Positions 1 through 64,000 of a stretch of DNA of 64,000 nucleotides are shown in pieces (the stretch's first letter is position 1; every line of letters starts with the position of its first letter). The DNA is from Ensifer sesbaniae (lineage in GTDB: Bacteria > Pseudomonadota > Alphaproteobacteria > Rhizobiales > Rhizobiaceae): assembly GCF_013283665.1 (NCBI RefSeq), contig NZ_JABEKU010000002.1, positions 1,300,863 through 1,364,862 of the forward strand, written 5' to 3'. Position numbers and translations under genes: made by a program. The notes under the pieces are model-generated. The model saw nothing but the letters and a program-made list of their open reading frames with translations. It searched no databases and was not told the origin of the DNA.

Positions 1-1333
1 CCTCGCCCGAATGCGAAATGACTGGAACGGCCAGATAGCTGACCACTGGCGGGTGCCCCTTCGGTATCCCGTAATAAGGAGCCGACTTTCCATAGCGCGG
101 GTCGGCTCGGATATCCGCCGAACGGACAACGCTAAGGCCGCGAAAGGTTGGGTCGAAGACGGCCGTATTGCGCGGTAGTTGGAAGTTCTCGAAAGCCGCT
201 CGTGGCCCGCCTGACAGGGTATAGCGCGTGTATCGCTCACCGTCGGGATCGGTGCGATTATAGAAGAAAGCACCGAACTTGGCCCCGGTGAGTTCAGTCG
301 CGGCGTCGGTGACCGTCTGAACGATATGATCCAGATTCTTACTCGCGATCGCCTTGGCGATCTTGTCGACCGCCTCAAGCCGGCGGTCGCTCACCTTGCG
401 CTTTGAGATGTCGAGAATGGAGACATAGGCGCGTTCGCAGCCCGGACCATCGAAAACGATTGTGAAGACGACGTCGATCCGTCGCCCGGAAAGAGTGCGC
501 ACTACGGTGTCGCTGCCGAACCGCCGTCCGCCTTCCCAGATGGTCACCAATTCCTCGAGGAAGATCGCCGACGTTTCCGGCAGGAAAGATCGAAGCAACT
601 CTTCCTTCCTGGTCGCTTCAAACAGTTCAACTGCGAATGGGTTGACGTCAAGGATCCGGACGCGCGTGATTGCTTCTTGCAGCACGTCTGGATGTGCCGC
701 CAGATGGCTTCGTAAATCCTTCACCCCCTCAGCCTGCAAGCTGTCCAGCAGGTCGACGACACGCAAAAAGTCTCGCTCCCAGACAGCCGCACCAACGTTT
801 TCGAAAAGAGAGCGGAACTTCGTTCCGCTCTCGTGGTTGCGCTGCTCGGGCGCTTTGAGCTCGCTGATGTCCATCAAAAGGTTCACCGCGCCGACGAACG
901 CACCGGTGCGGTCAAACAGCGGCGTAGGGTAAGGGATGAACGCCACCCGGGTACCGTCTGGCCGCTCCGCCAACACTTGATATCCGCGCACAGGCAATCT
1001 CTGCTGCAGGGTCAGAGCCATTGGACACTCGTCATGCGGCAATGGCGTACCATCGGGCCAATAGAGTTTCCAGGAGCCGCAGAATTCGGTTTTGCCGAGT
1101 TCTGGGCGAACACCCCAAAGCGATACGGCCGCTTCATTGAAAAAAGTGATCCGCCCGTCCGCATCCGTCGTGTAGACGGCCACCGGCAGAGCTTTAAGGA
1201 TCTCTTCGGCAGGGTAATCGCCGGTCCCGAGCAGTTGACACTGCTCGGATAGTGCTTTTGGAGCATTGGTTGGTAGTGACTGCATATCGCGATCGACCGT
1301 GTGCCCGTTACCGGTTTTCATTTCGATCTCCAT
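1..1333 (-). CDS. PAS/GAF-domain sensor protein (probable histidine kinase), 3' end outside window
   Basis: This frame is open on the minus strand from ATG at 1333 to the window edge, giving about 444 residues. A GGAG sits six bases before the ATG. Residues ~30-140 form a PAS domain (AVYTTDADGRITFFNEAA, ending MDISELK). A second PAS-like segment follows (RILDVNPFAVELF to SILDISKRK), then a GAF domain starts near residue 330 (TELTGAKFGAFFYN). PAS and GAF domains sense small ligands, redox state or light and usually feed a C-terminal histidine kinase, which would lie left of position 1. The response regulator directly upstream on the same strand supports a two-component pair. The kinase domain itself is not visible, so a cyclase or diguanylate cyclase output remains possible. 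Confidence 0.8.
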   Translation of the reverse strand, partial: MEIEMKTGNGHTVDRDMQSLPTNAPKALSEQCQLLGTGDYPAEEILKALPVAVYTTDADGRITFFNEAAVSLWGVRPELGKTEFCGSWKLYWPDGTPLPHDECPMALTLQQRLPVRGYQVLAERPDGTRVAFIPYPTPLFDRTGAFVGAVNLLMDISELKAPEQRNHESGTKFRSLFENVGAAVWERDFLRVVDLLDSLQAEGVKDLRSHLAAHPDVLQEAITRVRILDVNPFAVELFEATRKEELLRSFLPETSAIFLEELVTIWEGGRRFGSDTVVRTLSGRRIDVVFTIVFDGPGCERAYVSILDISKRKVSDRRLEAVDKIAKAIASKNLDHIVQTVTDAATELTGAKFGAFFYNRTDPDGERYTRYTLSGGPRAAFENFQLPRNTAVFDPTFRGLSVVRSADIRADPRYGKSAPYYGIPKGHPPVVSYLAVPVISHSGE

Positions 1334-1490
1334 CGCAGTCTCCGGCCAACCCCATCGTAGAGATCCGAGCCGTTTACACGATAGCAACTTACCTGAGCCC
1401 GCACAAACGGCGCGTGCGGAACGCAAAGCACTGCCGACACGCGTCGGACTTGGGCGCAATCGGGGAGTTGACAGCGCGGACGCGACATTC

Positions 1491-1886
1491 TCAGTCGACC
1501 AACGGCTGACTGGTGCTCGTGTCGTTTAGGAGTTGCGAGATCGCCGTCACGAGCTGAGCCATGGCGAAGGGTTTCTCAAGCATAACGCTGTTCGGGACAC
1601 CCTTCGAGGCCCAATCACGAGCGCTGTCGCCGCTGACATAAACGACGGGAATCTGTGGGTCGATTTCTCGCGCGGTGCGTGCGATATCCCACCCGTCAGG
1701 TGGAGCACCTAGCCGGATGTCAGTGACAACGCCATCGATTGGTGGGGTCGGGGCGTTTAAGATCCGCATGGCGTCCCGTGCATCGGTTGCCGTTACAATA
1801 TCGAAGCCGGCGTTCGCCAGCGCTTGCTCGAATTCCAAGAGCAGCAGCGCCTCGTCCTCAACCAGAAGTAAAGTTACGGTTTCCAT
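1491..1886 (-). CDS. Single-domain response regulator (CheY-like receiver)
   Basis: A receiver domain of about 131 residues with no output domain. The acidic pair is in LLLVEDEALLL, the phospho-acceptor Asp in GVVTDIRLG, the switch region in VVYVSGDS and the conserved Lys in MLEKPF. I chose METVTLLL at 1886 over the upstream ATG at 1904. It has GAGGGG just upstream, and the promoter at 1919-1943 predicts a transcript starting near 1911, too close to 1904. The PAS/GAF sensor gene follows 157 bases downstream on the same strand, so this receiver is its likely partner. Stand-alone receivers of this kind in rhizobia often act in stress phosphorelays. Confidence 0.85.
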   Translation of the reverse strand: METVTLLLVEDEALLLLEFEQALANAGFDIVTATDARDAMRILNAPTPPIDGVVTDIRLGAPPDGWDIARTAREIDPQIPVVYVSGDSARDWASKGVPNSVMLEKPFAMAQLVTAISQLLNDTSTSQPLVD

Positions 1887-1918
1887 TTTCCCCTCATGCG
1901 ACATTGCCCCGTCACCCG

Positions 1919-1943
1919 AACGTTAAGGACTGAAAAAGGTTCC
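1919..1943 (-). promoter_or_regulatory. General stress sigma (EcfG/RpoE2-type) promoter
   Basis: On the minus strand GGAAC (1943-1939) and CGTT (1922-1919) are separated by exactly 16 bases (CTTTTTCAGTCCTTAA). This matches the GGAAC-N16/17-CGTT consensus of alphaproteobacterial EcfG sigma factors; S. meliloti RpoE2 uses GGAAC-N18/19-TT. It lies 33 bases upstream of the METV start of the receiver gene and points at it. The inference is that the receiver and PAS/GAF sensor belong to the general stress regulon. Confidence 0.75.
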
Positions 1944-2966
1944 CCCTATTTTCGGGGGCTATCGATAGCCGAGCAGATTGAATCGGCTCCGCTAAAGCGC
2001 GACTATCAACCTGGAGGGTGGCAGCAACGCCCCTGCGATCCGACGAGATGCAACCTCGCTCACCTCGGTGATGATCCTGAGAGTGCCTGGTGTCTCTCCC
2101 CGCAACAAAATCCGTTTGCCTTTGGCTTTCGGTCTCGGCAACCTCCGGTCGGCCTACGGCCCGGTTACTCCCACTAACCTTGCGACAGGAAGAGAACAAA
2201 GGCGGCGGAAACACCGTTTGACAGAGGAACCCTTTGCTTCAGAGCGCTCGCGTCGTAATTGAAGGTTGGTGACCGCCTCCGGCGGCGACGAATGCATCCA
2301 GATCCGAGGCGAGTTAACGCGCCGAGAGAAAAGTGTTCCCCGCTATCCGACTTGGGTCCCATAGGCGAGCGCATAAGTCCTAGGGAGATTGTTGACGAAC
2401 CCAAAGGGCGCATAATTCGCAGTGCCTATCGCGCATCATCCACACAGCGCGTCTGGCCGAACCCAGAACCGTTCGCGCTTACCCTTCAGGACGGTTCTGG
2501 TCGCTGCGTCCCCTGGAACCCAGCGGCTCTACCTCAGGCGGTCACGGTCGGTTGCCTTATCGTCGGATCGGCCCATACTGTGCTTACCTCCGGGCAGACC
2601 GTCGAACGGTAAAACGGCAGGTTCAGACCGGACCTTGTTCGGGGCGCGCCGAGCTGGTATTTTCAGAAGGCTGGAGCGATAGACGTTTTAGTTGTTTCTT
2701 TATTAAGGGATACGACACCGCTGGTGCAAAGGGATGAGTTGGCACTCACCTCACGTGCGGTAGCTTGCCGAAAAGATCTTGCGGACGGATCGCGAGCTTA
2801 CGTCCAACACCGATTCACGAAAGAGTACGTGAACTTGCTGCATGACCCCGCCGTATCGGACAGGGATCACGGCAGGCTTCAATTCTATCCAATCTGACAA
2901 CCGAATTACGCGCGGAACAGGCGGACGGCTGCGCGTGTCCGCCTGTTCTCGTCATGGGGGGTTAAC
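1944..2966. other. Intergenic, about 1 kb, no supported gene
   Basis: I find no ORF with recognisable protein character or a good ribosome site here. Short frames on both strands have no family signature. A minus-strand stretch near 1994-2130 reads like a short protein tail (RILLRGETPGTLRIITEV) but I cannot assign it. The right end carries the GGGGGG ribosome site of the next gene. Confidence 0.5.
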
Positions 2967-5777
2967 ATGGCCAAAAGTACCTCGAAGGCATTGTCCGACA
3001 CAGTTTCCATTCTTGAGGACGCCAGCCGAACGGGGAATGTGCTCTCAAACGATACCGGCCTCATCCAGGTTACCAAGACGAAGTTCGCAGGCAGTTCGTT
3101 TAACGTGGCCTCGGGCGGCACAACGATTCAAGGGACTTACGGCTATCTGACGATTTGGCCCGATGGCAGGTACAGCTACACCGCCAATACGCCGAAGGCC
3201 GAAAGCCTTGCTGAAGGGCAAACGGGCACGGACGTTTTCACTTATACCGCCGTCGACGCAAGCAAGAAGACCATGAGCACAACGCTCACGCTGACCGTCA
3301 CCGGCGTAAACGATGGACCGCTCGCAGTGGCCGATTCCTTCTCGGTCACGGAGGACACCAACAATGCAGCCTTCCCCAACCCGGTGAGCGGCAATGTGCT
3401 TGCCAATGACACCGACGTGGATCTCGCCGACACCCACACGGTATCTGCGGTCAACGGTTTGGCAGCGAATGTTGGGGCCGGCGTTCAGGGTACCTATGGC
3501 ACGTTGCGGCTGAACAGCAATGGCAGCTTCACCTATATCCTCGACAACTCGAAGACGTCAGTGCAGGCGCTTACTGACGGCCAGACGGTAACGGACGTCT
3601 TCACCTACACAAATTTGGACAACCATGGTGCCTCGTCCATCACGACGGTGAAGATCTCCGTCATAGGCACCAACGACGCGCCGGTTGCGGTGGCCGATGG
3701 TGCCGTGGTGAAAGAAAATACCAATGACGCGGCGTCTCCCAATCCAGCTAGCGGCAACGTCCTTACCAACGACACCGACCCGGATTCCGGCGATGGGCAC
3801 ACGGTCTCAGCAGTCAACGGCCTGGCAGCAAATGTCGGGCTCGCCCTCCAGGGCATATATGGCTCGCTGCGGCTCAACGGCGACGGCAGTTTCACCTATA
3901 CCCTCGATAACTCACAGCCGTCGGTGCAGGCTCTCGCTGAGGGCCAGACAGCAACTGATGTGTTCAGCTACACAAATACGGATAACCACGGCGCCTCGTC
4001 CACCGCGACCCTGACGGTCACCGTAACCGGCACCAACGATGCGCCCGTTGCCGGGAACGATGCCCTGTCGACCGGTGTCAACACGGCGCTTGTTTTTGCA
4101 GCCGCAGATTTGCTCACCAACGACACCGATCTCGATAAGGATGCCTTGGTTGTGACGGCTGTTTCCGGCGACAGCGATATCCATGGGACGGTGAGCCTCG
4201 ATAACGGTACGATCACCTATGTTCCCGATCAGGACTTCGCCGGACAAGCGTCGTTCATGTACGAGATTTCGGACGGCAACGGTGGTATTGCGACGGGAAC
4301 CGTGAGCGTCAGTGTCACATCGGCCCCGCCCGTCGCGGTGGCTGATGCAGCATCCGTCAAGGAAGACACGAACAATGTCGGCTTCCCCAATCCGGTGGTC
4401 GGCAACGTTCTGACCAACGACACCGATCCGGATTCTGGCGACACGCACGTGGTTTCGGCAGTCAACGGCGCGGCGGCGAACGTTGGGGCCGCCATAGCAG
4501 GCGCATATGGCACGCTGTCGCTCAGCGCCGATGGCGCCTTCACCTACACCCTCGACAACCTGAACCCATCGGTGCAGGCGCTCCGTGACGGCCAGACGGC
4601 AACTGACGTGTTCAGCTACACCAACGAGGACAACCACGGCGCCTCGTCCACCACGACCCTGACGGTCACCGTCACCGGCACCAACGACGCGCCCACCGCC
4701 GGGGGGGATAGCTACAACTGGAGCATGGATACGAGCATCACAATTCCGGTGCGCAAGGGCGTCCTGGGCGATGACAAGGATGTCGATGGTGATCCGTTGC
4801 ATCCGGTTCTTGTTTCCGGTCCCTCCCATGGGACGTTGGCGCTCAATGCGGACGGCTCGTTCACCTACACCCCGAACACCAACTATACAGGCAGCGACAG
4901 CTTCAAATATGCCGCAAGCGACGGGATTGCCACGAGCAACACCGCAACCGTCAGCATTCACGTCAGCGACACGCACGAATGGGCGACCAATATCTACCCA
5001 AGCGGCGATCCGGCGGGGCTGGGCTGGAATCCGTTTACGGGGACCCTTTTTCTTGTCGACTCTGAAGCCGATGAGTCTCCCTATTTCTCGAACGATAATA
5101 TGTTCGAGCTCAACACCAGGGGTGAACGTCTCGCGACGATTAGCCTGGCGTCCTTCACCAAAGAACCCACAGGCGTGGCCTTCGGCGTTGATCCGAACAC
5201 CGGGCAGCACCTGATGTTTGTCACCGATGACGATAAGAAGAAGGTCCTGGTCCTAGATGCTACGGATCCTTTACATCCAACACCGATTAGAAGTTTTTCG
5301 ACCGTTGGTCTCGACAGTACGGTCATCGACACGGAAGACGTCACGATCAATCCTCGGACCGGCAATCTCTATATCGCCGGAGAGCTGACCCACTCGATCT
5401 ATGAGGTCACGCAGGCGGGCGATTTGGTCAGAAAGATCGAGCTCCCCGACCCGATCACCAATCCGGAAGGCATCGCCTACGACGTCCAGAACAACGTCTT
5501 CTACGTCGTTGGCTTCTTCAGCCAGAATGTGTTCAAGGTGAGCGCCGACACCGGGCAGATCCTGGAGACGATCACAGACCTGGCGAAGCGACCAAATCCG
5601 TATAATGACGGCAGGGGCCTCTATCCCAAGGGCGTCGAGCTCGCGCCGTCCAGCGACGATCCAAGCAAGATGAGCCTATGGGTCGCCGACTACGGATATG
5701 ACCAGCATGCAACGCCTGACGGAAGGCTTTTCGAGATTCCGCTTCATGTGCCGTTTGAGTATTCTCTTTTGGTTTGA
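2967..5777 (+). CDS. VCBS/cadherin-like repeat protein with C-terminal beta-propeller
   Basis: A 936-residue protein, probably surface-located or secreted. ATG at 2967 follows GGGGGG at five bases. Residues ~1-115 form a degenerate repeat. Full VCBS-type repeats of ~120 residues lie at ~115-234, ~234-356 and ~450-571, each with the motifs NVLTNDTDPDSGD, GSFTYTLDN and DVFSYTN-DNHGASS. Shorter tandem-95/cadherin-like units lie at ~356-450 and ~571-669 (GTLALNADGSFTYTPN). From ~669 the sequence changes to a propeller of NHL or SdiA-regulated type (EPTGVAFGVDPNTGQHL, ITNPEGIAYDVQNNVFYVV). There is no Sec signal and no RTX nonapeptide run at the C-terminus, so the export route is unclear. Such repeats mediate adhesion or carbohydrate binding and often bind calcium. 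Near-identical DNA in the repeats could recombine and vary the repeat number. Confidence 0.85.
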   Translation: MAKSTSKALSDTVSILEDASRTGNVLSNDTGLIQVTKTKFAGSSFNVASGGTTIQGTYGYLTIWPDGRYSYTANTPKAESLAEGQTGTDVFTYTAVDASKKTMSTTLTLTVTGVNDGPLAVADSFSVTEDTNNAAFPNPVSGNVLANDTDVDLADTHTVSAVNGLAANVGAGVQGTYGTLRLNSNGSFTYILDNSKTSVQALTDGQTVTDVFTYTNLDNHGASSITTVKISVIGTNDAPVAVADGAVVKENTNDAASPNPASGNVLTNDTDPDSGDGHTVSAVNGLAANVGLALQGIYGSLRLNGDGSFTYTLDNSQPSVQALAEGQTATDVFSYTNTDNHGASSTATLTVTVTGTNDAPVAGNDALSTGVNTALVFAAADLLTNDTDLDKDALVVTAVSGDSDIHGTVSLDNGTITYVPDQDFAGQASFMYEISDGNGGIATGTVSVSVTSAPPVAVADAASVKEDTNNVGFPNPVVGNVLTNDTDPDSGDTHVVSAVNGAAANVGAAIAGAYGTLSLSADGAFTYTLDNLNPSVQALRDGQTATDVFSYTNEDNHGASSTTTLTVTVTGTNDAPTAGGDSYNWSMDTSITIPVRKGVLGDDKDVDGDPLHPVLVSGPSHGTLALNADGSFTYTPNTNYTGSDSFKYAASDGIATSNTATVSIHVSDTHEWATNIYPSGDPAGLGWNPFTGTLFLVDSEADESPYFSNDNMFELNTRGERLATISLASFTKEPTGVAFGVDPNTGQHLMFVTDDDKKKVLVLDATDPLHPTPIRSFSTVGLDSTVIDTEDVTINPRTGNLYIAGELTHSIYEVTQAGDLVRKIELPDPITNPEGIAYDVQNNVFYVVGFFSQNVFKVSADTGQILETITDLAKRPNPYNDGRGLYPKGVELAPSSDDPSKMSLWVADYGYDQHATPDGRLFEIPLHVPFEYSLLV

Positions 5778-5892
5778 TGTTTGATCCAAATCCGCTGGTC
5801 CCCGCAATGACGGTGAAGAGGTTGAATTAGCCCCCGAAAGGCACGGACATGCTCCCTTACTTAGCTAAGTGGGTAGGAGTAATGTTGATAAG

Positions 5893-6099
5893 ATGACTAG
5901 TAGCAATTTTAAGATGGAAGTCCTTTCGGGTCCGGAACGGCGACGGCGTTGGAGCACGGCGGAGAAGCTGGCCATTATTCAAGAGACCTACGAGGCGGAT
6001 GCGACGGTGAGCATCGTTGCCCGGCGCCACGGTTTCCAGTGGATACATTATACAACGAGCGCAATGTCTGACTCTCGTGGGATTGAACTAACCCGCTGA
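5893..6099 (+). pseudogene. Truncated IS66-type transposase accessory protein (TnpA)
   Basis: The first ~45 residues ([36 protein letters not shown]) match the helix-turn-helix of IS66-family TnpA. After RRHG, near 6032, the frame passes into unrelated sequence beginning FQWIHYTT, which is copy A of the dispersed repeat described below. No TnpB or TnpC follows. The element was therefore cut at about 6032 and only the 5' end survives. Confidence 0.75.
6033..6060 (+). repeat. Dispersed 'GATACATTA' repeat, copy A
   Basis: The sequence TTCCAGTGGATACATTATAC matches the core of a ~50-bp repeat found on the plus strand at four other places in this window. Copy A is the shortest and sits exactly where the IS66 fragment is broken. 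Confidence 0.55.
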
Positions 6100-6184
6100 T
6101 GCGGGAGAGGTCGGGTTTGGAGGCGCGGTCTCCTGATGGGATGTTGGGGTGTTGAGAACCAACCCCTGACCAGGAGACCGACCG

Positions 6185-7053
6185 ATGACCGACGCTCCGG
6201 CAGCGGTGAGCCCGCTGCGCCGCCGCATGATCGACGACATGACACTCCGCAACCTGTCGCCGGCCACGCAACGATCCTACCTGCATGCCGTAACAAAGTT
6301 CAGCCGTTATTTCGACCGCTCCCCCGATCGGCTGGGTTTGGAGGATGTGCGCGCTTCCAGGTGTACCTGGTGTCGCAGGGCATCTCCTGGCCGGCACTCA
6401 ACCAGACGGTCTGCGCCTTGCGCTTCTTTTACGGCGTGACGCTGGACCGGGCGGAGATCCCCGAGCGGATTGCCTATGCGCGCACGCCCCGCAAGCTGCC
6501 GGCGATCTTGAGCGCCGACGAGGTCGTGCGCTTTCTCGAGGCGGTGCCGTCGTTGAAGGCACGCACGGCGCTGACGACCGCCTATCCCGCTGGACTGCGT
6601 GCCTCGGAGACGGTGAGCCTGAAGGTCGCCGACATCGACAGCCAGCGCATGGTGATTCAGGTCCGTCACGGCAAGGGCGCCAAGGATCGCACGGTGATGC
6701 TGTCGCCGCAGTTGCTTGCCATCCTACGCACCTATTGGCGGCTGGCACGCCCGAGGAACTGGCTGTTTCCCGGACGCGGCGACAAGCCGATCGATGCGCA
6801 GGTGCTGTATGCCGCCTGCCGTTCGGCGACCAAGGCGGCGGGATTGACCAAGCGGGTCAGCGTGCACACGCTGCGGCACAGCTTTGCCACCCATCTGCTC
6901 GAGAGCGGCGTCGATATCCGCATCATCCAGGTGCTGCTCGGACACACCCACCTGTCGACGACGGCGCGCTACACGCAGGTGGCGACAACGACGATCGCCC
7001 GGACCGAGAGCCCGCTTGATCGGCTGCGCCTGGAGGTCGTGCCGCCGGCCTGA
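6185..7053 (+). pseudogene. Tyrosine recombinase/integrase, frameshifted
   Basis: The SAM-like N-terminal domain (MTDAPAAVSPLRRRMIDDM, ATQRSYLHAVTKFSRYF) is read from ATG 6185. At about 6350 (after EDVRA) the protein continues one frame over as FQVYLVSQGISWPALNQ, consistent with a single-base loss. The rest of the catalytic domain is intact in the second frame: Arg in GLRASE, HTLRHSFATHLLE (H-x-x-R), LLGHTHLSTTARYTQ (His and Tyr). Integrases of this type lie directly upstream of IS91-like transposase genes in rhizobia, as here (10 bases to the next gene). The N-terminal frame is too short to act alone, so I call it a pseudogene. Confidence 0.8.
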
Positions 7054-7062
7054 GATCGCGCT

Positions 7063-7622
7063 ATGCGACCGGCGCTGGAGGTGGCGGACATCTTCCGCCG
7101 CCATGGCCCCCGCTTATCGTCCTACCCATGACGGTCATCTCGGCCGGGGAGAGCGCCGCGTCATGGCGGCGATCGAGCTGTGCCGGACTGCGGCGCTCGG
7201 CGGCCATGTCGAGACCTGCGACGATTGCGCCTTGAGCAGCGTTGCCTACAACTCGTGCCGCAACCGCCATTGCCCCAAATGCCAGGGTGCCACGCGCGAT
7301 CGCGATTACCTCCACGGCAACGCACCGCGCTCGATGACGCTGGCGCCGCACGAGTTCATCCGCCGTTTCCTGCTCCAGCCTGCCCGTCGGCTTCCACCGC
7401 ATCCGCCACTACGACTTCCCCGCCAACGGCATCCGCCGCGCCCGCCTCGCCGTCATCAGCCGACTGCTGGCCGGTGCCCCACCGCAACGCCGCCGGGCCG
7501 AAGGCGGGCAGCCCGGGCACCAGCGCGCCCGCTTCGATCCGACCGTCTGTCCCTGCTGCGGCGGCATCCTGCGCATCACCGCCAGGCTGCGGCGGGCGCG
7601 GGCATGGCCCGACATGTCATGA
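7063..7622 (+). pseudogene. IS91-family transposase, internally deleted and frameshifted
   Basis: It starts MRPALEVADIFRRHG and continues, after a shift near 7105, as AYRPTHDGHLGRGERRVM and the zinc-binding NSCRNRHCPKCQG motif. Immediately after that the HUH catalytic core is missing. The sequence jumps to the C-terminal part (MTLAPHEFIRRFLL), shifts again near 7380, and ends with VGFHRIRHYDF and a last CPCCGG motif. At least two frameshifts and a large internal deletion make it inactive. Together with the integrase just upstream it is the remnant of one IS91-like element. Confidence 0.8.
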
Positions 7623-8014
7623 GTGCCTGCCGCCGGTCCCGACAGCCTTGCCGTACCGGCCCAGGTCGGTGCGATGCCGATCTGAGCTCCTGTGTCATCT
7701 CGCTGCGGTTCTGGCGCTGCCAAAGCCGCGCTCAAGACCCCGGTGTTCCCCGCAACACCAGCGCCGGACGCCACCGCACCGCGGCATTGCCCCCGCCGCA
7801 GCGGCGCGCGCCATCAATACCGGCGCGCCACGATCAAACGCCGTAGCACTAAATCCATAGCGCCGTGCCAGCGTCAGCGGGCGAGTTCAATCCGGCTTCA
7901 ATGAGGTCGCGCCCGGCGCCAGTTCGCCAGCCCATCCCTGCGCGACCTCACAGAACCCTCCCGATTCCTTTTGGGCTTCGAATCCGAATCGATGCTGCAA
8001 ACAGGAGGTTTGCG
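7623..8014. other. GC-rich spacer between IS91-like and IS630 remnants
   Basis: I find no gene here. It is probably the downstream tail of the IS91-like element, but I cannot place its terminus from sequence alone. An AGGAGG ribosome site near 8004 belongs to the IS630 remnant. Confidence 0.4.
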
Positions 8015-8805
8015 GTGGGTTCAGCGATATCTCTTTGCGACAGGATTATGATGGGTTGGCGCTCCGGCGGTTGGCTCGGCAAACGAGGGATGCCGATCAA
8101 GCCCGTCGCTTGCTTGCGCTGGCGTCGATCTACGACGGCGGCTCTCGTTCAGAGGCCGCTCGCCTCGGCAGCGGGACGGTGCAGATCGTCCTCGACTGGG
8201 TCGTGCGGTTTAACGAGCGCGGTCCCGATGGACTGATCAACGGAAAAGCACCGGGTGGACCCGCGAAGCTGAACGACGCGCAACGGCAGGCGCTGGCGAA
8301 AACCGTTGAAAGCGGCCGATTCCCGCTGTGCACGGTGCGTTGGCGGCGCAAGGACCCCGTTCAGTGGCTGTTTGAGGAATTCCGGATATCACCGCATGAT
8401 CAGCGCACGATGTGGGCCGACATCTTCGGCGCGATCTGCCCGAAGAAGGGCAAGGGTGCTGGTCTCGTCCTTCCCTATTGCGACAGAGGCGATGCAGGAA
8501 CACCTTGTCAGCAACGCCGTCGATCCCGGAGCACATGCCGTGCTCATTCTCGACCAAGCCGGATGGCACGTCACGCCGAAGCTGAAGGTGCCGGACAACA
8601 TCACCTTGATGTTTCTGCCGCCGCGGTGGCCGGAATTGAACCCGGTCGAGAACCTCTGGCAGTTCATGAGGGACAACTGGTTGTCGAACCGCGTCTTCAA
8701 GGACTACGACGACATCGTCGATCAATGCTGCCGCGCTTGGAACAGGCTCGTCGAGCAACCGCGGAAGATCCCATCGGAATGCGCGATTGGGCGCATCGGT
8801 CATGA
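8015..8805 (+). pseudogene. IS630-family transposase, deleted and frameshifted
   Basis: Pieces of one IS630 transposase are spread over two frames. The helix-turn-helix part reads LRRLARQTRDADQARRLLAL, SRSEAARLG, WVVRFNERGPDGLINGKAPG. After QWLFEEFRIS about 100 residues, including the first catalytic Asp, are missing and the sequence resumes at PHDQRT-FGAICPK. A shift then gives LILDQAGWHVTPKLKVPDN, LPPRWPELNPVENLWQFMRD, carrying the second Asp and the Glu. It returns to the first frame at IGMRDWA. A likely extra base near 8035 also separates the GTG start at 8015 from the frame. The element cannot transpose on its own. Confidence 0.85.
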
Positions 8806-9211
8806 TCAGCGCACGTTGGCACAGAACGGGAACAAACGTGGCACAATCGTCGCGCGAACCATTCGCAACTGGAAACCAAGCTTCAAGGTTTCCGTCGAAA
8901 ACCCGGACGTTCCGTCTGGGACTAGCAGTGTGATGACGTCCCAGGGCGTAGGGCAGCATGCGCTCCGAGACACGGGCCGTCGGAGTATGCATCTTCTATG
9001 TTTCCTACAACGGCACTAAAAACAAGCCGAACGGAGTTCCGGGTGTGGCGTCGAGATCAAAACGCTCGATCGCCCAGGGCGTCAAAGGGGTGTTGCGTCA
9101 CGTCTCAGGCGCGGCCACGATCGGAGGCAACGCATAACGAATGGTGGCGTTGTCGTTCAGCCGCTTCTTACCGCGCTGAAAGGCTCCCGACCCAGCACAA
9201 GTACGACGCTG
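8806..9211. other. Intergenic, no supported gene
   Basis: About 400 bases follow the IS630 remnant. Short frames on both strands show no family signature, and no terminator or operator was seen. Confidence 0.4.
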
Positions 9212-9658
9212 CTATTCGCCACACGCTTTGAGCACGTCGACTTTCCCTCCAGGAGCAAGCGCAAAATGGCAAACAACTGTCGTGCCTGGCGAAAAAGTCG
9301 CGGTACCCCCAACCTCAACTCGTGCTCCATCTCCGGAAAATTCAATCTCGGGCGCGCCAACGCTGTAGACCCCGCCTTTGACGAGTTCCACGGAATGAAC
9401 AATCCGGGCCCGGCCTTTCTCGCTCCCCGCTAGCTTCCATTCCGCCACGACGCGCGACGAAACGTGTTCGAAACCCTGGCTTACAACGATGATGCGATAG
9501 CTGCCTTCGCCAATGCCGTCTTCTCTCCAGTACCCGCCTTCCACGACCGCCATAACGTCGGGATCCACCAGCGCCTCGGCGAAAGACTCGTGGGCAGCGA
9601 ACAGAACAAGGCACCCGAACAGTTTGCCAAGAATGCGGCCCCCTTTTGCAATGCTCAT
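9212..9658 (-). CDS. Secreted hypothetical protein
   Basis: A 148-residue protein read from ATG 9658, preceded by GGGGGG about seven bases upstream. An upstream in-frame start at 9709 would bury the signal peptide. Residues 1-28 (MSIAKGGRILGKLFGCLVLF, then AAHESFAEA) look like a Sec signal peptide with a cleavage site near SFA-EA. The mature part is rich in beta-strand patterns (GSYRIIVVSQGFEHVSSRVV, GGVYSVGAPEIEF) and ends CGE; one Cys pair (VVCHF and KACGE) could form a disulphide. I do not recognise the family. No operon partner is visible. Confidence 0.65.
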   Translation of the reverse strand: MSIAKGGRILGKLFGCLVLFAAHESFAEALVDPDVMAVVEGGYWREDGIGEGSYRIIVVSQGFEHVSSRVVAEWKLAGSEKGRARIVHSVELVKGGVYSVGAPEIEFSGDGARVEVGGTATFSPGTTVVCHFALAPGGKVDVLKACGE

Positions 9659-9709
9659 TGATCGTTCCCCCCCTTGATGTTGATTGGCTGGTTTCGCGGT
9701 TACTGCCAT

Positions 9710-10189
9710 ATGTTTACCTCTGGTTGATCCTAACCGCCATCATTTCGCGTTCTTCTCGTTTGACGGCACCAAATTGGTTGCATCTGTCTACTGGTATCCT
9801 GCGGTCGGAGTGGCCGGTCGTACGTGGCCATTTTTAATCGGGCTCTTATGCCGGCACGACGGTCGTTGTTGCGCTCGACAATCGCTTATTGTTAGGCACC
9901 GGCGACCCCAAAGCTGTTAGCTCAACAGCGAAACGCAGCGGTCCCAGAGTTGGTCTGCAACGCCTACAACAGGAGCCATGATGACGAGATCGCTGGCATC
10001 CCAAAACAAGCGACCGGTCAACTTCAAAAGGCGCCCACTGCAGCGAGTGACTTTTTCTTTCCGGGAAATCCTAACTATTCTGAGACGTCAGGTTGCCAGC
10101 CTGGCCGGGTCGATAGCGTAGCGTGCGGTCGCTTCTTGCCCCAGGACGGTATGGGAAGCAGCGTAGTCCCCGCAAATTTTCCCGACAAC
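9710..10189. other. Intergenic, no supported gene
   Basis: I see no convincing coding frame between the secreted protein and the promoter of the next toxin-antitoxin locus. Confidence 0.4.
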
Positions 10190-10218
10190 TTGATAGGCGT
10201 AGCACCTAGTGCTATATG
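10190..10218 (+). promoter_or_regulatory. Toxin-antitoxin promoter with palindromic operator
   Basis: TTGATA (10190-10195) and TATATG (10213-10218) are 17 bases apart, a good sigma-70 promoter. An inverted repeat TAGCAC-CTA-GTGCTA (10200-10214) fills the spacer and overlaps the -10 box. The toxin ATG follows at 10224. This is the usual arrangement for autoregulation by the XRE antitoxin encoded downstream. Confidence 0.7.
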
Positions 10219-10223
10219 AAGTG

Positions 10224-10608
10224 ATGTCAGAACGAACTTTCAAAACGGCGTGGTTTTCCAAGGCAGCGAAGAAAGCGTGGATCTCCGACAAGGCCCTTGC
10301 AAGGCGATTGAGCAAGTCGCACGCGGACAGGCTGACGATCTCGGTGGCGGCGTGTTCAAGAAGCGGCTCAACATAACATGCATCGTTCGATCGTTCTGGC
10401 GAAAGCCGGTGAGTACTGGGTGTTCGCCTATCTGTTCGCGAAGAAGGACCGCGCAAACATCGATGACGACGAGTTCCTGGCTTTCCGGAAGCTCGCCGAA
10501 CTCTATCGGCGCAAGACGCAGGCCGAGCTTGATGCCGAAATCGGGACCGGCGCCCTACTGGAGATTTGCAATGACGACCAAGCGCAAGTTCAAGAGCGAT
10601 GCCTTTGA
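10224..10608 (+). pseudogene. RelE/HigB-like toxin, frameshifted twice
   Basis: The protein is recognisable across three frames. MSERTFKTAWFSKAAKKAWI is read from ATG 10224. One base is lost near 10295, after which KAIEQVARGQADDLGGGVFK follows. A second loss near 10375 leads to HRSIVLAKAGEYWVFAYLFA, KKDRANIDDDE and LLEI. This is the RelE-superfamily toxin of HigB-2/NadS-type pairs that degrade mRNA. No single frame covers the fold, so the toxin should be dead. Its 3' end overlaps the antitoxin start, as in intact relatives. Confidence 0.8.
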
Positions 10609-10894
10609 GGCGATCCATAGCGCCGTCGAAGACATGTATGCGGCAGGCACCATCGACAAGGAAACCATGAAGACCTTCGACGAGACTTGCCTGTCCGTCC
10701 CGCAGGAGCTGACGCCGGGTGAGATCAAGGCGCTGCGCGAGAACAATCATGTCAGCCAGCCAGTCTTCGCGCGCTACCTGAACACCAGTGAATCCACAGT
10801 GCAAAAGTGGGAAACCGGCGCGAAGCGGCCGAGCGGCCCAGCATTGAAGCTGCTCTCGATAGTGCAAAAGCATGGTCTCGGATTGCTCTCATGA
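10571..10894 (+). CDS. XRE-family antitoxin (NadS/HigA-2 type)
   Basis: An intact 107-residue protein. ATG 10571 lies inside the 3' end of the toxin remnant. Residues ~50-107 hold a helix-turn-helix (ELTPGEIKALRENNHVSQPV, YLNTSESTVQKWETGAKRP). The N-terminal helical part (AFEAIHSAVEDMYAAGTIDK) normally wraps the RelE-type toxin. With the toxin frameshifted, the protein may persist as an anti-addiction antitoxin or as the repressor of its own promoter through the 10200-10214 palindrome. Confidence 0.85.
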   Translation: MTTKRKFKSDAFEAIHSAVEDMYAAGTIDKETMKTFDETCLSVPQELTPGEIKALRENNHVSQPVFARYLNTSESTVQKWETGAKRPSGPALKLLSIVQKHGLGLLS

Positions 10895-10992
10895 CTAGGA
10901 CCGAACATTGCGCTCTGGTTGAAGGATAGCCAGCTTCGGCCGAGCCCCTCGTCCTGAAGGGTGCTCTGGCTTCCGTTGCCCAAACCTACGCG

Positions 10993-12189
10993 ATGGGCCG
11001 GCTCGCACCTGCGGGGGCTGGTCTGCGCGACAGACTTACCATTCTGACGATCGAGGATGGTACGGTGCGCACCGCCTCGCTCAACGTGTCGAATTCCGTC
11101 ACTGCGGCGCCGGAAGTCATCGCGCTCACGCCGGACGGCGCGACCGCTTTCGTGGTGGAGCGGCTCGGTGAACGGCCGGCCGGTGGAGAGACGGTGCGGG
11201 ACCTCTCGCCGGGGAACCGGCTCTTCGCGGTCGACCTCAGCGACAAGGCAAATCCGGTGATCGCGGATACGATTGAGATCGCCCCGTTCCCTGAGGCGCT
11301 CTCCGTCGGCCCACAAGGTGACAGGGTGGCGGTCGTCTCGAATACCCCGGACGCGAGCTATCTTCAGATCGCTGCCGTCGCCGACGGCAGGTTCGGGGAA
11401 GTCGCGCGGTTCAGCCTGGGCGATCTCGGCGTGGAGGGCTCGTCTTCCGGACCGCGCGGCGGCATTACGGCGACGAATGTCCAATGGCATCCGAGCGGTC
11501 GCTTTCTAGCCGTCAACATAAACACGCAGAACCGGGTCGCGTTCTTTGCGGTGACGGAGCAAAACGGAGCTCTCAGCGTGCGATCTTGGGGCAACATCGT
11601 CGAGGTCGGGCGGGATCCATTCGTCGGTCGCTTCACCCCGGATGGCCGCTACTATCTGACGTCCGACTGGGGTCGGGACTTCACCGCTTCCGACCTTGAG
11701 GGGCGGCTTCCGCAGACGCCTTCATCGATCAGCGTCATTCGCATCGCCGATCCGCAAGCCCAGAACGGTGATGCGCGGCACGAAAGGATCAGCGGTGCCG
11801 AGACCGATGTTTCTGCGGAGGGCATTGCGATCAGCCCCGATGGACGCCTGGTTGCCACGGTCAACATGCGTGGCACGCCCTTCCTTCAGGAATCGCCGCG
11901 TTTCCAACGCGAGGCAAGTGTTACCCTGCTCACCTTCGAGCCGGAGACGGGCTCCATCGCCAAGGTCGCCGACTATCCGGTCAACGGCGTTCTGCCGGAG
12001 GGCGGCAGCTTCGACCTGACCGGCGACCATTTCCTCGCTACTGTTTTCGAGGGCCATGCTGGCGCGGATGCTGACAGCGGTGCGGGTCTCGAAGTTTTTC
12101 GCGTGGTACGCGGCGAACGCCCCGCGCTCGAAAGGCTCGGCCGCGTTCCTGTTCCCCATGGCGCCCATCACGTCGTCGTCGGACAGTGA
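10993..12189 (+). CDS. Beta-propeller (lactonase/YncE-like) protein, probably 5'-truncated
   Basis: 398 residues from ATG 10993. Repeated blade motifs include EVIALTPDGATAFVVERLGE, VQWHPSGRFLAVNINTQN, GRFTPDGRYYLTSDWGRDF and GIAISPDGRLVATVNMRGTP, as in seven-bladed lactonase or YncE-like propellers, which are usually periplasmic. No signal peptide is encoded. In-frame codons upstream back to a stop at 10927 read SAEPLVLKGALASVAQTYAM, which looks like a mature N-terminus. The signal region was therefore probably lost at a junction near 10925, next to the toxin-antitoxin locus. No ribosome site precedes 10993. Substrate and function are unknown. Confidence 0.7.
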   Translation: MGRLAPAGAGLRDRLTILTIEDGTVRTASLNVSNSVTAAPEVIALTPDGATAFVVERLGERPAGGETVRDLSPGNRLFAVDLSDKANPVIADTIEIAPFPEALSVGPQGDRVAVVSNTPDASYLQIAAVADGRFGEVARFSLGDLGVEGSSSGPRGGITATNVQWHPSGRFLAVNINTQNRVAFFAVTEQNGALSVRSWGNIVEVGRDPFVGRFTPDGRYYLTSDWGRDFTASDLEGRLPQTPSSISVIRIADPQAQNGDARHERISGAETDVSAEGIAISPDGRLVATVNMRGTPFLQESPRFQREASVTLLTFEPETGSIAKVADYPVNGVLPEGGSFDLTGDHFLATVFEGHAGADADSGAGLEVFRVVRGERPALERLGRVPVPHGAHHVVVGQ

Positions 12190-12313
12190 CATTTCGATCT
12201 GGGGTCGGTCTTGCTGGCCACCCCCAAAACCCGCTCGTCTGGACCGACATACGGGGAAATGCGGAGATACGGACAGCCGGACCGCACCCGTTCAGCGCCT
12301 TGCAGGGCCTCGT

Positions 12314-12838
12314 TCATTCGAGGCGGCTGGCTCGGGTCACGGCTTTCTCGACTAGCCCCCTGTCGCCGCTCTCGTGGGTCCAGGTCATCACCAGCCGTGT
12401 GATCCGCCAGCTGCCGTCGCGCTTTACCAGATCGTAGTGATAGCGCCCCATCAGGATCCACATTTCCCCGCCCAGCCGGTGAGCGGCTTGGAAGTCCGCT
12501 TCGGCGACAGCCGCATCGGCTGCGGTGGTCGATATGGCGTGATTGGTAACGAGGTGCTGCGTGGTGTCGAAACCGGGGAGAAGGCCCGACCACTGTTCGA
12601 CGACATCCTCGGCAGATAACGTGGACGGCGCGCCGCCCCACAGGCTGGTGTAGTCCAGCGTGACCGTATCGGCGAACGCGGCGCGCACGCGGTCCCATTG
12701 ATGCCGATCGGCGCCAGCCGCTATGTCAGTGATGACATCAATGATCGCGGCGCGGTCCTCAAGAGTCGGTGTCTGGGCCATAGCGATCGATGTACAGGTC
12801 GTTGCGGCGATAGCCGCGGCAAGTGCGATTGCCTTCAT
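12314..12838 (-). CDS. SnoaL-like (NTF2-fold) exported protein
   Basis: 174 residues with a clear Sec signal peptide (MKAIALAAAIAATTCTSIAM, cleavage at AMA-QT). The mature part has the NTF2/SnoaL pattern: helix LEDRAAIIDVITDIAAGADR, W-DRVRAAFADTVTLDYTSL, then beta-strands ending GSWRITRLVMTWTHESGD. Such folds act as small polyketide or steroid cyclases or isomerases, or as ligand-binding proteins. The gene lies 36 bases downstream of the alpha/beta hydrolase on the same strand, so the two probably share a transcript and act in one periplasmic conversion. Confidence 0.8.
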   Translation of the reverse strand: MKAIALAAAIAATTCTSIAMAQTPTLEDRAAIIDVITDIAAGADRHQWDRVRAAFADTVTLDYTSLWGGAPSTLSAEDVVEQWSGLLPGFDTTQHLVTNHAISTTAADAAVAEADFQAAHRLGGEMWILMGRYHYDLVKRDGSWRITRLVMTWTHESGDRGLVEKAVTRASRLE

Positions 12839-12874
12839 CTGTTCTCTCCTGCGGCGCGAGAGTAGGCCGCCGCT

Positions 12875-13837
12875 TCAGCGACCGGCCCTGATGCCGGAAA
12901 AATGCCTGGATGCGGCATCGGCGGCGATCTCAACCACGTCGGGCCGGTCGTAGAACTCGAATTGCGTGATGTCATCGAGCCAGAGTTCGTCCGCCATGCC
13001 CTCGACGTTTTCGAGGAACTGCCGTGCGCCCTGCGGGACCGCGGCAGCGTTCGAGTGGACGAGCAGCAGCGGCTTGTCGAGCCCGATTGCGAGAGCGACC
13101 GAATCGTAGATCAGCCACGGTTCCCAGGAGGCGAGATTGAAGCGGTTGTCGTATTCCGGAACGAGGCCTCGGTTCTCCTCGGTGTAGTACGGGACCTGGT
13201 ACATGAGGGCGTCGCGATCCGTCGCGCTCGCGGCCGTGATGACCTGCGGCTGACCGGCCTGTTCCGACAATTCGGCCTGTCGCGACGTCGCAATCAGGGC
13301 GGCCACGCCCGCGCCGCCGCCATAGACCTCTTCAACGATAGCCGCATTGTGCAGCCAGGGGGCAACGAGAACGATGCCGTCGAATGCCGTATTGCCGGTG
13401 GCAGCAGCCGTCATGTAGCCGGCGGAGGCGCAGATGCTGAGACCGAAGACTGCCGAACCGTCGACCTCGGGCAATGTGGTCATGAAACTCGCGGCAGCGA
13501 CGATGTCGGACGTCTTCGCAGCCGGATCTTCCTTGAAACGGATATGTCCGCCCGAGCTTCCCCAGCCCCGGAAGTCGAATGCCAGCGCCGTGAAGCCCCG
13601 ACTGGCCATTTCGCGGGCGTAGAGGCCAGACATCTGTTCCTTGACAGACGTCCAGGCGCCAGTGACGACGACGCCGGGGTGGCTTTCGCCGGGCTCGTGA
13701 TCGGTTGGCAGATAGAGCGTGCCGACAAGCGTGGCCCCGGCGTTTTCGAACGAGATCTGTCGGGTCTGAATGTCCGCGGCAAAGGCCACCGAACTCATCA
13801 ATGCTGCCAGTCCCAAGGAAGGTGCAAGAACTCTCAT
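12875..13837 (-). CDS. Exported alpha/beta hydrolase (dienelactone-hydrolase-like)
   Basis: 320 residues with signal peptide MRVLAPSLGLAALMSSVAFA. The core follows the alpha/beta hydrolase order: HPGVVVTGAWTSVKEQMSG (oxyanion strand), ALAFDFRGWGSSGG, the nucleophile elbow FGLSICASAGY (Ser in G-L-S), and a late Asp-containing strand KPLLLVHSNAAAV. The elbow GLSIC differs from the usual G-x-S-x-G. Relatives are annotated as dienelactone hydrolases or X-Pro-peptidase-like esterases. The gene lies downstream of the AraC regulator (135-base gap) and upstream of the SnoaL-like gene, all on the minus strand. Confidence 0.8.
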   Translation of the reverse strand: MRVLAPSLGLAALMSSVAFAADIQTRQISFENAGATLVGTLYLPTDHEPGESHPGVVVTGAWTSVKEQMSGLYAREMASRGFTALAFDFRGWGSSGGHIRFKEDPAAKTSDIVAAASFMTTLPEVDGSAVFGLSICASAGYMTAAATGNTAFDGIVLVAPWLHNAAIVEEVYGGGAGVAALIATSRQAELSEQAGQPQVITAASATDRDALMYQVPYYTEENRGLVPEYDNRFNLASWEPWLIYDSVALAIGLDKPLLLVHSNAAAVPQGARQFLENVEGMADELWLDDITQFEFYDRPDVVEIAADAASRHFSGIRAGR

Positions 13838-13971
13838 TCATTCTCTCCGTGCAAAAAGCAGGTTGCTGTTGGCCAGGAGAGAGTTGCATCGCGCGCCGGG
13901 CCGCGCCGGAGCAAATCTTGGCAATCGATGAGTGAATCTTGCCGTTTTGGAGTTCGGAAGCGTGTACGAGG

Positions 13972-14745
13972 CTAATGCGCGCGCCGGAAAGCGCCTGGCG
14001 CCAAACCGGTGTGCCGTCGGAAGTGGCGTCCGAACCGCGATGGATCCTCATAGCCGACGCTGAATGCCACGCCGGCAACCGACGTGTTCGTCGTGCGCAG
14101 AAGTAGCTTCGCACGTTCCATGCGCTGCTCGATGACGTATTGCAGAGGCGACTTGCCCAATGCCTTTCCGAATGCACGAACGAAATGATACCGGCTCATG
14201 GCCGCTTCGGACGCCATCGCGTGGAGGGACAACTCTCCCATGAGGTTGTCATGGATGTAGGCAATGGCCTTCCGTAGACGCCTGTCGTCGATCGAAATAG
14301 CTGGGACATGTCGCGGCGACAACACGTGGGTCAGATGAGCTGCCGCCGAAATGCTCATGGTCTGCCGATAGAGCGAGTCCGACGTCTCGGTCGTGGCGAC
14401 AGCGTTCTTCACCATCTGGACGAGCAGCGGATCGAGCCCCCCGACGAGAGGCGTGAAGTCGGGCTGGTCCCATCCTGTCTCGCGCAGCAGGTCGTCCGGG
14501 AACTCCAACGTGAGATAGGATAGGGTCTCATCGAACTCGCATATACCGCTCGCCCGCGCCGGCAGAATCCATCCCTCGCCTGCACGGAGCGGTATGCATG
14601 ACGTAATGTCGGTGCCTACAGCAAGGCGATGATGGTTCTGGTCGACAAGAAAGATGCCGACCGTCAGGTTGTGAAGCTGGAATGGCCCGCCGCCGGCCGG
14701 CAATTCCCGACTTTTCGCATGTATCTGAAGCGAGCCTCTAGCCAT
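13972..14745 (-). CDS. AraC-family transcriptional regulator
   Basis: 257 residues. The N-terminal ligand-binding part (residues 1-150, HNLTVGIFLVDQNHHRLAVG) is followed by a two-helix-turn-helix AraC domain at ~160-257 (RKAIAYIHDNLMGELSLHAM; SVAGVAFSVGYEDPSRFGRH; FRRHTGLAPGAFRR). It lies upstream of the hydrolase and SnoaL genes on the same strand and is their likely regulator. The first ~181 codons and the sequence just upstream of the start (14201-14755) are duplicated exactly at 57357-57911. This copy has the complete DNA-binding domain. Confidence 0.9.
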   Translation of the reverse strand: MARGSLQIHAKSRELPAGGGPFQLHNLTVGIFLVDQNHHRLAVGTDITSCIPLRAGEGWILPARASGICEFDETLSYLTLEFPDDLLRETGWDQPDFTPLVGGLDPLLVQMVKNAVATTETSDSLYRQTMSISAAAHLTHVLSPRHVPAISIDDRRLRKAIAYIHDNLMGELSLHAMASEAAMSRYHFVRAFGKALGKSPLQYVIEQRMERAKLLLRTTNTSVAGVAFSVGYEDPSRFGRHFRRHTGLAPGAFRRAH

Positions 14746-14755
14746 CGATATCTCC
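14201..14755. repeat. 555-bp exact direct repeat, copy 1 (contains the araC-type 5' end)
   Basis: Every base I compared is identical to 57357-57911 in the same orientation. Identity starts in the helix-turn-helix coding region and ends ten bases upstream of the ATG. Confidence 0.9.
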
Positions 14756-15479
14756 TAGCAAGACAAGAGCATCGTCATGGGCGTGGGAACGCACAGGAAG
14801 CCACCGCCGACATTGGCAAAGACGTCCGCGAACGCACCAAGACACACGGAGGAAAGATCCTCTTTTGACGGAATCCAAGATGGGTCGAATACCTCACTAA
14901 CAGAATTGCAGGACAGCAGCAGGCAGACGCCACGGCTGAGTAACGGCGGTCGATTTAGGTTTTGAGGCGCGGCGCATAGCAGCGGCGTACAAAAAGGCTT
15001 AAAACCATATCGCGGTATTCGCGATGGCGACTCTTCCCAAATCACACCACTACCAGTGCTGCTGAACGAAGTTCATGACATTTTTTGGGAAAAGCGTTCT
15101 TATCACAGGCGGCACGCGCGGCACTGGACTCGGTGGTGGACGTCGCATGTCGCAGGGCGGAATTGTTATTCGTGCGCAGACCATGACATGAAAGGATCCT
15201 TCTATCTGCGGGTGACGAAACGAGCCGTGCTCGATTTGATGCTGTGGGCGCCACGGCATTTGGGTATGCCGGCGCCGGGAAAATCGTAACGGTCCCAAGC
15301 TATTGCACTGTCCCAGACGAAATTCTCGACGACCCCGAACTGCTTCGCGACTGGGCTTCTGCAGCGGTTCGGGCAGCCCAAGGCGCCCGGCGAAAGGGAG
15401 CCGCCCGTGCGAGGAAGGCGCGGCCGTCACAGAGCCTCAGATAGGGTGAGCCGAAAATTTCGCCGATAATCTCGATCCA
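14756..15479. other. Decayed region with an SDR 5' fragment
   Basis: At 15076 a frame begins MTFFGKSVLITGGTRGTGLG, the nucleotide-binding start of a short-chain dehydrogenase (TGGTRGxG), but it leaves the family after ~25 residues. A frame at 15244-15444 (TVPDEILDDPELLRDWASAA) looks protein-like but I cannot assign it. Nothing else is supported. Confidence 0.45.
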
Positions 15480-15720
15480 CCACAGCTAGGAGTCGGGTCC
15501 GGGTGCGTCGTGGTGTCGACCATATAGAGCGAGTTCCAATAAACATTGCTGCGGTGACGAGGTTCAAGCCCGACGCCCGGCATTGCTGGGCCTCGTGGCT
15601 GCGGTCGATGACGCGCCCCTGTCGGAACGTATGGATGGCCTGCGCCAGGGCATGGCGCTGCTCGCCTTTGTTGAGGCCGGCGTGGCATCGGCGGCGCGGG
15701 TCGAATTCCAAACGCTTTTT
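15480..15720 (-). pseudogene. Tn3-family transposase C-terminal fragment
   Basis: The minus strand reads [20 protein letters not shown], then [20 protein letters not shown], and one frame over NVYWNSLYM. These match the conserved C-terminal block of Tn3 transposases, which normally ends in an I-V-x-W-N-T-x-Y motif. A frameshift before that motif and the lack of any upstream part show it is a relic. Confidence 0.75.
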
Positions 15721-15912
15721 TGGGCCGCGACTCCGAGGTTCACGAACTGATCATGGTGCACCGCTTAGAGCCACCATTCCTTTGCCCGGGAGCGCGCCTG
15801 TAGCGTGACCAATTATTAAGGTTGCGCGGCGTGTTAGGGCAGCCACACGCATGTGGCGCGCTGATGGTGGATCGGGCGGCTCATATGTGTAAGCATATGA
15901 TTTATGACTCGA

Positions 15913-15930
15913 TATATGTTAAAACATATA
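15913..15930. promoter_or_regulatory. Operator of the hipBA locus (18-bp palindrome)
   Basis: TATATGTT-AA-AACATATA is a perfect 8+2+8 inverted repeat, about 77 bases before hipB. The whole 15890-16006 leader is AT-rich, unlike its surroundings. It also holds three AGCATAT half-sites near 15893, 15969 and 16000, the last overlapping the start region. HipB-type repressors bind such repeated sites cooperatively. Confidence 0.65.
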
Positions 15931-16006
15931 GATTCAAAACATTCGACCTTGAATATAAATATACGCGAGCATATAAATAAGATCCAATTATATACGGCAG
16001 CATATC

Positions 16007-16645
16007 ATGAGAGCTGATGAAGAGACGATAAAGGCGATAAAGCGTGTGAGAACGGAAAAGGGCCTCAGTCAATCTGAGCTTGGCCATCGTGTTGGCGTCC
16101 CCCAAAGCCACATCTCAAAAATCGAAAAGGGCGATGTGGATATCAAGCTATCAAGCCTCGTCCAGATCGCACGCGCTCTCGATTTGGAGGTGAAGCTCGT
16201 CCCGAAGAAGGCCCTCCCGGCCGTCGACAGCATCGTTCGGGCATTTCCGCAGGACGAGACAGCTGCGGCGTTAAACGAAATTCGTAAAACTCTTACCCTC
16301 CTCGATCGCTTGGGACAGGCTCCAAAGCTCCCCGACAAACTTCATGACCACTTAAAGACCATAAACCAGCACCTCCAGGGCTTGAGGACATTGCACTTCG
16401 GAACCGACGCGTTTTTACGACTGCAACAGACGTTGGAGCAGATCAGGAAAATCACCGCTCCCCTTGATCCATCAAATATCACTTGGGACGCGGCCTTGGC
16501 AAAAGACCCGACAGCCCCTCAAGTCGAGAAGCTCGCCCGTTCCGCCGGCGATCTCAAAAGCCTCCATAGCGACTTGGCCCAACGCGCAGCCCAGAGGGAC
16601 CCACTGGATCTTCCCGCGTACTCTTTGGATCATGACGATGAGTGA
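16007..16645 (+). CDS. hipB: HipB-like XRE antitoxin/repressor, long form
   Basis: 212 residues. Residues ~10-70 form the XRE helix-turn-helix (IKRVRTEKGLSQSELGHRVG, VPQSHISKIEKGDVDIKLSS). A ~140-residue helical extension follows, about three times longer than E. coli HipB. The start ATG 16007 lies directly after AGCATATC with no purine-rich ribosome site, so the mRNA may be near-leaderless. The stop codon overlaps hipA by 14 bases, giving translational coupling. It should neutralise HipA and repress the locus through the palindrome at 15913-15930. Confidence 0.85.
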   Translation: MRADEETIKAIKRVRTEKGLSQSELGHRVGVPQSHISKIEKGDVDIKLSSLVQIARALDLEVKLVPKKALPAVDSIVRAFPQDETAAALNEIRKTLTLLDRLGQAPKLPDKLHDHLKTINQHLQGLRTLHFGTDAFLRLQQTLEQIRKITAPLDPSNITWDAALAKDPTAPQVEKLARSAGDLKSLHSDLAQRAAQRDPLDLPAYSLDHDDE

Positions 16646-17870
16646 AACGACGGCACTCAGCATCCTTTTGCATGGCAAAAGGATTGGGACGCTCAGCCTA
16701 CTCCCAGGTGATCGTTCGATTTTCTCATTCGAAACGGACTATATCGAAGCGACGGATCGAGACACGCTCAGCCTTTCGTTCAAGAATGCGGTCGGCGGAC
16801 TGCGCACCAATTTTCCGGCAACCGGCCCCAATCTGCTCCCGTTCTTTTCCAATCTTCTGCCCGAGGGAACGCTACGGGACTACCTAGCCCGTCAGGCGGG
16901 CGTGAAACCGATGCGCGAGGCCTATCTGCTTTGGGCGCTAGGTCAGGATTTGCCTGGCGCCATCACCGCCGTGCCGGTCGACGGCGATGCCCTGCCGGAT
17001 GAAGCGGAAAATTCAGCGCGGGAAAAAGCCGTAGGTCAACAGCAAGCTCTGAGGTTCTCTCTGGCCGGAGTGCAGCTCAAGTTTTCGGCCCTTCGCAACA
17101 AGGGCAAGAATGGCGGTCTGGCCATACCCGCGAAAGGTATTGGGGGTTCGTGGATCGTGAAGCTTCCAGCCGACCGGTTCGAAGGGGTGCCGGAAAACGA
17201 ATTCTCGTTCATGACAATCGCGCGGACGATCGGAATTGATGTCCCAAACATCACCCTTGTCGATCTCGACGCGATCGAGGGCCTTCCTCACGGTTTGGGT
17301 CGCCTGCGTGGCGAGAAGGCATTCGCGATTGAGAGGTTCGACCGCAGCGAAGCCGGGGCGATCCACGTCGAAGATTTCGCGCAAGTGTTCGGGCGCTATC
17401 CACACCAGAAATACGATGATGCCAGTTATCGCAATATAGCGAACGTGCTCGGTATTGAGACCAGTCAGGACGACATCGCGGAGTTTATCCGGCGGCTAGT
17501 TTTTTCAACACTCATCGGCAACGATGACATGCACCTGAAGAACTGGTCATTGATCTATTATGACCGGAAAACGCCGAAGATCGCTCCGGCCTACGACCTG
17601 CTTTCTACAATTCCTTATCTACCAAGCACGACGGCCGCCCTGAAATATGCCCGCACCAACGTAATGGCTGAACTGACGCTCGAAGAGTTTTCTTATCTGG
17701 CAGCTAAAGCCAGACTTCCCGAAAAGCTGGTGCTGGATACGGCGAAGCAGACGGTCGCGTCGTTCCGTGATGTCTGGCACAAGGAAAAAAGCAACTTGGT
17801 GCTGAGCAAAGAGGTCGTGGCAACGGTGGACACCCATTTGAGCACGCTTCCCCTTCTAAAGGAATGTTGA
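16632..17870 (+). CDS. hipA: HipA-family serine/threonine kinase toxin
   Basis: 412 residues from ATG 16632, inside the end of hipB; a second ATG lies at 16638. The N-terminal HipA domain (LLPGDRSIFSFETDYIE; FSNLLPEGTLRDYLARQAG) is followed by the kinase fold: AGVQLKFSALR (ATP-loop region), WIVKLPADRFEGVPENEF, catalytic loop GNDDMHLKNWSLIYYD and metal-binding APAYDLLST. All key residues are present. HipA kinases phosphorylate aminoacyl-tRNA synthetases and induce dormancy. The gene forms an operon with hipB. Confidence 0.9.
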   Translation: MTMSETTALSILLHGKRIGTLSLLPGDRSIFSFETDYIEATDRDTLSLSFKNAVGGLRTNFPATGPNLLPFFSNLLPEGTLRDYLARQAGVKPMREAYLLWALGQDLPGAITAVPVDGDALPDEAENSAREKAVGQQQALRFSLAGVQLKFSALRNKGKNGGLAIPAKGIGGSWIVKLPADRFEGVPENEFSFMTIARTIGIDVPNITLVDLDAIEGLPHGLGRLRGEKAFAIERFDRSEAGAIHVEDFAQVFGRYPHQKYDDASYRNIANVLGIETSQDDIAEFIRRLVFSTLIGNDDMHLKNWSLIYYDRKTPKIAPAYDLLSTIPYLPSTTAALKYARTNVMAELTLEEFSYLAAKARLPEKLVLDTAKQTVASFRDVWHKEKSNLVLSKEVVATVDTHLSTLPLLKEC

Positions 17871-18173
17871 AGCGGCACCTCATCGGGATCCAAAAGGCGC
17901 GGATCGTTACGTTTGTAGTCCGCAGAGTGCTTCCGCTTGAACTTGCGGGCAAAACGGCGATTTCGGGCCGGATAAGCCTGGATCAACATTACGAATTCGT
18001 CGAGACGGGACGCATGCTTGAAGTGACCGCCGTGAGTGTGCCTGATATTTTTTTGTTCAACCGTACCGGAATCGCGAAAACAGCCTTCCCCCTTTACCCG
18101 TCCCTTCGGTAGCTTCTTCCAATAGTCTTTGCAGACTTCCCAGCGTCCAGCGAGCCATCTGGGCGCGGCTCTC
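17871..18173. other. Spacer downstream of hipA
   Basis: About 300 bases without a supported gene; short frames on both strands match nothing I know. Confidence 0.4.
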
Positions 18174-18203
18174 GCCCTGCCTCATTTGGCAGGGCTTTTT
18201 CTT
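18174..18203 (+). terminator. Rho-independent terminator
   Basis: The stem GCCCTGCC / GGCAGGGC (8 bp, loop TCATTT) is followed by TTTTTCTT. It lies 300 bases past hipA and could end that transcript. Confidence 0.8.
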
Positions 18204-18527
18204 CAAGGATTCCAAATGCTCAGCCATTAATCCGAAGGGACTATGTTGCCACCCTTATCCTTTGTGCACCATCGCCGGGTATGCCAGTTTCGGCTCATCA
18301 ACCTGCCCCCTGCATGGAGATCAACCAGAGTGTCGGCAATTGAGCCTCTGCACTGACAGAGGCTCGTTTCTTAAGGGAAAGCGGACCGGCACTTCCCATT
18401 GATGCGATAACTGCGGTCGCTAATGACAGCCGAGCGAGAGCGCGACCATCGAGCGCGTTCGGCACCCAACAATCACTCCTATGGTCCCTTTTAGTGGTTT
18501 GAATAAATAAAGCTTCGCGGTTTTATA

Positions 18528-18749
18528 CCCATTCTCGGGATCGAAAAGAAACTGATCCCGATGCGCGGTGGCACCGATGGCGCGGTGCTTTCGGCCCGCG
18601 GTATTCCGATGCCGAACCTCTTTACCGGCGCCTACAATTTTCATTCGCGTTATGAGTTTCTGCCAGTACTGGCATTCGAAAGGTCACTGGAAGTGGCGAT
18701 GGGGATTTGTCGGTTGGCGGCGACTGAACGCAGAATGCCCCGCTGGTAG
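18528..18749 (+). pseudogene. Peptidase T (PepT) C-terminal fragment
   Basis: The frame reads PILGIEKKLIPMRGGTDGAV, IPMPNLFTGAYNFHSRYEFL and ends in LEVAMGICRLAA. It matches the C-terminal domain of the M20 tripeptidase PepT, including the RGGTDG substrate loop and the metal-ligand region around NFH. The first ~330 residues are absent and no start is available, so this is a remnant. Confidence 0.75.
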
Positions 18750-19061
18750 CACTACAGGCGCTGCCCACCGTTGTTGCCCGCCGCGCCTCAGCAGCGCCGC
18801 CATTCTTCGCACAAAAGCGATCTGTACCAAGACTAGGCGGTGCGCCCACATAAGCACGCGAAGAATTTCGTCGGATAGCTGGAATGGAGATCCCAAGCGT
18901 CGTGCACACGCGCAATAAGCTAGGCGGACTCCTCTTGTGTTTCAAGAAGACGCTTCTGCGCGATGACTGGCAGCCTGCAACGCCATGCGCGGACCGGATA
19001 TCGACTGGCCGCGATCCGGATCCGGTGCGGTTCCCGCGCGGAAAACGCGCAGTCGACCCGT
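18750..19061. other. Intergenic, no supported gene
   Basis: The short spacer downstream of the pepT remnant shows no coding or hairpin signal I can support. Confidence 0.4.
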
Positions 19062-19640
19062 CTATTTTACTTCAAACCGCTCAAGCATCTTTCGAAGCTG
19101 GATGTTCTCTTGCTGAAGCCGATGTGCCAGCAGTCCCTTCAGCCGCCGGTTCTCTTCCTCGAGAGCGACAAGGTCGTTGGCAAAGGCTCCGGCTTCGGTA
19201 GCAGCAATTGTCGCCGCGCGACCATCTCGAATGATGTTGCGCTTGCTGCGACGGCGCTTCGGCGGTGTCGGCGGCGCTATCTTCGGGCTGTCCGTTTCCA
19301 GCGGCGAAATGGCAGCTTCCTCGACCCCGGCGGAAACTTCTGTAAGGGCCACGAGATCCGCGATTTGTGTGGTGTCGCTCGTGCTGGTGCTTTCGTTCGC
19401 GCGTATCTCTACACTTTGCGTCGGAGAAAGCTCGTTCGGTCCCTCAGCCGGGTCGAACAGATGTGGAGCCTCGGCCTCAGCCTTGCGCACGAGTTCCTTA
19501 AGATCCGTATCGCCCCAGATGGATGTTGGCCTGATCGTCGAACGCCGGCGTGCCGACTTAACTTCGACGATGAACTTTCGCTGCTGTGGTCTCATAGATA
19601 TCCAATAGTCAAGAGCGCGAAACTGCTCACGATGCGTCAT
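19062..19640 (-). CDS. SyrB-like protein, divergent paralogue 1
   Basis: 192 residues. The C-terminal ~50 (DLVALEEENRRLKGLLAHRL, QENIQLRKMLERF) match the coiled-coil tail of SyrB-type regulators. A basic patch lies just before it (PPKRRRSKRN). The N-terminal part is unique, with an Arg/Lys-rich start (RPQQRKFIVEVKSARRRS) and a low-complexity acidic middle. There is no classical DNA-binding domain. The start ATG 19640 lies inside the 3' end of the next upstream gene (14-base overlap), so it is co-transcribed and probably coupled. S. meliloti SyrB affects syrM expression; the role of this variant is unknown. Confidence 0.7.
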   Translation of the reverse strand: MTHREQFRALDYWISMRPQQRKFIVEVKSARRRSTIRPTSIWGDTDLKELVRKAEAEAPHLFDPAEGPNELSPTQSVEIRANESTSTSDTTQIADLVALTEVSAGVEEAAISPLETDSPKIAPPTPPKRRRSKRNIIRDGRAATIAATEAGAFANDLVALEEENRRLKGLLAHRLQQENIQLRKMLERFEVK

Positions 19641-20184
19641 ACCGCTCTAGCATTTGCTTGAGCTGCGCGTTCTGCAAAAGCAACTTTTCCGCCAGTTGGC
19701 GTCTCAATTGCCTGATTTCGGCATCCAGTCCAGCAAGCTCGTCGAAGAAGGTCATCGGCGGCTGCGCAACACTGGAGCGTCCGCCTCCATATTCGACAGC
19801 ATCGGTCACCGCAACATTCTTGACTTTCGATTTTGCGCCGCGCCTACGCCTTTTCACCGGCAAAGGTTGGGCTGGATATGCTCGTTCCGGAAGCACCGCG
19901 TGATCGTCGGTAGTTGACCGATCGACCGTCGCAACGGCCGCGCTTTCACCGCCGGCAACCTCGGCAATAGCGGTAGGCGTGGCTGCGGTATCGAGGTTGC
20001 TAACCGCATCGTTCGAGGCTGCAACTATTGGCTCTGCAACGTCGCTGGTCCGAACGGACAGTGCTGATATATGAGCTGGGGGCGCGTTCGGCTTCGCGGT
20101 CTCGCTTTCTCGCGAGCTGTCTGGCTCCTTGACCGTTCGCCCGAGAGACGCCAGTTGCACCAAATATTTCCACGGTGATTTCAT
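19627..20184 (-). CDS. SyrB-like protein, divergent paralogue 2
   Basis: 185 residues. The C-terminus (LAGLDAEIRQLRRQLAEKLL, LQNAQLKQMLERYDAS) aligns with the tails of its two neighbours. A basic stretch KRRRRGAKSK precedes it. The N-terminal 100 residues are Ala/Thr/Ser-rich and probably disordered. It overlaps the downstream paralogue by 14 bases and lies 117 bases after the canonical SyrB-like gene. Tandem duplication and divergence explain the three-gene set best. Confidence 0.7.
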   Translation of the reverse strand: MKSPWKYLVQLASLGRTVKEPDSSRESETAKPNAPPAHISALSVRTSDVAEPIVAASNDAVSNLDTAATPTAIAEVAGGESAAVATVDRSTTDDHAVLPERAYPAQPLPVKRRRRGAKSKVKNVAVTDAVEYGGGRSSVAQPPMTFFDELAGLDAEIRQLRRQLAEKLLLQNAQLKQMLERYDAS

Positions 20185-20301
20185 AGTGCGCCGTCACCCC
20201 GAGCCCGCACCTGCATCCGTTGCAGCAGCCTATAGGCAAGTCGAGCAAGAATGCGATGACGAGGGCCGATCGCGCAAGCCGATCAGCCCTTCACTGAATG
20301 A

Positions 20302-20736
20302 TCAAGCAAGACCAAGCCGCTTGCGCAGATCAGCGTTCTCTGCCCGCAGCTTTTCAGCCAGAGCCTTGCGAAGCCGCGCATTCTCTTCTTCGAGCTGAAG
20401 AAGATCCGCGATGTCGTCGAGGATCGGAGCTGAAGCGGGCGTCTCTATCGTCTGTTTTGCCACACGGGTTTTTCGGGTGCCCTTGGCGACATTCTTTGCC
20501 TTGCCCTTCGAACCGGTCTGCGTCTTTGCCGAGACCATCGCATCTGCCGGCTTGTCTGCACGCTTCCTGCGTCCCCTCACGGGCTGTGCGGCAACTGCCT
20601 CCGGTGTTTCAGCCGTTGCTGCCGAGACTATATTCTTCGGCCGCGGCCCCCGCCGCTTCTTCGGCGGCTCTATCTCTGCCGGCGGAGTCGCTTCCAGAGC
20701 GTCTGTATTGTCATTCGTATTGTTCTCGTCTGCCAT
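20302..20736 (-). CDS. SyrB-like transcriptional regulator, canonical form
   Basis: 144 residues from ATG 20736, with GAGAGG upstream; an in-frame start at 20823 would add an unrelated extension. The organisation is typical of SyrB proteins of Sinorhizobium: start MADENNTNDN, acidic TPPAEIEPPKKRRGPRPKN, several AT-hook-like basic patches (GRRKRADKP, KGTRKTRVAK) and the tail LQLEEENARLRKALAEKLRA-ENADLRKRLGLA. SyrB was described as a negative factor acting on syrM in S. meliloti. First gene of the three-gene set. Confidence 0.8.
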   Translation of the reverse strand: MADENNTNDNTDALEATPPAEIEPPKKRRGPRPKNIVSAATAETPEAVAAQPVRGRRKRADKPADAMVSAKTQTGSKGKAKNVAKGTRKTRVAKQTIETPASAPILDDIADLLQLEEENARLRKALAEKLRAENADLRKRLGLA

Positions 20737-21037
20737 GAGTTGTTTTCCTCTCCAACTGTGGGCCTTTTTCCAATGGGCGGAGAACAGAGTCAATAATCGT
20801 GCGTGACACCCGCATCGAGACATCGACGATCCAGGCCGATGTTGTGTGAGGCTGTCTCATGAGCGACGCTGAATTCTTGGCTCGTCTCCGGCATCAGAAC
20901 CGCGCATGGCTTGTCGGGCGCGCGCGTTGTGGCACAAAGTAGTGGCGTCGAAGGAAGTCATACCTGGGCCGAAAGCGGGCTAACAAATGCCGCTCTTGAA
21001 GCGATAGCAAACGCCTCGAAAGGGATCCACCTTCCCC
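20737..21037. other. Spacer between the SyrB-like genes and dnaE2
   Basis: About 300 bases, the presumed promoter region of the syrB-like operon. I cannot point to clear -35/-10 boxes, and no terminator for dnaE2 was seen. Confidence 0.4.
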
Positions 21038-24000
21038 TCACCTGAAATCCCGCGTTTTCACCTTGATCGCATCGAGATGCAAATAGGGATCAACGATGTC
21101 ACGTGGCCGCGGCCTTTTCGGCAGCCCGCGCGGATCGGGTGCCTGCGCGCCATGGTGGAACTCGTCGCCGCGCCCGTGTGGCAGCGGGAAACTGTCATCG
21201 CGGTCACTGACGCTGGCAAGCTCGCCTGACAGATCGGTCAGCCGATGGGCAACCAGGTGGACCACCTCGCCTTCCCGCTGGATCCGGCCATAGATGCCGA
21301 GCATGCCGGCACCCAAGACGACGCGGCGGTACTTCTCGACGGTCTTTGCCCAGACGACGAGATTGGCGATGCCGGTTTCGTCCTCGATGGTGACGAACAT
21401 GACGCCCTTGGCGGAACCTGGTCGCTGACGAACGAGCACGAGGCCGACCGCCTCCAGCCATCTGCCATCGCGCGCCTGCATCGCATCCCGGCAGGTGACG
21501 ATGCGGCGCTTCGTCAGATCCGCACGCAGGAACGAGAGCGGATGGCTGCGCAGCGTCAATCCAACATGTCCGTAGTCCTCGACGACCTCACCGCCCGATG
21601 TCATGGGCCTCAGCGCCACCGACGGCTCGTCGAGCTCGGCCATCGTCCGGTTCTCGCGCTCCGACGCGGCCGCAAACAGAGGTAGAGGTTCGTCGCGCAG
21701 CGCCTTGATCTCCCAAAGCGCTTCGCGCCGCGCAAGACGCAGCGAAGCCCTGAAGGCATCGGCTTCGGCAAGTTCGACCAGCGAGGCGGCTGGGACGCCG
21801 GCCCGGCGCCAGAGATCGTTGACGGTCGCGAAGGCGCGCTCCGCACGCACCGCAATGATCCCGGCCGCGTCAGCATTCGCAAGTCCTTTGACCATACGAA
21901 GACCGAGGCGAACGGCAAACCGGCGCTCGTCATCGGTCGGCTCGAGCGTGCAGTCCCAGCGACTGGTATTGACGCAGACCGGCCGGACCTCGACTCCGTG
22001 CTCGCGCGCGTCGCGGACGATCTGGGCCGGGGCGTAAAAACCCATCGGCTGAGCGTTGAGAAGGGCCGCGCAAAAGACATCCGGATGCCAGCACTTCAGC
22101 CAGGACGAGGCATAGGCGATCAACGCAAAGGAAGCAGCGTGGCTTTCGGGAAAGCCATAGCTGCCGAAGCCTTCCAGCTGCCGGAAGGTCTTTTCGGCAA
22201 ATTCCGGCTCGTAGCCGTTCGCGACCATGCCGGCGATCAGCTTCTTGCCGAACTTCGAAACGCCGCCGGTATGCTTGAAGGTCGCCATGGCACGCCGAAG
22301 CTGATCGGCCTCGCCCGGCGTGAAGCCGGCACATTCGATCGCGACCCGCATCGCCTGTTCCTGGAAGAGTGGCACGCCGAGGGTCTTGCCGAGCACCTGC
22401 TCCAGTTCTGGCTTCGGATAGACCACCGCCTCCTTTCCCTCACGGCGGCGCAGATACGGATGGACCATGTCGCCCTGGATCGGGCCGGGACGCACGATCG
22501 CCACTTCGATCACGAGGTCGTAGAAGGTGCGCGGCTTGATCCTGGGCAGCATCGACATTTGCGCGCGGCTTTCGATCTGGAAGGTACCGAGCGTGTCGGC
22601 CCGCCGGATCATCGCATAGGTGCGCGGATCTTCCGCTGGAATGCTGGCGAGGTCGATATTGATCCCCTTATGCTCGGAAAGCAGATTGAAGCCGCGCTTC
22701 ATGCAGGAGAGCATGCCGAGCGCCAGGCAATCGACCTTCATGAACTTCAGGATGTCGATGTCGTCCTTATCCCATTCGATGACCTGACGGTCGGCCATTG
22801 CTGCAGGCTCGATCGGCACGAGTTCGTCGAGACGATCATTCGTCAGGACGAAACCGCCCGGATGCTGCGACAGGTGGCGCGGCGCGCCCATCAATTGGCG
22901 GGCAAGCTCCAGCGTCAGGCGCAGCCGCCTATCACCAAGGTTGAGGTTCAGTTCCTCGGCATGTTTCTCGTCGACATCCTCGCCCCATCCCCAGATCTGG
23001 GATGAGAGCATCTTCGTCATGTCCTCCGGCAGGCCAAGCGCCTTGCCGACGTCGCGAATGGCACCTTTCGAACGGTAGCGGATGACGGTCGAACAAAGTG
23101 CTGCGTGATCGCGGCCATAGGTGTCGAACACCCATTGCATGACGATCTCGCGGCGCTCGTGTTCGAAGTCGACATCGATGTCGGGCGGTTCGCGCCGCTC
23201 CTCAGAGACGAACCGTTCGAAAAGGAGATCGTTCGTGTCCGGGTCGATCGAGGTGATGCCGAGCACATAGCAGACCGACGAATTGGCGGCCGACCCCCTG
23301 CCCTGGCAGAGAATGTCCCTCGAGCGCGCGAAGCGAACGATCGCATTCACAGTCAGGAAGTAGGGCGCGTATTGAAGCTTCTCGATCAGCCTCAGTTCGT
23401 GTTGGAGGTTCCGCCTGACCTTGTCTGGCAACCCCTCGGGATAGCGCCAGGCAGCGCCCTCCCAGGTCAGTTGCTCCAGTGTCTGCTGTGCCGTCAGTTC
23501 CGGATTGGAGCGTTCCTCCGGGTACTGATAGGCAAGCTCATCCAGCGAGAAGCGGCATCGCTCCATGATCTCGATCGTGCGGCCGAGTGCTTCCGGGTAG
23601 CGCGAAAAAAGCCGCACCATTTCCTCCGGCGGCTTCAGATGGCGATCGGCGTGGCGCTCGCGCCTAAACCCGGCTTCGTCGATGGTGATGTTGTAACGGA
23701 TGCAGGTGACAACGTCCTGGAGAATACGTCGCTCCGGCACATGAAACAGAACATCGTTGGTGACGACTGTCGTGACCCCCAGGGCAGCCGCCATGTTTGC
23801 GAGCGGATGGAGCCGCAACTGATCATTCGGCCGGCGCCTCAGCGTCATCGCCAGATAGCTGCGGTCGCCAAAGGCTTCCCGTAGACGTCGAAGCTGATGC
23901 GCCAACCTGTCATCGGCCTCACCCGGAATGAGAACGGCGATCAGGCCCTCACCATGGGCAATGAGATCGGTCCAGCCGAGCCGGCATTTCGCCTTGCCGG

Positions 24001-24304
24001 CGCGCCTCTTTCCGAGCGACAGCAATCGGCAAAGGCGAGCATAGGCCGGCCGATCCGTCGGATAGACCAGCACCGAGAGATCGTCATCGAGATCCAGCCT
24101 GCAGCCGACGATCAGCCGCACGCCGGTATCTTTTGCAGCCTGATGTGCCCTGACGATGCCGGCCAAACTGTTGCGGTCGACGATCGCCAGTGCTTCGATG
24201 CCGATTTCTGCGGCGCGATGAAACAGTTCCTCGCAGGAGGAGGCTCCGCGCAGAAATGAGAAGTGCGAGGTCACCTGCAGTTCGGCATAGCGCGGCGTCG
24301 TCAT
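21038..24304 (-). CDS. dnaE2: Error-prone DNA polymerase III alpha subunit (DnaE2/ImuC)
   Basis: 1088 residues, the usual DnaE2 length. An N-terminal PHP domain ([29 protein letters not shown]) is followed by the palm with catalytic acidic motif [14 protein letters not shown] (~residue 375) and the finger region ending [18 protein letters not shown]. The C-terminal OB fold includes [12 protein letters not shown]. DnaE2 performs translesion synthesis after DNA damage together with ImuA and ImuB. The start ATG overlaps the imuB stop by four bases. Expression should follow the LexA box upstream of imuA. Confidence 0.95.
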
Positions 24305-25824
24305 CCGAATATCCCGTGCAGGAACCAGCGGTGGCTGCCGGTCTCGCCATGTTCGCCGTCGCCGGACCGGAAGATCCAGTAGCGCGCGCCGGCGTCATCC
24401 TCGACCTGGAAATAGTCTCGGACTGCCACGAGCTCGGCATCGCGCTTCCACCATTCGCCAAAGACCCGCTCCGGCCCATCGGCGCGCCGCACGCGCCGCC
24501 GGACGCCGCGCCAGGTGAAGCTGACCGGTGGATGGTCGGGTAGGAGCGCCATGGTTTCGATCGGCTCCGGGTGGAGAAGAAGGCGCGTCGGCCGCGGCCA
24601 GTGACCGGGCCAGGTCTCGCCTCCATCGGGTGTCAATGGGGCAATGCGGGCAATCGAACGCTCAGGCACATCGCTTGCGACCGGCGCGAAGCGGAAGAGC
24701 CGGCGCTGGCCGATCCGGTTGCCGAGAATGTCGATCAGACCGGAGACATCGGCTTCCGGTTCCTCCACCAGCGACGAAATCACCTGGGTGGCGGTGAGCG
24801 GCTCGGCGTGGCTTGCTGTCAGCGACATGATCTCGATCCCGAACCCCGGATCGATGGTTTCGATGCGATCGGTTAAGAGCCGCGTCAAGCGCTTGATGTC
24901 GCGGACCGGGGTCGCGGTTCCAGCCCGGATCGCCTGATAGGAGTTGTCGACGCGGTGAAACAGAAGATCGACACGGCGCGCGCCAAGGCCTTTCTCCTCG
25001 AGCAGCCGACAGAGCTTAGCCACGAGCTTGGCCGTGTAGCGCGCGATCGTTTCGGCGGCAGCGATCGGCTCGCCAAACGAGCGGCGAACTTCAATAAGCT
25101 CGGGCGTGCGTATCGGGTCGATCGGTTCAGCGATGCGGCCGATTGCCTGATCGAGGCGCCGTCCAAGTTCCGGTCCGAACCGCAACGCAAGCGGTGCGCG
25201 CGGCTGACGGGCGAGGTCGCCGATCGTGTTGAAGCCGAGAACGCGAAGACCATGGACAATCGACGGATCGAGCCTGAGTGCCGCGATCGGCAGGTTTGCA
25301 ATGAGCTCTCCTTGCGCGCCAGGCGCAATGGCAATCGTCGGCTGAGCCAGGAAGCGGGCACCAGCATGAGCAGCACCCCAGGTGTCGGCAATCGCAGCCC
25401 GCGCGGCGATGCCTGAGCCATGGAAGCGATTGACCATGCCAGACAGCATCAGTTCCTCGCCGCCGTGCAGGTGATCGGCGCCGGTCGTATCGATCACCAG
25501 TCCGTCGGGTGGATCAGCGGCAACGATCGGCGCGTAGCGCTGCAGCGCCCAGAGCGCCAGGCGCTCGAGCGCTTCGGCATCGGCAACGGGATCTGAATCC
25601 ATAACGACGAGATCGGTCACGAGCGCCTGCGCCTTCGTCGCCGGCATGCCGATCCTCAGTCCCGCGGCAAGCGCCGCAGCGTTTGCCGCCATGACCACCC
25701 GTCGGCGCTCGCGGCGGCCAATGAGGACAAGGGGAGCGTCAGCCGGCGGCGCGGTGTCGGCGAGCTTCCTCCTCAGGCGATCCGTGGACCAGGTCGGAAG
25801 GAAGAGCGATACGACCCTTGGCAT
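24301..25824 (-). CDS. imuB: ImuB, catalytically inactive Y-family polymerase partner
   Basis: 507 residues from ATG 25824 ([19 protein letters not shown]), the family start. The frame stays open further upstream, but only through imuA sequence. The Y-family fold is visible ([56 protein letters not shown]), but the N-terminal strand lacks the catalytic Asp-x-Asp, as known for ImuB. The C-terminal segment carries the beta-clamp and ImuA/DnaE2 contacts in studied homologues. It overlaps imuA by 86 bases and dnaE2 by four bases, so the three genes form one operon. Confidence 0.92.
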
Positions 25825-26500
25825 CGGGGGCCTCCACTTCGAAATCTGCGCTTTCACCGGCGCGACAACGGATGAGCTCGACGAGCCAGCGTGCGCGGCC
25901 GACACCGGGAACGGGTAACGGCGCAGAGGGCAGGACGGAAACCCGCCAGCGTGTCGTCGACGCGGTCGGCTGCCCGAAATCCGACGCCTCGGCCTGCCTT
26001 CGCCAACGGCGGATCGCGATCCCGATCGTGCCCGAGCGTTTAGCCGCAAGCTGCAGTCGGCGCGAGGCCGTCATCGGAAGGCGCGCCAGTTCGCCAACGA
26101 CGACGCCAAGCCCGCCGTGACGCAAACCTTCCTCCATGCAGGCGAGAAGCGCCTTTTCGTCTCCGGCTTCCACATAGATGACGCGGCCCGGTGACAGGCC
26201 CGCTTGAGCCAGTGCCGGCGCAAAGAGATCCGGCCGCGTCACGCACCAGAGCACCTTGCCCTTCGAGCGTGCAGCGATGCCCGCGCAAAAGAGTGCGGCA
26301 GCGGCACCGTCGATGGCACCGTTGCCGCCGCCGGCGACCTCATGAAGCGCGCCCAATGCGAGCCCTCCTCCGGGCAAGCGCCTGTCGATTTCGGTAACGC
26401 CAAATGGCAGGACCTGTCGCCCGCGGCCGCTTGTGCCTTCGAGGCGCTGAATGCGCTCGCGAAGTTTGGAGACGACCGCATTGTCGACCGGACGGGGCAT
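25739..26500 (-). CDS. imuA: ImuA, RecA/SulA-like mutagenesis protein
   Basis: 253 residues starting MPRPVDNAVVSKLRERIQRL. The core resembles a degenerate RecA fold (FGVTEIDRRLPGGGLALGAL; GKVLWCVTRPDLFAPALAQA; RVIYVEAGDEKALLACMEEG). The Walker A motif is replaced by HEVAGGGNGAIDG. ImuA works with ImuB and DnaE2 in SOS mutagenesis. First gene of the cassette; a LexA box lies 51-65 bases upstream of the start. Confidence 0.92.
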   Translation of the reverse strand: MPRPVDNAVVSKLRERIQRLEGTSGRGRQVLPFGVTEIDRRLPGGGLALGALHEVAGGGNGAIDGAAAALFCAGIAARSKGKVLWCVTRPDLFAPALAQAGLSPGRVIYVEAGDEKALLACMEEGLRHGGLGVVVGELARLPMTASRRLQLAAKRSGTIGIAIRRWRRQAEASDFGQPTASTTRWRVSVLPSAPLPVPGVGRARWLVELIRCRAGESADFEVEAPDAKGRIALPSDLVHGSPEEEARRHRAAG

Positions 26501-26507
26501 TTTGGAA

Positions 26508-26532
26508 GGAACAACTCCCTGGGCTATGCGTT
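26508..26532 (+). promoter_or_regulatory. Candidate general-stress promoter facing away from imuA
   Basis: On the plus strand GGAAC (26508-26512) and CGTT (26529-26532) are exactly 16 bases apart, a perfect EcfG-type match. It points toward 26.6-27.2 kb, where only gene fragments remain. It may once have served a lost stress gene, may drive an untranslated RNA, or may be chance: about one such match is expected in a window this size over both strands and two spacings. Confidence 0.4.
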
Positions 26533-26550
26533 AATGCTTCCTGTTGATGC

Positions 26551-26565
26551 GTTCTCTATTTGTTC
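26551..26565. promoter_or_regulatory. LexA (SOS) box of the imuA-imuB-dnaE2 operon
   Basis: GTTC-TCTATTT-GTTC is an exact GTTC-N7-GTTC direct repeat, the alphaproteobacterial LexA site. It is 51 bases upstream of the imuA ATG, where LexA would block transcription. Confidence 0.85.
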
Positions 26566-26666
26566 CTTTTCGCATTGCGAGTCAACCGACCTCCAGGGCA
26601 AGAAGTTCTCAAGGATGCAACTCAACGGACGGGCGAGCCCGAAGTCGAACGAAGGCGACAGCTGCC

Positions 26667-26762
26667 GGCTTTCGTAGGTATGAAGTGCTAAGGCTTTCGA
26701 AGCCGGTGAGACCGGCCGAACTGCGATCCGTGATCCTGGCCAAAGTACTGGAATCCCGGGGG
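26667..26762 (+). pseudogene. Possible receiver-domain 3' fragment
   Basis: The frame reads YEVLRLSKPVRPAELRSVIL-AKVLESRG. The KPVRPAELRSVI part is typical of the last strand and helix of receiver domains in hybrid kinases. Nothing upstream matches, so at most ~30 residues survive. Confidence 0.35.
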
Positions 26763-26824
26763 GATAGCCGGACGCCCGCCCGCCAACGTCCATTAGGCGT
26801 CGAGGCAGAACGGACCGCCACCCC

Positions 26825-26875
26825 GTTCCGTTCGATACATTATGAAATTTTGAGCACAGAACCAGAACGAGCGCC
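26825..26875 (+). repeat. Dispersed 'GATACATTA' repeat, copy B
   Basis: Aligned on TTCCGTTCGATACATTATGA, followed by an A-rich AGCACAGAACCAGAACGA tail that matches the tails of copies C and E. Confidence 0.55.
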
Positions 26876-27029
26876 TCCAGCGTCCGATATAGACGAGCGC
26901 AGGTCCCTCGGTACGTTGGGAAGGACCGACGTATCGCAGGCAGGAACAGTGCTGATCTGGCAATGCGTGGGTACATACCGAAAACCAATTCTAACCTCGC
27001 GTGTACCTATGCACAGCAGGAGAGATGAA

Positions 27030-27609
27030 ATGCGCGGCGCTGATATGGTAGAGATATTGATCGGCTACGGCGTCGAGACGATCTTCGGCGTGCCAGCCGA
27101 TACCAATGTTCCACTCTACGAAGCTTTGCAGGGACGCGAGGACAAGATCCGCCATGCCCCGAGACGAACGGTCCGCGGGCTTCATGGCAGACGCCTATGC
27201 CCGGTTCACCAACAGGCCCGGAGTGTTTGAATGCCCATCGGGGGCAGGTGCAATGTACTCGCTGCCGCCAGTCGCCGAATCGAATGGTTCCTCCGTGCCC
27301 GATCTGCCACGCGATTGTGAGACAGCACGCACGATCGCAAGGCAGCTAATCAGTAGCTACCAGAAGGGCATTCGCGACAGCGGCGCCCTGAAGTACATAA
27401 TCGGCTTCGACAAAAGATCGGTGTCAGGCACAGACGCAGATACACCGGAGCAGGGCAGCGAGGAGTCAGCGCAGGAAATTGCCGATGGAATGAACAGCCC
27501 GATCAGCCCCGACGACCTTGATATGCTCAGCGCACTATCGACCGTATGTGCATCTGTTGCAGCATTCCGCGTCATGGAAAGCGGGCCGATCGCCTGGCTC
27601 GGCATCTGA
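27030..27609 (+). pseudogene. Thiamine-diphosphate enzyme 5' fragment fused to unknown sequence
   Basis: ATG 27030 has an AGGAGAG ribosome site. MRGADMVEILIGYGVETIFG and VPADTNVPLYEAL are the start of a TPP enzyme of the acetolactate synthase / benzoylformate decarboxylase type. A shift near 27150 moves to RDERSAGFMADAYARFTNRP and SGAGAMYSLPPVAESNGSSV. The Glu of the usual cofactor-activating loop is not recognisable. After ~90 residues (27290) the frame continues as unrelated sequence (RTIARQLISSYQKGIRDSG to WLGI) and stops at 27609. I do not recognise that tail. Inactive as an enzyme. Confidence 0.65.
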
Positions 27610-28115
27610 CGGATCGGTTCCGCAAAGGAATGTCCGATGAAGGGCGCGCTGTTCGAAACCGCCATGTGGCTGGGGTTGCACTCTTTAGATCAACACCGCT
27701 CGGACGCCTCAATGCGGAGCCGGCCAAGGCATGCCGGGGGCTGCAATCGCTCCCCACGCGATGACGTGGCTCGTAGCGCATTTCTCTTGGGTAAGGATCG
27801 GCCCCGCCCAGACCGGGGCCGTTGAGGTGACCGCAGTTGAGGTAAACGGTCGAAGAGTTGAACTACGACAATTCTCGCTAGGCGCCATATAGCAGGGATA
27901 TTGATGGGCAGGGTGGGGCCTAGAAGGCCCTCGATTGCGGGTGAGCGTCGAAGGCGGAATCAAACCTAGGGCGTCAGAAAAGGTTCCTCCGTGGGCCTTC
28001 AGTCCCATACGCCGGTCGCAAAGGTCTGACGTTCGTTGTCGCGCGAAAGCGTCGCGTTAATTTCGTCTAAGCCCAGGGCAATTCGGCCCTTAGCTGCCTT
28101 GGGCGCAACGGCGTC
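27610..28115. other. Intergenic, weak minus-strand promoter-like match
   Basis: No gene is supported. On the minus strand GGAAC (27986-27982) and GGTT are 16 bases apart, a near match to the stress promoter, but no minus-strand gene follows. Confidence 0.35.
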
Positions 28116-28140
28116 GGAACATCGCTTTTCAGTCCGCATT
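28116..28140 (+). promoter_or_regulatory. General stress sigma (RpoE2-type) promoter
   Basis: GGAAC (28116-28120) and CATT (28137-28140) are 16 bases apart, so GGAAC and the final TT are 18 apart, the S. meliloti RpoE2 rule. The spacer contains TTTTCAGTCC, also present in the spacer of the promoter at 1919-1943. It points at the small membrane protein gene starting at 28181, 41 bases downstream. Confidence 0.65.
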
Positions 28141-28180
28141 GGACGAGTTCTGACGCCGTTGCCTGCAGGAGGATTGAGGA

Positions 28181-28372
28181 TTGTCTAGCTACCAACAACA
28201 CAACTACAGAGCACCAGAGCGGAAATTTACGACCGGGCTTTCGATCGTTGTGTTGCTTCTTTCGATGTCGGTGATTGCTGCTTACCTAATGATCGGTGGC
28301 GCCTTGTCGCACGACACCGACCATCCGGCTACCATCGTCCTTCCGAAGCCTGCCGTGGTCAGCTCGCGATAA
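28181..28372 (+). CDS. Small single-span membrane protein, stress-promoter controlled
   Basis: 63 residues from TTG 28181, preceded by GGAGGATTGAGGA. One membrane helix lies at ~18-42 (LSIVVLLLSMSVIAAYLMIG), with a basic N-terminus (YRAPERKFTTG) and a short polar C-terminus outside (HDTDHPATIVLPKP). No family is recognised. The promoter at 28116-28140 suggests expression in general stress. It may share a transcript with the ~80-residue gene at 28465. Confidence 0.6.
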   Translation: MSSYQQHNYRAPERKFTTGLSIVVLLLSMSVIAAYLMIGGALSHDTDHPATIVLPKPAVVSSR

Positions 28373-28464
28373 CAGAAGCAGGGAAACCGTATGCGGGTGG
28401 CTCCTCCGTCGATCCCACATTTCAAGAGAGTTACACGAAGCAGGTGGCAGCATAGGGGAGCAGC

Positions 28465-28707
28465 ATGGGATTGATGCACTTAGGTCGGGCTCGCTTGGCG
28501 ATGGCTCTGCCACGGCATCGCCAGCAACTCCGCGAAACCAGAGACCAGCGCCTCTTTGATCTCTTTGAGTCTTACGCACTGGCCTCCTCGAAGCTGGACA
28601 GCCTCCTACGAGAGGTCCCGCGACGGGAGGATCTAGTAGACGAATACCAGCAAATCTGTCTCGACTTGCAGGCCGACGTCGTCAAATTCCTCGCGCAGTC
28701 TCGATGA
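28465..28707 (+). CDS. Small helical protein, paralogue of the 38640-38897 gene
   Basis: 80 residues from ATG 28465 with GGGGAG upstream. The N-terminus (GRARLAMALPRHRQQLRETR) matches the protein at 38640-38897 (GRARLMMRLPRHRKQLSELR). Both continue with an amphipathic helix (LFDLFESYALASSKLDSLLR) and end in a further helix. There is no signal peptide or membrane span. The basic start and helical hairpin would suit a nucleic-acid or protein adaptor, but the function is unknown. A strong terminator follows at 28844. Confidence 0.65.
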   Translation: MGLMHLGRARLAMALPRHRQQLRETRDQRLFDLFESYALASSKLDSLLREVPRREDLVDEYQQICLDLQADVVKFLAQSR

Positions 28708-28843
28708 GGTCATGCACCCTTCTGGCCTTGCACCCGCGCCGGGAGGTGATCAGTGAACCGAGAAGCTTGCGAGCCTTAACTCGCGGGATCATCGGCGCGG
28801 CTCTGATCTCCCCTTCCCACTGGAGCCCGGATAACGCACTCTT

Positions 28844-28872
28844 GGCCCCGTCGCCTTTCGGGGCCGTTTTCT
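28844..28872 (+). terminator. Rho-independent terminator
   Basis: The stem GGCCCCG / CGGGGCC with loop TCGCCTTT is followed by GTTTTCTT. It ends the transcript of the 28465 gene. Confidence 0.75.
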
Positions 28873-29199
28873 TGGGCGACCGAGCATGCTCCAATAGGAA
28901 CAACTCGGCATAAAACGAGCTGGAATTCCATAGGAGCTCCAGCGATGATTCTGATCCCACGAGAACTTGACTGCCGAGGTGGCGAGGGTTCGGATGCCTC
29001 GGATCTGATCGCCTCCATTAAGGACGCGTTGGCGGCGGAAGCACCCTTCGAGACGACTAACCTTTGCATCCGCGTTCTGATGCGCGTCGGCTGCCCACGT
29101 TTCACCCAATGATTCCGGAGCGCAAAAAACAGGCAATCGGCAGCATGGGCCTTTGTCCGCGCCAAAGCGCGTTCTCCCGGCCCGAGTCAGATCCAGCCG

Positions 29200-29343
29200 G
29201 CCCTTGAAGCGGTAAAGAAGAAGCAGAGCGATCGTTCCGAGCACTGCAAAATAGCCGTACCGTGTCTCCAACTCCGGCATGTTTTTGAAGTTCATGCCGT
29301 AGATTCCCGCAATCGCCGTCGGTAGGGCGAGAACGCGCAGCAA
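29200..29343 (-). pseudogene. CorA magnesium/cobalt transporter C-terminal fragment
   Basis: The minus strand reads LPTAIAGIYGMNFKNMPELE, then YGYFAVLGTIALLLLYRFK. This is the last ~45 residues of CorA, with the GMN selectivity motif and the final membrane helix. Everything upstream is replaced at ~29345, and there is no start codon or ribosome site. The frame runs on past the normal CorA end. Confidence 0.8.
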
Positions 29344-29553
29344 ATCGTCATCTCGGCAAATTCGATCGTGAGGATCGGGTACGCTTTTGGGTGCGCAGCG
29401 CGACACCATTTCCTCGACAGTCCGCGATGGCTGGCATTCTCGGGCACCCAGATCCTCGCTTCATTGGTCTCAAGCGGCAGAACACGGTGGAGTTCTTTTT
29501 CTTGGCATTTATCAGCCGCCGTGATTCAAGGCTTCGAAATAGGGAAGCATTTG

Positions 29554-29898
29554 ATGACGCGTCGTCGCTACGAACTGACTGACCACGAATGGTCGATCAT
29601 ATCGCCGCTGTTGCCCAACAAGCCACGCGGCGTCGCCCGCGTTGATGATCGGCGGGTACTGAATGGCATCCTCTGGCGGTTTCGAACCGGCTCGCCTTGG
29701 GCGGAGGTTCCGGAACGCTATGGCCCGCCGACGACCTGTTACAACCGCTTCGTCCGCTGGCGCAAAGCCGGGGTATGGGATCGGCTTCTTGAAGCGGTGT
29801 CCAAGGCCTACGATGGCGACATCGTCATGATCGACTCGACCTGTGTCCGCGTTCACCAGCACGCGGCCACGGGAAAAAAGGGATGGAGACGATGGTGA
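29554..29898 (+). CDS. IS5-family (IS427 group) transposase, frame A
   Basis: 114 residues: MTRRRYELTDHEWSIISPLL, VDDRRVLNGILWRFRTGSPW, CYNRFVRWRKAGVWDRLLEA, ending with the first catalytic Asp in DIVMIDSTCVRVHQH. Transposition needs fusion to frame B. A run of six A at 29874-29879 (GGGAAAAAAGGG) sits just before the stop and is the likely slippage site, as in other IS427-group elements. Confidence 0.85.
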   Translation: MTRRRYELTDHEWSIISPLLPNKPRGVARVDDRRVLNGILWRFRTGSPWAEVPERYGPPTTCYNRFVRWRKAGVWDRLLEAVSKAYDGDIVMIDSTCVRVHQHAATGKKGWRRW

Positions 29899-30319
29899 CA
29901 TGGGACGTTCCCGCGGCGGGCTTACGAGCAAAATCCACGCGCTCGTCGATGCCGAAGGTCGCCCGGTCAATCTGCGTCTGATTGGTGGACAGATCGCCGA
30001 TGGTGCCGAAGCCGACGCGCTGACGGATGAGCTTGGCGAGGGGGACATCCTGCTGGCCGACAAGGGTTATGACACGAATGCCATTCGGGCCAAGGCCGCC
30101 GAGCGAAAGGCCCGGGCCAACATCCCGCCGAAGAGTAATCGCAAGGGCTCTTTCGTGTTTTCGCGCTGGGCTGTCTATCGGCAACGCAATCTCGTGGAAC
30201 GGTTCTTCAACAGGATCAAGCAGTTCCGGGGCATCGCAACCCGATATGGCAAGCGCCCGGAAAACTACCTCGCCGCCGTAAAGCTCGTCGCAACAAGAAT
30301 ATGGTGCCAAAGTTTATGA
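29843..30319 (+). CDS. IS5-family (IS427 group) transposase, frame B
   Basis: The catalytic domain continues as MGRSRGGLTSKIHALVDAEG, with the second Asp in LLADKGYDTNAIR and the Glu in RNLVERFFNRIKQFR, ending YLAAVKLVATRIW. It overlaps frame A by 56 bases in the +1 frame. The right end shows a possible terminal repeat, GGTGTCGACTCATAAAC read inward from ~30331. I find no matching left repeat upstream of 29540, so the left end may be damaged. Confidence 0.85.
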   Translation: MSAFTSTRPREKRDGDDGDMGRSRGGLTSKIHALVDAEGRPVNLRLIGGQIADGAEADALTDELGEGDILLADKGYDTNAIRAKAAERKARANIPPKSNRKGSFVFSRWAVYRQRNLVERFFNRIKQFRGIATRYGKRPENYLAAVKLVATRIWCQSL

Positions 30320-30476
30320 GTCGACACCGTAGATCCCGTCGACGTTGGGGTGGTAGCCGATTAGAACAGCTCACCCGACTAACCCAGCAAGGTTCGCCGA
30401 GGAATTCAACGGGCGACGCCGCGGGGATGATCAGGACGCTCAAGATGGATCTGCAGACAATGAGTAGGTCCTGACC

Positions 30477-30639
30477 TCACTCATTGAACGTGCTTTCAAG
30501 GTAAAAAAAAGCGCGGCTGGCGGTGCAGACGCCCAGGTTCTGATCAAGCAGGGGCAGGGGATCGGGAACCGTGTCGATAATGCCCTGGGCTTCCGGGTGG
30601 CCATTTCCGCAACAAGCGGTAGAGGTCTTCGAGATTCAT
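30477..30639 (-). pseudogene. PAS-domain histidine kinase 5' fragment
   Basis: The minus strand starts MNLEDLYRLLR at 30639, then after one extra A continues as GHPEAQGIIDTVPDPLPLLD and ends SRAFFYLESTFNE-stop. This is the N-terminus of a PAS sensor kinase (normally IVDTVPDPLLVLD). A frameshift and early stop leave about 50 residues. Confidence 0.65.
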
Positions 30640-30927
30640 TGCTATCACGCCCTCGTTGCCCAACACGTCTCTACACGGAACAACGTACAGCACTTTGCGC
30701 CCCCACAAAGGAGCTTCTGACATTCTCGGCCACGACGCGGCACGCCGGTCAGCGGAGCACAAAACTGCTCCGCTAACGAGATCGCCCAATCGGATTTCGT
30801 CTTGCTCTCTCAAACAATCACGCCGCCCCCTTTCGGCCAAAAGAGGGGTGCGGCTTTCCATGTGACAACAGCGTTATCAGAATGATAAACGTCAATTCGG
30901 TTGCAATGGGGAAGCGCGGAAGAAGAG
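30640..30927. other. Upstream region of fixL
   Basis: No gene is supported. An inverted repeat TTATCA-GAA-TGATAA lies near 30865, ~50 bases before the fixL start, and may be a regulator site; it is not a FixK box. Confidence 0.45.
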
Positions 30928-32439
30928 ATGATGCTCACTGGTCGGAACGGCTTAATGCGCACCATTTCGGATTGCGTGCTCCGCCGAACTTCATCACCCG
31001 CCGAAGCTTACGGCTTTGCCGCGACCACTGTTCTGATTGCCTTTGTCCTTCGCTATTTCCTCATGGGTGTTCTGGACGATCGGGCAATCTACATTCTTTT
31101 CGTGCCCCCCGTCCTCCTTGCAGCCGCTATCGGGGGTATCGGTCCCGGAATGCTTGCTGTCATCGCTTCTATCGGTTCGGCAGTCTATCTGAGGTCACTT
31201 ACTCCTGGCGGCGTCCAGATACCTGAATTGGTCGTGTTCACCGCCGTGGGGGTTGCAATTTCCTTCTTGGGAGAATTGCTCCGACGCGCTCAACATGACC
31301 TAACAACTGCTGACGAGGCCCTGAGTACAAGAGAGGCGCACCTCCGCTCGATCCTGGACACTGTTCTCGACGCTACCATCGTCAGCGAGCAGGACGGTAC
31401 AATCGTGTCGTTCAACGCCGCGGCGGTCAGACAGTTTGGCTACGCCGAAGATGAGGTGATCGGCCAGAACCTGCGGATGCTGATGCCGCAACCCTATCGC
31501 AAGGAACACGACGGCTATCTCGAGCGGTACCTCTCTACGGGCGAGAAGCGCATTATCGGAACCGACCGTGTGGTCGTCGGTCAACGAAAGGACGGATCGA
31601 CCTTTCCCATGAAACTTGCCGTTGGGGAGATGCGATCCGGGGGTCGAAGATTTTTCACGGGTTTTGTACGCGACCTGACCGAGCGCGAAGAATCGGCCGC
31701 TCGCCTGCAAGAGGTTCAGACCGAACTGGCTCGCCTTGCCCGCCTCAACGAAATGGGCGAAATGGCGTCGACGCTCGCCCACGAATTGAACCAGCCACTC
31801 TCCGCTATAGCCAATTATGTCCACGGCTGCGGACGGCTGCTTCAGCAAGCCGAAAGCCCGCGCGACATCCAGATACGCGATGCCCTTATGGAAGCCGGCA
31901 AGCAGAGCCTGCGTGCGGGACAGATCATCAAACACTTGCGGGAATTCGTCACCAAGGGCGAGACGGATAAGTCTCCCCACAACCTGCGGCAACTGGTGGA
32001 AGAGGCCGGCGCGCTTGCATTGGTCGGGTCGCGCGAGAAAGGGGTGCGTACGGTATTCGACTTCGAATCCGGCGCAGACCAGGTCCTGGTCGACCGAATC
32101 CAGATACAGCAAGTGCTGACAAACCTCATGCGCAACGCCGTAGAGGCGATGAAAAATTCGCCCAAGAAGGAACTTTTGGTCACCATTCGACGCTTGGCAA
32201 CTACCGAGGTGATGATCGCTGTCGAAGACTCCGGCGTCGGCATACCTGAGGAAATTGCCGCCGACCTGTTTAAGCCGTTCACAACGACCAAGGCTGGCGG
32301 AATGGGTATTGGGTTGTCGATCTCCAAGCGCATCGTCGAGGCGCACGGCGGCGATCTAACCGTGTCCCCCGGGAGCTTGGGCGGCGCGCGTTTCAGCTTC
32401 ACCCTGCCGCAATACAACGAGGAAGAAAATGCCGATTGA
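30928..32439 (+). CDS. fixL: FixL oxygen-sensing haem histidine kinase
   Basis: 503 residues from ATG 30928, preceded by GGAAG. Four membrane helices lie within ~20-110 ([18 protein letters not shown]-type, [34 protein letters not shown]). The haem PAS domain is at ~130-250 ([31 protein letters not shown]). With this start the haem ligand is His194 and the phospho-acceptor in [11 protein letters not shown] is His285, both at the S. meliloti FixL positions. The kinase domain has [10 protein letters not shown] (N box) and EDSGVGIP (G1). Low oxygen activates phosphotransfer to FixJ, encoded next with an 11-base overlap. Confidence 0.95.
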
Positions 32440-33046
32440 CGACTTCACCGTGCACATTGTCGATGACGAGGAGGCGGTCAGGAAATCACTCGCGTTTATG
32501 CTGACGATGCACGGACTGGGGGTCCGCATGCACGAGTCCGCCACCGCGTTCCTTTCCGTTGCTCCAAATCTTAGGCAAGCCGTGCTTATCACCGACATGC
32601 GCATGCCCGATCTTAGCGGACTGGACCTCATTCGCCGACTGGCCGCCCTCAAGACAACGATCCCGTCGATCATGATAACTGGGCACGGGGATGTGCCGAT
32701 GGCCGTGGAAGCGATGAAAGCAGGAGCCGTCGATTTCATTGAAAAGCCCTTTGACGACAACACCATTGTTGAAGCGATCCGACGCGCCTCTGAGCGGCTG
32801 AGCGATGCGGCGTCGCCAATCGAGAGTGCTGAAGACATTCGGGCGCGCATCAGCACCCTCAGCGACCGCGAGCGTCAGGTTCTGACCGCGGTCGTCGCCG
32901 GACAGCCGAACAAGGCGATTGCGTTTGCTCTCGACATTAGCCCGCGCACCGTTGAAGTTCACCGGGCTAACGTCATGGCGAAGATGCAGGCCCGCAGCCT
33001 CCCAGAACTTGTAAGGATGTCACTCGCAGCAGAAGCCGCAGACTAA
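32429..33046 (+). CDS. fixJ: FixJ response regulator
   Basis: 205 residues. The receiver domain has the acidic pair in [14 protein letters not shown], phospho-acceptor Asp56 in [14 protein letters not shown] (Asp54 in S. meliloti, whose N-terminus is two residues shorter) and Lys in FIEKPFDD. A LuxR-type helix-turn-helix follows ([39 protein letters not shown]). Phosphorylated FixJ activates fixK and nifA promoters in S. meliloti. It is translated from GAGGAAG with the ATG inside the fixL end. Confidence 0.95.
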
Positions 33047-33059
33047 TCGCGGCATCGTC

Positions 33060-33073
33060 TTGATCTGGAACAA
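33060..33073 (+). promoter_or_regulatory. FixK/FNR-type box before the fixT-like gene
   Basis: TTGAT-CTGG-AACAA differs from TTGAT-N4-ATCAA at one position. Its centre is ~71 bases before the GTG at 33138, leaving room for a class II promoter. This fits FixK activation of fixT as known from S. meliloti. Confidence 0.55.
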
Positions 33074-33137
33074 AGCCCGGCCTGCCCGTCTGTGCGAATT
33101 TTGAGGAATTATCGCGCCTCAAGCCCACGGAACCGCA

Positions 33138-33476
33138 GTGTCCAGTCCGCCCCCTGTCGTCACGATTGCGAAAGACGAAGCCTTGCTCCGCTCTTTAGCC
33201 TTCGCGATGGAGGCGCATGGATATCAGGTCGAGCAATTCGGGTCATGGACAGCAGCAAAAGAGCGAAGCTCCGTGGCCGAAATCCTGGTCCTTGACGGCT
33301 CTCTTCCGATGATGGACATCGAAGCATGTTTGGCGCTGGCGGCCGGCAAAAGAGTCATATTGCTTGCAGATGAAGACATCGACCAGGTGAGACCTCAAAA
33401 CATTCTCGTCCTTCACAAACCTCTCTCCGGCTCTGATGTCATCGCGGCCCTGACTGCACTACGTAATAACACGTAG
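33138..33476 (+). CDS. FixT-like single receiver-domain protein
   Basis: 112 residues from GTG 33138. It is a receiver-like fold: VVTIAKDEALLRSLAFAMEA (one acidic residue of the usual pair is changed), ILVLDGSLPMMDIEAC (phospho-acceptor position kept), RVILLADEDI and VLHKPLSGSDVI (Lys kept). There is no output domain. Its place between fixJ and fixK, its size and the FixK box upstream suggest FixT, the anti-kinase that inhibits FixL. I see the receiver fold but cannot prove orthology, and a plain phosphorelay receiver remains possible. Confidence 0.7.
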   Translation: MSSPPPVVTIAKDEALLRSLAFAMEAHGYQVEQFGSWTAAKERSSVAEILVLDGSLPMMDIEACLALAAGKRVILLADEDIDQVRPQNILVLHKPLSGSDVIAALTALRNNT

Positions 33477-33478
33477 TG
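33457..33478. promoter_or_regulatory. Palindrome in the fixK promoter, candidate FixJ site
   Basis: CACTACGT-AATAAC-ACGTAGTG is a perfect 8+6+8 inverted repeat. It overlaps the stop codon of the fixT-like gene and lies 67 bases before fixK. CTACGTA resembles the reverse of the described FixJ-P motif GTAMGTAG. Confidence 0.6.
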
Positions 33479-33544
33479 GAACGACCGAATTTCGCACGCG
33501 GCCATGCTTCGTCATGATTTGACCGTCAACAAAGGGTCGGTCCC

Positions 33545-34183
33545 ATGCACGTTTCTACCGCTTCCATCGCCTCCTTCAGCTTGAACCCCGCCGGCCTTGA
33601 TGGTCGTGCATTCGCTCGGCCTCGCGCGATCTCATTCTACGAGCCAGAAACCGAAATCTACGCCCAGGGCGAACTGGCGGGTGCGCTCTATCGGATCGAA
33701 TATGGGGCTGTTCGGATCTTCCGCCTCCTCACCGACGGCCGCAGGCAGGTGGTCGCGTTTTACGTTGCCGGAGAGACCTTCGGTTTCGAAGCGCGGACCA
33801 TGCGCAGCTTTTTTGCTGAAAGCATCGTACCCACGGGTCTGACCACCATCGCCATCGAAGAAAAAGGCCGCGGTTCCTCCGAATTGATGGCGCTGGCGCT
33901 GGAGAGCATGGTGCGGGCGCAGGAACATCTTCTGGTCGTCGGAAAGCAAAGCGCGCTTGAAAAAGTGGCCGTTTTCCTCGTCGATCTTTACGAGCGTCAA
34001 GGCGAGGACGGCACAATCGACCTTTTAATGACCCGAACAGATATCGGCGACTATCTTGGCATGACGATCGAAACCGTCTCGCGGAGCTTCTCTAAGCTGC
34101 GCTGCATGGGGGTAATTCGACTCAGAAGCGCACGCGCGATCGAGGTATTGGACGTGACAAAGCTACGGCTGATGAGCGAATAG
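33545..34183 (+). CDS. fixK: FixK, CRP/FNR-family regulator
   Basis: 212 residues, the FixK length. A cyclic-nucleotide-binding-like beta-roll (EIYAQGELAGALYRIEYGAV, RRQVVAFYVAGETFGFE) and dimer helix (GKQSALEKVAVFLVDLYERQ) precede the helix-turn-helix LMTRTDIGDYLGMTIETVSR with recognition E-T-V-S-R. It lacks the N-terminal cysteine cluster of FNR, as S. meliloti FixK does, so it responds through FixLJ rather than to oxygen directly. It activates fixNOQP-type genes and fixT via TTGAT-N4-ATCAA boxes. Confidence 0.93.
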   Translation: MHVSTASIASFSLNPAGLDGRAFARPRAISFYEPETEIYAQGELAGALYRIEYGAVRIFRLLTDGRRQVVAFYVAGETFGFEARTMRSFFAESIVPTGLTTIAIEEKGRGSSELMALALESMVRAQEHLLVVGKQSALEKVAVFLVDLYERQGEDGTIDLLMTRTDIGDYLGMTIETVSRSFSKLRCMGVIRLRSARAIEVLDVTKLRLMSE

Positions 34184-34848
34184 GCGGCCCACTGGACGCG
34201 CGGCCGCGATACACCCGCTTTTGCGGTGAGCTCCGCGCAGAACTGCTGCGGCTTGTCACATTCACGACACTGGGCATCCGTGCCATGGTCGGCTGGCACC
34301 ACGCCCACGGTCTCCCAGGGCTTCACCGGTTCCAGCATCTTTTCGATCGCCGGCGCGCCGATCGCCAAGGATGCCGCCACGCTGGAAGCTGGCCTCGACT
34401 TCGCCATCGCACCGAGGGCAACGGAGCGTGCAGTCGGATAAAGGTTCGTCCTCGCAGTCCGGCAAGCGGCCGGTCCGGAGGTCGGGGTAGTGGAGGGCAA
34501 TGTCGGCTCAGAAGCTGCGCAGGGAAGGCCAAGAGGGCGTCGGGCGCCGGTATAGCGCGTGATCGCGCTGGCTCTTTGCGGCGCTCCGCCGTCATTCTCC
34601 CACCGTTCGAGATTTGCGGTTTCAACCTGCCGCGGGGTGCGCAACCCATTCCGGCTCTGCAGTTCGGCAAGCAAGGTCTCTGCCGCGGTTACGCCGGCCT
34701 TAGACCGCCCGACAAGGAGGCCAGCGGCAAGACGAAGGTGATCCTGATCATCGATCTCAACGCGCTGATGAAACCCGGCGCGTTGCAATACGCCATCCAA
34801 CATTGCCAGGTCGGAGGGAGCCAAGAAATTCCGGTGTACGGATGACAT
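34051..34848 (-). CDS. Small rhizobial protein (paralogue of 40183-40476) with run-on 3' end
   Basis: The credible part is the first ~95 residues from ATG 34848: NFLAPSDLAMLDGVLQRAGF, LRLAAGLLVGRSKAGVTAAE, LLAELQSRNG, ERWENDGGAPQ. They align with the protein at 40183-40476 (HISPSERAKIQWVLDDAGYG; ASLLVTRLMLEGVQSRSRLA). Beyond ~34560 the composition changes and the frame runs antisense into the 3' end of fixK, so the natural stop has probably been lost. The family is small, soluble and of unknown function. GGAGGG just upstream of the ATG could be its ribosome site. Confidence 0.5.
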   Translation of the reverse strand: MSSVHRNFLAPSDLAMLDGVLQRAGFHQRVEIDDQDHLRLAAGLLVGRSKAGVTAAETLLAELQSRNGLRTPRQVETANLERWENDGGAPQRASAITRYTGARRPLGLPCAASEPTLPSTTPTSGPAACRTARTNLYPTARSVALGAMAKSRPASSVAASLAIGAPAIEKMLEPVKPWETVGVVPADHGTDAQCRECDKPQQFCAELTAKAGVSRPRVQWAAYSLISRSFVTSNTSIARALLSRITPMQRSLEKLRETVSIVMPR

Positions 34849-34946
34849 GAAGCCCCCTCCTGTTGACGGGGAAGTCGTGTTCGCGTTCGGTATCGGCGGC
34901 AATCACGGACGACGTGATCTACGGGCCCGCTTGCTTGCGGGCGCCT

Positions 34947-35324
34947 CTACAACGGCTTCGGAAGCGGCGCGCTCAAGGCGCTGCGCCTTGAGCTTCTCGG
35001 TCTTCTTTTCGCGGGCGATATGTGGCGTTGGGGTCTGGCGTCATGGCCTATCTCCTGACGCGGCCGGTGCTTGCCGCACCGAAAGCTCAGCGCGGTCGCG
35101 CCGCTTTCTTCGGCGCCGGCAGCAGGCCCTCGCGCTGGAGCTTCTTGCGCTGCAGCTTTGCGTTGACGCCTCACCGCTTCTGCCTTTTCGCGCACACGCT
35201 CTTGCGAGGGTTTCTCGTAGCTGCTGCGCGCCTTGAATTCACGAAACAGGCCCTCGCGCTGCATCTTCTTCTTCAGAATCCGCAAAGCCTGGTCGATATT
35301 GTTGTCTCTGACAAGTACTTGCAA
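34947..35324 (-). CDS. rpsU: Ribosomal protein S21 copy with frameshifted C-terminus and TTG start
   Basis: Start TTG 35324 with AGGAG seven bases upstream gives (M)[40 protein letters not shown] and [11 protein letters not shown], the conserved S21 core. Near 35155 an extra A shifts the frame. The expected end [18 protein letters not shown] is read one frame over and would stop at 35087; the actual frame runs to 34947 with unrelated residues. S21 helps 30S subunits select mRNA. Rhizobia often carry extra rpsU copies beside csp genes. This copy is probably impaired, or makes a C-terminally altered S21. Confidence 0.75.
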
Positions 35325-35329
35325 AAATG

Positions 35330-35642
35330 TTCTCCTGTCTTGGTCGCGGAAGGCCAGGGCCTGCGTGCTCATCTGCCGCGCTTGGCGCTCAATGGCTTGA
35401 GCCACGGCCCGGTGGCGGTCGCTCTTGGGGGCGTCGTCAGTCGCGGTCTCGGCGTGTTCGATGTCGGTCGCCAGTACGCATCGTTCGAACGTCTCGCCCT
35501 CCACCTGTACGCGATAGCGGGCCTCGCCACGATCTGCCGGCAACAGGCCGACGATCTGGCCGACGCGGCTGCTCAAGACCGACTGCGTGGCACTCGCCCT
35601 CAGTGTGACCTTGTTGCCAATCTCTTAGGCCACAGAGCGCAT
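35330..35642 (-). pseudogene. Small conserved rhizobial protein, nonsense codon 6
   Basis: ATG 35642 has AGGAG six bases upstream, but codon 6 is TAA (35627-35625) where the reading would continue: MRSVA[14 protein letters not shown]. The rest ([38 protein letters not shown]) resembles short rhizobial proteins of the type 'F-x-V-G-D-x-V ... Y-E-V ... R-V-V-x-E-S-x-L'. The same frame runs without a stop into the rpsU copy. Translation from an internal TTG at 35576 would make a fusion. Confidence 0.5.
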
Positions 35643-35675
35643 GGCAATCTCCTGAAAACGAAGGGTCCTAGGACG

Positions 35676-35702
35676 CAAAAAGGTCGGGTTATTCCCCCGA
35701 CC
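35676..35702 (-). terminator. Terminator of the first csp gene
   Basis: On the minus strand GGTCGGG-GGAATAA-CCCGACC is followed by TTTTT, 65 bases past the csp stop. The second csp gene has the same type of hairpin. Confidence 0.8.
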
Positions 35703-35766
35703 TCTTCCCGTCATTCATGTGCCTCCCTGCCAGTACATCCGTGGTCAGAGGAGGGCGAATGACAAA

Positions 35767-35976
35767 CTATTCGGCCCTGAGATTGTCGGCCGAGCTCTTG
35801 CCCGATTTGCGATCGGCGACGACGTCGAACGTCACCTTCTGACCGTCGGTGAGCGAGCGCAGGCCGGCGCGTTCAATCGCCGAGATATGGACGAACACGT
35901 CGGTGCTGCCGTCATCCGGTTGAATGAACCCGAAGCCCTTGGTGCTGTTAAACCACTTTACTGCGCCTGAAGTCAT
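35767..35976 (-). CDS. Cold-shock-domain protein CspA family, copy 1
   Basis: 69 residues, a complete single cold-shock domain with RNP1 ([10 protein letters not shown]) and RNP2 ([10 protein letters not shown]). GAAAGGAA precedes the ATG. Csp proteins bind single-stranded RNA and act as RNA chaperones. The 5' leader (35977-36060) is AU-rich, as in cold-regulated csp mRNAs. Its 3' untranslated region carries GTACATCCGTGG, also found after copy 2. Confidence 0.93.
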
Positions 35977-36518
35977 GATGATTTCCTTTCAATCGCGGAG
36001 TTTGACAGAAATATTTCTCTGACGATGATCGATATTTAAAAGGATATCTGGCCGCGCCAAAGCGCCATGTCAAAGTTCACAAGCAATATTCGATGAACCG
36101 ATATATAGACGGTATTTTTTGAAACTCAACGATAATATTAATTCCAACCTCATGAAGATCCTCTTCAACAGCCTGAAATGGCGGGTTTTTCGTCGATTTA
36201 TTTTTCTTTTTATTGCAGCTTTCCGGTCTGGCCAGTTTAGTCTAATGTCGAGACGGGCATGCGAGCCGTCTTGGTCGCGCTCTGGCCACACAAAGGGCAG
36301 AACTTCCCACCCTTCAACACAACATGTTGCAGAGAGCACGTTCAAACTGCCGATTGACGCCTGGGTGAAGATGCCGATAGAACGATCTATCGAATTTGCT
36401 TGCTAGCTTTGGTTATTGCGCGATTGGCGTCGCGCTTTGAACGAACCTTCCTTTCAAAATCGCTATCGGGCCCCTGTTTCGCGCGGGGGTTCTCAGTATT
36501 GCTACGGAAGGGCTCGTC
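35977..36518. other. AT-rich leader and spacer upstream of csp copy 1
   Basis: This stretch holds the presumed promoter and long leader of csp copy 1. Frames on either strand (for example minus 36070-36345) show no family pattern. The right end leads into a csp pseudogene on the other strand. Confidence 0.4.
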
Positions 36519-36690
36519 ATGATCACCGGCACAGTTAAATGCATCCGATAAGGACTTGGCTCCGTCTAATCTGACAAGGGCGGCGCCGACGCGTCTACCC
36601 ATAGTTCCGCAGGCGATCGCGCTGAGATCAGTGATCTCGTCGAAGGCCAAAAGATGGTTTCGAACTTGAGCGAGATGTCAGCCCAAAATC
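36519..36690 (+). pseudogene. Degenerate cold-shock protein gene
   Basis: From ATG 36519 the frame reads MITGTVKCIR-stop-GLGSV-stop, then KGGADASTHSSAGDRAEISD and LVEGQKM. This aligns with the Csp pattern [37 protein letters not shown]. Two in-frame stops and the loss of both RNP motifs show an old pseudogene, on the opposite strand to the intact csp copies. Confidence 0.7.
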
Positions 36691-36758
36691 CCCACATTGC
36701 CTGATGCCGTAGCAATGGCCGAAGGTGAGCGTGTCAAACCATCAACTAGGAAGACGCT

Positions 36759-37838
36759 TTGAAGAAAACTAGACTCAGCCAGCTTTCCGACCGCCGCGCG
36801 GAAACAACCGCCGATCGCGAAAAAGCCTGGCTGAAGATCCTATCCGCCTATCGACAGCCGCATATTGGCCGCAGCACATTCGAACTGACGGTGACCCTTG
36901 TGCCTTTCATTCTGCTGTGGGCGGGGGCGTGGGCCTCCATGCACTTCGGTTACTGGCTCGGCATGGCCCTAATCGTCCCTGCGGCGGGATTTCTCCTGCG
37001 CTTGTTCATGCTGCAACATGACTGCGGCCATGGTTCCTTTTTCGGCCGACGCAGCCTGGATGACTGGACGGGCCGGATGATCGGCGTGCTGACGCTAACA
37101 CCCTATGACTATTGGCGCCGCGCCCACGCCGAACACCACGCTTCGGCAGGCAACCTCGACGAGCGGGGTGTCGGTGACATTACGACACTCACCGTCGCCG
37201 AATACGGAGCTCTCACGCGCAGAGGGCGGCTCGTATACCGCCTTTACCGGCACCCCGTCGTCATGTTCGGCATCGGTCCCGCCTGGCTCTTTCTGTTCAA
37301 GCAGAGGCTGCCGTTCGGAATGATGCGCTCCGGCGCCCTGCCATGGGTCTCCACCATGGCAACGAATGTCGCCATTGCCGCACTCACCGGTGTTCTTGTC
37401 TGGGCAGTTGGCGCCGTGCCGTTTCTCCTGATCCATCTGCCGATTGTGCTTCTTGCTGGGGCTGCAGGTATTTGGTTGTTCTATGTCCAGCACCAGTTCG
37501 AAGACACTCACTGGTCGAGACCTCCCGAATGGACGTTCCAATACGCGGCCATGCATGGCGCCTCGCACTACGATCTGCCGCGGCCCTTGCGCTGGATCAC
37601 CGGCAATATCGGCGCGCACCATGTCCACCACTTGTCAAGCCGCATTCCCTTCTACAGACTTCCTGAGGTTCTGCGTGATTATCCTGAACTGGGAGAATTG
37701 GGCCGCATCACCATCGGGGAGAGCCTGAGCTTGGTGAAACTCGTCCTTTGGGACGAGGCCTCACATCGACTGCTATCATTTCGAGAAGCCGAAGCGCATC
37801 AAACTGCAGCACGATCAGCTTTGCCTACGCCTGCGTGA
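36759..37838 (+). CDS. Membrane fatty-acid desaturase
   Basis: 359 residues from TTG 36759, with AGGAAG upstream. All three His boxes are present: HDCGH (87-91), HAEHH (123-127) and HHVHH (287-291), which bind the di-iron centre. Hydrophobic helices flank them (LTVTLVPFILLWAGAW; LGMALIVPAAGFLLRLFML; VAIAALTGVLVWAVGAVPFL). It belongs to the acyl-lipid delta-12/omega desaturase group and would introduce double bases into membrane lipids as double bonds, which restores fluidity in the cold. It lies beside csp genes, which supports a cold-adaptation role. Confidence 0.9.
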   Translation: MKKTRLSQLSDRRAETTADREKAWLKILSAYRQPHIGRSTFELTVTLVPFILLWAGAWASMHFGYWLGMALIVPAAGFLLRLFMLQHDCGHGSFFGRRSLDDWTGRMIGVLTLTPYDYWRRAHAEHHASAGNLDERGVGDITTLTVAEYGALTRRGRLVYRLYRHPVVMFGIGPAWLFLFKQRLPFGMMRSGALPWVSTMATNVAIAALTGVLVWAVGAVPFLLIHLPIVLLAGAAGIWLFYVQHQFEDTHWSRPPEWTFQYAAMHGASHYDLPRPLRWITGNIGAHHVHHLSSRIPFYRLPEVLRDYPELGELGRITIGESLSLVKLVLWDEASHRLLSFREAEAHQTAARSALPTPA

Positions 37839-37958
37839 TAGCGCTGGTAACATTCTGCACAGCCAAGGAAAGGCAGCACGCGGGCGACCGTCGATGGGTT
37901 CAATGCTCGCCTCCAGTGGTCATTCCCCTCTCATCAACAGACAGATTGAAGGTAGACA

Positions 37959-38198
37959 ATGAAAAGCTTGGACGAAAAACTTCTTATTATTCTGAGTGCC
38001 TTCCACAGTGTTCGATATGGGGTGTCGCCATCCGTCTCACGCGGGGCTGCTGAAAATCATTCCAAGAAACATGGACTGGCCGGAGACGATTACAGCCAGA
38101 CCCTTGAAGCCGCCATAGGCGCTGGGCTCATCGGTCTTTCGTCTGACTCATCTCTTTCAATTAGGGCAGCAGGACGAACGAGGTTAGGCAAACGCTAG
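37959..38198 (+). CDS. Small hypothetical protein
   Basis: 79 residues from ATG 37959, preceded by GAAGG at a good distance. The sequence (MKSLDEKLLIILSAFHSVRY; HSKKHGLAGDDYSQTLEAAI; GLIGLSSDSSLSIRAAGRTR) is soluble and mixed alpha/beta. I do not recognise it. It lies 120 bases after the desaturase on the same strand and could be co-transcribed. Confidence 0.5.
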   Translation: MKSLDEKLLIILSAFHSVRYGVSPSVSRGAAENHSKKHGLAGDDYSQTLEAAIGAGLIGLSSDSSLSIRAAGRTRLGKR

Positions 38199-38639
38199 CC
38201 AGAGCGTGCAGTGTGGCGTGCCGGATAAAAGGCCGTGAAATGGCCACCACGGTAGATTCCGAAATGTCCCGCAGGGATCGCAAAGTGCGAACAGATCGCC
38301 AAGCTCGATGGCATTCTGTCGTGCGGGGACGCGCGCGTCGATGCCCAACCTTTCGGCCAAACGCTGAAGATGTTGCGACGGTGAGACGCTTTGCTTCATG
38401 CCCGCCATCGTGAAGTTCTGTCCGCGGCTGAAATACGAGCCAAATCGAGCCAATCAACTTACCGGCTGTCCTGCCTCGTTGGGCCCAGCATGGACCCGTA
38501 TCCTTTTGCGCAGCCGCTATTGGCGCAACTTTGAACCGGTCGATCCGGTCCCCGACATTGGTCTGCACGCTCATATTGAAATTGCTGCCAACAAATTTAT
38601 AGAGGACAATGACGTCCTGGATCTGAGAGGCGACAGCCA
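38199..38639. other. Intergenic, no supported gene
   Basis: Overlapping frames on both strands show no family features. The right end is the leader of the paralogue gene at 38640. Confidence 0.4.
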
Positions 38640-38897
38640 TTGGACTTTGAAAAAATTGGCCGAGCACGCCTCATGATGCGGCTGCCACGACACCGCAAAC
38701 AACTTTCAGAACTCCGATTCCTGGCGTTGAGCACTCTGATCGAAGCCTACGGCATAGCTGTAGTCACTCGCGACGAGTTGAGTGAGCATGCAATGTCGGA
38801 TGAACCGCTAAAAGCCGAATACGCCGACAAATGCCAGGCGATCGAAGACAAGGTCGTGGTGTTGCTTACAAATATCAGCCCTCGTTTCGTCAATTGA
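38640..38897 (+). CDS. Small helical protein, paralogue of the 28465-28707 gene
   Basis: 85 residues from TTG 38640, with GAGAGG nine bases upstream; an ATG at 38673 is too far in. The shared core GRARLMMRLPRHRKQLSELR matches the 28465 gene, followed by an alpha-helical region (LSTLIEAYGIAVVTRDELSE; YADKCQAIEDKVVVLL). It is soluble and of unknown role. The two copies, 10 kb apart, differ clearly in the second half, so this is an old duplication. Confidence 0.6.
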   Translation: MDFEKIGRARLMMRLPRHRKQLSELRFLALSTLIEAYGIAVVTRDELSEHAMSDEPLKAEYADKCQAIEDKVVVLLTNISPRFVN

Positions 38898-39077
38898 CTC
38901 CAGCTGCGGCATTGGCTGAACTGGGGTAGGACGCCGGCCGTTTTCTACCCTTGCTGCTGCAATCAATCGGCGGTCTTGAACCGGACGGCTGCCGAGACGT
39001 TGCAAAAGCGCTCGCGCGTTTTGTTGCACAAGCCCATGACTCCCAATCGGAATGGTCTCAGATGAACGAGGGCCGCA

Positions 39078-39236
39078 ATGTCATCGCGTTTGGTCTTCTG
39101 CCTGCTTATGGTCGCCCTATCGGTTATCCTTGTCTGGGTTTTCAGACCGCCTCAGGGCAACGCCGATGCCCGCCCCGCCATGCCGCATCTGACCGATCAA
39201 GGACGGGAGGCGAACCGCGCTTGTGCGGTCGGCTAA
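39078..39236 (+). CDS. Small single-span membrane or secreted protein
   Basis: 52 residues from ATG 39078 with GAGGG five bases upstream. Residues 5-23 are a membrane helix (LVFCLLMVALSVILVWVF), followed by a polar tail (RPPQGNADARPAMPHLTDQG) ending ACAVG. No family is recognised. It lies convergent to the Cys-repeat protein gene on the other strand. Confidence 0.5.
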   Translation: MSSRLVFCLLMVALSVILVWVFRPPQGNADARPAMPHLTDQGREANRACAVG

Positions 39237-39308
39237 ACCATGGCTCGCGGTCGAATGCCAACAATATCTGGGCGGCCCGATGGAAACATCGACGACTGCG
39301 AAGTGTGA

Positions 39309-40082
39309 TCACTCCATACGGCAGCGCCCGTTCTGGAACTGATACGGCCGGTTGCATTCCCAGCCGTTACCGGAACGATCGAGATGTGCGTTTTCAGGAA
39401 GCTTGATTTCTGAGCATGCGGATCCCTTTGCTTCAAAGCCGCGGTCACATTTCCACTTCTGCCCGTAGGTAGTGTCCGCGAAGCTTGCGTTTTGGGGAAC
39501 CTTTACGGCAACACAGGCCTGGTCCTTCACTTCAAAACCGCGGTCGCATAGCCATTCATTGCCGCTGGTTGTCAGATAGGCATGCTCAGGAACGTTCAAT
39601 GCGACGCATTTGCCACCGACAACCTGGTAACCACGTTCACATTCCCACCCCTCGCTATAGCTTGAATCCGTCAGAAACGCATTATCCGGCACCTCGATAA
39701 GGTCGCATCCAGTGTCATTTCGGCGATACCCGCGCATGCATCGCCAACGGTCGCCAGAATACGGATCAAGATAGGCGTTGGCAGGCACCTCAACGGCAAG
39801 GCACTGGTCGCCCCTTTGGGCAAAGCCGTAGTGACATTCCCAGCCCTTGCCATAGGACTCGTTTGTCAGGAAGCCATGGTCGGGAGCCGTCACGGCAACA
39901 CAGGAATCGGCTTCTTTTCTGAAGCCACGATTACACTCCCACCCTGAGCCATGGCGATTTGCTTCGGCATTCGCAGGCACCGGCAGCGTTCCTTGGCCAT
40001 AAGCGCCGGAGACGAACAGCGTTCCAGATAGAAACACGCTCATTTGAAGAGCCAACGCAACATAGGATAGCTGGCGCATCAA
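39309..40082 (-). CDS. Secreted cysteine-repeat protein
   Basis: 257 residues with a signal peptide (residues 1-29, ending VSGAYG-QG). The mature part is six tandem repeats of ~36 residues of the form V-P-x-N-A-x-L-x(5-7)-G-x-x-W-x-C-x-R-G-F-x(6-8)-C-x-A. Examples are GWECNRGFRKEADSCVAV, GWECHYGFAQRGDQCLAV, WRCMRGYRRNDTGCDLI, GWECERGYQVVGGKCVAL and WLCDRGFEVKDQACVAV. Each repeat has two Cys, probably one disulphide, as in small sushi- or EGF-like modules. A role in binding at the cell surface or in the periplasm is inference. Confidence 0.75.
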   Translation of the reverse strand: MMRQLSYVALALQMSVFLSGTLFVSGAYGQGTLPVPANAEANRHGSGWECNRGFRKEADSCVAVTAPDHGFLTNESYGKGWECHYGFAQRGDQCLAVEVPANAYLDPYSGDRWRCMRGYRRNDTGCDLIEVPDNAFLTDSSYSEGWECERGYQVVGGKCVALNVPEHAYLTTSGNEWLCDRGFEVKDQACVAVKVPQNASFADTTYGQKWKCDRGFEAKGSACSEIKLPENAHLDRSGNGWECNRPYQFQNGRCRME

Positions 40083-40182
40083 TTAATCTCTCCAATTGAG
40101 GTTTTAAGTTGTTACGGGAACGGGAAACCATTGCGGCTGCTCCTTCGCAGGAACGCCGCTTCCGTACCATGCACGATGTCGC

Positions 40183-40476
40183 TCACTTCGCGAGGTGTTG
40201 CAGCTCTACAGGCAACCCTTGAATTGCGTAGCGCCCCAAGCGAAAACCCGGTGGCTGCCTGTGCTTCCCGGCTCGCCCGAACCGGCATTCGAGCCGCGCT
40301 GCTAGACGCGAGCGCGACTGAACTCCCTCGAGCATCAGCCTAGTTACCAGCAACGAAGCAGTCTCAAAAAGCCCCGGATCTTGGACAAGAAGGTCGGCGC
40401 CGTAACCAGCATCGTCCAGGACCCATTGTATCTTTGCTCGTTCGGAAGGAGAAATGTGGCGTGCGGGGAAAGACAT
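40183..40476 (-). CDS. Small rhizobial protein (paralogue of the 34848 gene)
   Basis: 97 residues from ATG 40476, with AAGGGAA just upstream; an in-frame start at 40515 lacks one. It reads MSFPARHISPSERAKIQWVL, LFETASLLVTRLMLEGVQSR, LAARLECRFGRAG and ends RYAIQGLPVELQHLAK. It is helical and soluble. This copy keeps the natural C-terminus that the 34848 copy has lost. Such proteins occur in many rhizobia in several copies; no function is known to me. Confidence 0.6.
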   Translation of the reverse strand: MSFPARHISPSERAKIQWVLDDAGYGADLLVQDPGLFETASLLVTRLMLEGVQSRSRLAARLECRFGRAGKHRQPPGFRLGRYAIQGLPVELQHLAK

Positions 40477-40673
40477 GGCGTTCCCTTGCTTGGGGCCAGG
40501 GTATCGAGCCCTCAAGCAGTAGCGCCCGTTTCATCTGCTACTGAAGGCTGGACACTGCACCTTTGCCGTTAGAATAGCAACCGTATTCGTTCGTACGGCG
40601 AAAGATCCGCCACAACTGCCCTGGCATTGGGGCACTCATGATTTATAGGCCAATCCGTATTCGATCTTTGCCA

Positions 40674-40700
40674 ATAAAAAAGGCCGGGCGAACCCGACCT
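40674..40700 (-). terminator. Terminator of the second csp gene
   Basis: On the minus strand GGTCGGG-TTCG-CCCGGCC is followed by TTTTTTATT. It corresponds to the hairpin after csp copy 1. Confidence 0.8.
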
Positions 40701-40761
40701 TTACATAGCGCCTCGATGGCCACTGCAAGTACATCCGTGGCGGTGGCCAGAAGCGAGCTCT

Positions 40762-40971
40762 TTAGGCGGCTACGAGGTTATCGGCTGCATTCTTGCCGGA
40801 ACGTGCATCCCGAACGATGTCAAAGCTAACCTTTTGCCCTTCGACAAGCGAACCCAAGCCGGCCCGCTCAACTGCAGACGCGTGAACGAATACGTCCGAT
40901 CCGCCGTTCTCGAGAGCGATGAAGCCGAAGCCCTTGATGCTATTGAAAAATTTTACAGTTCCAGTGTTCAT
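40762..40971 (-). CDS. Cold-shock-domain protein CspA family, copy 2
   Basis: 69 residues; RNP1 [13 protein letters not shown]2 [24 protein letters not shown] precedes the ATG. It is closely related to copy 1 in length, strand, terminator and the 3' untranslated element GTACATCCGTGG, so the two arose by duplication of the whole unit. An AU-rich leader with an A+T-rich promoter lies upstream. Confidence 0.93.
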
Positions 40972-41148
40972 GACAGTTCCTTTTCAAAATCATGATTGGG
41001 TCACCCGGCCAAAGAGATGACAGCCGAGGCAGATAGATCGATTTTGAAAGGAAAGGTCGGCTTGGACGCGAAAGGCGAGAAAACAAAGCTCAACAAGCAA
41101 AGATCGATGACGGTGTACCTATAGACACAATGTGTCCTTAACAAGTCC

Positions 41149-41565
41149 GTGACGACTGTTCATTCCAATGTCGCCGGTTGGCGCGGGCACTCGGGACTTC
41201 GGCAACTAAACGTTGGAGGCGAGACACTGTGGAGCATTGGCTATTTCTCTACTGGCTGTAACATCGACGCCCGGTTCTCGATCGTTAGTGCGCTGTTCAC
41301 GATTGGGCAAAGCCACCTCGAAAAAGTGAAATGCTCAAGTGTTGCGGATAACGTGGCCGGCTCGATAGTCGCGCAAGCCAGGGGAGAATACGCAGACAAC
41401 GTCCTGACAGTTTCTAGCACGATCACTGAGGACATCATGCGTGACGACATCCGCACCAAGGCCAAGACAACGGAAGTCATCAAATTCGATCTTAGCAAAG
41501 GCTGCATTGTGCGCGCCGCCAAGGTTTTATCAGACAAACTTGCACGGCTCAAAATCGCAAGATAA
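41149..41565 (+). CDS. Hypothetical protein, possibly 5'-truncated
   Basis: 138 residues if read from GTG 41149, without a clear ribosome site. The C-terminal two thirds look like a real protein (SVADNVAGSIVAQARGEYAD; LTVSSTITEDIMRDDIRTKA; VIKFDLSKGCIVRAAKVLSD). No signal peptide is seen at this start. The family is unknown, and the 5' end may have been lost. Confidence 0.4.
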   Translation: MTTVHSNVAGWRGHSGLRQLNVGGETLWSIGYFSTGCNIDARFSIVSALFTIGQSHLEKVKCSSVADNVAGSIVAQARGEYADNVLTVSSTITEDIMRDDIRTKAKTTEVIKFDLSKGCIVRAAKVLSDKLARLKIAR

Positions 41566-42451
41566 CCGCCGACACGCGGAGAAACAACACTACCTGCGTG
41601 GCGATGACCCCGAATTTCACGATTGCGCACTGGGCCGCGGCACAACCCGCCCGCGACGTGGAGACGGTCCAGCGCTTCGTCGAAGGCTATCGCATGATCG
41701 GATTGCCGGAATGAATGTGTTCGGGCTCGTAGGACCCCAGCAATTTCAGCTCGCACAGCTTTCCGGACTGGGGATCTTCGTCGGACGGAACGATCTGATG
41801 AGCGAACTTTTGATCGACGGCCCACGTTGTCCAGCATCGTCATATGCCAAAAGCGGACGTAGGTGCTGGTTGGTCGGTTAATGGAATCCGGCATGTTGTT
41901 CGCTCGCCAGTGAAACCGAATTACGAAGACGGGCCGCATTGCCGATGCGACCGCCGCCCTCCGGGAGACCTGTGCATCCGTCGCCTTGAGTGGATACGAA
42001 CCACGGGCCCACCAGTAGCTTCGGCGGGAATGTCCGAGCGGTCAGTGATTGTGCGGCTTCAGCATCCCTTGCGGAATGTCTTGATTGGCATGTAGCATGC
42101 GCCACACATCGACATGATCTGCTGGTCGCGATAGAAAACGAGATCGGGATATCGCTTCACAGAGACACTCCGTAAGTCAGGCAATCACAATTCGTATGCA
42201 CACCGCAACGATCCGGCCTCCGAATGGCGTGCGATCAATGCGTACGCCGCTTGAAGTGCGTCGATAAATCCGAGGGCGACCTCGGTTCCTGCTTCGCGAG
42301 CATAATAGAGCTCAAGCTGTAGGTTGATTTTCAACGGGCATACATCAGCCTATAGACTGGCGCCATGCACCAATTGTCAGTTTAAAGGCTGAACAAACCG
42401 AGTGCGGATTGAAATCAGGAGGACTAATTGGGCCCGCTGAAGAGACAATCA
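41566..42451. other. Intergenic, nearly 900 bases, no supported gene
   Basis: Frames on both strands are short and lack family motifs. A plus-strand stretch at 41640-41712 (ARDVETVQRFVEGYRMIGLP) resembles coding sequence but is too short to assign. Confidence 0.4.
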
Positions 42452-42874
42452 TCAGCCTTGCCATGGATCGACCACAACGACACCAGTACCATCGAAATCC
42501 TTGACATTGCGTGTCACGACAATCATGTCGTGGACCAAAGCTGTCGCGGCAATCAACGCGTCTGCTTCGTTGCGTCGATCGGGAACATGCAGGTGCGCGC
42601 AACGTGTCGCAACCGTATCGTCAACCGTTAGGATACGACCTGCGAACTCTGGTCGGACTTGGCCGTCGAGCCAAGAACGCAGCCGAGCGCCCTGTGCCGC
42701 ATCCCGGCGCTGCACGCCAAGCACTCCTCGTTCCAATTCAAGAATCGTGATGGCTGAGATAAAGAAGCGAGCCGCATCTTCTGCTCCTATCCACGCTACA
42801 ACATTGGCATCAGCTTTGTCGTCACCGACTTTGCGTAGTTCCGAAATGACATTGGTATCGAGCAGGTACTTCAA
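42452..42874 (-). CDS. vapC: VapC PIN-domain ribonuclease toxin
   Basis: 140 residues. The PIN fold has conserved acidic residues in LLDTNVISEL (Asp6), ITILELERGV (Glu), RNEADALIAATA (Asp) and TRNVKDFDGTGV (Asp), which hold the metal ions for RNA cleavage. The gene starts within the last four bases of the antitoxin gene (ATGA overlap). It is intact, so this pair should be active. Confidence 0.92.
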   Translation of the reverse strand: MKYLLDTNVISELRKVGDDKADANVVAWIGAEDAARFFISAITILELERGVLGVQRRDAAQGARLRSWLDGQVRPEFAGRILTVDDTVATRCAHLHVPDRRNEADALIAATALVHDMIVVTRNVKDFDGTGVVVVDPWQG

Positions 42875-43125
42875 GACAAATCCACTTCGCGGAGTCTGAT
42901 GTCAACGCGATGCGGCTCGAAATCGATGGCCGAGAGACCTGGCATAGCGAGAGCCTCGACAAGACTGCGGTGCTTGCCGCTCAAGCGTTCGAATTCATCA
43001 TAGGTCATAAGGACATGCGAAGGCTTGCCGCGGTCGGTGATGATAACTGGACCGCTTTTTGCCGCCTTCTTGGCACTGCTGACGTCATGATTCAGTTCTC
43101 TGCTGGAAAGGGTCGTGATGCTCAC
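42871..43125 (-). CDS. Phd/YefM-family antitoxin paired with VapC
   Basis: 84 residues from GTG 43125 with GGAGGT upstream. The N-terminal DNA-binding half is of Phd/YefM type (SSRELNHDVSSAKKAAKSGP, VIITDRGKPSHVLMTYDEFE); the flexible C-terminus (IDFEPHRVDIRLREVDLS) should embrace the toxin. It represses its own operon through the 20-bp palindrome upstream. Confidence 0.9.
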   Translation of the reverse strand: MSITTLSSRELNHDVSSAKKAAKSGPVIITDRGKPSHVLMTYDEFERLSGKHRSLVEALAMPGLSAIDFEPHRVDIRLREVDLS

Positions 43126-43136
43126 GGGGCACCTCC

Positions 43137-43156
43137 ATGTAGGTAATTACCTACAT
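43137..43156. promoter_or_regulatory. Operator of the vapBC-type operon
   Basis: ATGTAGGTAA / TTACCTACAT is a perfect 20-bp palindrome, 12 bases before the antitoxin GTG, overlapping the promoter area. This is the typical position for toxin-antitoxin autorepression. Confidence 0.8.
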
Positions 43157-43677
43157 ATAGCATGAGAGAATGAAATAACAAGTCGAGCAACGCTTGGGCG
43201 CTCCTTGCCGAACGGAAGAGCCCCCGGCGCAGTCGGCATTCCAGCCGATACATTACGCGATCCTGGCGGCACAGAAAGAGAACGAACACTGTACCTACCC
43301 GTCATCCGGTGCTACGGCGTACCCGAGAGCCGTGGGACGCGCTAGTCAGACGAATATGCGGGGCTGGTCGCGTTGTTTGACCACGTTCTTATCGATCAGA
43401 GCTCGGTCGCCAGGAAAACATGACGGGACTTCAGAGGACTTCGGCTCTGTCGCTACGCCAATGCGCTTGAGGACTTTTCCGGTCTGGCAAAGGCGCGATT
43501 GGAAAGTCAGCGCACACTGTTTCTCTCAACCTCATTCGGCCGGGATGATCTCCTGGCGGCAGATGCGGCGGTACCTTCGTGAAGAGCACCGGTCGCGGGC
43601 GCCCGGCTCGCGCAAGATTCGATTGCCAGCACTATTGGTGTTAGAATCTTTTCCGACCGGCGGAGCCGTGTTCGGAC
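43157..43677. other. Decayed region with dispersed repeat copy C
   Basis: It contains repeat copy C (43239-43290). At ~43370-43580 a frame-broken plus-strand tail (FDHVLIDQSSVARK; LCRYANALEDFSGLAKARLE; FGRDDLLAADAAVPS) looks like the end of a lost gene I cannot identify. Confidence 0.4.
43239..43290 (+). repeat. Dispersed 'GATACATTA' repeat, copy C
   Basis: TTCCAGCCGATACATTACGC followed by GATCCTGGCGGCACAGAAAG and AGAACGAACA. One of the best-preserved copies. With copy D it flanks the cyclase gene as direct repeats ~2 kb apart. Confidence 0.6.
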
Positions 43678-45060
43678 ATGACCAGAGTAACCGCCCTACC
43701 CGATCAGATGGATTTTAACGTGGCCGCCGACGAGACCTTGCTCGAGGCGGCTCTGAGGTCCGGCGTGCCGTTTGCACATGCATGCGGCGGCCGGGCGAAA
43801 TGCTCGACCTGCCGCGTGTGGATCCTCTTTGGGCTGGAGGCCTGCCCAAATCGGAATGCCGCTGAGGCTTCGATGGCGGACCGGTTGAGGTTGACGAACG
43901 AGGTTCGGCTGGCTTGCCAGCTTAAACCGGAAGGCGACCTTCGCGTCCGGCGTCTGGTCTTGGACGAAACCGACATGATGATCACCAGCCAACTTGGCGC
44001 CTCTGCCGCGACACGGTCCGGCGAGGCCAAGCACGTTGCGGTGTTCTTCAGCGACATCGCCGATTTCACGGCACTGTCGGAAGCGCTTTCTCCATATGAC
44101 GTGATGTATCTGCTCAATCGCTATTTCGCGCAGGTCGGCGACATCATCGAGCAGAACGGCGGTTTCATCGACAATTTAATCGGTGACGGGCTAATGGCCG
44201 TATTCGGAATGAACGACCAGCCTGATGCTCCGCTGCGCGCCGTCAATGCAGCACTCCAGACGCTTGGCACGGTCGATCGTCTTAAGCCTTTCTTCGCCTC
44301 GATGTACGGCATCGATTTCGATATTCGCATCGGCCTCAACTACGGCGAGGCCGTCATCGGAACATTGGGTTTTGCACGACACGGGCGTCTGACTGCCGTC
44401 GGTGACGTGGTCAATGTGGCAAGCCGGATCGAGGCTGCCAACAAGGAGGCTGGTACACGTCTCCTGGTATCCCAGTCGCTCCGCGACGAGATCGCCGACA
44501 AGTTGGAGGTCGCCGATTTCCTACGAGTACGCCTCCGCGGCACCGGGGAGCGTACGACGCTGTTCGAGGTCGTCGGACTGAAGCCTGAAATCAACGCGGA
44601 ACTCAACGCCATACCTCGTCGCGAAACCATCCGGCAGGGTGGCAGAAGATGGGTTCGCGCTCTTGCTGAAGATGAACTTCAACCCCACGAACGACGGATT
44701 CTCGATTTCGAAGACTTCGACATCGTGGTCGTTCGCGGAGCGGAGGGTTATTGCGCCTTCAACAACGCCTGCCCGCATCTCCATCTGCCGCTGTACGAGC
44801 GCCGCAGTCCAGCCCAGACTGAGGGGCTGCAACTCCCACACACCGAAAGCACCATCACCAGCGATCTTGGCCTGGTCTGCCGATGGCATCAGAGCTGTTT
44901 TGATCTGCTCACTGGTGAAATCAGGCAGTGGGCGCAGTTGCAGGAGGACGGTACTGCGCCTGGATATGAATACGCGGGTGATATTTCGAAAAACCGCGCC
45001 AGGTTAGCCATTTATCCTTGCCGACAACGGGACGGATTCGTCTGGATCGGCCTGGAGTGA
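43678..45060 (+). CDS. Ferredoxin - class III adenylate/guanylate cyclase - Rieske fusion protein
   Basis: 460 residues in three domains. Residues ~1-95 are a [2Fe-2S] ferredoxin with Cys36, Cys42, Cys45 and Cys80 (FAHACGGRAKCSTCRVW). Residues ~115-305 are a class III cyclase with metal-binding Asp126 (VFFSDIADFT) and Asp170 (NLIGDGLMAVFG), and the conserved VGDVVNVASRIEAANK. Residues ~320-460 are a Rieske domain: C365-P-H367 (ACPHLHLPLYERR) and C401-R-W-H404 (GLVCRWHQSCFDLLTGE). All cluster ligands are present. The reading is a cytosolic cyclase whose output depends on redox state or iron-sulphur supply. Ferredoxin-cyclase fusions are known in rhizobia; the added C-terminal Rieske domain is unusual. 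No operon partner is seen, and no clear ribosome site precedes ATG 43678. Confidence 0.88.
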   Translation: MTRVTALPDQMDFNVAADETLLEAALRSGVPFAHACGGRAKCSTCRVWILFGLEACPNRNAAEASMADRLRLTNEVRLACQLKPEGDLRVRRLVLDETDMMITSQLGASAATRSGEAKHVAVFFSDIADFTALSEALSPYDVMYLLNRYFAQVGDIIEQNGGFIDNLIGDGLMAVFGMNDQPDAPLRAVNAALQTLGTVDRLKPFFASMYGIDFDIRIGLNYGEAVIGTLGFARHGRLTAVGDVVNVASRIEAANKEAGTRLLVSQSLRDEIADKLEVADFLRVRLRGTGERTTLFEVVGLKPEINAELNAIPRRETIRQGGRRWVRALAEDELQPHERRILDFEDFDIVVVRGAEGYCAFNNACPHLHLPLYERRSPAQTEGLQLPHTESTITSDLGLVCRWHQSCFDLLTGEIRQWAQLQEDGTAPGYEYAGDISKNRARLAIYPCRQRDGFVWIGLE

Positions 45061-45229
45061 CTTGCGGGACCCTTAGCGGCCGTCCGTCCATGCCGATACA
45101 TGCATGGCGACCTTACACGCACGCCCTAGACTATGTTGGCGATTATCCCGGCTTATGCGCCGCCTCGATCCACGGCAATTCGAGATAAACAAGACACTTC
45201 ATAACCCAATGCGGCCCGCTGAACTCCAG

Positions 45230-45276
45230 TTCCCGGTGATACATTATGCGATCAATTTGGCCCAGAGCGTAAACAT
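45230..45276 (+). repeat. Dispersed 'GATACATTA' repeat, copy D
   Basis: TTCCCGGTGATACATTATGC, then GATCAATTTGGCCCAGAGCG and TAAACAT. Lies ~170 bases after the cyclase stop. Confidence 0.55.
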
Positions 45277-45352
45277 ACGCGCAACAAGCCTTTGTACAGG
45301 GTTGATCCGCCCTTCGGCTTGACCGTTGCTTCACGGGAGTTCGATGCATTTT

Positions 45353-45901
45353 CTACGGCATCAATATCCCGGCGCAAGATGCTGGCGAACCGCATGATGC
45401 AGGGATGGGTTCCCGTCTTTTCCGGAACGCCATGCGATGCGCCATTTTGCAGAGATCGCCGGAACAAATCGCGTTTAGGAGCGGGGTCGCCTGATGTCTC
45501 TGGCTGCGCGCCAGCCCGACAAAGCGACGCTTCACCTCTTCAAACAGGGCCGGAGGCAACGGGCCGTGGTAGCCGCTATCCGTGTCGAGCGGCCGGACGT
45601 CCGGCCCTGGCCAGGCAAAGCGGTTGCTTTCCGTCAAGACAATCCAGGAGCGTTCGTCATCCAGTCCCAAACGACGTTTTGTCGCCGGCGGGATCTCGAC
45701 TGCCTCGGCTGGATCGGAGGGCGGCGTATGCGTGATCGGAAGGACGCGGACCACCGGCGTTCCATCTTCCAAGGTGGCAACGATGGCAAGAACGAGCGCC
45801 GGGCGATCCTTGTCACCCTCTTCTCGTCCCTCCAAATGCTGCCAGTGCCAAAGATAGGAATACCGGAAGACCCAGCCGACCTTTGGCTCAGTCGGCAGCA
45901 T
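45353..45901 (-). CDS. PemK-like toxin, altered C-terminus
   Basis: 182 residues. Residues ~1-130 fit the plasmid-maintenance PemK-like family (GWVFRYSYLWHWQHLEGREE; KDRPALVLAIVATLEDGTPV; VRVLPITHTPPSDPAEAVEI; SWIVLTESNRFAWPGPDVRP; ALFEEVKRRFVGLARSQ). The expected short end after LARS is replaced by ~45 residues of Cys- and Arg-rich sequence, suggesting loss of the natural stop by rearrangement. The start overlaps the antitoxin end by 14 bases. The catalytic core looks complete, so activity is possible. Confidence 0.7.
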   Translation of the reverse strand: MLPTEPKVGWVFRYSYLWHWQHLEGREEGDKDRPALVLAIVATLEDGTPVVRVLPITHTPPSDPAEAVEIPPATKRRLGLDDERSWIVLTESNRFAWPGPDVRPLDTDSGYHGPLPPALFEEVKRRFVGLARSQRHQATPLLNAICSGDLCKMAHRMAFRKRREPIPASCGSPASCAGILMP

Positions 45902-46169
45902 TCTTGTCCTTCGTCAATTCGGCATTGAGATGGTCAAGTCCAGGATCCATCGTGGATGTTTCGACTGCAGCGAGGTCGTCCGCATCCAACGCGCTCGTCA
46001 GTTCGACTCGGCGCTCGCGCCGCATCAAGCGAAGATAGTCCTCATAGGCGATCAAAACCGTGCGCGGTCGGCCGTTCTTGGTGATAATCAACGGCTCGCG
46101 CATGGCTGCGTCCTGGTAGGCTCCAAAGTTCTTGGAGACCGCAGCGGCGGTGACGGTGGATGTCATCAT
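45888..46169 (-). CDS. Phd/YefM-family antitoxin paired with the PemK-like toxin
   Basis: 93 residues, start MMTSTV at 46169 or 46166, with GGAGGT upstream. Phd fold: VSKNFGAYQDAAMREPLIIT, KNGRPRTVLIAYEDYLRLMR; acidic C-terminus (ALDADDLAAVETSTMDPGLD). It should repress through the inverted repeat at 46182-46207. Confidence 0.85.
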   Translation of the reverse strand: MMTSTVTAAAVSKNFGAYQDAAMREPLIITKNGRPRTVLIAYEDYLRLMRRERRVELTSALDADDLAAVETSTMDPGLDHLNAELTKDKNAAD

Positions 46170-46181
46170 GCACCTCCATTT

Positions 46182-46207
46182 TTCCGTAAAATACGTACTT
46201 TACGGAA
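46182..46207. promoter_or_regulatory. Shared operator between the pemK-like and mqsRA loci
   Basis: TTCCGTAAA-ATACGTAC-TTTACGGAA is a perfect 9+8+9 inverted repeat. It is 12 bases upstream of the minus-strand antitoxin start and 36 bases upstream of the plus-strand mqsR start, so one operator may serve both divergent loci. Confidence 0.75.
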
Positions 46208-46242
46208 ATTTACAAGACGCCAACGTCACCAAGAAATTAAAT

Positions 46243-46613
46243 ATGGTCCGGAAGAAAGCAACGGATGTCGTCCCGAAACGCACCACCATTAGGGTGGCAT
46301 ATAAAGGCATGGAGAAAGCACGGCCGACCTACGATCTCGAGGCGATCAAGGTAGCGCTCGGGTCGACCGAGACGCTCGCAATGACCTCTTCCGCGCTCCG
46401 GGACGCCATGGCATTGGCTTCGATCGCGCGGGCGTGGTGGAAACGATCGCCGGGATGGATCGGCGGATGTTTTATAAGTCGATGACGACCTTTGCCGATC
46501 ACCGCGTGTGGCAAGACGTTTATCACGTGCCAGCACGCGGCATGCTTCTTTACGTGAAGTTTCAGGCAGACGTTATCACCGAGTTCGTGGTCATGTCTTT
46601 CAAGGAGAAATGA
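46243..46613 (+). pseudogene. mqsR: MqsR toxin with a single-base deletion
   Basis: From ATG 46243: KRTTIRVAYKGMEKARPTYD, LEAIKVALGS, SSALRDAMAL. One G is missing near 46413, where the run TTGGCTTCG should be one base longer. The next frame then restores GFDRAGVVETIAGMDRRMFY, KSMTTFADHRVWQDVYHVPA and ends VVMSFKEK at 46613. The motifs FYKSMTT-DH-WQDVY and SFKEK are diagnostic of MqsR, a GCU-cleaving RNase. The frame actually encoded stops at 46485, without the catalytic part. Confidence 0.85.
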
Positions 46614-46649
46614 GCATGGCAGTAAGCAAAAAGAGATCTGCCCGAAACG

Positions 46650-47036
46650 ATGGTGTTTCCGGAAACCGGCGAAACGCTGCGCCGGGGGGTACGACCCTTC
46701 CTCGTTACCTACAAGGGCACCAGCAAGACCGTCGAGCTTCCGGGGTATTACCCGGAAAATGGTGATGAGGGGATCCACGTCGACGATGATATGGCCGTTA
46801 CCGACGCGGCGATTAGGGCGTTGAAAGAAGAAGTCGAAGGCATTCCCTCGCCCGCCACCATACGACGCGTGCGCAAGAAGCTGAAACTATCTCAGCGCGA
46901 GGCGGGCGGCCTTCTCAAAGTTGGCGAGAATGCCTTCGACAAGTACGAGCGAGGCCTGGTCGAGCCGAGCGGCCCAACCAGCCAATTGCTGCGGCTCCTC
47001 GATGACCATCCCGAACTGATCGAGGAGCTCCGCTAA
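46650..47036 (+). CDS. mqsA: MqsA-type antitoxin, N-terminus lost by frameshift
   Basis: The conserved protein begins at ATG 46650 (MVFPETGETLRRGVRPFLVT) and runs 128 residues through the family middle (YKGTSKTVELPGYYPENGDE) to an XRE helix-turn-helix (IRRVRKKLKLSQREAGGLLK; NAFDKYERGLVEPSGPTSQL). The ancestral start is ATG 46616, two bases after the mqsR stop. Two single-base losses in A and C runs break the first ~12 codons, including a Cys of the zinc site (KEICPET in relatives). The DNA-binding half is intact, so it may still repress. Confidence 0.8.
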   Translation: MVFPETGETLRRGVRPFLVTYKGTSKTVELPGYYPENGDEGIHVDDDMAVTDAAIRALKEEVEGIPSPATIRRVRKKLKLSQREAGGLLKVGENAFDKYERGLVEPSGPTSQLLRLLDDHPELIEELR

Positions 47037-47576
47037 AGCTTGGCATAAACCCTGCTCAGCGGCGGACGCTACGCTCGTCGGGCGGAGGAATCTGCCCTGA
47101 TTGGGGAACTTTTAGTTGCTTCGTTGATATACATACTGAGCGGGCGTCGCCATTCTTTCCGAAGAATGGAACTGCGCGCAGCGCCCAGCCAGGAACTCAT
47201 TGAATAGATCAGATATCGGACTCGTGAAGGCGGCGGTGTACAGGGGCAAGGCTCCCACCTGCCTCGCCTACAAGTTGAACCTGATCTATGATGGCAATGG
47301 CGACCCCGTGGTCGATAGGAAATGCAGGCGCGGACGCCAACGACCTTGTTTTTTCTGCCCGCAGGGCCTGCGTGAGGCGGTCGCTCAAAAAGAATAGTCG
47401 GGTCAGGTGCGGATCACCGGACAGCTGATGCTACAAAGGAAAGTCCATCTGGACGCCGCACGGGAACGACCTCTGAGTGAGTGTCGTTCCCGTTCGGGTT
47501 CCATCCATTATGTCGTCTGTCTGCGAGCATGAATTGCAGTTAGCGAAATGGGCCGCATGCCGCGAGACGTTGGAAC
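47037..47576. other. Intergenic with a strong hairpin at 47461-47492
   Basis: No gene is supported; a TTG frame at 47200-47397 has no family features. CGGGAACGAC / GTCGTTCCCG (10 bp, 12-base loop) lies ~85 bases past the SDR stop on the minus strand and may end that transcript, although no T run follows. Confidence 0.45.
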
Positions 47577-48359
47577 TCAAGCAAGCGTCGACCTGAAAGC
47601 GCCACCGTCGAGCAGGATATTCTGGCCGACAATGTAGCCTGCGTACTGGCTGCAAAGAAATGCCGCGGTAGCGCCGAACTCCTCAATCGTGCCGAAGCGC
47701 CCGGTCGGATTCTCCGCATGCGCCTCCTGCCGCGCCTGGTCGATTGAGATGCCCTTCATTTCTGCCCTTCGCTGGAGAAGCACGGCTACACGATCAGTCT
47801 CATGCGCCCCTGGTAGGAGGTTGTTGATCGTTACGCCATGTTTCGCGACTTGCCTCGCCGTCCCTGCCACGAAACCGGTCAGTCCGCTGCGCGATGCGTT
47901 GGACAGGCCCAACTCCGGGATCGGTGACTTTACTGACGCGGAGGTGATGTTGACGACGCGCCCCCAGCTCCTATCGATCATGCCGGGCAGAACCGCTTTC
48001 ATCAGCAAGATTGGGGTCAGCATGTTGGCGTTCAGTGCGTTCAACCATTCATTCGTCTCCCAATCAGACCACAGCCCAGGCGGCGGTCCCCCTGCATTGG
48101 TGACGAGGATGTCGGCTTTCGGTTCCGCTTCGAGAAGCTCTTGCCGTCCTTCTACGGTCGTTACGTCGGCGACCACGGCATAGACTTCGGCGTCTGCCAA
48201 TTCCCGAAGCTCCCTCGCGGTGGCCTCCAGCGTGTCCCGGCTACGACCGTTCAGGGTAACGATCACGCCCGCCTCCGCAAGTTTCTGCGCCACGCCTCTG
48301 CCCAGCCCTTTTGAACTCGCGCAGACGATCGCACGCTTGCCCCTTATTCCCAAATCCAT
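47577..48359 (-). CDS. SDR-family oxidoreductase lacking the usual Tyr-x3-Lys
   Basis: 260 residues. The Rossmann start is CASSKGLGRGVAQKLAEAGV; NAGG and the catalytic-Ser segment VVNITSASVKSPIPELGLSN are present. Where most SDRs have Y-x-x-x-K this protein has L-S-N-A-S-R, as in a subgroup annotated as 3-oxoacyl-ACP-reductase-like. The C-terminus has NPTGRFGTIEEFGATAAFLC. It is the third gene of the ridA / PLP enzyme / SDR operon, 15 bases after the PLP gene. Reductase activity on a keto or imine product is possible, but the altered tetrad makes this uncertain. Confidence 0.85.
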   Translation of the reverse strand: MDLGIRGKRAIVCASSKGLGRGVAQKLAEAGVIVTLNGRSRDTLEATARELRELADAEVYAVVADVTTVEGRQELLEAEPKADILVTNAGGPPPGLWSDWETNEWLNALNANMLTPILLMKAVLPGMIDRSWGRVVNITSASVKSPIPELGLSNASRSGLTGFVAGTARQVAKHGVTINNLLPGAHETDRVAVLLQRRAEMKGISIDQARQEAHAENPTGRFGTIEEFGATAAFLCSQYAGYIVGQNILLDGGAFRSTLA

Positions 48360-48374
48360 CGCAGTTCCGTCCTT

Positions 48375-49571
48375 CTATTGGATTGCATCTTTTGCGATTT
48401 GTTCAACCGCATAGACGAGGCCATCGACCTCCCCCGCGGTATTGAAGTAACTGACCGAGGCTCGGGCTATTTCCTGTAGTCCGCGCGCCGTCATGTCGAA
48501 GGGCGTGTAGGGTATGCCGTTTGCCCCGATTGAGATGCTTTTGGCAGCTAGCTTGCTTCTCACAACCGATGCCGAAATTCCCGCCACGGCAAAAGATACA
48601 AGGCCCGACTGTTTCGTACCGAGGTCGCGCATCTCGACTCCTGGAATACGTTTCAACCCTTCGCGAAGCCGGGTTGCCAGTAGGGCGATGCGGGCTTGGA
48701 TCGCCTCGACACCCAACTCCGAAGCCAGCGCGATCGCCTCGCCGAGCCCCAGGAGTAGTGATATAGGCGCTTCGGACGTTTCGAATAGACGAGCGTCTTT
48801 CCTCAGCTCGACTTTTCCATTCACGAGAGGGCCGGAGCTCACATCAACGAAACCGGGATCGAGCTTCTCAAGGAACTTGGAGCGAACGTAGACGAGAGCC
48901 GTTCCGCGCGGCCCTCTAACGTATTTCCTGCCGGCCGCCTTGAGAACATCGCAACCTATCCTCGACACATCGATAGGGAGCTGACCAAGTGCCTGCCCGG
49001 CATCCACGAAGTATGGGATGCGAGCCGCGTTGGCGACCCGCCCGATGGCTTCGGCGTCGTTTATCAGTCCCCCGTTGGCAGGAAGCCATGTAAGCGAGAT
49101 GAGGCGCACGTTGTCGTCGATCATTGCCGAAAGAGCGTTCGCATCGACACTGCCGTCGTCCATGCAGGGAATGATCTCGATGCTTGCCCCGGCATGGCTT
49201 GCCGCACGCTGCATCGATGCGACATTACCGCCCCATTCCTGTCGGCCAATTAGAATGCGCTCGCCCGACCTCAGCTGTGGCAACGCAGCAAACACGCTCC
49301 CCCAAAGGGCAGACCCCGATCCACCGAACGCAACCTCGCCTTCGTCGGCGCCGATGAACTTGGCAGCGTTGGTACGAAGCATCGCGAGCTCGTCCGCAAC
49401 CAGTGCGGCAGCTTCCATCGGACCTCGCCTCGATTCCAGCATCAAGTGTCCGATAATTGCTTCGGTGACCCGCCTCGGTGGGAGCGAAGCTCCGGCGTGA
49501 TTGAAGTGCCTTCGCTCGGCGCAGCCGGGTGTGTCGTTGCGCAGGCTGTCGATTTTTGCATCGGTCAGCAT
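48375..49571 (-). CDS. PLP-dependent class V aminotransferase-like enzyme
   Basis: 398 residues. Class V fold: [40 protein letters not shown], cofactor-holding [20 protein letters not shown] and the Schiff-base Lys in [20 protein letters not shown]. The [11 protein letters not shown] motif is typical of the isopenicillin-N-epimerase / EgtE-like lyase group. It may cleave a C-S or C-N bond and release an enamine or imine, which the RidA protein encoded just upstream would hydrolyse. Start overlaps the ridA stop by seven bases. Confidence 0.88.
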
Positions 49572-50044
49572 CTGGTCTCCTCCAGTTCCACGACCGCATC
49601 GATCTCGACGGCTGCCCCCGAGGGAAGCGAACTGACACCAATGGCTGCTCTGGTGTGCTGCCCGGCTTCGCCGAACACCGCAACCATAAGGTCGGAGGCA
49701 CCGTTTGCAATCTTCGACTGATCCTTGAACTCGCTCGTTGCCGTGACGAACACGCCGAGCTTCACGATGCGACGGACAGACGAAAGCGAACCGTCTGTTT
49801 TGGCGGCGATCAGTCCGAGAAGGTTAAGGGCTGCGATAAGCGCCGCTTGCACCCCCTGCTCGTGGGATATGTCCGCACCCAGGGTGCCTGCAATAATCTC
49901 ACCATCTGGCGCCTTGCTGATCTGACCTGATATGAACAAGAGGTTGCCCGTGCGGACCACCGAAATGTAGTTCGCAGCCGGAGAAGTCGGTGCGGGGAGT
50001 TCCAGGCCAAGAGTAGCCAGTTTGTCACGGATAGATATCGTCAT
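49565..50044 (-). CDS. RidA (YjgF) family enamine/imine deaminase
   Basis: 159 residues from ATG 50044 with AAGGAG six bases upstream; the frame is open further upstream without family match. The RidA pattern is clear ([80 protein letters not shown]). The Arg of R-A-A-I-G is the conserved substrate-carboxylate ligand. RidA hydrolyses reactive 2-aminoacrylate-type products of PLP enzymes; the next gene encodes such an enzyme. First gene of the operon, divergent from the LysR gene at 50131. Confidence 0.9.
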
Positions 50045-50130
50045 TGCTTTCTCCTTTTCTTCTTGCTTCATGGAAGAAATCCGAGGAGCCCACCAATTCA
50101 AAGCTTTGTGCCCTGTGATCGAATTCGTTA

Positions 50131-51087
50131 ATGTCAGCCGCCATTCATCCGCGAGGCATCGGCAAGTTGCGTAGTTCCCCATTTCTCCCACCCCTTTCCG
50201 CGGCCAGGGTCTTTCAAGTGGTAGCGAACCGAGGGAGCTTCCGATTGGCCGGCGAGGAACTGCTGATTACGCAAAGCGCGGTGAGCCACCACATCAAGCA
50301 GCTCGAGAGTGCTCTGGGTACTCCGCTCTTTCGTCGCAAGAGTAAGAGCATAGAGCTGACCGAGGCAGGCACGATGTTTCTTGCCACCGTTGACGAGGCC
50401 TTCACTGTGCTGTCGGAGGGCACCGCGAGGGTACGCTCGCAATCCGGGCAGACCAGATTGCGTGTGAGCTTGCTCCCCTCCTTCGCCGCGAACTGGCTGA
50501 TCAACAGACTTGGCGGTTTCCTCAAGAGCCATCCAGCGATCGAACTCGAATTGGATCCGACCCTGCGTATTGTCGATGTAGGGCGCGGAGAAGCGGATAT
50601 CGCGATTCGATTTGGCGATTTTGGCGCGAGCAAGCAGTCCTGTGTGCACCTCGCAAACGAAGATTTGTCTCCGGTGTTGAGCCCGGCGCTGTACGGAGAC
50701 GGCTCCCAGTTTCAATCCCCCCTGGACCTTCTCAACCACGAGATATTGCAGGCCAAGAGCGGCCTCGAGTGGCAGCTGTGGTCGGAGGCAGCCGGATTTC
50801 CACTTGAGAAGGCCAAACAGACCCGCCTGACCGACTACAACATTGTATTGCAAGCTGCTCTTGATGGTCAGGGTGTCGCCATGGGGCGAGGCCTTCTTGT
50901 TCGGGAGCATATTCGGACGGGGCGGCTGGTCAGGCCCTTGTCAGCGTCCTTGAGCTCACAGAAAGCAGCGTACTGGGCAGCCTTCGACCCGCTCTCGAAG
51001 AAACTTCCAGCGATAGAAGCTCTTGTCGGCTGGTTGAAAAACGAGATGACCCTATCGGCGCAGAGAACGTCCGGCCCCATTTTTTGA
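50131..51087 (+). CDS. LysR-family regulator (GcvA-like)
   Basis: 318 residues. N-terminal winged helix (LPPLSAARVFQVVANRGSFR, LLITQSAVSHHIKQLESALG) and effector domain starting LRVSLLPSFAANWLINRLGG, typical of the GcvA subgroup. It is divergent from the ridA operon (86-base gap), which it should control. A CAAAG/CTTTG palindrome at 50098-50107 lies in the shared promoter. Confidence 0.92.
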   Translation: MSAAIHPRGIGKLRSSPFLPPLSAARVFQVVANRGSFRLAGEELLITQSAVSHHIKQLESALGTPLFRRKSKSIELTEAGTMFLATVDEAFTVLSEGTARVRSQSGQTRLRVSLLPSFAANWLINRLGGFLKSHPAIELELDPTLRIVDVGRGEADIAIRFGDFGASKQSCVHLANEDLSPVLSPALYGDGSQFQSPLDLLNHEILQAKSGLEWQLWSEAAGFPLEKAKQTRLTDYNIVLQAALDGQGVAMGRGLLVREHIRTGRLVRPLSASLSSQKAAYWAAFDPLSKKLPAIEALVGWLKNEMTLSAQRTSGPIF

Positions 51088-51341
51088 TCGATGCAATCGC
51101 CGTCCCAACGATAAGATCTGCCGGCGGATACCTCTCGGCGCGCCCATGATCTCTGGTCCCTCCCTCACGTCGGAGGCCCATCGCCACGTTGAGAGGAGCA
51201 GAGCGCAACTCTCACTCTACGCCCCGGGCCAGATCACGGGCTTTGGCAAATTCAAGGTCAGTGCGACGCGAAAGTCGCCTAAGTAATTGTTTGTACAGGA
51301 GTTATATTCTGGAACAAACCTGATGTTCTGCGCGGCGACAA

Positions 51342-51689
51342 TCAAGGTGAGACTCTCATCCTGATCGTCGCGCAGCCTGGACCTCCGACAAGCACGACGT
51401 TGTTGGCATCCGCCATGAACTCACAGCGATGGAGCTGGAGCACGAGGGCCTCGCTGATCTCACTGCTGGCGAAGTCGAAGCCAGCCAGATCGCGGTAGAC
51501 CTGGAAGGGGGCTGCCTTGAGCTGATAGGCGACGGACCTGACCTCCCGCTCCATCTCGGCCTTCAGGAGTTGCGACAGGACCAGGGTGGCGGCTTCGCAG
51601 GCGGGAGATGCCTGCTCGGTCAGTTCGGCGACGGCCTGCGCCATGCCGTGCATCTTCAGGCCTGAGCATGATGACGATGGCGGGATCAT
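51342..51689 (-). pseudogene. IS21-family IstB fragment
   Basis: The minus strand reads LKMHGMAQAVAELTEQASPA, LSQLLKAEMEREVRSVAYQL, FQVYRDLAGFDFASSEISEA and NVVLVGGPG, the N-terminal part of IstB up to the Walker A loop, where it breaks off. The ATPase core is missing. Confidence 0.85.
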
Positions 51690-52190
51690 GACGCTTGGCG
51701 CGCCTCCCGAGCCTGGCGCAGTGCATCGTAGCGCTCGACATTAGCCTGCGGCTCCTTGGCTTGGCCAGGCTCAGCGCCTGCGGTGCATCCGCGACAGGTG
51801 TCGGGAGCGGCCTGCCATCGACTAGCCTGTGCAGCACATTGAGGATGTGGACCTTGGTGGTGACGCCGACCTCGAGTGCCATCTCCACTGCGGCCAGCAC
51901 GGCCTGCTCGCCATGTTGCAGAACGAGAACCAGGCTCTCGACCATCTCCCGGTCGCCTCCGGGCTTCCTGAGCAGATGCTGCTGCAACTGCTTGAAAGCT
52001 TCGGGCAGTTCTGTGAAGGGAGCGCCGTCGCGCAGAGCACCGGGCTTGCGCTGGATAACCGCCAGATACGGTTCGACCGGGGCCGTCATGCGACCGTTCG
52101 ATGATACGGCGGTGCTCGCAATGCGGCCTATACGCACATCCAGACGCTGGGAGAACGGCTCTCCAGATAGACGAGCATGGGCTCCATGAT
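51686..52190 (-). pseudogene. IS21-family IstA C-terminal fragment
   Basis: YLAVIQRKPGALRDGAPFTE, LPEAFKQLQQHLLRKPGGDR, MVESLVLVLQHGEQAVLAAV and HILNVLHRLVDGRPLPTP match the IstA C-terminus. A frameshift near 51800 moves the end (PQANVERYDALRQAR) into another frame, with the stop at 51686 overlapping istB as in intact IS21 elements. The catalytic domain is absent. Confidence 0.85.
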
Positions 52191-52196
52191 CCGTTC

Positions 52197-53288
52197 TCAG
52201 TCAATCGGTTTTACGTCGGCGGGCTGCGCGAGCGTCCGGGTCACCTCGGCGATGAGCCTGCTGCGCCCGCGCTCCGGCCTGTCGAGATGAACGTAATGCG
52301 TTGCCCTGGGGATTGTGACCGTGCGCACGCTTGCAGCCCGTCTCAAGTCCTGAGCCAGCGTCGTGACGTCCTCCGGTCGGCTCCAGAAATCATTTTCCGA
52401 GCGGATCACCAGCACACGCGCAGTGATCGGACCGGCATCCCAAAGTTTGCGCCCCGAAGCAAGTTCAAATGAGTCGGCCATGGCGCCCGACGGAGCTCGG
52501 AACGAAGGTGGGTTGCGGCTGGCTGAGGTCGGATCAGAGGCAAGCGCCGCAGCTTGATAGGCCTCCGCCACCCTCGGATCGCGCCAGGTGGCCTTGTCCT
52601 CGACCGGAATCGAGCGGTCCCACGATGGCAGCAAGGAGGCGGCCGTGTTCAGGCGGTAAGCCCCGAAGCGCTTGACGTGGAACTCGTCGGGCTTATTCGG
52701 ATCGGCCATGTCAGAGCCTGGCCCCAGGGTCTTGTGACCGGAGTGCGCACCGTAGAGGCTGTTGTAGATCACCAGATGGCTCACCTCGTCCGGGTTCTGG
52801 CTGGAATACATGCCCGCCCAATGACCGCCGGTGGCCCAGCCCAGGATTGCAACTTGCGACCGCCCTGTCCTCGCCTGTATGGCGTCGACTACGGCGGCGA
52901 TGTCGCGAACCACTTCGTCGGAGCGTACGAGCGGTTGGCCATCTTGGCTTCCGTCTTGCCCGCCCCTCCTTGAGCCACCGTAGCCGCGCACATCAATGAT
53001 GAAGACGTGATGCCCGGCGCGAACCAAGTCGGCTGCGAGAGAGCCTCCCTCCACCGGAAGATCAAAGGAAGCAACGCCGGGCACGCGCGCGCCGTGGACC
53101 AGCACAACCGGCAGTCTGCCTGGCTGAAGCTTGTCATCGCTTACCTCACGGACCGCCAGTTCAACGCCCGGATCGCTGGTCACGGTAAAGTCTTGGCGCA
53201 TTATCGCTGCATGAGCGGTACCGCCAAGAAGAATAGCCCCGATGAGGACCGCCCTGCTCAGACGCGGAGTTATTGGCTGCGAGCGCAT
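52197..53288 (-). CDS. Exported alpha/beta hydrolase with Ala at the nucleophile position
   Basis: 363 residues from ATG 53288 with AAAGGAGG upstream; the longer open frame adds non-coding-like sequence. Signal peptide SRAVLIGAILLGGTAHAA. Fold: LPVVLVHGARVPGVASFDLP, VFIIDVRGYGGSRRG, elbow VAILGWATGGHWAG, late Asp strand VLVIRSENDFWS and final His in RATHYVHLDRPE. The elbow is G-W-A-T-G, so the usual Ser is Ala while Asp and His remain. Either the enzyme is not a classical esterase or it binds rather than cleaves. Divergent from the LysR gene at 53384. Confidence 0.85.
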   Translation of the reverse strand: MRSQPITPRLSRAVLIGAILLGGTAHAAIMRQDFTVTSDPGVELAVREVSDDKLQPGRLPVVLVHGARVPGVASFDLPVEGGSLAADLVRAGHHVFIIDVRGYGGSRRGGQDGSQDGQPLVRSDEVVRDIAAVVDAIQARTGRSQVAILGWATGGHWAGMYSSQNPDEVSHLVIYNSLYGAHSGHKTLGPGSDMADPNKPDEFHVKRFGAYRLNTAASLLPSWDRSIPVEDKATWRDPRVAEAYQAAALASDPTSASRNPPSFRAPSGAMADSFELASGRKLWDAGPITARVLVIRSENDFWSRPEDVTTLAQDLRRAASVRTVTIPRATHYVHLDRPERGRSRLIAEVTRTLAQPADVKPID

Positions 53289-53349
53289 TAGAACCTCCTT
53301 TCTGCTGCTGTCAGGCTCTTGACTTGGCACCTCTGTGCGGTTTCTTCCA

Positions 53350-53385
53350 ATATCAATTGGCAGTTTATTGAGACGATATTGATAT
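53350..53385. promoter_or_regulatory. LysR-type operator between hydrolase and LysR genes
   Basis: ATATCAAT (53350-53357) and ATTGATAT (53378-53385) form an inverted repeat; the second arm includes the LysR start codon. A divergent promoter with an internal dyad is typical of LysR autoregulation. Confidence 0.55.
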
Positions 53386-54313
53386 GATGGTCGACCTGCA
53401 TCACATGCGCCACTTCGTGGCCGTTGCCGAGGAGCTTCACTTCGGCAGGGCCGCCAGCCGTCTTCACATGGCCCAGCCGCCACTCTCGCAGTCGATCAAA
53501 CGCCTTGAAACCGCACTCGGTTTTCAGCTCTTCGTCCGGACGCAACGGCGGGTTGAACTGACCCCTGCAGGCCATGTATTCCTGAATGAGGCGCGCCGCA
53601 CGCTACAGCAGGCCGACGACAGCATACGAATGGCGCGACGGGCCGCATCGGAAGATCTGGCCGAAATCACGGTGACCTTTACGAGCGCGGCGCTCTACCG
53701 CGTTCTTCCCGCCGCGCTCCGCGCCCATCGCGAACGCTTTCCGATGGTCGAGGTCCGCTTGGATGAACGATCAACCGACGCACAACTCCAGGGATTGCTG
53801 GAGGGCACGGTCGACGTGGGGTTTGTTACGCCGCCCCTGAAGACGGAATCAGGGCTAGAGGTCGAAGTGATCGATCGCGACCGCTTTTGCCTCGCAGTGC
53901 CGCGTACGAGCCGCTTGGCGACGGGGAAACCGGTCGGCTTGGCTGAACTCTCGCACGAGTCCTTCGTACTCTTTCCGCATGTGCAAGGACCATCGCTCCA
54001 CAGTCAGTTAATGAGCGCCTGCCGGAAGGCCGGCTTCGTGCCACGCGTGCGCCAGGAGGCCCGCCAGATGCATACGATCCTGAGCCTTGTCGCGGCCGAT
54101 ATGGGAGTGGCCTTCGTACCGGAAGGGGCGCGCTCCATGCAGGTGGAGGGTGTGGCTATGGTGCCGTTGGAGGGAATGCCGGACGACCTAACCTGGGATC
54201 TCGCGATAGTATGGAAGCCGCGCGGCGTCCGCCGGGCGCCGGGCGCGTTTCTGGAGACGGTCAGATCCCTGTCGAGCAGAAGCAGACAGCCAGGGCACAA
54301 AGCTTGGTCGTGA
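53384..54313 (+). CDS. LysR-family regulator (BenM/CatM-like)
   Basis: 309 residues. Winged helix MRHFVAVAEELHFGRAASRL, MAQPPLSQSIKRLETALGFQ, then the effector domain (VGFVTPPLKTESGLEVEVID). The AEELHFGRAA-QPPLSQ-I-LE signature is that of the aromatic-catabolism LysR group. It likely regulates the divergent hydrolase gene and perhaps the LVIVD gene. Confidence 0.92.
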   Translation: MMVDLHHMRHFVAVAEELHFGRAASRLHMAQPPLSQSIKRLETALGFQLFVRTQRRVELTPAGHVFLNEARRTLQQADDSIRMARRAASEDLAEITVTFTSAALYRVLPAALRAHRERFPMVEVRLDERSTDAQLQGLLEGTVDVGFVTPPLKTESGLEVEVIDRDRFCLAVPRTSRLATGKPVGLAELSHESFVLFPHVQGPSLHSQLMSACRKAGFVPRVRQEARQMHTILSLVAADMGVAFVPEGARSMQVEGVAMVPLEGMPDDLTWDLAIVWKPRGVRRAPGAFLETVRSLSSRSRQPGHKAWS

Positions 54314-54488
54314 CAGGACCTGATATGTGCCGGAGATCTTACCGTCGGGAGGCCCCATTACATTGAGGACGTGGTCGTCTGGTTCGAATCGCTTCGAAAC
54401 GCCACAGGGGGACGGCGGGCGAGTGTCGCGGATGGCTTCCTCGCGATCCGCTCCGGCAGTAACAGCCGTACTGCAATGAGTCCGACGC

Positions 54489-55943
54489 TCATGCGCGGCG
54501 CGCCTGCGGCCGCTCGCCGATGTAGCGCAGGACCCAGATGCCCTGGTTCTTGTCGCTAATGTAGATGAAGCCTCGCCGGTCAACGACGACATCCTCCGTC
54601 TGAAGGACCAGCTTGTCCTCCGGTATTGGACCGTAACGGCGCACCGGCTCGGGCGGAATGAAATAGCCCACTTCCCGCGGGAGGCGTCTGTTGGAGACGT
54701 CATAGATCCGCAGCCCCGCATTGAAATGGGCTATGTAGAAGAGGTCTCCTTGCTTTTCGACATCCGAATGATGCTGATGATGGTTGATGTTGTGCGGGCC
54801 GCGCCATCCGCCTCGCGTCGTGAAATCAGCGTAAGGAGCCTCGGCCGGGGGCACAGGCTCCGGGAGCAACGACAGCAGGAAAGGCTCGCTGGGGTCCGAT
54901 ATGTCGATGATCGAGGCGTGATGGGCAGCGCCCTGCCCATAGGTCACATTCTCTGAATTTGCGAAAGCGATGCCCTGCTCCGGAACCGGCAGGACCCCGT
55001 GCACGCCGAAGCGGGAATGAAACGGTGGGCTGAAGCTTAGTCCGCCGATCTTCCGTGGCCGCGATACATCGCTTATATCGAGCACGATCATGCCGGCCGC
55101 CCCATAGGGCAGATAGACGTGGTTTCCCACGACGTAAGCGGGCCCGTGCAGTGAGACGTCCTCGCCGGAGCAAAATGCGCCGCATATGCATTGCGCCTGA
55201 AACCGCATCGGTTCCGCTCGCTCTCTTGAACGTGAGATACTTGTCAGCAGCGCATCGGAGAAGCTCTCACCTCCTGCCTCGTGCTGCCCCGGCACCCACC
55301 AGCGTCCCGCTTCACGCGGATTGGCGCGATCCGAAATATCTAGAATGAGGTAGATGTTACCGCGATAACCCGGCATGGACGCGGCAACGTGAACATAGCG
55401 TCCGCCTGGATAGAGATTGCGGTGGGTGCCGTTTGCGCCGGTCTTGAAGTGCGACAGCAATTGCGGGTTCAGCGGATCGGCGATGTCCCAGACGAGAAGG
55501 CCTTCATCAAAGGGAGCGTCTGGTTCGCCGCCGAAATTCGCGAACGGCTTTTCCAGAGCCGTCACCATTGTGTCGCCCGACAGATCGATCTGCAGCGTCC
55601 ACGTGTTCGGTGTCGGGTACGAGATGAACTTCGCCACCTGCGGTTTGGCAGGATCGGTCACGTCAACGATGCTCCAGCCGGAGTCCCAGAAATGGCCCGT
55701 ATAGAGATGCCACCGGCCTCTCACCTCGCGGATAGCCATCTTGAAAGCCGGACGGTGTTCCATGTCGGTGTAGCCGACCGCCTCGACGTTGTGCGCATAG
55801 GCGCCAGCGGGGGCAGGCGAGTTTGACGGCTGCGGCTGCGCGACGGCTTCGCAAGCGAAGCCGGATTGTGAGGCCGCGACAATGGTTGCGCCGACGAGAG
55901 GTGCCTGCAGCATCTGCCGCCGCGAGAACTTCTGATCGCTCAT
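54489..55943 (-). CDS. Tat-exported LVIVD-repeat beta-propeller protein
   Basis: 484 residues. The start MSDQKFSRRQMLQAPLVGAT is a twin-arginine signal. The mature part repeats LVIVD-type blades (WSIVDVTDPAKPQVAKFI; LLVWDIADPLNPQLLSHFK; YLILDISDRANPREAGRW; MIVLDISDVSRPRKIGGL; ASIIDISDPSEPFLLSLL; LRIYDVSNRRLPREVGYF). A His-rich stretch NINHHQHHSD could bind metal. A Cys cluster (AQCICGAFC) lies in one loop. Tat export suggests folding with a cofactor in the cytoplasm. The gene is divergent from the LysR gene at 56043. Function unknown. Confidence 0.85.
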   Translation of the reverse strand: MSDQKFSRRQMLQAPLVGATIVAASQSGFACEAVAQPQPSNSPAPAGAYAHNVEAVGYTDMEHRPAFKMAIREVRGRWHLYTGHFWDSGWSIVDVTDPAKPQVAKFISYPTPNTWTLQIDLSGDTMVTALEKPFANFGGEPDAPFDEGLLVWDIADPLNPQLLSHFKTGANGTHRNLYPGGRYVHVAASMPGYRGNIYLILDISDRANPREAGRWWVPGQHEAGGESFSDALLTSISRSRERAEPMRFQAQCICGAFCSGEDVSLHGPAYVVGNHVYLPYGAAGMIVLDISDVSRPRKIGGLSFSPPFHSRFGVHGVLPVPEQGIAFANSENVTYGQGAAHHASIIDISDPSEPFLLSLLPEPVPPAEAPYADFTTRGGWRGPHNINHHQHHSDVEKQGDLFYIAHFNAGLRIYDVSNRRLPREVGYFIPPEPVRRYGPIPEDKLVLQTEDVVVDRRGFIYISDKNQGIWVLRYIGERPQARRA

Positions 55944-56042
55944 GTTATCTCCCTGCGAAGCATCCTTTGCGCATGATGCTGGAGGAGATATATTCCGTCC
56001 AATATTGTTTCATCCGCCTGTGATACCGGAACGGAAACTCTA

Positions 56043-56933
56043 ATGGAGCACAGACTGCTTCAATCCTTCGTGGCCGTCGCAGAGGAACTGCATTTTGGCC
56101 GTGCCGCAAAGAGGCTCAACATCTCCCAGCCTCCACTCACCAAGCAGATCCAGCGGCTAGAGCGTGAACTCGGCGTAGCACTGCTTGAGAGGACGAAACG
56201 CAAGGTCGAGCTGACGGCGGCAGGCTCGGTTCTTTTGGAGGAAGCACGCAGCCTGCTGCGGCAGACGGAAACCGCCACCGAACTTGTCCGGAAGACCGAG
56301 CGCGGCGAGACGGGACATCTCTCCGTCGGCTTCATCGATGCGGCGATCTATAGCGTGATTCCCACGATCGTCGATCGCTTCACCCGATCATACCCGGATG
56401 TAACACTTGAACTCTCCGATCTCCGCATTCCGGATCAAGTTCGCGGCGTAAGCGAGGGCCGGCTGGATGTCGGCTTCATTCATCCACCAGTCAGCGGCAA
56501 GCACCTGGTGATCGAAACAATCCTTGTCGAGCCTCTGGTGATTGCGGTGCCACAGCAGCATAGACTTGCGTCTCAGGCTGAGATCCCGCTGGCAGAGCTT
56601 GCAGATGAACCACTGATCCAGTTCCCTCGCAGCATCAATGCTACTCTATATGACCAGATAATCGGACTTTGCCAAAGCTCTGGCTTCAGTCCCAGAATCG
56701 TCCGGGAGGCCACGCCGAAGCAGACGATCATCGGCCTCGTTTCGGTCGGCCTTGGCGTTTCGCTCCTCCCGAAATGTCTCGAGAACCTGAAGCGCGACGG
56801 GGTCGTGTACAGGCCCATTTCGGGATCGAACCTCTCGATAGATACCTCGATCGTTTACCGAAGCGACCGGTTACGGCCTGTGACGGGAGCGTTCATCGAT
56901 GTCGTCCGCGCCGTCGCAGGAAAGAGCTACTGA
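56043..56933 (+). CDS. LysR-family regulator (BenM/CatM-like)
   Basis: 296 residues. Winged helix LLQSFVAVAEELHFGRAAKR, ISQPPLTKQIQRLERELGVA; effector part VGFIHPPVSGKHLVIETILV. It is a close relative in type of the regulator at 53384. Divergent from the LVIVD gene with a 99-base spacer, its probable target. Confidence 0.92.
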   Translation: MEHRLLQSFVAVAEELHFGRAAKRLNISQPPLTKQIQRLERELGVALLERTKRKVELTAAGSVLLEEARSLLRQTETATELVRKTERGETGHLSVGFIDAAIYSVIPTIVDRFTRSYPDVTLELSDLRIPDQVRGVSEGRLDVGFIHPPVSGKHLVIETILVEPLVIAVPQQHRLASQAEIPLAELADEPLIQFPRSINATLYDQIIGLCQSSGFSPRIVREATPKQTIIGLVSVGLGVSLLPKCLENLKRDGVVYRPISGSNLSIDTSIVYRSDRLRPVTGAFIDVVRAVAGKSY

Positions 56934-57160
56934 AAGTCGATCGATAGCTTTGCCGCTCTGCGGACGATCTGCTCGCCGTCCGGTATGCCGATCAGTCCGC
57001 CAGGCGTTCCGGGATTGGCGAAGCGGACAGGCCTGCAGGAAGAAGGCACCGGCCGCCGACTGGCCCGCCGCGACATCTCGTCGGTCATCGGGATCTTTCC
57101 ATCAGGTTGAGCTTGAACAACCCGACCCTATCTGGAAAACACTGATTGCCACCGCTCCTG
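56934..57160. other. Spacer, possible minus-strand protein tail
   Basis: The minus strand at ~56930-57030 reads RFANPGTPGGLIGIPDGEQI and ends LSIDFQ-stop, protein-like but unassigned. No start is available. Confidence 0.35.
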
Positions 57161-57901
57161 CTACATAATCTCCTGCGACATCATCCGCGCGCTTGTTTCG
57201 TCTTCACGCGGGCCCGTCGCCCTCTCGGGGGAAATGAAAGACTTGCTGAACCCATCGCTTGAGGCCGTTCCCTGCCTAACTCGACGGCCCGACCAGCGGC
57301 GTCTCACTTGGCCAGTTTGTCGATGGGGGCCTTGGGCCGGAGCGGCCCCAAGGTCCGCCGCTTCGGACGCCATCGCGTGGAGGGACAACTCTCCCATGAG
57401 GTTGTCATGGATGTAGGCAATGGCCTTCCGTAGACGCCTGTCGTCGATCGAAATAGCTGGGACATGTCGCGGCGACAACACGTGGGTCAGATGAGCTGCC
57501 GCCGAAATGCTCATGGTCTGCCGATAGAGCGAGTCCGACGTCTCGGTCGTGGCGACAGCGTTCTTCACCATCTGGACGAGCAGCGGATCGAGCCCCCCGA
57601 CGAGAGGCGTGAAGTCGGGCTGGTCCCATCCTGTCTCGCGCAGCAGGTCGTCCGGGAACTCCAACGTGAGATAGGATAGGGTCTCATCGAACTCGCATAT
57701 ACCGCTCGCCCGCGCCGGCAGAATCCATCCCTCGCCTGCACGGAGCGGTATGCATGACGTAATGTCGGTGCCTACAGCAAGGCGATGATGGTTCTGGTCG
57801 ACAAGAAAGATGCCGACCGTCAGGTTGTGAAGCTGGAATGGCCCGCCGCCGGCCGGCAATTCCCGACTTTTCGCATGTATCTGAAGCGAGCCTCTAGCCA
57901 T
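57161..57901 (-). pseudogene. Truncated second copy of the AraC-family gene
   Basis: Starting at ATG 57901 the first ~181 codons are identical to the gene at 13972-14745. At 57357 the match ends inside the first helix-turn-helix (LSLHAMASEAA) and the frame continues as unrelated residues (DLGAAPAQGPHRQTGQVRRR). The second DNA-binding motif is missing, so this product could bind ligand and dimerise but not DNA normally. The ~30 in-frame codons upstream of 57901 are not family sequence. Confidence 0.85.
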
Positions 57902-57911
57902 CGATATCTCC
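57357..57911. repeat. 555-bp exact direct repeat, copy 2
   Basis: Identical base for base to 14201-14755 as far as I compared, same orientation, 43,156 bases away. Both edges are abrupt. Confidence 0.9.
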
Positions 57912-58031
57912 CTTGACAACGATTGATCAGCTGATTGCGTACCGGGGCAATAAGATACGTCATCTGCCCGACCGCAACAAATCGACACCGCGAGTAAGAG
58001 ATTGGATCTGGATAGCGCAGAAGTGCTAGCT

Positions 58032-58260
58032 CGGGAAACAGCGCTATGCCCTCTCGCTAGTCGAGCGCAAGAGCCGCTACACAGTGATGATCAAGAATGG
58101 CAGCCGCCACCCACAGCCGCTCATCGACAAGATCGTCGATGCCTTTTCACCGCTGCCGGCCTTTGCCCGTCAGAGCTTCACCTTTGACCGCGGTACTGAG
58201 TTTCGCGGTTTCAGGGCCTTGGAAGATGGACTCGGCGCCACGAGCTGGTCGACATTTTGG
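58032..58260 (+). pseudogene. IS30-family transposase internal fragment
   Basis: The frame reads RYALSLVERKSRYTVMIKNG, PQPLIDKIVDAFSPLPAFAR, FTFDRGTEFRGFRALEDGLG, part of the IS30 catalytic domain with the second Asp in DRGTEF. Both ends are broken; after LGAT the frame leaves the family. About 75 residues survive. Confidence 0.8.
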
Positions 58261-58370
58261 ACCGGGTTGATGTTCGACAGGTGAGTTTTGGCATCGGAGG
58301 GGGACCTTTTGAGGGCATGGCGTTGGTTTCCCGCTTGTATGGGGCAATTCTTGTCAAGCCTGATCTACAA

Positions 58371-58661
58371 TCATTTCCCATCTCCTTGTTCGGCCAGCTG
58401 GCGACCATCTCCTCGTCCCGACCTGAGCCCCTGCTGCAGGGCAACAGCACATTCCACAGCATCGACGACACTCGAGAACTCTGCCAAAAGTCCGTCGCCC
58501 ATTGGCTTGAAAATGCGGCCGTGGTGACGGGCGATTTCAGTCTCGAACAATTCCTTGCGGCCTGCAACCAGCCTCTCATAAGTGCCTTGTTCATCGCGCT
58601 CCATGAGCTTGGACTAGCCGACGACATCCGCGGCCAAGATTGCGGCAAGCCCACGATCCAT
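58371..58661 (-). pseudogene. Class III adenylate cyclase 5' fragment with in-frame stop
   Basis: From ATG 58661: MDRGLAAILAADVVG-stop-SKLMERDEQGTYERLVAGR, KELFETEIARHHGRIFKPMG, DGLLAEFSSVVDAVECAVAL. This is the start of a rhizobial adenylate cyclase (AADVVGYSRLM in intact genes), with TAG replacing the Tyr codon. After ~95 codons the frame stops. The first metal Asp and the GDG motif are kept, but the domain is incomplete. Confidence 0.8.
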
Positions 58662-58892
58662 GGCTCCCCCAATTCGAAACTTTATTTGATGTATTTCTAA
58701 AATACCACAACCGAAGCCCGTAGTCAGCGCACGGGAGATAGTGGTGGTGCGGAGCGCGACCGGGAATTTTTGCGATGACCCCGATGTCGTATTTGGTTCG
58801 CATCTGGTCCGGCACACATCTCCGCCTTGAAGGGATCTGAACCGGAGATCGACCACGTTGAGATCGCGTAAACAGGAACGCGATTGCGAATC

Positions 58893-58948
58893 TGTATCGT
58901 GCAATGATACATATTGGTTGACTTCAACCTGTATCACCATATGATACA
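58893..58948. promoter_or_regulatory. Twin operators of the higBA locus
   Basis: Two identical dyads TGTATC-N7-GATACA lie at 58893-58911 and 58930-58948, centres 37 bases apart, with TTGACT between them. They end 18 bases before the toxin GTG. Such paired sites suggest cooperative binding by HigA. Confidence 0.75.
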
Positions 58949-58965
58949 AACATTAAGAGCCAGGC

Positions 58966-59247
58966 GTGATCAGGTCATTTAAGGATGCGAGAACCGAAGC
59001 CGTTGCCCGCGGCAAACCGCCAAAAGGTTTTCCCTCAGACATCGTGAGGTCGGCCGTCCGCAAACTGACAATCCTGAACAGCGCTGCAGCTCTTGAGGAC
59101 CTGCGCTCTCCTCCCGGCAATCGACTAGAAGCGCTTAAGGGGAATAGAGAAGGCCAACATTCAATCCGGATCAATGATCAGTGGCGGATATGCTTTGCAT
59201 GGACTGATGCCGGTATCGAGGACGTTGAAATAGTTGACTACCATTGA
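58966..59247 (+). CDS. higB: HigB (RelE-superfamily) toxin
   Basis: 93 residues from GTG 58966. The HigB pattern is complete: MIRSFKDARTEAVARGKPPK, ILNSAAALEDLRSPPGNRLE, ALKGNREGQHSIRINDQWRI, CFAWTDAGIEDVEIVDYH. Residues of the ribosome-dependent mRNA cleavage site (Arg/Asn/His near the end) are present. Toxin-first gene order is standard for higBA. Intact. Confidence 0.93.
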   Translation: MIRSFKDARTEAVARGKPPKGFPSDIVRSAVRKLTILNSAAALEDLRSPPGNRLEALKGNREGQHSIRINDQWRICFAWTDAGIEDVEIVDYH

Positions 59248-59277
59248 AGGCCAAGCGTGGCAGACAGGGAGCTTGAG

Positions 59278-59577
59278 ATGACCCATATCCTTCCGCCGAT
59301 CCATCCTGGCGAAATCCTCCGCGAGGAGTACCTGCGTCCTCTGAACATGAGTGCCGGTGCATTGGCGAAAAAGCTCCATGTTCCTCGCACCCGCATAGAA
59401 CGCATCGCGGCCGAGCAAACACCGATAACCACGGATACCGCCCTGCGCCTTGCAAAGTACTTCCGCACAACGCCGGAATTTTGGATGAACATGCAGACCA
59501 GCTTCAACCTCAAGACAGAGGAAATAGCGCTTCATGGCGAACTGGAGTTGATCCCAGAAATCGATAGAGCGGCGTAA
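59278..59577 (+). CDS. higA: HigA antitoxin (XRE family)
   Basis: 99 residues from ATG 59278 (MTHILPPIHPGEILREEYLR) with GGGAG upstream; GTG 59257 in the same frame would add seven residues. Helix-turn-helix MSAGALAKKLHVPRTRIERI, then ALRLAKYFRTTPEFWMNMQT, the usual HigA ending. It represses through the twin dyads upstream of higB. Confidence 0.92.
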   Translation: MTHILPPIHPGEILREEYLRPLNMSAGALAKKLHVPRTRIERIAAEQTPITTDTALRLAKYFRTTPEFWMNMQTSFNLKTEEIALHGELELIPEIDRAA

Positions 59578-59910
59578 CCGGAGCCTGCGCAAAACGGCGC
59601 CTTCCAGTCGATACATTATGCGATCCCAGACGCACAGAACGCGAACATTGACTGAACTCGGGGTGCGCGCTGTCGCTGTATCCCACGTCAAAGGCGATGT
59701 CGCCGCGTGAACCCCTTTGCGGAGCAGCCGAAGGCGTCACTGCGATGCCGATGGTCTAGGCAAGTCCTCAAAATCGACCGCGGGTTCGGATTCCGCTCAC
59801 GGCTGCATGTAAAATTAAGGTCGCAACTTGAGTGCGTTGCGTGGCCGGAAGATGGTCAGCCGGATCAGAAGCTTCCATAGCCGTTTCGGTAGCTGGCAGT
59901 TCTGACAGCA
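59578..59910. other. Intergenic with dispersed repeat copy E
   Basis: Repeat copy E occupies 59602-59650. No gene is supported in the remainder. Confidence 0.45.
59602..59650 (+). repeat. Dispersed 'GATACATTA' repeat, copy E
   Basis: TTCCAGTCGATACATTATGC, then GATCCCAGACGCACAGAACG and CGAACATT. Closest to the consensus of the five copies. It begins about 25 bases after the higA stop. Confidence 0.6.
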
Positions 59911-59942
59911 GTTATTCAACCCACTGTGGTGGGTTGAATAAC
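59911..59942. promoter_or_regulatory. Operator palindrome of the reversed hip locus
   Basis: GTTATTCAACCCAC-TGTG-GTGGGTTGAATAAC is a perfect 14+4+14 inverted repeat, 41 bases before the hipA-like ATG. It is the expected site for the XRE partner encoded downstream; read as RNA it would also form a strong hairpin. Confidence 0.7.
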
Positions 59943-59983
59943 TTCCAAAGATGCATTATTTGAACCATTGAAGGGGTCAATTA

Positions 59984-61306
59984 ATGCGCCTAACGCTCCA
60001 AGCCCATTTTAATGGCGAGTGGCATCACGCTGCGACGCTAGAACTCAAGGACGATGCGGCCGGTTTTCAGGGCGCGTCCATCGTCGATTACGATCTCGAC
60101 TATTTCGTCACCGTGGCGTCGGCGGAATTCGCCGCCGGGAAAACTGTCCGCGATCATCGCGCCTTGTCAGTCCGTTATCCCGTTGATCTCGAGAATCGAT
60201 ATAGCCGCAGTTGGCCGCCCTTCCTCTTGGATCTTATGCCCCAGGGGCATGCAAGGCGAAAGCTTGCCGATCACCTCGGCGTTGCTGAAAGCTCGCGCGC
60301 TTCCGATCTGCAGCTACTTCTGCGATCGGCAACGGGCGGCATAGGCAATATCCGCATCAAAGAAGCTGCAGATGCCGAAGCGGAACGGCTGCGCGGTGTT
60401 GAGCGCGAAGGGGTGACAGAAGCGGAAATTCTTGAGCGGTCTGATCGCTTCATGGAAGTCGCCGATCGCTTTGGAATGCTCGCATCCGGCTCAAGCGGCC
60501 TGCAAGGCGAATGGCCGAAGGTCTCAATGACACAGGCGAATGATGGGCTCTACTATCCCGACAGCTTCGTGACTGATGATGAGGCCGTACGCCACGTCAT
60601 CGTCAAACTGGTACGCAGCTACGAGCCTGTGGACCGCCTGATTCTCGAAGGCGAAGCCCTCTATTCGCGGATCGCTCAAGAGATCGGTCTGAATGTCAGC
60701 GAACCTTCGACCTACGCCGAAGGCGTTCTGATCATTCCCCGTTTCGACCGGAAGAAGAGAGATGGCGGCGGAAGCATCCGCCTCGGCCAGGAAAGCCTCG
60801 TGTCGGCGATCGGTGTCGCCGATTTCGGCCATGTTGGCACGCACGAGGCGTATCTTGATGTTCTGCGCCAATACTCGGCTGATCCCTTCGCGGATATTGT
60901 GGAATACCTGAAGCGAGATATCGCCAACCTGGCGCTCGGTAATCCCGACAATCACGGTCGGAATTCCGCACTCAGCAAGCACCAGAACGGCACGATCCGC
61001 CTGTCTCCGCTCTTTGATTTTGCGCCAATGCGGCTCGCCAAAGAGGGGATTGTTCGCTCCACCCGTTGGGCCATGATGCGTGACGGTGGTCGTGATCATC
61101 TTCCCGATTGGAAGCACATTTGCGGTGAACTGATGCCTGATCCTGCTGAGCAGAAAGCGCTCGCAACTACGCTTACCGAATTTGCTGAACATCTGCGCCA
61201 GGCTCCGGCCATGGCGAAAGAGATGGGAGCGTCTCCGGATATTCTGGACCATGCGATGGGACGCGGCATCGCGATCGCAGACAGCGTTCTGGCGGCGTGC
61301 CACTGA
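59984..61306 (+). CDS. HipA-family kinase, second locus (toxin-first order)
   Basis: 440 residues with GAAGGGG before the ATG. N-terminal HipA domain (FLLDLMPQGHARRKLADHLG), ATP-loop region SGSSGLQGEWPKVSMT, catalytic loop NLALGNPDNHGRNSALSKHQ and LSPLFDFAPMRLAKEG. It is only distantly related to HipA at 16632 and belongs to a different subfamily, encoded before its XRE partner rather than after it. All catalytic Asp/Asn residues are visible. Confidence 0.88.
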   Translation: MRLTLQAHFNGEWHHAATLELKDDAAGFQGASIVDYDLDYFVTVASAEFAAGKTVRDHRALSVRYPVDLENRYSRSWPPFLLDLMPQGHARRKLADHLGVAESSRASDLQLLLRSATGGIGNIRIKEAADAEAERLRGVEREGVTEAEILERSDRFMEVADRFGMLASGSSGLQGEWPKVSMTQANDGLYYPDSFVTDDEAVRHVIVKLVRSYEPVDRLILEGEALYSRIAQEIGLNVSEPSTYAEGVLIIPRFDRKKRDGGGSIRLGQESLVSAIGVADFGHVGTHEAYLDVLRQYSADPFADIVEYLKRDIANLALGNPDNHGRNSALSKHQNGTIRLSPLFDFAPMRLAKEGIVRSTRWAMMRDGGRDHLPDWKHICGELMPDPAEQKALATTLTEFAEHLRQAPAMAKEMGASPDILDHAMGRGIAIADSVLAACH

Positions 61307-61323
61307 TGGCCAAGGACTGCTAA

Positions 61324-61602
61324 ATGGCTCGATGGAAGAAGCCGACGAAAGAGGAGATTCTTGAAAACCGGCGAACACTGGCCGAGCGTGCTCGAACCGG
61401 TGACCTGAGGCTGCCCGGTGCTGTGGCGGAGATCCGCAAAGGGTTCGGCATGACGCAGGAGGAGTTTGCCAAAGCATTAGCGCTCACAAGACGTCAAGTC
61501 GCAGAAATTGAAGCCGGGGCGGCGAACCCAACGCTCGAAACTTTAGTGAAAATTGGCCGACTGTTCGGATTTGCTGTGGGGTTTGTTCCAAAGGCGCAAT
61601 GA
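61324..61602 (+). CDS. XRE-family antitoxin of the second hip locus
   Basis: 92 residues from ATG 61324, 18 bases after the toxin gene. Basic start MARWKKPTKEEILENRRTLA, then helix-turn-helix IRKGFGMTQEEFAKALALTR, RQVAEIEAGAANPTLETLVK and a beta-strand end (GFAVGFVPKAQ) typical of HipB-like dimers. Confidence 0.88.
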   Translation: MARWKKPTKEEILENRRTLAERARTGDLRLPGAVAEIRKGFGMTQEEFAKALALTRRQVAEIEAGAANPTLETLVKIGRLFGFAVGFVPKAQ

Positions 61603-61735
61603 AGGCAGAATTTTAAGTTTGCCGCATCGATTAAAAGTTGTGCTTTAACGAGTTTGGGATATCGATTCACTGCTGAATTTTGCCGGGGGATCAGTACCGA
61701 TCACTGATCGGAGGTAATCATACCCGTCCGCAAAG

Positions 61736-62145
61736 TTACGCGTACCGCCATCGGTCCTTGTTGAGCTCGTCTCTCTGCGCTTCAAGGCTTGGTGCTCCGA
61801 TCAAAGGTACGACGCGTACCGCCGACAATTTCGATATGACGCGATCGAAGATCGCGAGATTCATACGCCCATTCAGGCGGGATGGATAGATGATGCCGTC
61901 CGGCACGGATCGGTGCTCATGGAAAGCGACCACGTCCGCGCGAGGGTTTCGCGGGAGGATTTCGCGACATCCGTCGACACTCCCATCCTGATTGCGTGGT
62001 CCTCGCGGAGATCAACAAGGCGGAGATCCGCAATCGTCTTAATCTCTGCGTAGCGCCGCTTTCTTGCGTTCTCGTCTTCCACGCGAGATGGCCGCTTTGG
62101 GCCAACGTCCCAGCGTCTCGCCTTGAAGGGATGTGAACCGACCAC
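61736..62145 (-). pseudogene. RES-domain toxin, frameshifted
   Basis: Part one reads IADLRLVDLREDHAIRMGVS, TDVAKSSRETLARTWSLS; one frame over the protein continues AFHEHRSVPDGIIYPSRLNG, RMNLAIFDRVISKLSAVRVV. DGIIYPSRLNG holds the Ser of the RES motif. The shift is near 61925. RES toxins deplete NAD+ and pair with an XRE/MbcA-type antitoxin, which I do not find upstream. A relic. Confidence 0.75.
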
Positions 62146-62190
62146 ATGTCATTGCGTCGCGCGAACACCAGAGGTCGCTATAAGCCTGCG

Positions 62191-62985
62191 TCAGCCGTTT
62201 TTGAGCGCCCGTTTCCAGCGGACGGAATGTGCTTCCCAGCGCTGGATGACAAAGTGCTCGACGACTAACATGACCGCGACGAAAGCAAGGGAGTAAACGA
62301 GAACATGGGTGGTCTCGAATTGTTGGAAATAGAGGTGGACGCGAAAACCTATGCCATTCGAGCGACCGAGGAATTCGACGACGAGCACGATCTTCCAGAT
62401 CACCGCGATTCCGTTGCGCGCCGCGACAGCGAGCCAGGGGGCGAGTTGCGGCAAAACGAGATGGCGCAGCCGGTCGCGGCGGGAAAGGCGGGAAACGGTT
62501 GCGAGATCCTCCAGCGCCGGAGCGAAGGCACGCACGCCCTGACGGACGGTGATCATCACCATCGCCGTCTTGTTCAGCGTCACGGCGACGATCGCTGCAG
62601 GTTCGTTAAGGCCGATCCAGAGGTAGCAGAGCACGATCAGCACTAGCGCCGGCAGGTTCATGAAGATCGTCACCCACGGGTCCGCCCAGCGGTCAAACGC
62701 CCGGTAGCGGCCAAGCAGATAACCGAGCAGGCTGCCAACCGTCATGGCGAGCACGAAGGCAGTGGTGACGCGCAGCAGTGTCGCCAGGAGTTCGCGCGGT
62801 AGGCGTCCCGAAGCGGCCTCCAAGCAGAACACGCGCGCAACATCGTCCGGCCCGGGCAGGACGGTCGGATCCGCCTTCAGGCCGGCAAGCGCCGCCCAGA
62901 ACAGGCCGAATAGCCCAAGCGATAAAATGTACACGGTGCCCGACGGGCGGTCTTCGGTGCGCATCTCAGCCAATTCTCCCGTCAT
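62191..62985 (-). CDS. ABC transporter permease (SsuC/TauC/NrtB type)
   Basis: 264 residues if started at ATG 62985; the frame is open to 63054 and an ATG at 62964 is also possible. About six membrane helices (VYILSLGLFGLFWAALAGL; LRVTTAFVLAMTVGSLLGYL; IFMNLPALVLIVLCYLWIGL; VYSLAFVAVMLVVEHFVI). The cytoplasmic loop LATVSRLSRRDRLRHLVLPQ-LAPWLAVAARNGIAVIWKIV is the permease-ATPase contact (EAA region). The family imports nitrate, sulphonates, taurine or thiamine precursors. ATPase and binding protein would lie elsewhere. Divergent from the NosR/NirI-like gene. Confidence 0.88.
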   Translation of the reverse strand: MTGELAEMRTEDRPSGTVYILSLGLFGLFWAALAGLKADPTVLPGPDDVARVFCLEAASGRLPRELLATLLRVTTAFVLAMTVGSLLGYLLGRYRAFDRWADPWVTIFMNLPALVLIVLCYLWIGLNEPAAIVAVTLNKTAMVMITVRQGVRAFAPALEDLATVSRLSRRDRLRHLVLPQLAPWLAVAARNGIAVIWKIVLVVEFLGRSNGIGFRVHLYFQQFETTHVLVYSLAFVAVMLVVEHFVIQRWEAHSVRWKRALKNG

Positions 62986-63080
62986 GACTATAGCCCGTCG
63001 GGCCTTCAGCCGATCCGCGACCTTGGTCGTATGGCGGTGTTTTCGCAGGCGCATAGGAATCGGACCGGGAGGATCTGGTC

Positions 63081-64000
63081 ATGAAGAAAGGGCTGGTGCG
63101 GCGTGTCGCGCTGCGTGGCATTCTCATTCTCAGCCTCATGCACTTCGGCCGCAGCTCTTTCGCGGCCCCGCTCGATCGCGAAGCGCTAGCCGGCATGATC
63201 GTGCCGCCCTATGCGCTTGGCGAGCCGGTGAATAACAACGGCGTCTGGACACTGCTCAATTCCGGCGGGGCGGATGCAGGCTATGTCTTCGAAACCGGAC
63301 CACTCGCGCCGTTGCCCGGCTTTTCCGGCGCGCCGATCGACATGCTCGTGACGATCGATCGCGATGGCCGCTTTCTCGATGTCCGGCTTATCTCGCACAA
63401 CGAGCCGATCTTCGTTTCCGGCCTTGGAGAAGCGCCGCTGCGTGCTTTCCTTGAACAATATCGCGGTCATTCGATCCGCGAGTCGCTGGTCATCGGCACA
63501 CCCTATGGCGACGCCGGCAACGGCTCGGACCTCGTCTATCTCGACGGCGTGACGAAAGCGACGGCCTCCGTGCGGATCGCCCACGAGTCGATCCTCGCCG
63601 CGACGCTCGCCGTGGCGCGCGAAAAGATGCAGGGCATCGCAGGCGGCCCGCCGGTCCGCCCCGATGCAGCCATCGACGAGAAGCTCGACTGGGCGACGCT
63701 CATCGCACGCGGCTACGCCCGGAACCTCAAGATCACAAACGCGAAACTCGACGCAGCCTTCAAGGCGACGATCTGGGCGCATGACGATCCCGAAGCCGCC
63801 GGCAATCCCGAAGGCCTTTATCTCGATCTCTGGGCCATGGATATCGGCCCACCGGCCGTTGCCCGGGCTGTCCTTAGCGAAGAGAGTTTCGCCGATCTTC
63901 AGCGCCTGCTGCGCATGTCGCCGGATGACGAGCCCATCCTCGTCATCGATGCGGGCCGTCACGGCCTGGTCTCGGCGGATTTCGTGCGCAATACAGCGCC
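63081..64000 (+). CDS. NosR/NirI-family flavoprotein regulator, 3' end outside window
   Basis: About 306 residues are visible from ATG 63081 (GGGAGG upstream). Signal-like start RVALRGILILSLMHFGRSSF-AA. The periplasmic FMN-binding domain follows (GYVFETGPLAPLPGFSGAPI; VTIDRDGRFLDVRLISHNEP; LVYLDGVTKATASVRI). The Thr in DGVTKATAS is where covalent FMN attaches in this family. The membrane and 4Fe-4S parts expected in NosR or NirI lie beyond the edge. NosR serves nitrous-oxide reductase and NirI nitrite reductase. The divergent ABC permease leaves open a NosR-like protein of a transporter cluster. Confidence 0.8.
   Translation, partial: MKKGLVRRVALRGILILSLMHFGRSSFAAPLDREALAGMIVPPYALGEPVNNNGVWTLLNSGGADAGYVFETGPLAPLPGFSGAPIDMLVTIDRDGRFLDVRLISHNEPIFVSGLGEAPLRAFLEQYRGHSIRESLVIGTPYGDAGNGSDLVYLDGVTKATASVRIAHESILAATLAVAREKMQGIAGGPPVRPDAAIDEKLDWATLIARGYARNLKITNAKLDAAFKATIWAHDDPEAAGNPEGLYLDLWAMDIGPPAVARAVLSEESFADLQRLLRMSPDDEPILVIDAGRHGLVSADFVRNTA

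Follow-up and report, generated by a model that had tools for sequence, protein, structure and literature searches.

Why should a nucleotide cyclase sit between two iron–sulphur domains in a single polypeptide, and what could it be listening to? The question is raised by one gene in the 64,000-nucleotide stretch of Ensifer sesbaniae DNA analysed here (the window), the product of which we call P0001. Our answer, pieced together from its domains, its relatives and the precedent of a membrane-bound cyclase, CyaC, is that P0001 is probably a redox-controlled maker of a cyclic-nucleotide signal. How far that answer reaches, which parts of an earlier note on the same DNA it keeps and which other readings compete with it are the subject of this article.

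One frame, three domains

The P0001 gene is an uninterrupted open reading frame with an ATG start (Table 1), and the start is supported by the matches of relatives, which begin at residue 1. The earlier note had read a ferredoxin, a class III cyclase and a Rieske domain in these 460 residues. All three are found over their Pfam cut-offs, with 38.7 bits against 21 for Fer2, 73.7 against 21.9 for Guanylate_cyc and 40.9 against 20.3 for Rieske; among the NCBIfam matches listed for P0001, none of the 13 models reached its cut-off. No 19-residue window of the protein has a hydropathy of 1.6 or more, which is to say that it has no membrane segment, and hydrophobic segments are absent from all four Rieske-bearing rows tested (P0001, L024, L027 and L048). 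An AlphaFold2 prediction of P0001, made with a 19-row alignment, had a mean pLDDT of 33.

Table 1. Coordinates of the P0001 gene and its parts in the window.
Feature	Position	Strand	Remarks
Whole gene, Fer2–class III cyclase–Rieske protein P0001	43678..45060	+	Stop codon included; full length kept in relatives
Fer2 [2Fe-2S] ferredoxin domain, residues 9–84	43702..43929	+	Pfam PF00111; ISC-Fdx/adrenodoxin-like; Cys36, 42, 45, 80
Linker, residues 81–115, last Fer2 Cys to cyclase	43918..44022	+	Likely transducing element (role inferred)
Class III nucleotide cyclase catalytic domain, residues 116–293	44023..44556	+	Pfam PF00211; Asp126, Asp170, Asn246, Arg250
Codon 166, Asn, at the Lys (adenylate)/Glu (guanylate) cyclase position	44173..44175	+	Aligned residue Glu in 2w01, Lys in 6fht
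Rieske [2Fe-2S] domain, residues 318–460 (Pfam match 325–422)	44629..45057	+	Pfam PF00355; Cys365, His367, Cys401, His404

The ferredoxin is of a familiar kind. Its ligand spacing, C-x5-C-x2-C-x34-C, is that of the ISC/adrenodoxin-type [2Fe-2S] ferredoxins, and the likeness to ISC ferredoxin appears both in the NCBIfam listing and in the match of the solved ferredoxin 1i7h to residues 8–85 (4.1e-9). The four Fer2 cysteines are invariant in 58 of 58 Fer2–cyclase rows. What follows them is nearly as constant: from the LACQ motif to the metal-Asp motif of the cyclase is a distance of 38–43 residues in all 13 proteins sampled, whether two-domain, Rieske-bearing or CyaC-like. This is the behaviour expected of a linker that transmits the state of the cluster.

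A patchy family under selection

The ferredoxin–cyclase–Rieske order is present in 30 rows (29 distinct, L033 and L050 being identical and from one genome) that run from ~94% down to ~35% identity, with cluster ligands and metal Asp residues kept throughout. The ten key residues, Cys36/42/45/80, Asp126, Asp170, C365-x-H367 and C401-x2-H404, lie exactly where the earlier note had put them and are invariant in all 24 aligned proteins, P0001 included. When the P0001 gene was compared with nine relatives, dN/dS was 0.07–0.23 per domain for each of the three domains (low in nine of nine pairs), from which it follows that Fer2, cyclase and Rieske domains are all kept for function. A domain order that persists from ~94% to ~35% identity, combined with such low ratios, is not a chance fusion; judged by this conservation, P0001 is a member of a real, selected protein family.

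The distribution of that family is patchy. A genome scan gave 18 loci in Sinorhizobium/Ensifer and Mesorhizobium, all full length and 83–94% identical, its single-protein query confining it to close relatives, and a homologue of 79% identity is found on two Rhizobium plasmids. The large genome searches scored part of their candidates, so that their presence counts are lower bounds: at least 3 of 16 genomes of the genus and at least 6 of 397 genomes sampled from the order, the gene’s own genome included in both (the others in the order are 53–58% identical), and, by family, at least 3 of 87 genomes of one and at least 2 of 11 of another, a single genus each time.

Further afield, 398 genomes of the phylum were searched with a profile, and at least 25 proved to have a Fer2–cyclase match at E ≤ 1e-60. 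There were 26 matches, and only those of genomes G000 and G041 extend to the Rieske end. The remaining ones are open frames of 307–516 aa, which we filed as two-domain proteins, or of 565–616 aa in which Fer2 is preceded by some 250–300 residues and which, on length and position in the tree, we filed as CyaC-like; all three CyaC-like rows checked (L010, L077 and L079) have hydrophobic segments. A class sample of 385 genomes, searched at 1e-70, returned three matching genomes: the gene’s own, that of the two-domain protein L047 and that of the 503-aa protein L048. The closest two-domain relative of P0001 is L047, 51% identical and devoid of a Rieske domain, which tells us that the Fer2–cyclase module can work without one. 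A phage origin for the gene was considered and rejected: no phage record covers 80% of P0001, and of the eight records that match, the five listed do so in the cyclase part only.

The CDGSH form and the tree

The ferredoxin–cyclase–Rieske order that the earlier note described is kept in relatives without being the limit of the family, for two genomes add two CDGSH domains to it. L048 and its relative L081 read CDGSH–CDGSH–Fer2–cyclase–Rieske, with each family over its Pfam cut-off and both CDGSH motifs complete. This form is present in two of ten genomes of its family. Its gene has guaB (IMP dehydrogenase) and guaA (GMP synthase) as immediate neighbours, one on each side, and in the second genome it is likewise between guaB and guaA homologues, guaA there being cut by the contig end. 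The CDGSH-form genes, at L059:7808–9319 and L093:2890–4401, are alphaproteobacterial and have Asn at the purine-specifying position.

At L095:5250–7717, a two-domain Fer2–cyclase gene comes just after a gene for a CDGSH2–glutamate synthase-like protein, an arrangement that may correspond to the CDGSH fusion in split form. Such a gene is upstream in one of seven two-domain loci (L095 among L060 and L094–L099); the neighbours scanned at the others are RND efflux (L094 and L096), TatD and HAD (L099), an ABC protein (L098) and a glycosyltransferase (L060).

A tree was built on the Fer2–cyclase core of 47 of the 58 rows, leaving out near-duplicates (nine Mesorhizobium and two CyaC-like). It sets the CyaC-like proteins on one side (100/100) and gathers the 19 Rieske rows without CDGSH into one branch (99/95), to which the nearest groups are L047 and then the CDGSH form. 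A two-domain protein placed between the CDGSH form and the other Rieske rows requires two changes. A search near L047 for remains of a Rieske domain found none, and the AU test (p 0.207) does not reject a tree in which all 21 Rieske rows make up one clade. In this tree several long branches come together, and some rows, those of the CDGSH form among them, are of odd composition, so its details are unsure.

The Rieske domain and its likely potential

The earlier note had paired a low-potential ferredoxin with a high-potential Rieske cluster. The second half of that pairing does not agree with the loops of P0001, CPHLHL and CRWHQS. We take the signature of the high-potential bc1/b6f proteins to be a disulphide Cys in both loops, CTHLGC and CPCHGS, and such cysteines are absent from both loops here; Cys359 and Cys407 are near the loops, at other places than the bc1 cysteines, and are kept in 19 and 21 of 24 rows, respectively. 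A PDB profile search with the domain gave Rieske ferredoxins, mostly of oxygenases, as the best matches (8jng, 5e-8; 3gce, 5e-5), with a b6f chain among the weaker ones (0.0038). The Rieske ferredoxins of oxygenases are low-potential proteins. With these as nearest relatives and no Cys at the bc1 places, a potential near that of the Rieske ferredoxins is to be expected, and the potentials of the ferredoxin and Rieske clusters of P0001 may not be much different.

The two ligand loops of P0001 are 33 residues apart; the spacer is 28–33 residues in relatives and 17 in the CDGSH form. Every one of the 30 Rieske-bearing rows has a CxH...CxxH pair within its C-terminal 175 residues; the 28 others have none. 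This Rieske subtype was met only in the company of a cyclase when 297 genomes of the order were searched at E ≤ 1e-15, all six matches scored being cyclase fusions. A single-sequence Rieske search of 61 relatives at E ≤ 1e-4 gave three cyclase fusions and one weak match of 35%.

The cyclase and residue 166

The catalytic machinery looks complete: metal residues Asp126 and Asp170 and transition-state residues Asn246 and Arg250 are invariant in all 58 Fer2–cyclase rows. The surprise lies at position 166. The best-scoring solved chain for the cyclase domain is 2w01, which we take to be the guanylate cyclase Cya2 of Synechocystis, its database record naming it only ‘adenylate cyclase’, and 6fht is presumably a switched form of Cya2. 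P0001 has Asn at position 166, where 2w01 has Glu and the 6fht chimera has Lys. According to PMC4215837, Lys at the equivalent position is ATP-specifying by mutational work, and Glu is found in guanylate cyclases. P0001 thus has neither the residue of adenylate cyclases nor that of guanylate cyclases, and Glu occurs in none of the 58 rows.

Position 166 is Lys in 13 of 13 CyaC-like rows. The 15 two-domain rows divide into six with Lys, eight with Asp and one with Asn, and the 30 Rieske-bearing rows into 17 with Lys, eight with Asn, three with Ser and two with Leu; the CDGSH form has the Asn too, as do R. etli/R. gallicum. Variation in the soluble forms, as against uniform Lys in the CyaC-like proteins, suggests a changed product or a relaxed specificity, and catalysis in the Asn166 and Leu166 rows could be altered or weak. 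The earlier note had allowed for cAMP or cGMP as output. Asn166 makes that a real question; the note had missed this replacement of the adenine-specifying Lys.

The eight two-domain rows with Asp at the purine-specifying position (L051, L065, L066, L069, L070, L073, L074 and L075) have Ala (seven of eight) or Thr (one of eight) as second purine-site residue. From these residues, they are candidates for a non-cAMP product.

The neighbourhood

The earlier note had placed the gene next to an oxygen-sensing fix locus, and genes that are fixL/J/K-like, a label that comes from Pfam domains and from that note, are indeed in the same window, at 30901–34183. The distance is ~9.5 kb, however: the fixK-like ORF ends at 34183, and the P0001 gene starts at 43678. 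With the usual FixK-type consensus, no box with up to two mismatches was found upstream of the gene (43378–43710), and across the window there were 24 boxes against 18.4 expected. A sigma-70 promoter scan for the gene found nothing.

The ORFs of the window were also compared with 29 other loci, with flanks from less than 1 to 10 kb, some of them ending at contig ends, and with L033 and L062 belonging to one genome. The P0001 gene is in all 29, and no neighbour is in more than two. The neighbours that do recur are a PIN-toxin region, matched at 86% in L030 and at 37% in L053, and a 94-aa ORF in L061 (70%); the remaining matches are of 25–39% and belong to common families. Taken together, the 9.5-kb gap, the lack of a FixK box and the lack of a recurring neighbour give no support to a tie between P0001 and FixLJ oxygen control, and on the same grounds regulation of the gene by an operon or by fix was rejected. 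In the loci compared, no electron-transfer partner was seen to be conserved beside the family’s gene, and there was no oxygenase among 20 ORFs scanned from relatives’ loci.

Several other features of these loci deserve a record. Some 80 bp upstream of the ATG (43598–43677) are conserved in four sister loci, the DNA further upstream diverging in two; this segment is possibly the gene’s own promoter. Five Mesorhizobium loci (L031, L032, L034, L038 and L045) have upstream ORFs in common, and the same five have a downstream ORF of ~1110 aa on the same strand (9828–13163 in L031), absent from the window, in which a second cyclase-like domain and ATPase- and TPR-like parts can be made out by eye. 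The window itself holds an exact 555-bp duplication, at 14201–14755 and 57357–57911, 43 kb apart, which by eye contains most of an AraC-like regulator ORF and of which the second copy continues into different sequence. It also encodes, at 39309–40082 on the minus strand, a 257-aa protein with repeated Cys-rich units and, by eye, a signal-peptide-like start. The Pfam label of this protein, EGF_MSP1_1, is unusual for a bacterium.

How P0001 might work

We lean, with a little more confidence than doubt, toward P0001 being a soluble class III nucleotide cyclase whose own [2Fe-2S] centres control its activity through their redox state. Its ferredoxin, linker and cyclase would make up the switch that is also found in CyaC, a membrane protein in which electrons would reach the ferredoxin–cyclase module from the quinone pool by way of two b hemes. 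In P0001, the Rieske domain would replace the membrane part as a second electron centre within the same polypeptide. It would pass electrons to and from the ferredoxin cluster on one side and a cytosolic partner (or O2 or oxidants) on the other, and the linker would switch the cyclase dimer between states in accord with the redox poise of the cytosol. By the usual rule, members with Lys166 would make cAMP; those with Asn166, Ser166 or Leu166, P0001 included, may make cAMP, cGMP or both.

Much of what is described above supports this redox reading: domains over their cut-offs, invariant residues, low dN/dS, a fixed linker, the CyaC precedent, the absence of a hydrophobic segment, a Rieske subtype seen only in cyclase fusions, the CDGSH additions and the neighbour at L095. 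Against it stand L047, which has no Rieske domain, the lack of an electron-transfer partner beside the gene, and Asn166 together with the Leu166 rows, in which catalysis could be impaired or changed. With CyaC as precedent (PMC10463352), redox control appears to be the most likely function, as the earlier note had supposed; what endures of its overall interpretation is the domain composition and the likely redox control, and what finds no support is the high-potential Rieske and the tie to fix.

The clusters might, on the other hand, be labile ligands. Were O2, NO, peroxide or iron lack to destroy an exposed Rieske or ferredoxin cluster, a change in folding could switch the cyclase, and the cyclic nucleotide would report Fe–S or iron status, not redox poise. 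We think such an occupancy sensor possible, if somewhat unlikely. The ligands are conserved in both domains, yet no redox partner is linked. Two cluster types per protein, and in the CDGSH form enough ligands for four clusters, would fit a sensor of status, and CDGSH clusters are labile. Ferredoxins of the ISC/adrenodoxin type, however, are stable electron carriers. Moreover, CyaC, the nearest studied relative, answers to the redox state of quinone, according to PMC10463352. Or the Rieske domain may be an output, or a passive dimer or scaffold element, that feeds or docks an unlinked oxygenase, leaving the ferredoxin alone to gate the cyclase. Its nearest solved relatives, mostly oxygenase ferredoxin subunits, fit such a role, as do the two-domain relatives that dispense with a Rieske domain and the latitude of the loop spacer (17 to 33 residues). 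We nevertheless consider it distinctly unlikely, given that no oxygenase was among the 20 neighbour ORFs scanned, that no neighbour is conserved and that the subtype was not seen apart from a cyclase in the matches scored from those 297 genomes at E ≤ 1e-15.

Very improbable, to our minds, is that the Sinorhizobium/Ensifer branch has a degenerate, dead cyclase, its Lys166 changed to Asn or Ser, and that the protein has been kept for carrying electrons. The Lys is certainly replaced in P0001 and its sisters, but dN/dS in the cyclase is 0.08–0.12 against three close Asn-bearing sisters (L029, L046 and L030), metal and transition-state residues are kept, the same Asn is shared with R. etli/R. gallicum and the CDGSH form, and active class III cyclases without this Lys exist.

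The redox reading can be stretched into a bolder one, which as a whole we regard as unlikely. The proteins would form a family not yet described, soluble multi-[2Fe-2S] cyclases that bear two to four clusters of up to three folds (Fer2, Rieske and CDGSH) and in which intramolecular electron transfer would gate messenger synthesis. The Lys-less branches, namely P0001, R. etli/R. gallicum and, flanked by guaB and guaA, the CDGSH form, would make cGMP or another non-cAMP cyclic nucleotide and so link cytosolic redox to the guanine pool.

Why should any of this matter? Rhizobia carry dozens of class III cyclases: there are 33 PF00211 matches in the gene’s own genome, and the number in S. meliloti is put at 28 in PMC10463352. 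A soluble protein with electron centres on both sides of its cyclase would offer a direct test of the conversion of Fe–S redox state into a messenger, with neither membrane nor quinone involved. cGMP signalling is poorly mapped there, and Lys-less members, should they make cGMP, would be an added, redox-controlled source of it.

Comparison with known systems

The obvious point of reference is CyaC. Wissig et al. in 2019 reportedly described CyaC of Sinorhizobium meliloti as a 6TM diheme-B, a [2Fe-2S] and a class III adenylate cyclase part, in that order. PMC10463352 gives it diheme-B and [2Fe-2S] centres and makes it redox sensitive, with activation once quinones have oxidised it. As in P0001, Fer2 comes directly before the class III cyclase, and the linker is of similar length. 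The genome of P0001 also has a CyaC-like Fer2–cyclase of its own, L010, with hydrophobic segments before Fer2 and 36% identity to P0001 over residues 13–313 of the latter; it is on L010 and similar rows, rather than on the sequence of CyaC itself, that our comparison is based. The membrane diheme-B part is absent in P0001, which has a C-terminal Rieske domain instead. The CyaC-like proteins form a separate branch of the tree (100/100) and have Lys, whereas P0001 has Asn166.

The soluble two-domain Fer2–cyclases (~310 aa) have the same core, 37–51% identical to that of P0001, without the Rieske domain; one of them, WP_245126431.1 of Hymenobacter volaticus, is annotated only as ‘adenylate/guanylate cyclase domain-containing protein’. 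Oxygenase Rieske ferredoxins, such as those of methanesulfonate monooxygenase (8jng) and carbazole dioxygenase (3gce), resemble P0001 in having CxH/CxxH loops without the bc1 cysteines. Unlike them, P0001 has its Rieske domain fused to a cyclase and a long insert between the loops. Cya2 of Synechocystis (2w01) is the best-scoring solved cyclase, but it has Glu where P0001 has Asn166, and its regulatory domains are others than those of P0001. A search for cyclase–Rieske proteins in the literature found no relevant paper, weak evidence given that it covered the open-access literature alone, and a search of the same literature for ferredoxin, class III adenylyl cyclase and redox together found nothing. 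An Fe–S, redox-controlled class III cyclase is already known in the shape of CyaC; P0001 would be a soluble form of such an enzyme that bears a Rieske domain.
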